Source: Chloroflexota bacterium
GTDB taxonomy: Bacteria; Chloroflexota; Anaerolineae; 4572-78; J111
Assembly: GCA_020049115.1 (NCBI GenBank)
Contig: JAIFLK010000024.1
Span: 6,932-45,007, forward strand
Reading direction: 5' to 3'
Length of the DNA stretch: 38,076 nucleotides
Shown: piece by piece, positions 1 through 38,076 of the stretch
How the letters are laid out: each line of letters starts with the position of its first letter
Position numbering within the stretch: position 1 is the stretch's first letter
Program-made: the position numbers and the translations under genes
The notes under the pieces: model-generated
Databases searched by the model: none
What the model saw: only the letters and a program-made list of their open reading frames with translations
What the model was told of the DNA's origin: nothing

Positions 1-83
1 AGGGCTTGTCCCTGCCCACAATGGGGGCAAGCACAAGGCATTGCCCCTACAAAATGTCAACGATTTTTTAATCGGTATAAACT
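1..83. repeat. Dispersed palindromic repeat, copy 1 (cut by window edge)
   Basis: The first 83 bases match 28888-28970 with a single mismatch. In the second copy the unit begins with GTAGGGGCA and its core ends with TGCCCCTAC, so the complete unit is a short inverted-repeat element; here its left end lies outside the window. No gene is seen between this repeat and the terminator near 274. Confidence 0.85.
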
Positions 84-273
84 CTATTATTATACACTGA
101 CGTGTGCGGCAAACCATCGGCTACGGATAAATGTTCAAAATTTAGCCCCGGCTATGCGGTAAAAGCCATGAGCGTAAATAAAAATGTTAGGGCTATCAGA
201 CTGAAACGAGTTTTCATAAATTAACTACTCCGTTATTATAGGTTCAATCAGGTTATTAACCAATTTTTTCCAA

Positions 274-308
274 TAAAAAAAACCTGTCAAGCTATCATTT
301 GACAGGTC
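274..308 (-). terminator. Intrinsic terminator of the two-component operon
   Basis: Read on the minus strand, a 9-bp perfect stem (ACCTGTCAA / TTGACAGGT, 299-307 with 282-290) is followed directly by a run of eight T. It lies about 60 nt past the stop codon of the receiver-kinase gene. Confidence 0.75.
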
Positions 309-329
309 ACTGAGGCGAAATTATTTTTT

Positions 330-341
330 CCACCTGTAAAT
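330..341. repeat. Solo terminal repeat of the CCACCTGTAAAT element family
   Basis: CCACCTGTAAAT is identical to the left end of the two complete elements near 35.2 and 35.8 kb. No matching right end is found nearby, so this looks like a relic. Confidence 0.5.
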
Positions 342-370
342 CTTCAAGTAGCGTTTAATTACCTTACACC

Positions 371-1453
371 TCAAAAATCATCCCCGTTGTATTTAGGCAA
401 GGTAAAATAAAAGGTACTCCCCTTGCCAACAATACTTTCCACCCCAACCTCACCGCCTAATTTATCAATAATTCGCTTAACAATCGATAAGCCCAGCCCA
501 TGCCCATCTATTTTACCTTGATGTACCCGACTGAACTCCACAAACAATTGGTTTTGTTCTATCACGGTTAATCCTGGGCCATTATCCTCTACCCAATAAC
601 GTACCATGTTTCCCTCTTCACGCGTCCCAATTTTTAACACGGGGGGATTACCGCCATACTTTAAGCCATTACTCAAATAATTAATCCAAACCTCTTCCAA
701 CCAACCCTGATAACCTAATGGCAAAGTCCATAGTTCGGGCAAGATGATTTTTCCATTACATTTTTTAATTTCTAAATCTAAACGTCGCATCACTTGCCAA
801 AGGACATCTTCCATAATGATTGGCGTGACGGCTACTTGCTGGCTTTGAACACTTGATAACAATAATAGCTCACTCACAATACTAATGGTTTTTTCACCCG
901 TTTGCTTCACTTGAGTCAAATCATAACGCAATATTTCAGTCGAAGTAGTGTCTAAATAACTTAAGGTATAATCAAGATAACTGACTATTACGCCCAAAGG
1001 ATTTTTCAAATCATGCGCTACGGTGTGGGTGAAGGATTTCAGCTCATCGACTTGTTGTTGCAAATCTTGTTGTAAGTATCGAATAGTTAAATGAGCTTTC
1101 ACACGGGCCACCAATTCTTCAACTTGCACCGGTTTTGTAATATAATCCACGCCCCCGACTTCAAACCCTTTCATTTTATCTTCCAAACTATGTAGTGCGG
1201 TCATAAATAAAACGGGGATATGGGCTGTATTGGGGTCTGCTTTTAGTTGGCGGCAAGTTTCAAAACCATCCATGCCAGGCATCATCACATCTAACAAAAT
1301 CAAATCAGGTTTAGCATATTTGGCCCGTTGCAGCCCCATTTCGCCATTACGTGCCACAATTGTAGTGTGGCCTAAATAGTTAAGATTATCCACAATAACC
1401 TTAACATTATTTAGATTATCATCTATAATTAAAATAATGGATTGTTTCTTCAT
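371..1453 (-). CDS. Receiver-histidine kinase protein (REC-HisKA-HATPase)
   Basis: A 360-aa soluble signalling protein. An N-terminal receiver domain (about 5-120) has the acidic pair D11/D12, phospho-acceptor D55 in LILLDVMMP and K107 in ITKP. A HisKA dimerisation helix follows with H147 in the motif AHDLKNP, then a HATPase_c domain with a degenerate N box (NYLSNGLKY), G1 (DNGPGL) and G2 (GHGLGL). There is no membrane segment or DNA-binding output. The receiver-before-kinase order fits a protein that takes phosphate from an upstream hybrid kinase and passes it on. The start lies 7 nt after the stop of the propeller kinase, so the two are almost certainly co-transcribed and functionally paired. 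Its final target is not in the window. Confidence 0.9.
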   Translation of the reverse strand: MKKQSIILIIDDNLNNVKVIVDNLNYLGHTTIVARNGEMGLQRAKYAKPDLILLDVMMPGMDGFETCRQLKADPNTAHIPVLFMTALHSLEDKMKGFEVGGVDYITKPVQVEELVARVKAHLTIRYLQQDLQQQVDELKSFTHTVAHDLKNPLGVIVSYLDYTLSYLDTTSTEILRYDLTQVKQTGEKTISIVSELLLLSSVQSQQVAVTPIIMEDVLWQVMRRLDLEIKKCNGKIILPELWTLPLGYQGWLEEVWINYLSNGLKYGGNPPVLKIGTREEGNMVRYWVEDNGPGLTVIEQNQLFVEFSRVHQGKIDGHGLGLSIVKRIIDKLGGEVGVESIVGKGSTFYFTLPKYNGDDF

Positions 1454-1460
1454 AGCTTTA

Positions 1461-4400
1461 TTATCCTTTCAAGCTCTTAATCAATTTCAATAACGGCTCA
1501 TCCTCGTAATTATCAGCTAATTGATGGACTCGTTGGGCAAACGCAGCATAGCGACCATCTTGTCGTCCTAAATCATTTGCCCATTGCTGCACTCGACTCA
1601 TATCCCCAAACATGACCAATTCATACAATTCATCCAATCTATCATCAGCGGGAACGACCATATTGCTCATGGGAGTCTCTAGTAGTGTGGGTAAGTTAGG
1701 GACTTTTTGATAATGCCATGTTACACCCAATAACTCACTGAGGCAATTTAATAAGTGAGGCAAAGTAACGGGTTTAGGGAGAAAATCATCAAAACCCTTC
1801 ACTTGGCTCACTTGTTTATCCATCTCTAACACACTTGCCGAAATCGCAACAATCGGTAACTCAGAAAAGTCGGGCATGGTGCGCAACAGCTGCACCGCCT
1901 CAAAACCCGTCATTATCGGCATCACCAAATCCATCAGAATCAGGTCAGGTTTCATCATCTGTATTTTCTCCACCGCCTCCTGTCCATTTTCAGCCAGTGT
2001 CACCTGAAAGCCCAATGGCTCTAATAAATTAAGCAAGACCATGCGATTATCCACGCGGTCATCGGCCACCAAAATATGCCGCCGCGCCCCCTCATATCCC
2101 ACCACCTGATGGTCATTTGACTTGGTAGGTTGTAATACCTCAATCACGGTCAGCGGCACTTCAAACCAAAAGGTTGAGCCATGCCCCAACTCACTTTGCA
2201 CCTGGAGCGTGCCACCCATCAGTTCAATAATTTGTTTCGTAATAGGCAAGCCTAAACCCGTGCCTTCATTTTGGCGGGCATGGTCGCCCACCTGCTCAAA
2301 AGGCGAGAAAATTTTGTCCAAATGGTTCGGCGCAACCCCCACCCCACTATCAGTGACCGTAAAACGAATAACGGTTTGTAAGGGTTCAAGATTTTGAACC
2401 CCTACCACACCTTCTACCTTAAATGCAATCACCCCTTTATCTGTAAACTTGATGGCATTACTCAGCAAATTTAACAACACTTGGCGCAAGCGTGTCTCAT
2501 CCGCCATAACACCTATGGGCAAATGGGGGTCAGCCTCAAAAATAAAGGTGAGATTTTTTTGATGGGCGCGCATCCGTATAATGCCCGTCACGCCTCCCAA
2601 AAAGTCGCGCAGATTAAATTCAATCAAGTGTAGCTCCATCTTACCCGCCTCAATTTTTGCCAAATCTAACACATCATTAATCAGCGTCAGCAAATGATTG
2701 CCACTCTGATGAATCACCTCCACTCCCGCCAAATGTTGTTGGGTCAACCCCTGACTCCGCTTAAGAATTTGGGTATAGCCCAAAATACCATTCAACGGCG
2801 TGCGAAGTTCATGGCTCATGTTAGCCAAAAATGAACTTTTAGCTCGATTAGCCGCCTCTGCCGCCTCCTTCGCCTGGCTCAATTGTTGATTTGATTCGCT
2901 CAATTGTTGCGTCCGTTCCACCACCTGTTCTTCGAGCTTACGGTTTTGCGCTTCAATGCTCCGCACCCGCCACCGATAGCCCACATAAAGCAAGCTAATG
3001 AAACTCAACAAAACCACTAGCTTAAACCAGGTCGTATTCCACCAGGGCGGCAATACTGTCAGCTTAAGCGCAACTTCCTTATCACTCCACAGCCCATCAT
3101 TGTTGGTCGCCCGCACCCGAAAAAGATAGTCACCAGGGTCTAAATTGGTATAAGTCGCCAAACGTCGTTCCGAAGTAGTATAAAGCCAATCCCTATCAAA
3201 CCCCTCCATGAGGTAAGCATATTGATTTTTATTAGCCGCCGTATAATTTAAGGCCGCAAATTCAAAACTAAAAACCGTATGATTAGGTAATAATGTAATA
3301 GCTTGCTGTGAATTAATCCGTTGTTGCAACAACGACTCTGGCCCAATCGGCACAAATTTATTAAATAATAAAAAATCAGTCAACACCACCGATGGCAAAT
3401 TGGGATTATCAATAATCTCGGCGGGATTAAAGCGATTCAAACCATTAGAGCCACCAAAATAAAGTTCTCCATCAGGGTGTTTGGCATACGCCCAGGGCAA
3501 AAAGAAATCATCTTGTAAGCCGTCAATCTTATTATAAACCTTAAAAGTTTCCTGGCGCGGGTCAAACTTCACCAACCCCTTCGTTGTTCCCAACCACAAA
3601 TAGCCCGCCTCATCATCCAAAATATTCTGCACCTGATTGGTTGGCAGGCCATCTTGCTCAAAATAATGGGTAAACTGCTCCGTTTTAGGGTCAAATCGAT
3701 TCAACCCCTGTTCCGTTGCCAACCATAAAATCCCCGCCTCATCTTCATGAATGTTAAAAACCAGATTATCACTCAAACTATTAGGGTTATCTGGCTCATG
3801 GTGAAAATGAACAAACGTTTCCGTTTTAGAGTCAAACTTATCCAACCCATCAGGTGTACTGACCCACAGATAACCTTGACTATCTCTAAATATATTCCAA
3901 ATATTAGTCGCAATTAAACTATTTTCATTGTTAGACTCAGGGCGATAATGGGTAAATTGCTCTGTCGCTAGGTTAAACTTATCCATACCATCACTAACCG
4001 TTCCAATCCATAAATTTCCCGCCTCATCAACTACTAGAGAGCCAATATTATCCTGCCCCAAACTATTTGGGTCATTAGGGTCATTTTTATAGGCCGTAAA
4101 CTGCCCCGTTTCACGGTCAAATTTATTCAACCCGCCCCCCCATGTAGCAAACCACAATATTCCCTGAGCATCTTCCATTATCGCATGAACCGCATCGCTA
4201 CTCAAACTATGAAGGTCAGCCTCATCATGCTGATACCGCGTAAACTCACCCGTTTGCGGGTCAAATTTATTCAAACCCGCTGAGGTCGTCCCCACCCACA
4301 CCATGCCCTCATGGTCAACATATAAACAAAATATGCTAGATTGTGACAAACTATTAGGGTTATCGGTTTGCGCCTGATACAAATGAAACTTCTTTCGTTG

Positions 4401-5465
4401 TGGGTCAGCTTTATTCACCCCCGACAACGTTCCCACCCACAACGTCCCGTCCTTGTCCTGAAAAAGTGACAAAGCCGTATTATCACTCAACGCGGTGGGG
4501 TTATGATTAGCCGCTTGATAGCGCGTAAAGCTCTCCGTGATGGGGTCAAACAAATTCAGCCCCCCACTCACCGTTCCCACCCAAAATTTGCCCTCCGCCG
4601 CAGGATAAAACCGAATGATATAATTATCACTCAAACTTTGCGGCTTCTGCTCATCATGGGCATAAACTTTGGTCGCCCCAGAGGCAACATCTAAACGCAC
4701 CATTCCCGCCGCAGTACCTAGCCACATCACCCCATCAGGGGCAATATAAATCGCCAAAATTTTATTTAGCTCTAACCCATTAGGATTAACCTCATCATAA
4801 AAATAACGCACCGACTTTCCCGTTAACGGGTCAAATTGATTCAACCCATTGGCAGTCCCCACCCATAACCACTTGCCCGAAGGGTCAGGCACAATCGTGT
4901 TCAACCCATTATGACTCAAAGAGGCAGGGTCATTGTCATCATGACGATAATGGGTAAACTGCCCCGTTCGTGGGTCAAGTTTATCCAACCCATTAGAGGT
5001 CGCCACCCACAAATAACCTTGGGGGTCTTCATACAAATTCCCCAAATCAGGAAAACCGTCTTCACTCAAACTATGGGGGTCATTAGGGTCATGGCGATAA
5101 TGCGTAATGACCTCCGTTGCCAAATCCATCTTATTCAACCCCGCCGCGCTCGTAATCCACACCTGATTCTGGCTATCGAACAACAGCGAATAGACCGAAG
5201 AGGAACTTAAACTATTCGGGTCAGTCGGGTCATGGTTATAAACCATAAACTTATAGCCATCATACTTCGCCACCCCGCCCTCTGTGGCAAACCACATAAA
5301 GCCCTGCGAATCTTGCACAATATTATAAACCACCGTCTCAGGCAGCCCATCCGCCACCGACAAATGTTCAAAATTAAGTTCTCCTGGCTCTTGTGCTAAG
5401 ACCACAGGGCTAAAAACCAACCAACTCAACAACATCAAGGCAATCAAACTGAATCGGACATTCAT
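1461..5465 (-). CDS. Propeller-type hybrid sensor histidine kinase / response regulator
   Basis: A 1334-aa membrane sensor resembling hybrid two-component systems. A signal peptide (about 1-24, ending VVLAQ) leads into about 14 two-component-regulator propeller repeats (about 30-710) with the recurring pattern W-G-T..GL.KFDP.T..F..Y.HD..NP.SLS. A Y_Y_Y domain (about 745-805) is followed by one transmembrane helix (about 812-832), a coiled coil, HisKA (motif [10 protein letters not shown], His near 885), HATPase_c with DSGVGV and GTGLGLPI, and a receiver domain near 1130-1245 with the acceptor Asp in [10 protein letters not shown] roughly 80-residue tail follows. Unlike Bacteroides HTCS proteins it has no AraC-type DNA-binding end, so output must pass to another protein, probably the receiver-kinase encoded 7 nt downstream. 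The ligand is unknown; propeller sensors often see polymers or sugars. A TATAAT promoter lies upstream. Confidence 0.92.
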
Positions 5466-5506
5466 CTATCAATCACTCCAGTTAAACCAATTTTTGTAAT
5501 ACCTTT

Positions 5507-5535
5507 ATTATAAGTTAAATCCTATTATTCATCAA
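5507..5535 (-). promoter_or_regulatory. Sigma70-type promoter of the two-component operon
   Basis: On the minus strand TTGATG (5530-5535) and TATAAT (5507-5512) are separated by exactly 17 bp. The predicted transcript starts near 5500, about 35 nt before the ATG of the propeller kinase, with a GGAG Shine-Dalgarno in between. Confidence 0.6.
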
Positions 5536-5553
5536 TTTTTTTTCATTAAAAAC

Positions 5554-5763
5554 GTTCTTTGGGGATTTAATGCAGGAGTCCGTAATCATTTACGGACAGC
5601 CGCAAAGAATTGCGGACTCCTACAAATTATCACCTAAAAATTTATAGATGCTATTTTTTTACCAAAAAGTTCTTTGGGGATTTAATTCAGGAGTCCGTAA
5701 TCATTTACGGACAGCCGCAAAGAATTGCGGACTCCTACAAATTAATAGATGCTATTTTTTTAC
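5554..5763. repeat. Tandem direct repeat of a nested palindromic element
   Basis: Two copies offset by 115 bp (from 5554 and from 5669). Each holds a 48-bp core (5574-5621 and 5689-5736) bounded by AGGAGTCC and GGACTCCT and containing two internal hairpins, then a flank ending TAGATGCTATTTTTTTACC. The end of copy 2 runs into the stop codon of the peptidase gene. The same core occurs inverted at 35830-35878. The rest of the 294-bp gap holds only the promoter of the kinase operon. Confidence 0.85.
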
Positions 5764-6506
5764 CTTCGCCCCCGTTGCGGCGGCCAGGGGTTCGGGTAAT
5801 CATTCAACATCGGCCCGCCAAACACCACATCGGGCTGCTCTTTCATGGTTTGCCAACGGCGCGGGTCAGCTAAATCTCGCGAAAAACCCTGTTCAAAACT
5901 GCCCACCAACGCCAAACTCTCCCAATCTGCATTAATCAACCTAACGGGATTATACGCCCGCACATGAAAATTATCCCGAATTTCCAAATGCAAATGGGGC
6001 GCAGAATGACACGTCTCAAAAGAATCGCCACTCAAAGCCACCGTCTGCCCCTGCTTCACCGTCTGCCCCACCTGCACTAATGTGACGCGTTCTAACAAAT
6101 GTCCATAAAATGAACTATAACCATTGGCATGGTCAATCATCAAATTATGCGGGGCCGAGCCATGTGAACTATCAATCTCACTGACCACCCCATCGCCAAT
6201 CGCCACCACCTCTGTGCCACATGGGGCCGAAAAATCCAGCCCAAAATGTAGCCCCTGCCCCGCGCGATAAAAAACATCACGCAAAAAATACGCCCCCACC
6301 GTATTGCCATACCCCTGCCCCAACGACCATGTAGTCGGGCCAGGCAGCGTATTAAAGGGCAAACCAAAGGGCGGCGGCTCAGGGTATTGCTCAGGCGGAT
6401 TTATCCCCGCCCCCCCCGCATGGTTATAAGTCACCTCTTGCGCCCGCATTTGCGGCACAATAACCGCTAACAAAACAACTAAGCCAATCAATAATTTGTA
6501 TTTCAT
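5760..6506 (-). CDS. Secreted M23-family metallopeptidase
   Basis: A 248-aa exported zinc peptidase, probably cutting peptidoglycan cross-links or acting as a LytM-type regulator. The start at 6506 is chosen because AAGGAGAT lies 7 nt before that ATG and a signal peptide follows at once (MKYKLLIGLVVLLAVIVP, cleavage probably after MRAQ near residue 23). An ORF start 18 codons upstream lies inside a palindromic repeat and is unlikely. Zinc-site residues are visible: H87 and D91 in GLHFGLDF and the HLH motif at H171/H173 in SAPHLHLEI, plus H136 in FYGHL. The stop codon and the region after it fall within the tandem repeat at 5554-5763, so the natural C-terminus may have been altered. Gene context does not narrow its role. 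Confidence 0.85.
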   Translation of the reverse strand: MKYKLLIGLVVLLAVIVPQMRAQEVTYNHAGGAGINPPEQYPEPPPFGLPFNTLPGPTTWSLGQGYGNTVGAYFLRDVFYRAGQGLHFGLDFSAPCGTEVVAIGDGVVSEIDSSHGSAPHNLMIDHANGYSSFYGHLLERVTLVQVGQTVKQGQTVALSGDSFETCHSAPHLHLEIRDNFHVRAYNPVRLINADWESLALVGSFEQGFSRDLADPRRWQTMKEQPDVVFGGPMLNDYPNPWPPQRGRR

Positions 6507-6532
6507 GTTATCTCCTTTAGAATTTTTAAGTT

Positions 6533-6588
6533 GGAGTCTAAAGCGGTACGCTTTGAGCAATCAGTCAAAGCGTACCGCTTTGGACTCC
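6533..6588. repeat. Inverted repeat in the peptidase upstream region
   Basis: Near-perfect arms of about 25 bp beginning GGAGTCTAAAGCGGTACGC and ending in the complement (GGACTCC), separated by a short loop. It ends about 27 nt before the peptidase start, so its hairpin could lie in the mRNA leader. From 6507 to 6872 only this and the composite repeat at 6688-6863 are seen. Confidence 0.8.
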
Positions 6589-6687
6589 GCATTTACACCC
6601 TGCATGGCGTGAATGAGCGACCCTCATTATAATGAAGCCTCATTTTACCCATAAAACCAAACCATGCAATGAATGACTTTCGCTTAC

Positions 6688-6863
6688 GGAGTGCAAACCT
6701 TCAGGTTTGCGCCACAGTTTCTAGTAGAACTTACAAATACCTCACCCCAGCCCTCTCCTACATAGGAGAGGGAGCAAGTCTCCCCCCGATGTCGGGGGGA
6801 TTAAGGGGGGTAGTTTTGTGTTTACGTAGGTACTATCTAGGCAAACCTAAAGGTTTGCACTCC
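6688..6863. repeat. Composite repeat: GGAGTGCAAACC element with a nested TAGGACTTACGC-family relic
   Basis: The outer ends (6688-6711 and 6840-6863) are about 24-bp terminal inverted repeats starting GGAGTGCAAACCTT, with about one mismatch. Inside, about 6724-6834 is a decayed relative of the element at 32228-32343 in opposite orientation: shared blocks include CCTCACCCCAG, CTCTCCTA, GGAGAGGGAG and GGGGGGATTAAGG. The element ends 9 bp before the likely start of the next gene. Confidence 0.7.
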
Positions 6864-7439
6864 CGCACCGCCATGCCCCACCGCTTTCGCCCCTACCTGC
6901 TCATTCTCGGCCTCTATGCCACCATGCTCATCGGCCTCACCTGGCCCTGGGCCGCCCATTTCACCACCCACGCCCCAGGCGAAGCGACTTGGGCCTTTGA
7001 CGAATCCACCTTCATGTGGAATATTTGGCGATTCAAACATAACATTCTTGACCTCCAACAATCCCCCCTGCACACCACCGACATCTTCTGGCCGCTAGGC
7101 ATAGACCTTGTATTATACACCTATAACTTCTTAAATGCTTTGTTAGGCTTACCACTCTTGATGGTCGCGGGGCTGCCCCTCACCAGCAACCTCACCATTG
7201 CCTTTGCTTACATTTTCAGTGGCTATGGCACCTATCTGCTCATTCGTTATCTGCTCCGCGCCACACCCCATGCCCCTTACGCGGCCTTCATGGGCGGGGC
7301 AATTTATACCTTCTCCGCCAGCCGCGCCATCTTCGCCGCGCTCGGCCATTACGATATTGTTAGCACCGCCTTCATTCCCTTCTTTACCCTTTATTTCCTC
7401 AAAACCCTACGCGCACCAGGCCGCAAAAATCCCCTCATG

Positions 7440-7491
7440 GCCGCGCTCTTTGCCACTTTATGCCTGCCGCGCTCTTTGCCACTTTATGCCT
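7440..7491 (+). repeat. 26-bp tandem duplication causing a frameshift
   Basis: Two perfect adjacent copies of a 26-bp unit (7440-7465 and 7466-7491) beginning GCCGCGCTCTTTGCC. Since 26 is not a multiple of three, the second copy shifts the frame and leads to a stop at 7494-7496. Deleting either copy restores MAALFATLCLLAEMIF. Confidence 0.95.
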
Positions 7492-8234
7492 TCTAGCCGA
7501 AATGATTTTTGGGGTATTTCTGCTTTTTTTAGGGCTAATTTTGCTATTCCATCATCGCCGTCATACCCTGAAACAATGGCTACGCATCATAGGACGACTC
7601 ATTTTATTGGCAATTATGACCGCCCTCCTCTGGTCGCCCGCGCTCATTCCCATTGGCCGCGCCTTCATGCAAGAGAGCTTTGACCTACAAGGCTGGGGCG
7701 AAAGTTTAGGGCTAAGTGCCGACCTTATCGGCTGGTTCACCCTCAGCCCCTTACACCCCATGTCGGGGCAAGATTGGGTCAGCAATCTGCGCCAGGTGCA
7801 AGAAAAAACCGCCCCCTTTAGCGATGTCAACACCGTCTTTCTCGGCTATGGTATTGTAACCTTAGCCCTGCTCGGCGCGCTCACCCAATGGCGAAAAAGC
7901 AACATGTGGCTCACTGTCAGCGTTATTTTTGCCCTGTTCACCCTCGGCCCCTTACTTCAAATTAACGGGCAATATCTCTTCCCAATGGACAATTTATTAC
8001 GCGAACAAGGCATTACGCAAGATGTCACCTTCCCCATGCCCTTTATGATATTACACTATCTCCCCATCATCCGCGCCAATCGCGCCCCCGCCCGCTTCGC
8101 CGTCATTCTCACCCTCGCCCTCGCCATCCTTGCTGCCCACGGCGCAGCCTACCTCCTTAACCTGAACGCGAAAAGGGGCGAAAAGCTGAACGCGAATAAA
8201 GACGAAAAAAACGAAACGCGCGAAAAAAACCTTT

Positions 8235-8317
8235 CTCACCTCTCACCTCTCACCTCTCATTTCTCACCTCTTACTTCTTATTCCTTACTCCTTATTCCTT
8301 ACTCCTTACTCCTTACC
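8235..8317 (+). repeat. Degenerate heptanucleotide tandem repeat inside a coding region
   Basis: About twelve 7-bp units drifting from TCACCTC to TTACTCC. They are read in frame as a Ser/Leu/Pro/Thr-rich stretch between a charged linker and the soluble region. The preceding 70 bp (GAACGCGAA..., GCGAATAAAG) resembles the sequence just after ybeY at 35152-35190, which suggests an inserted repeat. Confidence 0.75.
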
Positions 8318-9691
8318 TTCGTCCTCTTTGACCAACTTGCGATTCCCTTACCCCTAACCGACAACCGCGTGCCGCAACTTTATTACGACCTGGCCGCAGA
8401 ACCCGATGAGTATGCCATCATGCAACTACCATTAGGTTGGCGTAATAGTTTTGGCACACTCGGTGCAGAGCAAACGCAATTGCAATATTATCAACACATT
8501 CACCACAAAGCCATGCTGGGTGGTAATATTTCTCGCGCCCCCGCCTTCAAATTTGATTATTACCGTAACATTCCCCTCTTCATGGCCTTAACCGAAACTG
8601 AATTTTACCGTCAGCCCGATGACCTCACTCTCAACCGCGCCCGTGAGCAAGCGGGGGCGTTGATGCGGCTATATAACGTAAAATATCTGGTCATTCACGA
8701 CCCCCTGCCCCAGCGAAAACCTTACGAAGATACCTTCACCGCCACGCAAAGCCTCGCCCTAGATATAATTCCCCATGCCCCACAGCCCGTTTATCAATCG
8801 CCAGGGGTGCGCGCTTATCTAGTGCAAGCCCCTGATTTGCCCGACCCTTTCATACTTGATTTAGGCGATTGGACGAGTGACCCTTATCGCGGCGCGGGCT
8901 GGGCAGGCAATGAAACGATTTTCGCGGCCACCGCCAATTGGATAACCGCCCCGCAAGCCGAGTTATTTATCCCTGTGCAAGGTGAGGGTAATCGTCAATT
9001 ATCGTTATCTATCGCCCCCTTTAGCTACCCAAACGCGCCCCCGCAACAACTCACCATGTGGCTGAATGATACTAATCTTAACCAAACCACCTTAAATGAC
9101 GGTTGGCAAACAATTACCGTAACCTTACCCGCGCCGTCATTGCAACAGGGACTGAATCGGCTAAAACTTAGCTTTAGCCACACCGCCCAACCGCGCCAAG
9201 TCATTCCCGCCAATTTCGCCATTGGGCAGACAGGATTTAATATACCGTTAGATATAGAGTTGAATAGTGGGGCTGATTTTGCCTACATGACGCTAGGTTT
9301 TGGGGCAGAGGCCACAGATGTTTCCACCCATCGGCGCGGCATGAATGTCGCGATATTACAACCAGATACGGGCGAGTTCTTGGATAAACGGGGTTTTGAT
9401 ACAGTGGCGAATGAGTTTGAAGCGGAGGCTCTAACGAAATATTTGGGGCAAATTAAAACGGGGCAAATTATCTTACTCACCACGCAAGGCATGGAAGCTA
9501 CAACTTATTTCAATTCAGATACATGGGCAGTTTTAGCCGAATTAGGGCTAAATCAGGCTAATTTGACTCCGCCCTTTTCCGTCATAGCCGTTAAGGGAAT
9601 GACAGGCGCGGCCATCGCTAGTGGCGAAAACGGGGCTTATCTTCGCTTAGGCCGCTTACCTGATACGCGGTCTTTGGCGGCGGCGGTAGAC

Positions 9692-9742
9692 AAAATAGGA
9701 ATTAGGAATTAAGGTTAGTTTTTAATTCCTAATTCCTATTTT
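9692..9742. repeat. Perfect 21-bp inverted repeat built from AATTCCT heptamers
   Basis: Arms 9692-9712 and 9722-9742 are perfect complements around a 9-nt loop; the right arm ends in TTTT. The stop codon of the membrane-protein gene (9710-9712) is in the left arm. It could act as a terminator for the plus-strand gene, but the T run is inside the stem. A sister repeat lies at 13627-13684. Confidence 0.8.
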
Positions 9743-9745
9743 CCA

Positions 9746-9852
9746 CTAGTGTCTCGTCAAGCGTCAATTAATGGAATGGTGTTAGTCATCAGGTGACTAG
9801 AAGTCACCTGATGACTCAACAAATCACACTTGACAGCTTGACAGGACACTAG
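9746..9852. repeat. Palindromic element overlapping the 3' end of dhaM
   Basis: A 107-bp unit bounded by near-identical 17-bp inverted ends (CTAGTGTCTCGTCAAGC on the left; two mismatches on the right). It contains an inner 15-bp-arm palindrome (9784-9816) of AGTCATCAGGTGACT type. The last ~30 codons of the DhaM-HPr-EI gene lie inside it. A close copy of the inner palindrome lies after glpK at 18338-18372. Confidence 0.75.
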
Positions 9853-12333
9853 GTAGGAACGTACCGCCTCAGCCGAATCTAAATTAAGGACAGTTTCAGC
9901 AATGGCTTGGGCTTGGCTAACAGTAAATTGGCGAATGGCCTGTTTGACTTGCGGAATTGAGGGCGCGCTCATGCTAAATTCATCTACACCGAGACCCAAC
10001 AAAATAGGCGTGGCTAATGGATTGCCCGCCAATTCACCGCACACCCCCACCCAAATGCCTGCCGCATGCGCCATCATAATCGTTTGACGAATTAACCGTA
10101 ATACGGCAGGTTGCAGCGCGTCAGCTAACCGGGCCACTTTCGGATTAGTACGGTCAGCAGCCATGGTATATTGGCTTAAATCATTCGTGCCAATGCTAAA
10201 AAAATCCACTTCCCGTGCCAATTGGTCAGCCGTAGCCACCGCAGCAGGCACTTCTACCATTACGCCTATGTCAATTTTGGGCGCAAAAGGAACCCCTTGC
10301 TGACGCAATTCACTCTGAGCCTCCGCCAAAATCACTTTAGCCGCCCGTATCTCGCTCACCGTAGAAACCATTGGAAACATGATTTTAAGCTGATGATTCA
10401 CGCTGGTGCGTAATATTGCCCGTAATTGAGTCTTCAGCATGTCAGGCTGGTCTAAACCAATCCGCAAACCACGCCACCCTAAAAAAGGATTGTCCTCATG
10501 GGGCGCGTGCAGATAAGGCAACGGTTTGTCACCACCAATATCCAATGTACGAATAATTAAGGGTCGCGCACCGAGAGCTTCGGCTATGGCTTGATAAACT
10601 GTAAATTGCTCATCTTCTGAGGGCGCGGTTTGGCGGTCAAGATAGAGAAACTCGCTTCGTAACAAACCAACACCTTCCGCGCCCTGCGCTAAAGCAAAGG
10701 CCACATCTTTCAAACTGCCAATATTCGCCACCACCTCAACTTGATGCCCATCTAAAGTTAGCGCAGCTTTATGGGTCATGGCTTGGTTGGTTTGTTGTTG
10801 TTGTAACAATGCTTCATGCCGAGCATGCAATTCGCTCAATTCCGCCTCGGTGGGAGCTAACCAAACTCGCCCTTGTTGCCCATCAAACGCAATGACGCGG
10901 CCATCTTCTAGCTGGCCTAACGATTCACCTAAGCCAACAATCGCGGGGATACCCAATGAACGGGCTAAAATAGCACTGTGAGACGTGGCACTACCTAACT
11001 CGGTGCAGATGCCTAACACTTGGCTGGGGTCTAAATCGGCGGTATCAGAGGGAATTAAATCAGGGGCAATTAAAATAACGGGGTGAGTAAACACAGTTTT
11101 AGGAGCTATTTGAGGCGAGTCAATTATTAATAATTTCAAGACTCGTTGCCCCACATCCCATACATCCGCCGCGCGCGCCTGCATGTAACTGTCGGCTAAA
11201 TGGCGATAGGCAACCACCATTTGATTGATAATCCGTTGCCAGGCACTAGCGGCATTAATTTGATGGGTTAAAATTTCTTGGTGAGTGGCTTCAACTAAGG
11301 TTGGGTCGGCTAAAAAAAGTAAGTGCGCCTGAAAAATAGCCGCTTGCCCCCCCCCCACTTGAGCAAGGGTTTGCTGATATAATTGTTGAATTTGCGCTTG
11401 GGCAGTTTGCAAAGCAATTTCTAAACGCTCCCTTTCCGCTGCAACATGCAGGGTCGTTTGCTCAACTACTTCAATCACAGGGCGACGATATTGCTGCACA
11501 GGGCCAATAGCAATGCCTGGGGAAACAGGAATACCTAACAATTCATTGCCTTGAATAGGTAAATTTTGTGGAATAACAGCCGCCACAGTTTCAAAATCTT
11601 GGTCACTTTCACCAAAATTGGCTACCGCTAACGCCTTTAGTGCAGCCAACACCGCCACCGCATCATCTCCCGCCGCCTTAATCAATATTTCATGCCCATG
11701 TTGCACCCCTAACATGGCAACTTGATTAATACTTTTGCCATTGACCGCGAGGCTATTGGTGGTCAAATTAGTTAAAGTTACGGTAGCTTGGAATTGGCTA
11801 GCGGTCATCACAAATTGTGCCGCTGGACGGGCATGAAGGCCATGTTTATTACGAATAGTAAGTAATAATTTCAAAGCAGTTGGCTCTACGGTAAGAAACG
11901 TGGGAACAACTGAATGTGACAGAAAATCAGCCAATTGGGCCCGCTTGGGAGTTAAGGCCGCTTGCGCTTCGGCAATAATTTGTTGCACATCATTCGTGGC
12001 AGTGGCTTGAGTGGCCGCTGAAAAAGCCCCTTCAACTAAAGGGGCTGAACAAAGATAAACGTGGGTGCGCTGCTCATCGGGCAAAAATTCAAGGGCAGTC
12101 TCGGCACTGATTAAAGCACTGCCCAAATCCATTAACACAATCACCCCATCGGGACTATAAACCGACTCAATCGCCGCCAAAATCCGCATGGCATCCGTAC
12201 CCAACAGAGAGTCAGAGTCGGCTAAACCACCCGCCGCCGCCACTACCACTTGATTTTGGGTAGCTTGCCGCACCAAATCACACACCCCTTCAGCTAACTT
12301 GGCACTATGTGAAACAATTACTAGGCTTATCAT
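9757..12333 (-). CDS. dhaM: DhaM-HPr-Enzyme I fusion: PEP-dependent phosphoryl donor for dihydroxyacetone kinase
   Basis: An 858-aa cytosolic PTS protein with three units in order. An EIIA-Man-like DhaM domain (1-125) has H9 in VSHSAKLAEG. An HPr domain (about 152-242) has H167 in HGLHARPA and S201 in NGKSINQ. Enzyme I begins near 265 (GIPVSPGIAIGPV), with H452 in GSATSHSAILAR, a PEP-binding barrel (FSIGTNDLSQYTMAADRTN) and the Cys-containing VGVCGELAGNP. E. coli DhaM has only a truncated Enzyme I part; here it looks complete, so the protein could take phosphate from PEP and pass it along itself to the ADP bound on DhaL. It lies 39 nt after glpC, last in the glycerol locus. The final ~30 residues (from about SCQAVKC) come from a repeat element and are probably not native. 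Confidence 0.93.
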   Translation of the reverse strand: MISLVIVSHSAKLAEGVCDLVRQATQNQVVVAAAGGLADSDSLLGTDAMRILAAIESVYSPDGVIVLMDLGSALISAETALEFLPDEQRTHVYLCSAPLVEGAFSAATQATATNDVQQIIAEAQAALTPKRAQLADFLSHSVVPTFLTVEPTALKLLLTIRNKHGLHARPAAQFVMTASQFQATVTLTNLTTNSLAVNGKSINQVAMLGVQHGHEILIKAAGDDAVAVLAALKALAVANFGESDQDFETVAAVIPQNLPIQGNELLGIPVSPGIAIGPVQQYRRPVIEVVEQTTLHVAAERERLEIALQTAQAQIQQLYQQTLAQVGGGQAAIFQAHLLFLADPTLVEATHQEILTHQINAASAWQRIINQMVVAYRHLADSYMQARAADVWDVGQRVLKLLIIDSPQIAPKTVFTHPVILIAPDLIPSDTADLDPSQVLGICTELGSATSHSAILARSLGIPAIVGLGESLGQLEDGRVIAFDGQQGRVWLAPTEAELSELHARHEALLQQQQTNQAMTHKAALTLDGHQVEVVANIGSLKDVAFALAQGAEGVGLLRSEFLYLDRQTAPSEDEQFTVYQAIAEALGARPLIIRTLDIGGDKPLPYLHAPHEDNPFLGWRGLRIGLDQPDMLKTQLRAILRTSVNHQLKIMFPMVSTVSEIRAAKVILAEAQSELRQQGVPFAPKIDIGVMVEVPAAVATADQLAREVDFFSIGTNDLSQYTMAADRTNPKVARLADALQPAVLRLIRQTIMMAHAAGIWVGVCGELAGNPLATPILLGLGVDEFSMSAPSIPQVKQAIRQFTVSQAQAIAETVLNLDSAEAVRSYLVSCQAVKCDLLSHQVTSSHLMTNTIPLIDA

Positions 12334-12372
12334 CGTTGATACCTGTATAAATATTTCGTTAATTTATCTTTC

Positions 12373-13623
12373 TTAAATCAGCCCGTATGCTTGCGCCAAC
12401 AACTGTACGGGGTGAATCATCTTTGCGCCTGTGCCATGTCCAATTTGCCAGCGACAGGTTTCGCTGTCACACACCGCAACATCTGACCCCGTCGCCTTCA
12501 CTTGGTCAAATAACGGCTTACCAACCGCCATCCCAATATCATATTTCTCTTTCTTATAGCCGTAAGTTCCCGCAATGCCGCAACAATCGGCTTGCATGTG
12601 CTGAATTTTCACGCCAGGAATCATCTCCATCAACTCAATCGCGGGCAGCCCCATGTTATGGGCTTTCAATTGGCAAGCCGAATGATACGGTAGCGTTACA
12701 TCTATGGTCTTAAAATCGGTTTTTAATTCATTATTCTGCCATAATTGTAATAAAAATTCGCAAATATCATACGTTTGTTGCGCTACCAACCGCGCGTCCT
12801 CGTTATCAATCTCCAAAATATGCTTATAATCGGATTTGAGCGACAAGGTGCAACTCGTAGACGTGCCAAGAATAATGTAGCCCGCGCGGGCATACTCCAC
12901 CAATGAATTAATATTACTATGGGCATTATGGCGCGCCGCGTCAAACTCGGCATTAGAAAGCATGGGCAGGCCGCAACAGACCTGCGGTGGTATCAATACT
13001 TCGTAACCATTATGTTCCAATACGGCCACCGCCGCTTTGCCGATATGCGGTTCATAATAATTGGTACTACAGCCATGATAATAGACCACTTTTTTCTGCG
13101 ACACGAATTGTTGGCCTGACTTTTGATGCACACCCTTAAACCAACCCCGAAATGTTTCAAAAGAAAATGGTGGCAACGGCGCATCACGATGCACGCCCAT
13201 AATGACCTCTATTAACTGTCGTAGTGGTTTGATTTTTAGCGTCATATTCGCAAAGGGCGCAACGGGACTGACCAACATGCCCAACAATTCAGACCGACCT
13301 AACAAACGGTTACGGAGAGGGATACTCTTCTTTTCCTGATACAGTTTGTAACGCGCCTTTGCATTCATCTCCATGACCTTGACCTCATGGGGACAAACCA
13401 TCGTACACACGCCACAACCGCTACAATAATCTAGGCTGTCATCTACCGAAATTTCATGGGGATTGCGGAAACGTTGCGCCTGCGGCCCCACAAATTTGGG
13501 GCCAGGGAATTTATCAGTCACGTTGGCAACGGGGCAAAAGGAGGTGCAAATATTACACTTTACGCACAAATCCGCCGAGTTTTGCACTTGGTGCCAAATG
13601 GAAAGGGTGATATCGTCAGTCAT
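12373..13623 (-). CDS. glpC: Anaerobic glycerol-3-phosphate dehydrogenase subunit C (Fe-S / CCG protein)
   Basis: A 416-aa membrane-associated electron-transfer subunit. Two [4Fe-4S] motifs are near the N-terminus: CVKCNICTSFCPV (C20, C23, C26, C30) and CSGCGVCTMVCPHEV. Two CCG cysteine-rich domains follow, with PPQVCCGLPML and ADCCGIAGTYG. This is the GlpC layout, which passes electrons from the GlpAB flavoprotein to the quinone pool. It is separated from glpB by two nuclease-like genes, although glpABC is normally contiguous. Just upstream of the start is a 58-bp heptamer palindrome; no good Shine-Dalgarno is visible, so the inserted repeat may have displaced it. Confidence 0.93.
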   Translation of the reverse strand: MTDDITLSIWHQVQNSADLCVKCNICTSFCPVANVTDKFPGPKFVGPQAQRFRNPHEISVDDSLDYCSGCGVCTMVCPHEVKVMEMNAKARYKLYQEKKSIPLRNRLLGRSELLGMLVSPVAPFANMTLKIKPLRQLIEVIMGVHRDAPLPPFSFETFRGWFKGVHQKSGQQFVSQKKVVYYHGCSTNYYEPHIGKAAVAVLEHNGYEVLIPPQVCCGLPMLSNAEFDAARHNAHSNINSLVEYARAGYIILGTSTSCTLSLKSDYKHILEIDNEDARLVAQQTYDICEFLLQLWQNNELKTDFKTIDVTLPYHSACQLKAHNMGLPAIELMEMIPGVKIQHMQADCCGIAGTYGYKKEKYDIGMAVGKPLFDQVKATGSDVAVCDSETCRWQIGHGTGAKMIHPVQLLAQAYGLI

Positions 13624-13626
13624 GGT

Positions 13627-13684
13627 GAATTAGGAATTAGGAATTAGGAATTAGAATTTAAATCTAATTCCTAATTCCTAATTA
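13627..13684. repeat. Heptamer tandem repeat forming a 20-bp perfect palindrome
   Basis: Four GAATTAG units, a 9-nt spacer (AATTTAAAT), then the complementary CTAATTC units. Arms 13635-13654 and 13664-13683 pair perfectly. It fills the gap between the second nuclease-like gene and glpC and includes most of the former's stop codon. It is closely related to 9692-9742. Confidence 0.9.
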
Positions 13685-14308
13685 TAAATAAGGTTGAATT
13701 AATACCTTGACTTTTTTGAGGGCTTTAAGAATGGTAAAAATATCGTCACGCGATGCGTTGTAAGGTTCAGCCATAGAGTATTCTTGACCTAACAAAGTCA
13801 TAAAGTACCATAATTTACCTTCTACAATCACGCCGTAAATCGGTTGTTGCGGATTATTATTTTTGGCTTGGACACAAACCATGGCAATCAATAACTGTCC
13901 AATCGGGTCATTATTACTACGGCGCGACCATTTGTACTCATGCAGACAAAAATAGGGTTGTTTGGGTTTTTGTTTACCTTTGGCTAATAAAAAATCAACC
14001 ACGCCCCCCACTTCAATATCCTTAATTTTAGCTTTCAACTTACGCTCAAAAAAAGGGCGATATTCAGGCTGGTAATATTGCGCCAAGCGAATGAGATGGG
14101 TAATGAAAAACATTTCTAATTCCCATTCATTCCATTGGTCAAAATAAAGGTTAAGATCATTACGCAACTCTATTAAACGTTGTTGCTCTACTTCACTGAG
14201 TGGGTCAGGTAAATCTAGCCAAGATAATAATAACGGATGTTGTTGAACTCGTTTAATTCCAAAACTATCCTCAACTTCCTCATAACTCCATTGCTCAAAT
14301 GACTTCAT
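13682..14308 (-). CDS. PD-(D/E)XK nuclease-like protein, paralogue 2
   Basis: A 208-aa soluble protein starting MKSFEQWSYEEVED. The ATG at 14308 is preferred over a TTG three codons upstream: GAGG lies about 9 nt before it, and it aligns with the start of the neighbouring paralogue. The C-terminal half carries the layout of a PD-(D/E)XK nuclease fold: E88 (FFERK), D105 (GGVVDFLLAKG), E124-x-K126 (CLHEYKW) and Q138 (DPIGQLL). It is very similar to the gene just upstream, which points to a local duplication. It begins 12 nt after that gene ends and lies between glpB and glpC. No known function in glycerol metabolism; DNA binding or cleavage is inferred from the motif only. Confidence 0.65.
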   Translation of the reverse strand: MKSFEQWSYEEVEDSFGIKRVQQHPLLLSWLDLPDPLSEVEQQRLIELRNDLNLYFDQWNEWELEMFFITHLIRLAQYYQPEYRPFFERKLKAKIKDIEVGGVVDFLLAKGKQKPKQPYFCLHEYKWSRRSNNDPIGQLLIAMVCVQAKNNNPQQPIYGVIVEGKLWYFMTLLGQEYSMAEPYNASRDDIFTILKALKKVKVLIQPYL

Positions 14309-14320
14309 ATTACGCAACCT

Positions 14321-14950
14321 CTACAAATAGGGTTCAATTAATACTTTCACTCGTTTAAGAGCCTTAAAAATGGTAAAAATATCCTCACGCGTGGCCGTGT
14401 AAGGGATACTTAACCCATATTCCTGACCTAGCAACGTCATAAAATACCAAAATTGCCCCTCAACCAACACCCCATAAACGGGTTGTTGCGGATTATTATT
14501 TTTGGCTTGGACACACACCATCGCTATCAACAACTGCCCCACAGGGTCATTACTACTGCGGCGCGCCCATTTATATTCATGCAAGCAAAAGTAAGGTTGT
14601 TTAGGTCTTACTTTACCCTTAGCTATCAAAAAATCAACCACCCCACCCACCTCAATCTTGCCTATTTTAGCCTGTAACTTGCGCTCCGTAAAAGGTTTAT
14701 ATTGTTCCTGGTCATAATCAGTTAGCAATAATAAAGGGCTAATGAAAAACATTTTTAGGTCTTCTTCAGCCCAATTATTAGCATTTCTTTTCAATCTATT
14801 TTGATGCACCAGCAGAGATTGCAATTCATCATTAGAAATAATTTCGGTCTCAACCGCTAACCATTCCAACAAAGTAGCCTGATTAGTAACTTGAACCACA
14901 TTAAATTCCATTTCAACTTCCTCAAAAGTCCATTGCTCAAATGATTTCAT
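14321..14950 (-). CDS. PD-(D/E)XK nuclease-like protein, paralogue 1
   Basis: A 209-aa protein starting MKSFEQWTFEEVEME. The start at 14950 is set by an ATGA overlap with the glpB stop codon, implying translational coupling; the longer frame upstream only runs through the glpB 3' end. Motif residues are E89 (FTERK), D106 (GGVVDFLIAKG), E125-x-K127 (LHEYKW) and Q139 (DPVGQLL), matching a PD-(D/E)XK core. The last ~120 residues are nearly identical to the downstream paralogue, while the N-terminal ~80 differ more. I do not recognise a named family. It could be a stand-alone nuclease-fold protein that inserted into the operon and then duplicated. Confidence 0.65.
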   Translation of the reverse strand: MKSFEQWTFEEVEMEFNVVQVTNQATLLEWLAVETEIISNDELQSLLVHQNRLKRNANNWAEEDLKMFFISPLLLLTDYDQEQYKPFTERKLQAKIGKIEVGGVVDFLIAKGKVRPKQPYFCLHEYKWARRSSNDPVGQLLIAMVCVQAKNNNPQQPVYGVLVEGQFWYFMTLLGQEYGLSIPYTATREDIFTIFKALKRVKVLIEPYL

Positions 14951-16200
14951 CCTAACAACTCCCTCACGCGCCACGCCGTTGCCACCGCCACACCGTCCCC
15001 CGTGCGGCCTTGCGTCCAAACGGAGTTAGCTAACAAACCGCCTACGGCATGCAAATTAGTGGCTAACGGTTCAGTTTGACTATTCACAGGGTTAAATCTG
15101 TCATTCACTTGCACCCCATAACGCGCCACAGGTTGACCTTGCGGAGCTAAAAAACCTTTATCAAACCAAGCATGACGGTTCGTTTCATGCTCAATCGGCA
15201 GATTAAAGACCGCTTCCCACACCCGACCTTCATTATCCGTTTGCAAACCACCGCCAAAAATGCTCCCCGTTGCCAAAATGTAATTTTGCGCCTTGATAGC
15301 TTGCAAACGACTGGCCGTCTCTATGCGAATTTGGCTGACGCGGCCTGACTCAATCGTACCGTCCACCACCTTGCTACCAATGGTCAACCGCCCACCATGT
15401 TGCAAAAAGTAATGGCGCAATTGCTCAAATAACCGTCGCCCTGGCACAGAAGGCGGTAAGGTGCTAATCTCAAAAACAGTGCGGCCTAATTGTCGCTCTA
15501 AATCAGCCAAAACAGTGGCATGCTGTTGCAGCCCTAACACCGCAGGAAAGCCGACACGGTTACAGTTCTTAACTTTATCTCGTATCTCCGTAACAATTTG
15601 TTGCCGAAACTCAGCTTGCTCAAAAGCATGGGCTAATTCAATTGGCGTAATGTTCATGCGCTCCCGTAACGGAGGTGGCGCATCTATCGTAATGGCCTCA
15701 CTTTGCACGCCCAAATTTTGGGCATTGAGATTATGGCTAATTAAGGACGGATAAAAGTCCCGCAACTCCTTAAAGCCCACAATCAACATGCTCCCACCCT
15801 GACTCAACTCCCCTTGAGCGAGGGCTTTGGGTGCTAAACAGGTCGGATGAACCGCGCCTGCCGTACTCGGCAAGAGCCAATTTTTATCAAAACTGCCTTC
15901 ATAACCCTCAACCAACTCTAAAAACGCGCCCAAGCTCGCCTCAATTTTAGCTTGGCCTAAGTGATGATAAGGGTGTTCAGGTTGCTCAGTTAGAAACGCG
16001 CCTAACTGCTTGGCGGGATTTATGACGGGTTGTTGCGAAGCCGCAGGCTGAAACCCTAACACATCAATACAGCCAGAAGCCAACACCAATGAGCCAATGC
16101 CTGTACTCATTAACGCTACTTTTTGTTTCGCTTGGGCTAAATGACAAGCAGTGGTCAACCCCGCCAACCCCGCCCCAATAATAACGGTATCGTAATTCAT
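14947..16200 (-). CDS. glpB: Anaerobic glycerol-3-phosphate dehydrogenase subunit B
   Basis: A 417-aa flavoprotein subunit. The N-terminal dinucleotide-binding motif is VIIGAGLAGLTTACHLA, followed by the GlpB-typical SLVLASGCIDVLG. Other family signatures are HPTCLAPKALAQGE, GFPAVLGL and the C-terminal AVGGLLANSVWTQGRTGDGVAVATAWRV. GlpB forms the soluble dimer with GlpA that oxidises sn-glycerol-3-phosphate, handing electrons to GlpC. The stop overlaps the next gene's start (ATGA). The region before the ATG consists of TCATTGG heptamers and shows no Shine-Dalgarno, so initiation may depend on translation from glpA or be weakened. Confidence 0.92.
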   Translation of the reverse strand: MNYDTVIIGAGLAGLTTACHLAQAKQKVALMSTGIGSLVLASGCIDVLGFQPAASQQPVINPAKQLGAFLTEQPEHPYHHLGQAKIEASLGAFLELVEGYEGSFDKNWLLPSTAGAVHPTCLAPKALAQGELSQGGSMLIVGFKELRDFYPSLISHNLNAQNLGVQSEAITIDAPPPLRERMNITPIELAHAFEQAEFRQQIVTEIRDKVKNCNRVGFPAVLGLQQHATVLADLERQLGRTVFEISTLPPSVPGRRLFEQLRHYFLQHGGRLTIGSKVVDGTIESGRVSQIRIETASRLQAIKAQNYILATGSIFGGGLQTDNEGRVWEAVFNLPIEHETNRHAWFDKGFLAPQGQPVARYGVQVNDRFNPVNSQTEPLATNLHAVGGLLANSVWTQGRTGDGVAVATAWRVRELLG

Positions 16201-16287
16201 TGGTCATTGGTCATTGGTCATTAGTCATTGGTCGTTAGTCATTGGTCACTGTCATTAGACAACTGACAAAGGACAACTGACAAAGGA
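16201..16287. repeat. TCATTGG heptamer array between glpA and glpB
   Basis: About six TCATTGG/TCATTAG units, then two copies of the 14-bp unit AACTGACAAAGGAC, then a complementary CTAATGACCAATT stretch that reaches into glpA. The array fills the whole 87-bp gap. The last residues of GlpA (EIGH) and its TAG stop lie in the array. Confidence 0.85.
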
Positions 16288-17934
16288 CTAATGACCAATT
16301 TCGTAATATCCTTCCGTTTCAATTTCGCCGAGGCGAGGTTGATTCGTACCGCTTAACTCAGTCGGTAATTTATCTAAACCTAACAAGCCCACATAAATAC
16401 CCTCATCTAACTGCATTTGGCGCAAATGTTGCCCCCATAACACGGTACTCATGCCCTTCCAGCGTTCCTGCAAAAAATCAACCAACGCCTGCAAAAAATC
16501 AACCAACGCCTTATTGGTTTGCGTAGCAGAAAGTTGTTTATGTTGGTGCATAATGCCCGCCGCCCGATAGGTGCAAAAACCTCCCTGACACGGCCCCATG
16601 CCCAAACGCAAATCTCGGCGCAAATCATTAATAATATTCCAATCGTTATGAGCTAAATGATGCTCAATCTGTGGGCGAGTGACAATTTCACATTCACAAA
16701 TCAATTGCCCCGACAATTCGCCCTTTTCCAGTTTCTCCAACCGTTGACCCAACGTGAAATATTGACCCGCAAAATCCTTGTGCGGATTTTTCAATACAGT
16801 GGTCGCCGTCTTACCTGGCCGCGTAACGTTCAATTTCTTACAGACCAAATCCGCCGTATGTTCAGCCATGAGGCGATAAGTCGTCCATTTACCACCCGTA
16901 ATCGTTACAAAACCGTCCACCCCGTCACGGCTGTTATGGTCAAGCAAGGTATATTTACGGGTCACATCACGCAAATCTGACCCCGCCGATTTATCCTGAT
17001 ACAACGGCCGCACCCCCGCCCAAGCCCGTAATGCCCGAAATTTCTTAAAAGTGGGAATAAGTTTCTCGCCTTCATCTAACATGAGCTTAATTTCCCAATC
17101 TTCAATCGCATAATTATCAGGGTCAGATACCTTAACGGAAGTCGTGCCAATCACCGCCACCGAGCCAATTGGCACAATAATATCACCATCATGGGGATGA
17201 ATACAACGATTAACCACCGTATTGACCATACGGTAATTCATCGCAATCATCGTGCCTTTGCCTGCATAAACCGTCACCTCGCAACCCGCCATGTGAGCGA
17301 TTTGACCGCCCCACGCCCCCGCCGCGCTCACCACCATATCGGCCTCAATCGTGACCGTTTCACCCGTTACGGTGTTTTTCGCCACCGCGCCTGTCACTTT
17401 ACCCTGACTCTTCAAAATATCCACAATTTCATGGTAAACCAACGTCTCCGCCCCAAACTCCGCCGCCGACTCGGTCAAGGTGCGGCAGGCTTCCCACGTT
17501 TCCACGCTGCCATCAGGCACAGTGAAGGCACGGGTGATACCAGGATTAAGCAACGGCTCACGACGTAAGGCTTCCGCAATGGCAATTTCCTCAACAGGAA
17601 TCCCTGCCTGTTTGCAACCAAAGTAAAATTTATCGGTAAAATCAAGCGGGTCACCTGGCACAGAAACAAACAGGCCGCCCGTGTCTTCAATGCAATGGGG
17701 GATAACTTTTCGTAAGATATTATTCTCTTCAATACACTCCACCGCCGCATCAAAATCATTCACCGCATATCGCCCACCACTATGCAGCAGGCCATGAAAC
17801 CGCCCCGATGTCCCCATCGAAAGCGCGCCCCGTTCTACCAAAATACATTTGAAGCCCCGTTGCGCCAAATCAAACAGTACCCCACACCCCGTTGCCCCGC
17901 CACCAATGATTAAAATTTCGGTTGATTTTTTCAT
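16288..17934 (-). CDS. glpA: Anaerobic glycerol-3-phosphate dehydrogenase subunit A
   Basis: A 548-aa FAD-dependent catalytic subunit that oxidises glycerol-3-phosphate to dihydroxyacetone phosphate. The FAD-binding start ILIIGGGATGCGVLFDLA is followed by the family motif MGTSGRFHGLLHSGGRYA; the DAO fold runs to about 370. A C-terminal BFD-like cysteine cluster (CECEIV..., GMGPCQGGFCTYRAAGIM) suits the [2Fe-2S]-carrying GlpA and not aerobic GlpD. A 21-bp tandem duplication (16467-16508) repeats seven residues (VDFLQAL) near the C-terminus in frame. Its last codons lie in a heptamer repeat. The short upstream region is itself an AGTCTTTC array in which GAAAG could serve as ribosome-binding site. 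Confidence 0.94.
   Translation of the reverse strand: MKKSTEILIIGGGATGCGVLFDLAQRGFKCILVERGALSMGTSGRFHGLLHSGGRYAVNDFDAAVECIEENNILRKVIPHCIEDTGGLFVSVPGDPLDFTDKFYFGCKQAGIPVEEIAIAEALRREPLLNPGITRAFTVPDGSVETWEACRTLTESAAEFGAETLVYHEIVDILKSQGKVTGAVAKNTVTGETVTIEADMVVSAAGAWGGQIAHMAGCEVTVYAGKGTMIAMNYRMVNTVVNRCIHPHDGDIIVPIGSVAVIGTTSVKVSDPDNYAIEDWEIKLMLDEGEKLIPTFKKFRALRAWAGVRPLYQDKSAGSDLRDVTRKYTLLDHNSRDGVDGFVTITGGKWTTYRLMAEHTADLVCKKLNVTRPGKTATTVLKNPHKDFAGQYFTLGQRLEKLEKGELSGQLICECEIVTRPQIEHHLAHNDWNIINDLRRDLRLGMGPCQGGFCTYRAAGIMHQHKQLSATQTNKALVDFLQALVDFLQERWKGMSTVLWGQHLRQMQLDEGIYVGLLGLDKLPTELSGTNQPRLGEIETEGYYEIGH
16467..16508 (-). repeat. 21-bp in-frame tandem duplication in glpA
   Basis: Two exact adjacent copies of a 21-bp unit starting CCTGCAAAAAATCAACC (plus strand), giving VDFLQALVDFLQ in the protein. 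It keeps the reading frame and lies in the C-terminal region after the cysteine cluster. Confidence 0.9.
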
Positions 17935-17938
17935 TATT

Positions 17939-17970
17939 AGTCTTTCAGTCTTTCAGTTAGTCAGTCTTTC
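17939..17970. repeat. AGTCTTTC tandem repeat before glpA
   Basis: Four 8-bp units (AGTCTTTC, AGTCTTTC, AGTTAGTC, AGTCTTTC) immediately upstream of the glpA start. They replace whatever native leader the gene had. Confidence 0.7.
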
Positions 17971-17972
17971 AG

Positions 17973-18263
17973 CTAAAAGCCGACCACCTGACTAACGGAG
18001 TATTGTTTAATCAAATGATTTTCATATAAATCTACGATTGGGAAGCATAAACCGTAATCATTCTAAAACAAATCGCCATGTTCTAAGGTAAATTGCTTAA
18101 ATTTAGCTAAATCTAAATAGGTTTGAATTTGAGGGTGTGCCGATTGGCATAAAAATGGCTCAAAATCAACCACTTGTTGATGACCATCACTAAAAACTAA
18201 TTCTAATTTGTAGCCCTCAAGATAAGTTACAGATTCAATAGAAATTACGGCATTATCAAGCAT
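17973..18263 (-). pseudogene. DUF2442-family protein interrupted by an amber codon
   Basis: The open frame from ATG 18263 gives 66 aa (MLDNAVISIESVTYLEGYKL...) with the DUF2442 pattern: Y.L.L.FSDGHQQVVDFEPFL and a C-terminal KFKQFTLEHGDLF. It then meets TAG at 18063-18065. In the same frame 29 more codons follow (NDYGLCFPIVDLYENHLIK...) before the next stop at 17973. The family normally has a Trp and an LYE-type ending here, so TAG probably replaced TGG. Such proteins are often small partners of DUF4160 proteins; no partner is seen here. It sits between glpK and glpA, so an expressed fragment would be co-transcribed with them. Confidence 0.6.
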
Positions 18264-18265
18264 TA

Positions 18266-18337
18266 TTATACTTGCTTTTCACACTCATTAAATAAATAAT
18301 CTAACAACCCCAATACGCGGGCAGGATTACTCGCCAT
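18266..18337 (-). CDS. Possible 23-aa small ORF upstream of the DUF2442 gene
   Basis: ATG at 18337 opens MASNPARVLGLLDYLFNECEKQV, ending TAA two nt before the DUF2442 ATG. The stop/start spacing would suit translational coupling. There is no convincing Shine-Dalgarno; the region just before is the palindrome at 18338-18372. It may instead be the tail of a lost gene. I recognise no family. Confidence 0.25.
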   Translation of the reverse strand: MASNPARVLGLLDYLFNECEKQV

Positions 18338-18372
18338 GACTCATCAGGTGACTTAAAGTCACCTGATGAGTC
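18338..18372. repeat. 17-bp-arm perfect palindrome after glpK
   Basis: GACTCATCAGGTGACTT, one central A, then the exact complement. It lies 20 nt past the glpK stop and has no T run, so it is not a classic intrinsic terminator. It could protect or separate transcript segments. A shorter-arm relative is inside the 3' end of dhaM (9784-9816). Confidence 0.85.
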
Positions 18373-18392
18373 TAACTAAAAGCTACAAAATT

Positions 18393-19904
18393 TTATTCTA
18401 CCCAATCAAAGGAGCGAGTAACGGCCTTCTTCCACATGGCAAACAATGTAGTTCGCGCCGCCTCGTCCGCCGAGGGTTCCCAGGTCTTATCAACGCCCCA
18501 GTTAGCGCGCATTTCGTCGGTGTTCTTCCAGAAACCAACCGCCAACCCCGCCGCGTATGCCGCGCCGAGTGCGGTGGTTTCAGCCACTTTCGGGCGCACC
18601 ACAGGTACGCCTAACACGTCAGCTTGGAATTGCATGAGTAAGTTATTGTAAACCATACCGCCATCAACTTTCAACGCGGTCAATGGCACACCAGAGTCGG
18701 CGTTCATGGCATCTAAAACTTCACGGGTTTGATAGGCTGTAGCCTCTAAAGTGGCGCGGGCAAAATGGCCGCGATTGACATAACGCGTTAGCCCAGCAAT
18801 CACGCCACGTGCGCTGTCCTTCCAATAAGGCGCATATAACCCTGAGAAGGCTGGCACAAAATAAATGCCACCGTTATCATCAACCGTCTTGGCGAGATTT
18901 TCAACGTCAGTTGAGTTCTCAATCAATTTCAAATTATCACGTAGCCATTGCACCAACGCACCCGTAATGGCGATAGAGCCTTCTAAGGCGTAGACGGTGG
19001 CTTCGTTGCCAAATTTGTAACAAACGGTGGTCAGCAAGCCATTTTTAGAGGGTACAATTTCCGTCCCCGTATTCAAAATCATGAAACAGCCCGTACCGTA
19101 GGTATTCTTCGCTTCACCAGGGCTAAAACAGGCTTGCCCCACTGTCGCCGCTTGTTGGTCACCCAAGTCGCCACAAACAGGAATCCGTCCACCAAAGGGG
19201 CCGTCATCTAGCGTATAGCCATACGCGGTAGGGTCGCTAGAGGGGCGAATTTGGGGCAACATGGACATGGGAACGCCCATGGTTTTGGCAATGTCGGCGT
19301 TCCAACTTGTGCCTTCCAAATTCATTAACATGGTACGGGAAGCATTGGTCACATCCGTCACATGTGCGCCGCCATTCACGCCACCCGTCAAATTCCAAAT
19401 AACCCAGGTGTCAATATTACCAAAAATAGCATCACCTCTTTCGGCCGCTTCACGAATCCCAGGGATATTGTCTAAGAGCCATTTGACTTTCAAGCCCGAG
19501 AAATAAGTTGCCAAAGGCAAGCCCACTTGGGCGCGGAAGCGGTCTTGTCCGCCATTCGCGGCCAATTCAGCCACCACTTTATCATTACGAGTATCTTGCC
19601 AAACCAACGCGTTGTGATACGGTTTGCCCGTATTTTTGTCCCAAATAACGGTGGTTTCACGTTGATTGGTGATACCAACGGCGGCAATATCTTTAGCCGT
19701 AATGCCGACTTTCTGCATCGCCCCTTTAATCACATCTTGGGTGCGCGCCCAAATTTCCATCGGGTCATGTTCCACCCAACCTGGTTTGGGGAAAATTTGT
19801 TCATGTTCCATCTGATGAAGCCCGACGGATTCACCTGCATGGTTAAAAATCATACAACGGGTACTGGTTGTACCCTGGTCAATTGCTGCAACATACTTAG
19901 CCAT
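18393..19904 (-). CDS. glpK: Glycerol kinase
   Basis: A 503-aa FGGY-family kinase that phosphorylates glycerol to sn-glycerol-3-phosphate with ATP. The N-terminus reads [19 protein letters not shown], with the catalytic-region signature [18 protein letters not shown]. The nucleotide-binding part includes [30 protein letters not shown], and the C-terminal FGGY region has [22 protein letters not shown]. Length is typical of the family. AAAGGAGAT lies 5 nt before the ATG, a strong ribosome-binding site. The order puts it after dhaL (133-bp gap with a hairpin repeat) and before the GlpAB genes that use its product. Confidence 0.97.
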
Positions 19905-19970
19905 AAAAATCTCCTTTGATTCTACTAAGGCGCGTTACATCACGGTAACGCTAAATTGATAATTTTTTTT

Positions 19971-20018
19971 AGGAGTACGAAAGTTTTACTTTCGCCTGTC
20001 AAAATAAAATTTTGACAC
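19971..20018. repeat. Double-hairpin repeat (AGGAGTACGAAA family), copy 1
   Basis: Two adjacent small hairpins (CGAAAGT/ACTTTCG and GTCAAAAT/ATTTTGAC). Related copies are at 22533-22582 and, inverted, at 28782-28830. It lies between dhaL and glpK. Confidence 0.8.
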
Positions 20019-20037
20019 TTCTATCACCACATTACGT

Positions 20038-20664
20038 TTAACTCCACAACTCAGCGGCAGTTTTAAGCAAAAGATAAGATGAGGTTGCGCCTGGGTCTTG
20101 ATGCCCAATACTCCGTTCACCGAGATAACTAGCCCGACCTTTTTTGGCTAAAAGGGGAATAGTGCCTTTCATTCCTGATTCAGCTGCCATAACCCCTTGT
20201 TGTAACATTTCTTTCAGGTCAGCCCCATTATTCAGTGCCTGTTGCATAGCATTAATCGCGGGAGTCAGCGCGTCCACCATTGTTTTATCTTCTAATTGAG
20301 CCTTGCCCCGTTGCAACACCCCATCTAAACCTGCTTGAAAAATCGCCACTATATCAGCCGCAGCCAATTCGGTTTTCCCTGCACAGGCCGTACTCGCGCG
20401 CAGGAACAGCGTCCCATATAATGGGCCAGAAGCTCCCCCCACGCTAGAAATGAGGGTCATCGCAACAGTTTTTAAGACACTACTCACATCAGGCGGATTA
20501 GTCTCAGCCAATTTTTTAACCACCGCGCTATAGCCTCGGTCAAGGTTAATGCCATGGTCAGCATCACCAATTTTAGCGTCCAAATCGGTCAGATACTCTT
20601 TGTTCTCAGCATAAACTTTTTGCAGGGCCTCAACCCAAGCCACAATATCATCTCGACTAACCAT
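20038..20664 (-). CDS. dhaL: PTS-dependent dihydroxyacetone kinase, ADP-binding subunit
   Basis: A 208-aa cytosolic subunit with tightly bound ADP that is re-phosphorylated by DhaM. The Mg-ADP site is visible: D29, D34 and D36 with H37 in LTDLDAKIGDADHGINLDRG. Nucleotide-contacting loops include SSVGGASGPLYGTLFLRAS and the C-terminal YLGERSIGHQDPGATSSYLLL. The length matches stand-alone DhaL, as opposed to the fused ATP-dependent kinases. It starts 3 nt after dhaK stops, so the two are co-translated. The presence of a DhaM gene in the same locus supports PTS dependence. Confidence 0.95.
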   Translation of the reverse strand: MVSRDDIVAWVEALQKVYAENKEYLTDLDAKIGDADHGINLDRGYSAVVKKLAETNPPDVSSVLKTVAMTLISSVGGASGPLYGTLFLRASTACAGKTELAAADIVAIFQAGLDGVLQRGKAQLEDKTMVDALTPAINAMQQALNNGADLKEMLQQGVMAAESGMKGTIPLLAKKGRASYLGERSIGHQDPGATSSYLLLKTAAELWS

Positions 20665-20667
20665 TGC

Positions 20668-21669
20668 TTAAACTCCCCAACGCAACCCAGGTGTATTCAC
20701 TGGCGCATCCCATAAACTTAACATTTCGGCATCGGCTTTTACCAACGTAATAGAACAGCCCGCCATGTCTAATGACGTAATGTAATTACCCACTAAACGG
20801 CGCGCAATCGTCATGCCTTTGGCTTCGCAAATTTGGTTCAATTCGTTATAAACCAAATAGAGTTCAATCAGCGGTGTCCCGCCCATGCCATTGACCAGCG
20901 CAATCACTTGGTCACCTGAGCTAAAAGGCAAATCCGAGATAATCGCTTCAGCCATCAAAGTGACAATTTCTTTCGCGCTCTTCATTTCCATGCGCGTGCG
21001 GCCAGGTTCGCCATGAATACCAATGCCTATTTCCATCTCATTCTCGCCCAACTCAAAGGTGGGTTTCCCCGCCGCAGGCACAGTGCATGAGGTCAAGGCC
21101 ATGCCCATTGAGCGACCATTGGCGTTCACTTTACGACACCAATCCGCAACGGTTTGTAAGTCATCGCCCCGTTCGGCTGACGCGCCGCAAATTTTCTCAG
21201 CGATAACGGTTGTGCCAACGCCCCGCCGCCCCGCCGTATAAAGGCTATCTTGCACCGCCACATCATCATCAATCACCACCGACACGACCTCAATCCCTTC
21301 GGCTTGGCACAATTCTGCGCCCATCTCAAAGTTCAGAATATCGCCCGTATAGTTCTTAACGATATGCAACACGCCCACCCCGCCATTGACGGCCTTCGTG
21401 GCCGCTTCCATCTGGTCAGGCGTAGGCGAGGTGAAAACATCGCCCGCGCAAGCCGCATCAAGCATCCCCATGCCAACAAAACCACCGTGCATGGGTTCAT
21501 GCCCGCTACCGCCGCCAGAGATAATCCCGACTTTGCCTTTTTTGGGCGCATCGGCGCGTATCACCAAACGGCTATCAAAATCAATCCGCACTAAATCAGC
21601 ATGAGCCGCACCGACACCTGCCAGTGATTCTTTAACCACATTTGCTGTTTCGTTGATTAGTTTTTTCAT
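20668..21669 (-). CDS. dhaK: PTS-dependent dihydroxyacetone kinase, substrate-binding subunit
   Basis: A 333-aa subunit that binds dihydroxyacetone covalently as a hemiaminal on a histidine. H219 in [11 protein letters not shown] fits this residue. Other signatures are [19 protein letters not shown], the [15 protein letters not shown] loop and the C-terminal [17 protein letters not shown]. It receives phosphate from ADP-charged DhaL to make dihydroxyacetone phosphate. The gene starts 23 nt after glpF ends, with an AAGGT ribosome-binding site. No glycerol dehydrogenase gene is in the window, so the source of free dihydroxyacetone must lie elsewhere. Confidence 0.96.
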
Positions 21670-21692
21670 GTGCTATTTACCTTTTTACTGAA

Positions 21693-22439
21693 TTAAAAAC
21701 CAAACGGTGCAACCGCCATATAAAGAAGTGCCGCAATAATGGAGCCAATGACTGGGCCAACCACAGGAATCCAGGAATATTCCCAATCACTATCACCTTT
21801 ACCCGCAATGGGCAAAACAAAGTGAGCAATCCGTGGGCCGAGGTCACGGGCGGGGTTAATGGCGTACCCTGTTGGGCCACCGAGAGATAAACCAATCGCC
21901 AAAACCAACAACGCCACCGGGATAATCCCTAACGCGCCCATTGAAACATTAACGGTTGAACCCGCCTCAGCATAAGAAACGCCCTTGATACATAAAATCC
22001 CGAATATCAAGACAAACGTACCGATAATCTCGCCCATTAAGTTTGAGGTTACATTACGAATGGCGGGGCCAGTGCTAAAGACCGCTAATTTAAGCCCCTG
22101 GTCTTTCGTTTCAGCCCAGTGGGGTAAATACATTAACCAAACTAACGTTGCGCCTAAAAACGCTCCAATCATCTGCGCCACAATATAGGGGCCAACTTGC
22201 GCCCATGCGAATTTACCTGCCACCGCCAAACCAATAGTCACCGCGGGGTTGAGATGCGCCCCACTTGCCGCCGCTGAAATATATGCGCCGACAAAGACGG
22301 CCATCGCCCAGGCCAAGGTGATGACAATCCAGCCTGAATTGTTACCTTTGGTTTTAGCCAAAAGCACGTTGGCAACCACACCATCACCTAGAAGAATCAA
22401 AAACATTGTACCAATCACTTCGCCTACAAAACCGTTCAT
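21693..22439 (-). CDS. glpF: Glycerol facilitator (aquaglyceroporin)
   Basis: A 248-aa six-span MIP channel. Two NPA boxes are present: GAHLNPAV (N64-A66) and GYAINPARDLGPR (N194-A196). The Asp just after the second box (D198) marks a glycerol channel, as distinct from a water channel. The start at 22439 is chosen because GGAGG lies just before it; a start six codons upstream would put that site inside the gene. It is first in the glycerol locus, preceded by a long leader, a promoter and a CRP-type site. It would let glycerol and probably dihydroxyacetone into the cell for GlpK and DhaKLM. Confidence 0.96.
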   Translation of the reverse strand: MNGFVGEVIGTMFLILLGDGVVANVLLAKTKGNNSGWIVITLAWAMAVFVGAYISAAASGAHLNPAVTIGLAVAGKFAWAQVGPYIVAQMIGAFLGATLVWLMYLPHWAETKDQGLKLAVFSTGPAIRNVTSNLMGEIIGTFVLIFGILCIKGVSYAEAGSTVNVSMGALGIIPVALLVLAIGLSLGGPTGYAINPARDLGPRIAHFVLPIAGKGDSDWEYSWIPVVGPVIGSIIAALLYMAVAPFGF

Positions 22440-22532
22440 ATTTTCCTCCTTCAACATTGAAGAACTAAATTTATTTTAAGTAGAGATTATTTGCTTGGTT
22501 TGTCATCAAGCCGACAAACGGGGGAATAGTTA

Positions 22533-22582
22533 AGGAGTACGAAAATTTTATTTTCGTGGTCAAAATAGAATTTTGACCCTCC
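22533..22582. repeat. Double-hairpin repeat (AGGAGTACGAAA family), copy 2
   Basis: Same layout as 19971-20018 with changed bases kept complementary (CGAAAAT/ATTTTCG, GGTCAAAAT/ATTTTGACC), which suggests the RNA or cruciform structure is conserved. It lies in the glpF leader. Confidence 0.8.
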
Positions 22583-22671
22583 CGCTTACATATAACTAAA
22601 ATTGAACTATTTTTGGAAAATTACACACCTCCTTTCAGATAACTTAAGGGCTATGCCAACTAATAATATAG

Positions 22672-22720
22672 AAAAAGGCACAAAACCTCACCTTCCCTTA
22701 GCAGGAAGGTAGTCTGTGCC
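22672..22720 (-). terminator. Intrinsic terminator inside the glpF leader
   Basis: On the minus strand a hairpin with outer stem GGCACA/TGTGCC and inner stem ACCTTCC/GGAAGGT (22677-22720) is followed by five T. It would end transcripts about 165 nt after the promoter, before glpF. Confidence 0.6.
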
Positions 22721-22806
22721 TTAGTAGAATTTTTAGTTGGTTCAGGGGAAAACAACAGCTGTTCAACATAGCACCTTTACTTTGTTTGAACCACTCTTGT
22801 ATAAAA

Positions 22807-22816
22807 TGAACGTTCA
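22807..22816. promoter_or_regulatory. Operator-like palindrome at about +22 to +31 of the glpF promoter
   Basis: A perfect 10-bp palindrome TGAACGTTCA just downstream of the predicted start site, a usual position for a repressor. No glycerol repressor gene is in the window. Confidence 0.35.
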
Positions 22817-22843
22817 CAAATTTACATCTAAAGAATAACCCCT

Positions 22844-22872
22844 ATCATAGCACTTTTTTCTCATTTGGTCAA
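22844..22872 (-). promoter_or_regulatory. Promoter of the glpF-dhaKL-glpK locus
   Basis: TTGACC (22867-22872) and TATGAT (22844-22849) are separated by exactly 17 bp on the minus strand. The -10 is extended (TGC before TATGAT). The predicted start is near 22837. Confidence 0.7.
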
Positions 22873-22890
22873 ATAGTGAGGCCAATTATA

Positions 22891-22906
22891 TGTGAATTTT
22901 TTCACA
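22891..22906. promoter_or_regulatory. CRP/FNR-type site centred at -61.5
   Basis: TGTGA-N6-TCACA, a perfect match to the E. coli CRP consensus half-sites. Its centre (22898.5) is at -61.5 from the start site predicted by the -10 box, the classical class I activator position. Confidence 0.6.
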
Positions 22907-22916
22907 CTATTTAATA

Positions 22917-22954
22917 AGCAAAAAGTGAGTTTAGGATAACCCTAAACTCACTTT
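22917..22954 (-). terminator. Intrinsic terminator after the BMP lipoprotein gene
   Basis: A perfect 14-bp stem (AAAGTGAGTTTAGG and complement, 22922-22935 with 22941-22954), a 5-nt loop, and a T run on the minus strand. It insulates the glpF promoter from the upstream gene. Confidence 0.75.
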
Positions 22955-22962
22955 GAAGGCAT

Positions 22963-22995
22963 AGACCTCACAAGTCTCGAAGACCTGTGAGGTCT
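22963..22995. repeat. AGACCTCACA hairpin repeat
   Basis: Ten-bp perfect arms (AGACCTCACA / TGTGAGGTCT) around an imperfectly paired middle. It lies between the terminator and a transposon-like element. Confidence 0.7.
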
Positions 22996-23010
22996 TATAA
23001 GTACCTAAGC

Positions 23011-23167
23011 TAGGACTTACGCAAAACTGTTCATTTTGAGGAGTGACACACGCCCTCGTGTGTCACTGTTAGCACGAGGGCGTGCTAACTCCGCGATTTT
23101 TACACGCCCTCGTGTGTCACTGTTAGCACGAGGGCGTGCTAACTCCGCGATTTTTGCGTAAGTCCTA
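23011..23167. mobile_element. Non-autonomous element, TAGGACTTACGC family, with 5-bp target duplication
   Basis: A 157-bp unit with 16-bp perfect terminal inverted repeats (TAGGACTTACGCAAAA) and the direct repeat TAAGC on both sides (23006-23010 and 23168-23172). The interior is two copies of a 54-bp unit, each with a hairpin around ACACGCCCTCGTGTGT and GCACGAGGGCGTGC. It has no coding capacity, so it must be moved, if at all, by a transposase encoded elsewhere. Confidence 0.75.
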
Positions 23168-23180
23168 TAAGCAAAAGTTT

Positions 23181-23232
23181 TGCGGCATGTTTTAGCCATT
23201 ATAAGGCTTGAAGCCTTATAATGGCTGCCGCA
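23181..23232. repeat. Inverted repeat downstream of the BMP gene
   Basis: Outer arms TGCGGCA/TGCCGCA enclose a perfect inner hairpin GCCATTATAAGGCTT / AAGCCTTATAATGGC. It lies 34 nt beyond the BMP stop. There is no T run on the minus strand, so it may protect the mRNA 3' end and not terminate it. Confidence 0.7.
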
Positions 23233-23265
23233 GAATTTATGCTCACCTACTTATTCATAAAAATT

Positions 23266-24558
23266 TTACTTCAACTCAGGCAATTCAGCCGTAACATTTT
23301 CATTCCACCAATACATACAGGTGGTACAGGGGCTGCCAAATTGCTTAAAGCCGTCCAAATCAACTTGCTCTAGGCTCTTACCCGCAGGTAACACTTCCTT
23401 ACCTTGATTATCCTTAATTGGCCCTTTGAAGACATCAAAACGGGTAAATTCACCCTTGAGCATCTTCGCCAACGTATCTTTAATGAGGGTTAAATCCTCC
23501 GCAGGCAAATCCGCCACGCCAGGTTGCAGGGTCTCCCCTTCCATGAAGCCATATAAACCTAACGCCCCAGAATCAGCATCAAAATATTCTGAGCCAGCTT
23601 TCCAGGTGCCATCGCGAGATTCCTTTACAATGCGAGCATAAACCACGCCCCAATTGTAATACATGGAAGTTAAACAAGTATCAATCTTACAATTACCTGA
23701 ATAGTCGTAGGTAATCCCCCATTTGCCTTTCGGGGCGGCTTCGGCAGGTGCAGGTGTATCCGCGCCCGTCATAACCACTTGCGCGCCCCCATCAAATAAG
23801 GACGCGGCGGCCTCTTTTTCCTTAATGGGGTCGTGCCAAGTGAAAATCCAACGCACGTCCATTTTACAATCAGGACAAGTTTTTTGTAAGCCTAAAGCAA
23901 AGGCGTTACCCAAACGTAATTCTTCAGGAATGGGGAAGGTGGCAATATAACCCGTTTTAGGATTGCCATCTTTTTTGGCGCGCGCCCCCGCCAACATGCC
24001 CGCAAGATATTTGATGTCTTCCATGGCTCCAAATAAATTACCAAAGTTTTCATCATTGCTCTTAAAACCGCTAATGTGAACAATATTCACTTCAGGAAAT
24101 TCACTCGCCACAATTTCAGAGGCATCCATGTAACCAAAAGATGTGGTAAAAATGACGTTAAAGCCTTTACGGGCTAAAGAGCGAATCACTTGCTCGGCAT
24201 CAGCCCCCTCCGCCACCGTTTCCACATACGCGGTGTGGACATTATCGACATTTTTCTCAACATACATCCGCCCTACATCATGAGATTGAGTCCAGCCACC
24301 ATCATCATGCGGCCCGACATAAACAAATGCGACGTTATATTTTCCTTCCACCACATCAGGAATTTGGTAATTACCCGCTTTGGCTTCCTCTTTAGGAGCT
24401 TCTTCTTTTTTTACTTCTTCTTTGGGAGCTTCTTCTTTCTTAACTTCCTCTTTAGCTGGCTCTTCCTTCTTAGGAGCTTCAGGGGCCGCCCCACCACATT
24501 GCGCCGCCATTAAGGCCAAGGCCAAAATCACCAACAAAATGGATAGACTACGTTTCAT
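23266..24558 (-). CDS. BMP-family substrate-binding lipoprotein
   Basis: A 430-aa exported lipoprotein. The signal peptide ends in the lipobox LMAAQ-C21. Residues about 28-62 are a Lys/Glu-rich linker made of repeated KKEEAPKEE units that would hold the binding domain off the membrane. The rest is a periplasmic-binding fold of the basic-membrane-protein family: NVAFVYVGPHDDGGWTQSHDVGR, VIFTTSFGYMDASEIVASEFP, NLFGAMEDIKYLAGMLAGARA. This family usually serves ABC importers of nucleosides or related compounds. No ATPase or permease is in the window, so it is an orphan here. A strong AAGGAGG ribosome-binding site precedes the ATG and a terminator follows. A link with glycerol uptake cannot be supported. 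Confidence 0.92.
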   Translation of the reverse strand: MKRSLSILLVILALALMAAQCGGAAPEAPKKEEPAKEEVKKEEAPKEEVKKEEAPKEEAKAGNYQIPDVVEGKYNVAFVYVGPHDDGGWTQSHDVGRMYVEKNVDNVHTAYVETVAEGADAEQVIRSLARKGFNVIFTTSFGYMDASEIVASEFPEVNIVHISGFKSNDENFGNLFGAMEDIKYLAGMLAGARAKKDGNPKTGYIATFPIPEELRLGNAFALGLQKTCPDCKMDVRWIFTWHDPIKEKEAAASLFDGGAQVVMTGADTPAPAEAAPKGKWGITYDYSGNCKIDTCLTSMYYNWGVVYARIVKESRDGTWKAGSEYFDADSGALGLYGFMEGETLQPGVADLPAEDLTLIKDTLAKMLKGEFTRFDVFKGPIKDNQGKEVLPAGKSLEQVDLDGFKQFGSPCTTCMYWWNENVTAELPELK

Positions 24559-24731
24559 AACATCTCCTCCTTAAGGCATTGATTAGCCCTCTTCCTCAAG
24601 AGACTAATCCTAATTAAATAATAGATAGAGGCAAAACGTTTAGGCTACGCCGCCTTATTTAGTTAACTGTAAATCAAGGGTACGTTAGCATATTTTCAGG
24701 CGAAAAGCAAATTTTCAAATAACACTGACCT

Positions 24732-27494
24732 TTATTTTGGCGCACGCGTCAATTTTAACAATGCGTTTAACGCGGCCTCCATTTGTCGTAATTCTTCGCC
24801 ATATACCGCCCAATCGCCGCGACGGAGAGCCGCTTGTGCCGCGTTATAGTGGCTAGAGGCGGATTCGGCAAGCGTGGCAATGCTGGCGGTATCCAAATTG
24901 AGATTGTTGGTGGTGGGTTGACTACTAGGTGGCGGGGGCGCATTATCCACCCCTGATTTAATGAAAAGACTTTTTAAGGCCGCCGCAAAGGTTTCGGCCA
25001 TGACAATTTGGTCGCCAGAAGCCACAATCACCCGCTTAAGTTCGGGAATTTGCCCACTTTCGGCCTGCAAATAAAGCGGCTCTACATATAATAGGGTATC
25101 TTCCAACGGCAAAACCAACAAGTTACCACGTATAACGGAAGAGCCACTTTGATTCCACAGAGTCAATTGCGAGGAAATTTCAGGGTCTTGGTCAATGCGC
25201 GCCTCAATTTGCAACGGGCCAAAAATCATCTCCTGTTTGGGGAATTGAATCACCATTAATTCCCCGTAATGGTCGCCATCGGTGCGGGCCGCTAACCAGG
25301 CAATCATGTTATCTTTATTAACGGGGGTGAAGGGTTGAATCAAGGCAAATTCTTCCTTAACTTCCCCTGGCAAGGCCAAAATGACGTAATATGGCTCGAC
25401 GGTTTGGGTCTCACCTTGATAGGTTTCTTTAGGCAATTGCCATAAATCTTCTTTATTGTAAAAAACATTCACATCTCGCATGTGATAAATTTGGAAAAGT
25501 TGGCTCTGAATGCGAAATAAATCTTCAGGATAGCGCAAATGGCTGCGTAAATCGGCAGGCATGGCCGCGAGAGGCGTAAATAAATCAGGAAAAATCTGCT
25601 GATAGGCTTTAATCAAGGGGTCAGTTTCATCAACGATATAAAAGGTTAGGTTGCCATTATAAGCATCAATCACCACTTTAACTGAATTACGGACATAATT
25701 TACCTGCCGATTAAATTGGCGTGTCGGTTCAGAATAGGGGAATAAATCAGAGGTGGTATAAGCATCTTGCAGCCAATATAAGTGGCCGTCGTCACCAATC
25801 ACGAGATAAGGGTCATGGTCATACTCCAAAAAGGGCGCGATACGGCTCACTCGTTCTTTTATATTACGGTATAACATCACCCGACTATCGGCGGTAAATT
25901 CTTGACTTAGTAACATATTGACATCAGAAAGGTAGATGGCAAAAGCAATTTTCTTCAAATAACTGCCCATAATCACGCCGCCATTGCCCTCATATTGGCT
26001 GTAGACATTTTCATCGCCACTCGGATAATCAAATTCGCGCTCGGTAGTTTTTACAAAAACGTAATCATCGGTACTTTCACCGTAATAAATCTCAGGCCGC
26101 GTGATGGTGAGGCCAACGGAGGTGCGCGGTGGTAAATCTTGCACCCATAAACGGGGCAAGCCCTCTTTCGTCACTTCATTAATAGGATTAACCACCACCC
26201 CATAGCCATGCGTAAATTGTAATTTTTGCGTGACCCAGGTTTGTTGCAAACGACTTTTATCTAACTCACGCGGGGCCAGGGCAACTTGGCGCAATTCGTT
26301 ATTAACTATATAACGGTCAAGGTCAATATCATTAAAATGGTAATAAAGACGAATAGCTTGAATTTGTTGATAGGTTTGTTGTAAAGGGCGGTAATCCCAC
26401 AACCGAATGTTGTTGAGTGTGGTGGCATTACGCTCGGCGATAGCAGGCGTGAGGATGGTAGGCTTGGCAAAATCACGTTCCGTAATATGGTCAAGTCTGT
26501 AGGCCAAGTTGGTAAAATCAATATTACTTTTAATGTAAGGGGTTTCTCGCGCCAACTCGTTGGGTTCAACCACATAACGTTGCACCACCGATGGCACAAT
26601 ACCTAGCCCCAAAGTGCTAATGATGAGCCAGACAAAAACCACCGCTAAACTCAGGGCTTGACGGTTTAAGAAAATATTAAGTATCAGAATTATCGCGGCG
26701 ATAAGTGCCATGAAGGACATGGTTTGTAAGGCGGGCAAACTCACACTAATGTCAGTGTAACTCGCCCCAAATGCCACGCCGCGCTCAGAATATAACAACG
26801 CAAAGCGACTCAGCCAATGCCCCCAGGCGACGGTCAAAAAGATAAGCGCGCCCAAGATGGACATATGCAGTTGAATATGAGGCAAAATGACGGGAAAACG
26901 CCCCTCCGCCAAGGTGGTTTGTTGGGCTAGAGCATAAACCGCCAAGGCTGCCCCCATCGCCAGAAAGAGGGCAAATAACAGCCAACTTTGCATAAAGTTC
27001 ATCACAGGTAAGCTGAAAATGTAAAAGCCCACATCCTGCTGAAAAATCGGGTCAGCCAAACCAAAAGATTGTTGCGCCAGATAACGCCTGAAAATCAGCC
27101 AATCTAGCGAGGCCGCTGACCCCATGAGCCAGGCTAAAATTAGCCCTACCAACCCAATCAACCTGATAATGATTTTTTGTGAGACTAAAATCTCATCACT
27201 AAAAAACAAAATGTTACGAATTGAGAGCCAACGGGCTATCAACGCATTCGTCACAAATATGGCTGCCACCGCCAGCCCCACTCCCAAGCCTACGGTAAGT
27301 TGCGACCCTAGTTGGGTGAAATAAACCGAGGCCAACCCCAAATGGTCAAACCACAAATAATCAATATATAACCCAATACCAAAGCGCACTAAAAGGTAAA
27401 TGGTTAAAAACGTAATGACGATAGCCCAAAAGCGCATGGTGCCTCTGCTCGGCAAGTTGGCCTGCGGGGAAATGTTTATTGTACGACCGTTCAT
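24732..27494 (-). CDS. UPF0182 family membrane protein
   Basis: A 920-aa protein of the COG1615 family, function unknown. About seven transmembrane helices occupy residues 18-310, starting MRFWAIVITFLTIYLLVRFGIGLYIDYLWF, with the family-typical YIDYLWFDHLGLASVYFTQL. The long remainder is probably outside the membrane; it has signatures such as NNIRLWDYRPLQQTYQQIQAIRLYYHFNDIDLDRY and YGVVVNPINEVTKEGLP. A Pro-rich segment (PPPPSSQP) precedes a C-terminal helical pair. Length is normal. AGGAG lies about 9 nt before the ATG. It is separated by 173 bp from the BMP gene and is probably its own unit. Confidence 0.93.
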   Translation of the reverse strand: MNGRTINISPQANLPSRGTMRFWAIVITFLTIYLLVRFGIGLYIDYLWFDHLGLASVYFTQLGSQLTVGLGVGLAVAAIFVTNALIARWLSIRNILFFSDEILVSQKIIIRLIGLVGLILAWLMGSAASLDWLIFRRYLAQQSFGLADPIFQQDVGFYIFSLPVMNFMQSWLLFALFLAMGAALAVYALAQQTTLAEGRFPVILPHIQLHMSILGALIFLTVAWGHWLSRFALLYSERGVAFGASYTDISVSLPALQTMSFMALIAAIILILNIFLNRQALSLAVVFVWLIISTLGLGIVPSVVQRYVVEPNELARETPYIKSNIDFTNLAYRLDHITERDFAKPTILTPAIAERNATTLNNIRLWDYRPLQQTYQQIQAIRLYYHFNDIDLDRYIVNNELRQVALAPRELDKSRLQQTWVTQKLQFTHGYGVVVNPINEVTKEGLPRLWVQDLPPRTSVGLTITRPEIYYGESTDDYVFVKTTEREFDYPSGDENVYSQYEGNGGVIMGSYLKKIAFAIYLSDVNMLLSQEFTADSRVMLYRNIKERVSRIAPFLEYDHDPYLVIGDDGHLYWLQDAYTTSDLFPYSEPTRQFNRQVNYVRNSVKVVIDAYNGNLTFYIVDETDPLIKAYQQIFPDLFTPLAAMPADLRSHLRYPEDLFRIQSQLFQIYHMRDVNVFYNKEDLWQLPKETYQGETQTVEPYYVILALPGEVKEEFALIQPFTPVNKDNMIAWLAARTDGDHYGELMVIQFPKQEMIFGPLQIEARIDQDPEISSQLTLWNQSGSSVIRGNLLVLPLEDTLLYVEPLYLQAESGQIPELKRVIVASGDQIVMAETFAAALKSLFIKSGVDNAPPPPSSQPTTNNLNLDTASIATLAESASSHYNAAQAALRRGDWAVYGEELRQMEAALNALLKLTRAPK

Positions 27495-27618
27495 GGTATA
27501 GCTCCTATTATTTCATCAATTGATGACTTACTTTTAGACTGACACGGTATCTTAGTTAGTATACCATACCTTACAGCAATTAACCGCATGGCTAATCCAT
27601 CATCACCTACTGGCTATT

Positions 27619-27647
27619 TTGCCCAAACGAGTTAAATTGTGTACATT
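27619..27647 (+). promoter_or_regulatory. Candidate promoter of asd
   Basis: TTGCCC (27619-27624) and TACATT (27642-27647) with a 17-bp spacer. The transcript would start about 40 nt before the ATG, which has AAGGAG in the right place. Confidence 0.4.
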
Positions 27648-27692
27648 AATTCAATTGATTTAAGAAACATGCACTTATAAGGAGATTATTTT

Positions 27693-28745
27693 ATGAATAA
27701 GCTAAAAGTTGGCGTTTTAGGCGCGACAGGAGCTGTTGGGCAACGCTTCGCCCAATTGTTAAGCCATCACCCCTATTTTGATTTAACTGTGTTAGCGGCT
27801 TCGGGTCGCTCGGCGGGTAAAACATATCGTGAGGCCACCCATTGGATATTGACTGACCCCATGCCCAGTGAATTGGCAGACCTCACCGTACAAGATATGT
27901 CAACGAGTTTAGACTGTCAATTGCTTTTTTCCGCGCTACCCACTGACCAAGCCCAAGAATGGGAAGTTCCGTTGGCGGCGGCGGGTTATGGCCTCTTCAC
28001 CAATGCGGGGCCACATCGCATGGACGCGGATGTGCCGCTATTGCTACCCGAAGTGAACCCAGGCCATTTAGCCATGTTATTACGGCAAAAAGAGCAACGC
28101 GGTTGGGAAAGGGGGTTTATTGTTGCCAATTCTAACTGCACAGCCATGCCCATGGTAATGGCTTTAGCGCCACTAGTAACTCAATTTGGGGTTGATGCGG
28201 TAATTGCGAACTCCATGCAAGCCATTTCGGGCGCAGGCTATCCTGGCGTGCCGAGCCTTGATATGATTGATAACATTGTGCCTTTCATTGGCGAAAGCGA
28301 AGAAATCAAGATGAGCGAAGAAAGCAATAAAATGTTAGGCCAATGGGTCAATCAGGAACTCGTTTCGGCGGGCATTGCCATTAGCGCGCATTGTAATCGT
28401 GTCCCGGTGAGCGACGGGCATACCGTGACGCTATCAGTACGTTTCAAGAATAAACCGTCATTAGATGATATTGTAGCTGCCTGGCAAAATTGGCAGCCAC
28501 TCCCACAACAGTTAAAACTGCCTTCAGCCCCGCAACCCGCCCTAGTCGTGCGGAGTGAATCGAACCGCCCACAGCCTCGGCTTGACCGCAATACGGGGCG
28601 CGGCATGGCAACGGTGATTGGTCGGCTGCGGCCATGTGAGGTGTTGGATGTGCGTTTTGTGACGCTGGCTCATAACACCATTCGCGGTGCGGCAGGTGGC
28701 TCCATTCTTAATGCGGAGTTAATGTACGCGCAGGGGATGTTGTAA
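27693..28745 (+). CDS. asd: Aspartate-semialdehyde dehydrogenase (archaeal/fungal-type)
   Basis: A 350-aa NADP-dependent enzyme that converts aspartyl phosphate to aspartate semialdehyde on the way to lysine, threonine and methionine. The nucleotide-binding start is KVGVLGATGAVGQRF. The catalytic C149 lies in VANSNCTAMPMV. The segment SGAGYPGVPSLDMIDNIVPFI is characteristic of the archaeal/fungal branch and not the usual bacterial one. Downstream it has the substrate region ISAHCNRVPVSDGHT. It is preceded by AAGGAG and a possible promoter, and followed by repeats, so it appears to be a single-gene unit. Confidence 0.95.
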   Translation: MNKLKVGVLGATGAVGQRFAQLLSHHPYFDLTVLAASGRSAGKTYREATHWILTDPMPSELADLTVQDMSTSLDCQLLFSALPTDQAQEWEVPLAAAGYGLFTNAGPHRMDADVPLLLPEVNPGHLAMLLRQKEQRGWERGFIVANSNCTAMPMVMALAPLVTQFGVDAVIANSMQAISGAGYPGVPSLDMIDNIVPFIGESEEIKMSEESNKMLGQWVNQELVSAGIAISAHCNRVPVSDGHTVTLSVRFKNKPSLDDIVAAWQNWQPLPQQLKLPSAPQPALVVRSESNRPQPRLDRNTGRGMATVIGRLRPCEVLDVRFVTLAHNTIRGAAGGSILNAELMYAQGML

Positions 28746-28781
28746 TTTTGCGAATCTATACTAGGCAAGGGCATAAATTCG

Positions 28782-28830
28782 CCTGTCAAAATTTCATTTT
28801 GACAGGCGAAAGTAAAACTTTCGCACTCCT
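28782..28830. repeat. Double-hairpin repeat (AGGAGTACGAAA family), copy 3, inverted
   Basis: CCTGTCAAAAT..ATTTTGACAGG followed by CGAAAGT..ACTTTCG and ending GCACTCCT, the reverse of copies 1 and 2. The next bases (GAAAAGTTTAATTT) are also found just before dgkA at 35377-35390. Confidence 0.75.
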
Positions 28831-28881
28831 GAAAAGTTTAATTTGTCCCCTCGCGCAGTATATAGATTTAATGATTTTCGT

Positions 28882-28991
28882 AGGGGCAGGGCTTGTCCCT
28901 GCCCACAATGGGGGCAAGCACAAGGCATTGCCCCTACAAAATGCCAACGATTTTTTAATCGGTATAAACTATTTTTTAATCGGTATAAACT
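28882..28991. repeat. Dispersed palindromic repeat, copy 2, with 21-bp tandem tail
   Basis: 28888-28970 equals bases 1-83 of the window with one mismatch. The last 21 bp, starting ATTTTTTAATCGG, are then repeated exactly (28950-28970 and 28971-28991). The region 28746-29260 otherwise holds only copy 3 of the double hairpin and the gene remnant that follows. Confidence 0.85.
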
Positions 28992-29122
28992 TTATTGAAA
29001 AAGGGTTGGAACAAGGTCGCCAAGCTGAGAAACAAGCCATGGCGTTGACCATGTTACAGAAAGGGTTAGACCTCGCTTTTATTAGTGAAGTGACAGGGCT
29101 TACCCTAGAAGAGTTACAATAA
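28991..29122 (+). pseudogene. C-terminal remnant of an Rpn/PD-(D/E)XK transposase-like protein
   Basis: The 43 residues FIEKGLEQGRQAEKQAMALT... ending LDLAFISEVTGLTLEELQ match the helical tail common to Rpn-family recombination nucleases and related transposase-like proteins (pattern KG.....A......G.....I...TGL..EE). The catalytic part is absent. The in-frame sequence upstream is only repeat DNA, so no intact protein is made. Confidence 0.6.
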
Positions 29123-29260
29123 TTGCCCTCAATTTAATAACGTACCCTATTCATAGGTAGCCCTTTTGTTTTAATTGCAATTTGACTATGCCCCTGGTAT
29201 AATGAAACCAAGATTGAGCTCAGGTTAGCTTGAAACCTCACGCGATTTGATAGGAAAGCC

Positions 29261-29637
29261 ATGAATCAGCTAAAAGTGTTAGTAATAGACGACGACTCGA
29301 CAACCTGTGATTTGTTAGAAACTATTTTACAGATGAGAACTATCAAACGGCCTCGGCCAACGGTATAAGTGGAATTGGGATTATATCGCTGCTAGAAAAA
29401 GAAAGGCCGCAGCTACTTATCCTTGATTTAAATTTAGGGTCTCAGGAAACATTAGAATATGTGACTGAAATTAAGCAGGATGAGAATTGGCGAGATTTAG
29501 TTATATTGATGACTTCGGCGATAGACCGTCGCCAAGATTGTTTGGCCGTCGGGTCCACTGATTTCATCCTTAAACCATTTGGCTGGCAACATATTACCCA
29601 TTTAGTTAACCAGCTAGTCACTGCTCCTGTCAACTGA
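29261..29637 (+). pseudogene. Single receiver-domain response regulator, frameshifted
   Basis: ATG at 29261 begins MNQLKVLVIDDDSTTCDLLETILQM, a receiver-domain start with the acidic cluster. A one-base loss near 29335 then leads to a stop at codon 36. In the other frame the domain continues (ENYQTASANGISGIG..., PQLLILDLNL with the acceptor Asp, VILMTS, and FILKPFGW with the conserved Lys) to TGA at 29637, making about 125 residues in all. All active-site elements are present, so the break is recent or a sequencing error. A weak ribosome-binding site (AGGAAAG) precedes the start. If real, the protein would be a CheY-like diffusible receiver. Confidence 0.75.
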
Positions 29638-29694
29638 CCGCCCCTGCCCCCAAGTTAAGTTAGTCTCTCTTTGATAGCTCCTTAACAATTGAAC

Positions 29695-29745
29695 GGTGCG
29701 CCAACCTCTCGCTAAGTTGTCACCCCAGCGAAAGGCTGGCGCACC
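29695..29745. repeat. GGTGCGCC hairpin repeat, copy 1
   Basis: Arms GGTGCGCCA / TGGCGCACC around an imperfect inner pairing. The same ends occur at 35921-35974. The remaining ~190 bp before the next gene hold nothing else that I recognise. Confidence 0.7.
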
Positions 29746-29830
29746 ATGTTTATTTAGTCGCGAGAGTTAGCCCAGGCCAACCCCAAGCTCATGAAAAAAC
29801 TATATCATTAGATAAGAACGAGGTACCATT

Positions 29831-31597
29831 GTGGCTCGCAAACATCGTCGTAAGCCAGATGATATGAATTGGTATAAGATGGATTTACACCTACATACGC
29901 CTGCTTCAAACGACTATTTAGAACCAAAAGTAAGTTATTTGGATATTTTACGCAAGGCCGAGCAAGCGGGCCTTGACATTATTGCCTTTACCGACCATAA
30001 CACGGTGTCAGGCATTAGGGCTTTACGCAAAGAAGTTGAGGAGTTGCAACTACTAGAACAACTTAAGCGGATTCGGCGTGACGAAGAAGACCGTTTAAGT
30101 GAATATCGGCGGCTGTCAGATAAAGTATTATTGTTGCCAGGGTTTGAATTGACCGCCACCTTTGGTTTTCATGTTATTGGTATTTTTCCCCCTGAAACCA
30201 CCGTCCGTGAATTGGAACATATTTTGCTTAATTTACGTGTTCCGCCTGACCGCTTGGATATTGGTAGCACGGAGGTTGGGGCAACGGTGGATGTCCTCAC
30301 CGCTTATCGCACCATCAATGAGGCGGGCGGCATTGTCATTGCGGCTCATGCCAATTCAACGCATGGCGTGGCAATGCAAGGCTTTAATTTTGGTGGTCAA
30401 ACCAAAATTGCTTATACCCAAGACTCCCAACTCCATGCCTTAGAAGTGACCGATTTAGAAGTAAAACGGCGTAATACTACGGCCAGTTTTTACAATGGCT
30501 CTAAGCCTGAATATCCTCGGCGCATGCACTGCATTCAGGGGTCAGATGCCCATCGCCTTAATCGTGACAGCAGTGATAAAAATCGGCTAGGCGTGGGCGA
30601 TAGAGTAACCGAAGTACGGCTCTCCGAAGTTAGTTTCCGTGGCTTGAAAGAGCTATTTTTAGGCAACGATTTCTCCAAAGCTCGCCCCTTTCGCCCCACT
30701 CAAGCCCCTGTTGACCATATTTTGGCGGCGCGCCAACAAGGGCCTAATATTGTGCAATCTTTTCATGAGTCCATGCACCAACGCGGCGGCCATTTGGATA
30801 ATATTTTGGCGGATATTTGTGCTTTTGCGAACACCAATGGTGGCACACTCTATGTGGGGTTGTCTCATTTACTAAACAAGCCGCTTGTGGGCATTGCGAA
30901 GCCTAATGAGGCCATCACCTTGATTCAAGCGGAACTTGAGAAGAAAATTACCCCGCCGTTGGAAGTGCAAATTGAACGCCAAGAGACACAAGATAAAAAA
31001 ATATTACAAATTTCTGTGCCAATGGGCGATAATCCGCCGTATGCCATTGATGAGAACAAAATTTATGTGCGGGATGAAACCGACACCAATTTAGCGGTAC
31101 GGGATGAAATTGTGGCTTTGGTCAAGCGGAGTTTGAAATTACCGCCAACCTATCGCCATGAGGTGATAGTTACGGATAATATCCCGCTACCGATTGAGGA
31201 AATTATCTCCACCGAAACAAAACCACCGCTAGATACGCCCAAAACGGGCGTGGAAATTGTGTTGCGGGAAGAGCGTAAAGGTAAAATTTATTACAGTTTA
31301 CTGGACTTACGCAATGGTGATGTGGTGCATAATGTGACCAAACGGTCAGCCCGTAAGCTGTGGCAATATGCGTTACAGGAATATGAAAATAATGCCGTTG
31401 ATGCCAATAAGGTTGTATGGCAAGGGAACATTGGCATGTGGAAAAAGCAGAAACGGGGCGTTCAAGTCAGGTTTGACATGGTGCAACGAGACGATGAAGG
31501 CAAAATTCATGTCTATTATGGTGTGACCTACGATGGCATTGACGGCATGTGGCAAAAATTGATTGATTCACAGGAAGGAGTAGTTGTAAACTCATGA
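29831..31597 (+). CDS. PHP-domain / AlbA_2 (Schlafen-type) fusion protein
   Basis: A 588-aa soluble protein with two recognisable parts. Residues about 15-290 are a PHP phosphoesterase domain with its metal ligands: H20/H22 in DLHLHTPAS, D55/H56 in FTDHN, E and H in LPGFELTATFGFHVIGIF, AAHANSTHG and QGSDAH. A charged helical insert lies at about 65-100. Residues about 310-430 are an AlbA_2 (divergent AAA-4/Schlafen-type) domain: ILADICAFANTNGGTLYVGL, then IYVRDETDTNLAVRDEIVAL. A C-terminal domain of about 120 residues is unassigned. GTG is chosen as start (GAGGT 8 nt upstream); ATG at 29864 is the alternative. The stop overlaps yqeY (ATGA). The likely role is nucleic-acid or nucleotide processing, inferred from domains. 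Confidence 0.85.
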   Translation: MARKHRRKPDDMNWYKMDLHLHTPASNDYLEPKVSYLDILRKAEQAGLDIIAFTDHNTVSGIRALRKEVEELQLLEQLKRIRRDEEDRLSEYRRLSDKVLLLPGFELTATFGFHVIGIFPPETTVRELEHILLNLRVPPDRLDIGSTEVGATVDVLTAYRTINEAGGIVIAAHANSTHGVAMQGFNFGGQTKIAYTQDSQLHALEVTDLEVKRRNTTASFYNGSKPEYPRRMHCIQGSDAHRLNRDSSDKNRLGVGDRVTEVRLSEVSFRGLKELFLGNDFSKARPFRPTQAPVDHILAARQQGPNIVQSFHESMHQRGGHLDNILADICAFANTNGGTLYVGLSHLLNKPLVGIAKPNEAITLIQAELEKKITPPLEVQIERQETQDKKILQISVPMGDNPPYAIDENKIYVRDETDTNLAVRDEIVALVKRSLKLPPTYRHEVIVTDNIPLPIEEIISTETKPPLDTPKTGVEIVLREERKGKIYYSLLDLRNGDVVHNVTKRSARKLWQYALQEYENNAVDANKVVWQGNIGMWKKQKRGVQVRFDMVQRDDEGKIHVYYGVTYDGIDGMWQKLIDSQEGVVVNS

Positions 31598-32040
31598 CAT
31601 TACGAGAGCAAATTGATCATGACCTGAAAGAGGCCATGAAAGATAAAGATAAAGTACGGCTAGAAACTATCCGCATGTTACGGTCAGCCATTCGTTATGC
31701 TGAAATTGAAGTGGGGCATGAACTAGACTCGGCTGAGGTGTTGGATATTGTTCTTAAGCAAGTGAAACAACGGCGCGATTCCATCAGTCAATATGAACAA
31801 GGTGGACGGCCTGATTTAGCGAGCAAAGAGATGGCTGAGGTTGCCATTTTGCAAGCCTATTTACCTCAACAACTCACCTCCGAAGACGTTGAGACGAAAG
31901 CCAAAGCCATTATCGCCGAATTAGGCGTGACGGATGCGAAGGGCATGGGGCAGGTCATGAAGCGGCTGACAGCAGAATTAAAAGGCCAAGCCGATGGTAA
32001 ATTAGTTAGCCAAATTGTTAAACAACTGTTAACGGCTTAG
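31594..32040 (+). CDS. yqeY: GatB/YqeY domain-containing protein
   Basis: A 148-aa cytosolic protein matching the whole YqeY family: MTLREQIDHDLKEAMKDKDKVRLETIRMLRSAIRYAEIE, then EVLDIVLKQVKQRRDSISQYEQGGRPDLASKEMAEVAILQAYLPQQ and a C-terminal VTDAKGMGQVMKRL...GKLVSQIVKQLL. The domain is shared with the tail of GatB, which binds tRNA in the amidotransferase; the role of the stand-alone form is not settled. The ATG overlaps the stop of the PHP-AlbA_2 gene by four bases, with GGAAGGAG in that gene's 3' end, so translation is coupled. Confidence 0.94.
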   Translation: MTLREQIDHDLKEAMKDKDKVRLETIRMLRSAIRYAEIEVGHELDSAEVLDIVLKQVKQRRDSISQYEQGGRPDLASKEMAEVAILQAYLPQQLTSEDVETKAKAIIAELGVTDAKGMGQVMKRLTAELKGQADGKLVSQIVKQLLTA

Positions 32041-32070
32041 TCCGCTTAGTCATTTGATGACTAAACTAGG

Positions 32071-32139
32071 TAGGACTTACGCCAAACACCAGAATAAATT
32101 CTGGATTTGCCCCAATCAGCCATTTTTGCGTAACTCCTA
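32071..32139. mobile_element. Short element, TAGGACTTACGC family, with 5-bp target duplication
   Basis: A 69-bp unit with ends TAGGACTTACGC and GCGTAACTCCTA, flanked by the direct repeat CTAGG (32066-32070 and 32140-32144). The interior has a small hairpin (CCAGAATAAATTCTGG). It is non-coding. Confidence 0.7.
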
Positions 32140-32140
32140 C

Positions 32141-32215
32141 TAGGGCTTATACCTGGGGTTCACGATAATTCGTGAACAATTCGCAAAGAACCGCGAGTGC
32201 CAGGTGTAAGCCCTA
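32141..32215. repeat. Related palindromic element (TAGGGCTTA ends)
   Basis: Inverted ends of 16 bp (TAGGGCTTATACCTGG) with one mismatch, enclosing TTCACGATAATTCGTGAA and a GCAAAGAACCGC stretch. It directly abuts the preceding element and may be a diverged relative of the TAGGACTTACGC family. No target duplication was seen. Confidence 0.6.
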
Positions 32216-32227
32216 ATTCTATTACAT

Positions 32228-32343
32228 TAGGACTTACGCAAAAGCCAAGTCTACTCCCCCTTAATCCCCCCAACATCGGAGGGAGATTTTACTCCCTCTC
32301 CGACATAGGAGAGGACTGGGGTGAGGTGTTTGCGTAAGTCCTA
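32228..32343. mobile_element. Element of the TAGGACTTACGC family
   Basis: A 116-bp unit with 15-bp perfect inverted ends (TAGGACTTACGCAAA). The interior carries CCCCCTTAATCCCCCC, ACATCGGAGGGAGATTTTAC and TCTCCGACATAGGAGAGG blocks, shared in reverse with 6724-6834. No clear target duplication. With the two preceding units it fills the 328-bp gap before the 7TM-HD gene. Confidence 0.7.
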
Positions 32344-32368
32344 ACCTCTATTTATTTAAACTTACCTT

Positions 32369-34615
32369 ATGGTACAAAAAAATGGCAGTCAACGAGTCAA
32401 TCGATTTGGTTTCATCATAAACATCGCTTTTTGGCGTAGTTTATTACTTGGCCTGCTCTTTGCGACTCTCGGTGCCCTTATTTTAAGTTATCAAGCCCCC
32501 ACTAACTACATTGTTAATTTACAACTCAACGATGTAGCCCCGTCAGATATTATTGCCCCAGACCCCATTTCTTACGCCAGTGCGATTGAAACTAAACAAG
32601 AACAAGAGCGCGTTAAAAACGCGATTGACATATTTTACACCCCACCTGACCCTAAAATTGCCCGCGCCCAAGTAGCCCGCCTACGTCAAATTTTTGACTA
32701 TTTAGATACAGTCAGAGCCGATGAGTACAGTTTATTACCTCAAAAAGCGGCATGGGTACGGGCAATTCCTGATTTATCGTTGTCTGATATTCTTATTGAC
32801 CAGGTATTGATTACGCCTGACCAGCAATGGGACGCGACCAAACAAGAGGCTCTAGCCATTTTAGACCAGGTTATGCGAACAGAGATTCGAGAAAGTCAGG
32901 TTAATAGTACCCGTCGCCAACTCCCTAATCGGGTGGCCCTGGACACGCCTGAGCAGCAAACCGCAATTATTGTGGGCATTACTGAGGATTTGATTAGGCC
33001 AAATACCTTCCCCGATTTAGCCCGAACCACTGAGGAACAACGGTTAGCTACGGAGAAGGTGCCACCCGTCACTATTCAAATTGCTAAAAACGAACTCATT
33101 GTCTCTGCGGGACAGCTAATTCAGCCGATTGATTTAGAAAAGCTAGCCGCATTAGGACTGCAACAACCCCCTTATAATTGGCTAAGTGATTTACTCGCAC
33201 CGACTCTGTTAATATTTTTAACAACGAGCCTCATTGCGGCTTATCTGCGCCAATATGCCCCTCATATTATTACAGATATAAAACGGTTTGTTTTATTGGG
33301 AGTATTGCTCTTGGTCTTTCTGGTGGCCGCCAAGTTAATTATTCCCCATGAGGCCATTGGGGTCTATTCTTATCCCATTGCGGCTTTAACCATGCTCATT
33401 GCGGTCTTGATTGATGTGCAATTAGCCTTTTTTATTACCGCCATTCTCGCAATTTGGGCGGGTTATATGGCGACTGAAAATTGGCTTAGAGTGGTACTTT
33501 ACTTAATATTAAGTGGTTGGACAGGTGCTTTAGCTTTAAATAAAGAACGGTCAGTGAGTACCTTAATTTGGGCAGGCTTATATGTTATTTCCGTTAATAT
33601 TTTCGTTATTTTTATTTTCGCCCTCAATGACACTAAACTAGATATGCCCATTAACTTACAGGCCGTTATTACCGCAGGTGCGTTAAATGGTGTTTTTTCA
33701 GCAGGGACGGCTCTGATTGGCTTGATTAGCATTGGTCAAATGCTAGACATTACAACCACCATGCAATTGGCAGATTTAGCCCGCCCCACACATCCCCTAT
33801 TACGGCAATTATTACTTAATGCACCTGGCACCTATCACCACAGCCTTATGGTGAGCAATTTGGCCGAGCAAGCGGCGGAACGCATTGGCGCAGATGCGTT
33901 ATTAGTGCGGGTCATGGCCTATTATCACGATATTGGCAAAATCCAACGCCCCTACTTTTTCGTTGAAAATCAGCCGCAAGGGGTCAATGTTCACGAAAAA
34001 TTGGACCCTAAAGTGAGCGCACAAATCATTATTAGCCATGTGACCGATGGACTAGATTTAGCCAAAAAACATCGACTGCCGTCGGCTATTCGGGCAGGAA
34101 TTAGCCAACATCATGGCACAACCCTCGTTAAATTTTTCTATTACCAAGCGGTCAAAGAGGCCAATGAGAAAGGGACGCAAGTGAATGAGGATAATTTTCA
34201 TTACCCTGGCCCACGCCCACAAAGCAAAGAAAACGGCATTTTAATGTTAGCGGATGTAACGGAGTCGGTGGTACGGGCGTTGAAACCGACCTCAGTTGAT
34301 GAAATTTATGAAATTGTCCAGAAAATGATTGCTGAGAAATTAGAAACGGGCCAGTTAAATCAATGTGATTTGACCATTGCAGATATTCACAAAATCCGTG
34401 AGGCTTTTGTAGATATTTTGCAAGGAGTCCACCATCCACGCATAAAATACCCTGACCCAGTGAAGCCAACGGGGTCAGTTGACGACAAAGGTGAACAAGG
34501 GGCTGCGCCACTACCTGTGAACAACCCGAAGAAACCATCTCCCAATGCGCCACCTTCACTGGCCGCCCCCCCCCCACCCATTTCTCAACCCGCCAAATTG
34601 ATTCGGCGGGAATAA
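32369..34615 (+). CDS. 7TM-HD phosphohydrolase (YqfF/PgpH-like)
   Basis: A 748-aa membrane protein. One N-terminal helix (about 22-42) precedes a large extracytoplasmic 7TMR-HDED-type region (about 45-260) and seven transmembrane helices (about 275-470). A cytoplasmic HD domain follows, with H in TYHHSLMVSNLAEQ, the HD pair in MAYYHDIGKIQRPYFF near 517, and downstream IISHVTDGLDLAKKHRLP and QHHGTTLVKFFY. Family members such as PgpH break down cyclic di-AMP, so that is the likely reaction. The last ~50 residues are Pro/Ala-rich and probably disordered. The usual phoH neighbour is absent, but ybeY and dgkA follow in the usual order. Confidence 0.92.
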   Translation: MVQKNGSQRVNRFGFIINIAFWRSLLLGLLFATLGALILSYQAPTNYIVNLQLNDVAPSDIIAPDPISYASAIETKQEQERVKNAIDIFYTPPDPKIARAQVARLRQIFDYLDTVRADEYSLLPQKAAWVRAIPDLSLSDILIDQVLITPDQQWDATKQEALAILDQVMRTEIRESQVNSTRRQLPNRVALDTPEQQTAIIVGITEDLIRPNTFPDLARTTEEQRLATEKVPPVTIQIAKNELIVSAGQLIQPIDLEKLAALGLQQPPYNWLSDLLAPTLLIFLTTSLIAAYLRQYAPHIITDIKRFVLLGVLLLVFLVAAKLIIPHEAIGVYSYPIAALTMLIAVLIDVQLAFFITAILAIWAGYMATENWLRVVLYLILSGWTGALALNKERSVSTLIWAGLYVISVNIFVIFIFALNDTKLDMPINLQAVITAGALNGVFSAGTALIGLISIGQMLDITTTMQLADLARPTHPLLRQLLLNAPGTYHHSLMVSNLAEQAAERIGADALLVRVMAYYHDIGKIQRPYFFVENQPQGVNVHEKLDPKVSAQIIISHVTDGLDLAKKHRLPSAIRAGISQHHGTTLVKFFYYQAVKEANEKGTQVNEDNFHYPGPRPQSKENGILMLADVTESVVRALKPTSVDEIYEIVQKMIAEKLETGQLNQCDLTIADIHKIREAFVDILQGVHHPRIKYPDPVKPTGSVDDKGEQGAAPLPVNNPKKPSPNAPPSLAAPPPPISQPAKLIRRE

Positions 34616-34619
34616 ACTG

Positions 34620-34668
34620 CAAACCTCACCCCAACCCTCTCCTACTAGGAGAGGGAGCAAAATCAACC
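34620..34668. repeat. CCTCACCCCAACCCTCTCC hairpin repeat
   Basis: A fragment (GCAAACCTCACCCC... CTCTCCTACTAGGAGAG...) equal to the core of the elements at 6688-6863 and 32228-32343 but without their ends. It fills the gap between the 7TM-HD gene and ybeY. Confidence 0.75.
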
Positions 34669-34686
34669 CAAAACAGGAAACACCCC

Positions 34687-35151
34687 ATGGACATAGAAAT
34701 TCAAATTGATGACCCCTTTGCTCCGCAAATTAAAGCGGAACTCATTGAAGCCGCGCTAACCCGCACCCTCACTATTATGGAAATGCCCTCCGCCGTGACA
34801 GTGGTGATAACCGATAGCCAAGCCGTGCAAGAATTAAACGCCCAATATCGCGGCGTGGACAGCCCCACTGATGTTTTATCATTTGGTAATGAGCCTGACC
34901 CCGATTTTCCTGACCCCGAAGAAGATGACTATTTAGGTGATGTAATTATTGCTTATCCTGTCGCTGAGGCGCAGGCGCAAGCCGCAGGCCATGCCGTTAT
35001 GGATGAGGTTATTTTGTTAGCCGTGCATGGCACATTACATTTACTCGGTTTTGACCATGACACCCCCGAAGATAAAGCCGAAATGTGGGCCAAACAACAA
35101 CAAATCATGGCTGAGTTAGGCTTGGCGCATATTCAACCCACTGAAAATTGA
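34687..35151 (+). CDS. ybeY: Endoribonuclease YbeY (rRNA maturation)
   Basis: A 154-aa zinc-dependent RNase that helps mature the 16S rRNA 3' end and acts in ribosome quality control. The zinc site is complete: H114, H118 and H124 in VHGTLHLLGFDHD. The family motif DSPTDVLSFG is at about 58-67, followed by LGDVIIAYPVA. Length is typical. It sits between the 7TM-HD gene and dgkA, the order seen in Firmicutes and Chloroflexota. The ribosome-binding site is weak (AGGAAA, about 8 nt before the ATG). Confidence 0.96.
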   Translation: MDIEIQIDDPFAPQIKAELIEAALTRTLTIMEMPSAVTVVITDSQAVQELNAQYRGVDSPTDVLSFGNEPDPDFPDPEEDDYLGDVIIAYPVAEAQAQAAGHAVMDEVILLAVHGTLHLLGFDHDTPEDKAEMWAKQQQIMAELGLAHIQPTEN

Positions 35152-35234
35152 ACGCGAAGTATTACGAATAAAGCGAATGGGGCGAAATTAAAACTGACTC
35201 CGCTGCTATAATTCGTTAGGCAAACCAAAAAGTT

Positions 35235-35359
35235 CCACCTGTAAATAATACAGTGATGGTCAGGTCAGTCAGACAAGAATGTCTAACCTACCTGACCCAA
35301 CGGTAGAACAGACAAGAATGTCTGTTCCAAACAGCTATGCTCTGAAAATTTACAGGTGG
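35235..35359. mobile_element. Non-autonomous element, CCACCTGTAAAT family, copy 1
   Basis: A 125-bp unit with 12-bp perfect terminal inverted repeats (CCACCTGTAAAT). Its flanks AAAAAGTT (35227-35234) and AAAAAATT (35360-35367) match at 7 of 8 positions, a probable 8-bp target duplication. Inside are two AGACAAGAATGTCT palindromes. It fills most of the 239-bp ybeY-dgkA gap. Confidence 0.7.
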
Positions 35360-35390
35360 AAAAAATTTGCACTCCAGAAAAGTTTAATTT

Positions 35391-35765
35391 ATGTCTCCTC
35401 GTAAAATCAGCCGTTTAGAGAGTTTCCAACATGCCTTTCATGGAATTGGTTACACTTTCCGTACCCAACGCAATGCTCAAATTCATTTAGCCATTGCCCT
35501 AATGATTGTCATCGTGGGGCTGGAAGTCGGTTTACCGTTAGCAGAATGGGCAATTTTGGCTTTAACCATCGGCTTAGTCATAACCGCCGAAACGCTTAAT
35601 ACAGCGTTAGAGGTTGCCATGGATCACCTCTCGCCCGCGATTCACCCTGAAGTTAAAATTGTAAAAGATGTCTCGGCGGGCGCAGTGTTATTGGCCGCGC
35701 TGACGGCGGTAGTGGTGGGCTTGCTCATTTTGGGGCCACCATTGTTACAATTATTAACGCCATGA
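35391..35765 (+). CDS. dgkA: Diacylglycerol/undecaprenol kinase family protein
   Basis: A 124-aa small integral membrane kinase with three helices (about 30-46, 52-70, 95-118). The family motif ETLNTALEVAMDHLSP (E67, N70, E74, D78) and the following VKIVKDVSAGAVLLAA give the Mg-ATP and lipid site. In Gram-positive-like bacteria the enzyme recycles undecaprenol, which fits its place next to ybeY. The start at 35391 directly follows a repeat segment (GAAAAGTTTAATTT) also found after asd, and no Shine-Dalgarno is visible, so expression may be low or start elsewhere. Confidence 0.93.
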   Translation: MSPRKISRLESFQHAFHGIGYTFRTQRNAQIHLAIALMIVIVGLEVGLPLAEWAILALTIGLVITAETLNTALEVAMDHLSPAIHPEVKIVKDVSAGAVLLAALTAVVVGLLILGPPLLQLLTP

Positions 35766-35799
35766 TTGAAATTCAATTACGTCACTAAGCAAATTGTTA

Positions 35800-35908
35800 C
35801 CACCTGTAAATAATTGGGGGATTTGGAATAGGAGTCCGCAATTCTTTGCGGAGTGTCCGTAAATAATTACGGACTCCTTCAAGTTATCACCTAAAAATTT
35901 ACAGGTGG
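35800..35908. mobile_element. Non-autonomous element, CCACCTGTAAAT family, copy 2, with perfect 8-bp target duplication
   Basis: A 109-bp unit with 12-bp perfect inverted ends (CCACCTGTAAAT / ATTTACAGGTGG) and the direct repeat AATTGTTA on both sides (35792-35799 and 35909-35916). The core (35830-35878) is the AGGAGTCC...GGACTCCT nested palindrome also found at 5574-5621 and 5689-5736, but inverted. It is non-coding. Confidence 0.8.
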
Positions 35909-35920
35909 AATTGTTACATT

Positions 35921-35974
35921 GGTGCGCCGACATCCTGTCGGCTTTAGGGCGAGCCGACAAGATGTCGGCGCACC
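35921..35974. repeat. GGTGCGCC hairpin repeat, copy 2, before mutS
   Basis: A nested perfect hairpin: outer arms GGTGCGCCGACATC / GATGTCGGCGCACC, inner arms TGTCGGCT / AGCCGACA. It ends 17 bp before the mutS start codon and leaves no room for a clear Shine-Dalgarno. Confidence 0.8.
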
Positions 35975-35991
35975 GAGTTCAAAGACACCCC

Positions 35992-38076
35992 ATGGTTGAA
36001 GTTACTCCTGCCCGTAGGCAATATTTACAAACAAAAAAACAGTACCCTGACGCGATTGTCTTTTTTCGCATGGGGGATTTTTATGAATGTTTTGATGATG
36101 ATGCCGAAACCATCTCAAAGGTGCTAGATTTGACTCTGACCTCCCGCGCCGCTGCCAAAGATGAGGCGCGCATTCCCATGGCGGGTGTGCCTTATCATGC
36201 CGCCGAGGGTTACATTGCCCGTTTAGTGAAGGCAGGTTACAAAGTTGCCATTTGTGAGCAAATGGGCGAGCAACCCAAAAAAGGCCCCATGCATCGGGAA
36301 GTGACCCGCGTGGTGACGGCGGGGACAGTGGTTGAAGAAAATTTACTGTCACAAAACGAAAATAATTACCTCATGGCGGTCATCGTGGCGGGGCAACAGG
36401 CGGGTTTGGCCTATGTAGATATTACGACAGGTGAATTTGCGGCCACTCAATTGGCGGGAACGGAGATTGAACGACTGCTTGTTAATGAAATTACCCGCCT
36501 GAAACCTGCCGAAATCATCATGCCCGATAAGGTGACGGTTATTTCCGTCACGTCACTCGCCCTGACCCATTCCAATTATGAAGCCTGGCATTTTGAGTTG
36601 CCTAAAACTAAACAGGTGTTGCAACGCCATTTTAATGTTGCCACATTAGCGGGCTTTGGTCTAGCGGAAATGCCCCTCGCCACCCAAGCGGCAGGCGCGG
36701 TGATTCAATATGTGGGTGATATGCAAAGCTCCGCCTTAAGCCAAATTACGCGACTAAATGTTTACAGCACCACCAGTTTTATGACCCTGGACGCGACGAC
36801 GCGGCGCAATTTGGAATTAACCGAAACAATTCGCAGTGGTAGCAAGCAAGGTTCATTATTGGAAGTGCTAGACCAAACCATCACCCCTATGGGCGGGCGG
36901 CTGATACGCAAATGGCTGCATCAACCCTTACTAGAAGTTACGCCCATTCAGCAACGCTTGGCAACGGTTGAGGCGTTCACTCGCCAAACCATGACCCGCC
37001 ATGAATTACGTCAGCAAATGAAACAAGTGGCTGATTTAGAACGGCTGACCAATCGCGTGTGTCAGGGCATTGCCCAACCGCGTGATTTATTGGTGTTGCG
37101 GCGTAGTTTGGCGGCGATTCCCGCGATTGAGGCGGGGGTCATGCAATTGGCCTTAAATAACGAAGAGTTACCGTTAGATGCCTGTCCAGAGGTGATTGCT
37201 CTGATTGAACGGGCCATTGTGGATGAGCCACCCGCGGTGGTTTCTAAAGGGAATTTTATTCGACCTGGCTTTTCGGTGGAGTTGGACACATTATTACAAA
37301 GCTCGCGCGAGGCCAAAGCATGGGTGGCGAATTTGGAGGCGGTGGAACGCAAACGGACGGGCATTAAAAGTCTGAAGGTGAGCTTTAACAAAGTATTTGG
37401 CTATTACATTGAAGTGACCCATAGCAATGTGGAGCAAATTCCGCCTGAATATATTCGTAAGCAAACCTTAACCAGTGCGGAACGGTATATTACACCTGAT
37501 TTAAAAGAGTACGAAACGCTCATTCTTAATGCCCAAGAGCGTGAATTAGAGTTGGAGACGCGCCTTTTTCAGGAAATTTGTACGCAAATCGCCCATGCTG
37601 CTGACCGTTTATTAAGCACTTCACAGAGTTTGGCTTACCTGGATGTGGTGGCGGCGTTGGCAGAGGTGGCCTTGCAAAATAATTACGTCCGCCCGACCTT
37701 GAGTGCCGATGACCGTTTGGAGATTGTGGCAGGGCGGCATCCCGTCGTGGAAGGCATGGCGTTGGTTGACCCGAATGGCGTGCCGATTTCGTTTGTGGCG
37801 AATGACAGCACCATGTCGAGTGAAGAATTAATACACTTAATTACGGGGCCAAATGCGGCGGGTAAATCCACCTATTTACGGCAAGTTGCCCTGATAACAC
37901 TCATGGCGCAAATCGGCTCATTCGTTCCCGCGCAATCGGCGCACATCGGCTTGGTTGACCGCATTTTTACCCGTATCGGGGCGCAAGATGAAATTCATAC
38001 GGGGCAAAGCACTTTCATGGTGGAGATGGTGGAGACGGCGGCCATTTTAGCCCAAAGTACGCCGCGCAGTTTGGTG
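35992..38076 (+). CDS. mutS: DNA mismatch repair protein MutS (3' end outside window)
   Basis: The frame is open for 695 codons from ATG 35992 to the last base of the window. The protein starts MVEVTPARRQYLQTKKQYPDAIVFFRMGDFYECF, which contains the mismatch-reading F-Y-E motif. Connector, lever and clamp regions follow (STTSFMTLDATTRRNLELTETIRSG, PMGGRLIRKWLHQPLLEVTPIQ, FNKVFGYYIEVTHSN). The ATPase has a Walker A loop ITGPNAAGKSTYLRQVA and the later FTRIGAQDEIHTGQSTFMVEMVETA. The Walker B motif and C-terminal end are beyond the window. The Walker A Met of the usual GPNMAGKST is Ala here. The protein recognises mismatches and recruits repair. Confidence 0.95.
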   Translation, partial: MVEVTPARRQYLQTKKQYPDAIVFFRMGDFYECFDDDAETISKVLDLTLTSRAAAKDEARIPMAGVPYHAAEGYIARLVKAGYKVAICEQMGEQPKKGPMHREVTRVVTAGTVVEENLLSQNENNYLMAVIVAGQQAGLAYVDITTGEFAATQLAGTEIERLLVNEITRLKPAEIIMPDKVTVISVTSLALTHSNYEAWHFELPKTKQVLQRHFNVATLAGFGLAEMPLATQAAGAVIQYVGDMQSSALSQITRLNVYSTTSFMTLDATTRRNLELTETIRSGSKQGSLLEVLDQTITPMGGRLIRKWLHQPLLEVTPIQQRLATVEAFTRQTMTRHELRQQMKQVADLERLTNRVCQGIAQPRDLLVLRRSLAAIPAIEAGVMQLALNNEELPLDACPEVIALIERAIVDEPPAVVSKGNFIRPGFSVELDTLLQSSREAKAWVANLEAVERKRTGIKSLKVSFNKVFGYYIEVTHSNVEQIPPEYIRKQTLTSAERYITPDLKEYETLILNAQERELELETRLFQEICTQIAHAADRLLSTSQSLAYLDVVAALAEVALQNNYVRPTLSADDRLEIVAGRHPVVEGMALVDPNGVPISFVANDSTMSSEELIHLITGPNAAGKSTYLRQVALITLMAQIGSFVPAQSAHIGLVDRIFTRIGAQDEIHTGQSTFMVEMVETAAILAQSTPRSLV

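Follow-up and report, generated by a model that had tools for sequence, protein, structure and literature searches.

How is the use of glycerol and dihydroxyacetone controlled in an uncultured member of the Chloroflexota? The question is raised by a perfect TGTGA-N6-TCACA palindrome that lies upstream of glpF in the 38,076-base stretch of DNA analysed here (hereafter, the window). A first-pass annotation had read this palindrome as a CRP-type site at the class I activation position of the operon promoter, and had proposed control by a CRP/FNR-family activator with the same geometry as in enterobacteria. In E. coli, the glp regulon (glpFK and glpACB) brings glycerol uptake, glycerol kinase and the anaerobic G3P dehydrogenase under CRP/FNR-family control, whereas here the corresponding genes form a single fused operon that also includes dhaKLM. 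Our literature search on Crp regulons and transcription factors in Anaerolineae returned no paper, and little published regulatory work was found. The explanation that we prefer, and that we hold to be evenly poised between right and wrong, is that the palindrome would be a class I site for a CRP/FNR-superfamily activator of anaerobic respiration at the glpF operon.

The glycerol/dihydroxyacetone operon, its promoter and its leader

The genes are arranged in the order glpF-dhaK-dhaL-glpK-glpA-glpB-(two paralogous ORFs)-glpC-DhaM-like. The features of the operon and of its upstream region, with the matching models in brackets, are as follows:

9757-12333, minus strand: DhaM-like EIIA-HPr-EI phosphotransfer protein (PF03610, PF00381, PF05524, PF02896)
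12373-13623, minus strand: glpC (NF008369)
14947-16200, minus strand: glpB (TIGR03378)
16288-17934, minus strand: glpA, anaerobic G3P dehydrogenase subunit A (TIGR03377)
18393-19904, minus strand: glpK (TIGR01311)
20038-20664, minus strand: dhaL (TIGR02365)
20668-21669, minus strand: dhaK (TIGR02363)
21693-22457, minus strand: glpF, aquaglyceroporin (PF00230, TIGR00861)
22626-22636, minus strand: orphan Shine-Dalgarno sequence GAAAGGAGGTG in the leader, lacking a start codon
22670-22722, minus strand: strong terminator-like hairpin in the glpF leader, followed by UUUUUCU
22837, minus strand: predicted transcription start, placed 7 nt past the -10
22844-22852, minus strand: extended -10, TGC-TATGAT (AAAAAAGTGCTATGAT, identical in G010)
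22867-22872, minus strand: -35 hexamer TTGACC (position kept in the G005, G010 and G008 leaders)
22891-22906, no strand assigned: CRP/FNR-type palindrome TGTGAATTTTTTCACA
22922-22954, minus strand: intrinsic terminator hairpin upstream of the palindrome, with a 14-bp stem and a T-tract

The best named matches of GlpF are Chloroflexota MAGs, which supports the lineage given by the annotation. The two paralogous ORFs between glpB and glpC (13682-15019, about 210-230 aa) share a conserved HEYK motif and gave no Pfam match; a protein similar to them (L004:217-864) precedes the only CRP/FNR gene of the assembly.

The predicted promoter, TTGACC-N17-TGCTATGAT, is read on the minus strand, and the sequence around it and the palindrome is AAATAGTGTGAAAAAATTCACATATAATTGGCCTCACTATTTGACCAAATGAGAAAAAAGTGCTATGATAGGGG. 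On this strand, the promoter scan matched TTGACC-N17-TATGAT with its TG extension and nothing else. The centre of the palindrome, 22898.5, falls at -61.5 relative to the predicted start. In class I CRP-dependent promoters the site is centred at -61.5, or at -71.5, -81.5 and so on, and the position found here, relative to a predicted and conserved promoter, is thus of the class I type. Comparison with relatives of the same family showed identity with the core promoter of the window (TTGACCAAATGAGAAAAAAGTGCTATGAT) at 24 of 29 positions in G010 (TTGACACCATAGGAAAAAAGTGCTATGAT) and at 22 of 29 in G005 (TTGACTCCATAGGAAAAAGGTGCTATTAT); the end of the spacer and the -10 recur in both (GAAAAAAGTGCTATGAT, GAAAAAGGTGCTATTAT), and the G008 promoter is TTGACC-N17-TAAGAT with TGC. 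The predicted sigma70-type glpF promoter is conserved across family relatives, and the geometry is credible because the core promoter is kept in them. The promoter elements, the 17-bp spacer and the -61.5 position described in the annotation are confirmed.

The annotation had also placed the terminator of the upstream gene just behind the palindrome. The hairpin at 22922-22954 is real; its assignment to the upstream gene is plausible and goes no further, because 311 bp and several repeats lie between it and the stop of that gene (23266). In this intergenic region, we also observed a MITE-like unit (23011-23167), bounded by 16-nt perfect inverted repeats (23011-23026 and 23152-23167) and enclosing two identical 54-bp tandem copies.

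Expression could also be decided downstream of the promoter, by a leader attenuator to which the palindrome would be at most accessory. The terminator-like hairpin lies between the promoter and glpF in the window and has equivalents in L031, L036, L037, L039 and L040, and the leader folds better than its shuffled versions (z -5.55), a score that is partly due to palindromic repeats. These features suggest that the hairpin may be an uncharacterised attenuator. As the main control of the operon, such an element seems highly improbable to us: the leader matched no Rfam family at the gathering score, sub-threshold matches being at chance level; no GlpP antiterminator (PF04309) is encoded in the 12 family genomes; and no common aptamer-like sequence was found among the leaders. 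A riboswitch or other known RNA and GlpP-type antitermination were rejected on the first two of these results. A predicted attenuator is, moreover, compatible with the CRP/FNR-site reading rather than exclusive of it.

Two further observations concern the same leader. The sequence AAGG[AG]GG, corresponding to the orphan Shine-Dalgarno sequence, occurs in the equivalent leader zone of 22 of 35 relatives vs 0.84 in shuffles, in most cases 60-200 nt before glpF and with no start codon. A leader peptide was rejected, since no consistently spaced start codon follows among the relatives. In Bacillus mRNAs, a strong Shine-Dalgarno sequence that lacks a start codon serves as a 5' stabiliser, STAB-SD (PMC3997798). 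Finally, a family-conserved inverted repeat, TGTTCA...TGAACA, lies just downstream of the -10 in L031, L037, L039 and L040, no more than about 40 nt from the predicted start, and may be an operator or a 5' RNA hairpin.

The palindrome and its motif across the family

The palindrome (minus strand, TGTGAAAAAATTCACA) consists of two inverted TGTGA half-sites spaced by 6 bp, as in operators of the CRP/FNR superfamily and in agreement with the annotation, and it is the only match with 0 mismatches in the window. After dinucleotide shuffling, the window contained 0.02 perfect sites on average, and a perfect site in the 808-bp intergenic region was obtained by chance in 0.05% of cases (P = 0.0005). 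At two mismatches, sites are not in excess in the window (10 observed vs 13.2 expected). A role of the palindrome as a terminator was rejected, its stem being of 6 bp and its T-tract inadequate on both strands.

The palindrome might nevertheless be a chance occurrence or a relic in an A+T-rich intergenic region that gathers repeats and palindromes, next to a promoter that works independently of it. Several unrelated palindromic repeats are indeed present within the surrounding 700 bp, and in the own assembly of the window, sites with up to one mismatch are not in excess (50 vs 51 for the control). In a genome of the same family, G007, a dispersed repeat present in many copies (CCCTGTGAATGAATTCACAGG...AACCTGCTTAAGCAGGTTT; L270-L287) ends in the same 16-bp frame as the palindrome (TGTGAATGAATTCACA). 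Furthermore, no TGTGA-N6-TCACA with up to one mismatch was found in any of the other glpF upstream regions, all from outside the genus, that were scanned, including the sequences upstream of the -35 in G008, G005, G010, G003 and G011. The conservation of the palindrome in relatives, by which the annotation had proposed to judge its reading, was thus not observed; unlike the core promoter, the sequence upstream of the -35 differs among family relatives. Against an origin by chance stand the low regional probability and the spacing of exactly -61.5 to a conserved promoter. The surroundings of the site do not match the G007 repeat, and derivation from that repeat was rejected because the flanking sequence differs. 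Overall, we regard chance or relic as unlikely, although it keeps more weight than any of the other alternatives considered here.

Three TCAC-type half-sites can be read directly on the minus strand, TTCACACTATTT, TTCACATATAA and CTCACTATTTG, the last of which abuts the -35. They might form a composite operator for another regulator, possibly a repressor, or control a second -10: TAAATA-N17-TATAAT, with TATAAT at about 22885-22890, ranks second among the promoter matches of the region. However, the -35 of this second promoter is poor and relatives show nothing equivalent to the half-sites, and we consider a composite operator improbable.

Across the family, the motif is more frequent than its control. 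In 11 genomes, G007 being left out owing to its dispersed repeat, we counted 53 perfect sites vs 16 for the reversed pattern, a control that differs from the motif in its dinucleotides. Of 53 perfect sites inspected, 42 were located in intergenic regions, and promoter-like sequences were present at activator distance in 25 of 90 site orientations vs 41 of 491 random positions. The own assembly contains three perfect sites (one coding) vs one for the control. Among the genes concerned, electron transfer recurs: one site (L253) lies between a crp/fnr gene and nosZ, five precede hoxE/nuoE-like genes (L257, L292, L298, L299 and L309), and two precede multiheme cytochromes (L305 and L003), of which that of L003, in the window's own genome, is QrcA-like. 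Others precede gltD-like genes (L268 and L308), PEPCK (L307), ETF (L293) and further genes. With a PWM built from the family intergenic sites, the window site scores 5.7 over flank and variable core positions, higher than any of the 11 coding sites (maximum 1.3) and within the range of the genuine-looking ones, a score to which its A+T-rich flanks contribute. The family consensus leans towards TTGTGA..TCACAA, the window site being GTGTGA..TCACAT. Judged by intergenic position and coherent targets, TGTGA-N6-TCACA is used as a putative regulatory motif in the family, and this family of Chloroflexota appears to have an anaerobic-respiration CRP/FNR regulon. A comparable case is HcpR of Desulfovibrio, a member of the CRP/FNR family, whose consensus TTGTGANNNNNNTCACAA is described as identical to that of E. 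coli CRP and whose targets belong to energy metabolism (PMC545781). The likeness concerns the consensus and the energy-metabolism targets only, the sites inspected here being at nosZ, hoxE/nuoE-like and cytochrome genes.

Candidate regulators and the question of cAMP

Several CRP/FNR types are encoded in the family genomes. One of them, which we call VREMV after its R-E-x3-R helix (GTVREMVGR), is present in seven of the 11 other family genomes; it keeps the equivalents of Arg180, Glu181 and Arg185 of E. coli CRP, and in three of the seven, its own gene is preceded by a site with at most one mismatch. The assembly from which the window comes, which is 56% complete, encodes one CRP/FNR protein, at L004, with LHMVSR in place of the RETVGR of E. 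coli CRP, and no R-E-x3-R CRP/FNR gene was found in this 56%-complete assembly. A NapC/NirT-type cytochrome gene adjoins the L004 gene. The search for a regulator with an E. coli-like helix, suggested by the annotation, is thus positive in the family, while the sole protein of the own assembly departs from that helix. Likewise, control by a CRP/FNR-family protein is favoured by the family motif and by the VREMV helix, and disfavoured by the LHMVSR sequence.

The palindrome and its spacing are those of an E. coli class I promoter of the lac type, with the same TGTGA-N6-TCACA, the same -61.5 centre and a sigma70-type promoter. This likeness would fit true cAMP-CRP catabolite control in the enterobacterial style, in which the glycerol operon is activated when preferred sugars are absent; the genome also has 19 class III cyclase and 16 cNMP-binding domain matches. 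However, alignment showed that the VREMV-type regulator and the CRP/FNR protein of the own genome lack the Arg82/Ser83 pair with which E. coli CRP contacts cAMP: GPN-PAN and GVY-PAS replace the E. coli GQERSA. The E. coli CRP reference in this alignment was entered by hand, and PDB searches recovered CRP as a relative. In addition, the CRP equivalog model had no match above its cut-off (71.8 vs 266), the inspected cNMP-binding proteins of the own genome other than L004 have no CRP-type HTH, and the target genes are respiratory. We therefore consider cAMP-CRP control very improbable, even slightly more so than a composite operator. The palindrome of the window is probably recognised by a CRP/FNR relative that serves anaerobic respiration and does not respond to cAMP. 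The comparison with enterobacteria made in the annotation stands for the geometry and fails for the signal, the predicted targets being electron-transfer genes and not catabolite-repressed ones, in a phylum distant from enterobacteria. Its overall interpretation is supported in part: of the observations that it had set in advance as speaking against it, lack of conservation and lack of a CRP-family protein were both partly made.

Predicted DhaR sites in relatives and a possible exchange of regulator

In E. coli, DhaR controls dihydroxyacetone kinase operons. Class-wide, we found 21 distinct glpF loci at which tandem GTTTC-N5-GAAAC palindromes, separated by 31-34 bp, precede a sigma70-type promoter; loci with such tandem sites are L032, L034-L036, L038, L057, L058, L062 and L196-L215. 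In 19 of the 21, the best promoter, sought within a range of about -44 to -110, gives the proximal palindrome a centre between -57 and -61 and the distal palindrome one close to -91. At several of these loci, an enhancer-binding-type regulator gene (Fis-HTH matches) lies directly upstream. The full-length regulator examined, that of L058, matches the DhaR equivalog model (629 bits vs a cut-off of 551) and has GEFLGH in place of GAFTGA, the motif of sigma54 activators, which suits a sigma70 promoter. The tandem palindromes are likely to be DhaR operators in Anaerolineae, binding being deduced from gene linkage, and most of the class is predicted to control the glycerol/dihydroxyacetone operon by DhaR.

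The window and most of its family differ from these relatives. Tandem GTTTC-N5-GAAAC sites were not found at glpF in the family, and the assembly of the window has neither a DhaR gene nor the tandem palindromes. DhaR is missing from 10 of the 12 family genomes; one (G008, at a second locus) has a strong homologue and G003 a weak match. In L037 and L040, the -35 is immediately preceded by direct repeats of roughly 11 bp (CTACGATTACC/CTACGCTAACT type), which suggest yet another activator in that genus.

In most relatives, predicted DhaR sites take nearly the position that the palindrome has here, so that DhaR control appears to have been replaced specifically in this lineage. In such an exchange, the ancestral DhaR, acting from about -59 and -91, would have been lost in one family and a non-cAMP CRP/FNR protein would have taken the -61.5 position. 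This proposal is tentative, and we think it somewhat less probable than its contrary. For the class I reading of the palindrome, the scheme would be as follows. The sigma70-type extended -10 promoter (22844-22872) would drive the glpF-dhaKL-glpK-glpABC-dhaM operon, and a CRP/FNR-superfamily regulator bound to the palindrome at -61.5 would act as a class I activator by contacting the C-terminal domain of the RNA polymerase alpha subunit. This regulator would be of the type that governs the anaerobic respiration and electron-transfer genes of the family (nosZ together with its own gene, hoxE/nuoE-like genes and multiheme cytochromes), and expression of the operon would rise on a change of electron acceptor or redox state. 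Here, we infer the identity of the binding protein, the activation and the signal. Respiratory control would fit an operon that contains the anaerobic G3P dehydrogenase GlpABC.

For one family, these data provide a TGTGA-N6-TCACA regulon that can be tested; for the class as a whole, they provide a predicted DhaR architecture at glpF. The activator has apparently been exchanged while the core promoter was kept. If the exchange took place, a carbon pathway would have moved from substrate sensing by DhaR to respiratory control, and the use of glycerol would be coupled to the supply of electron acceptors.
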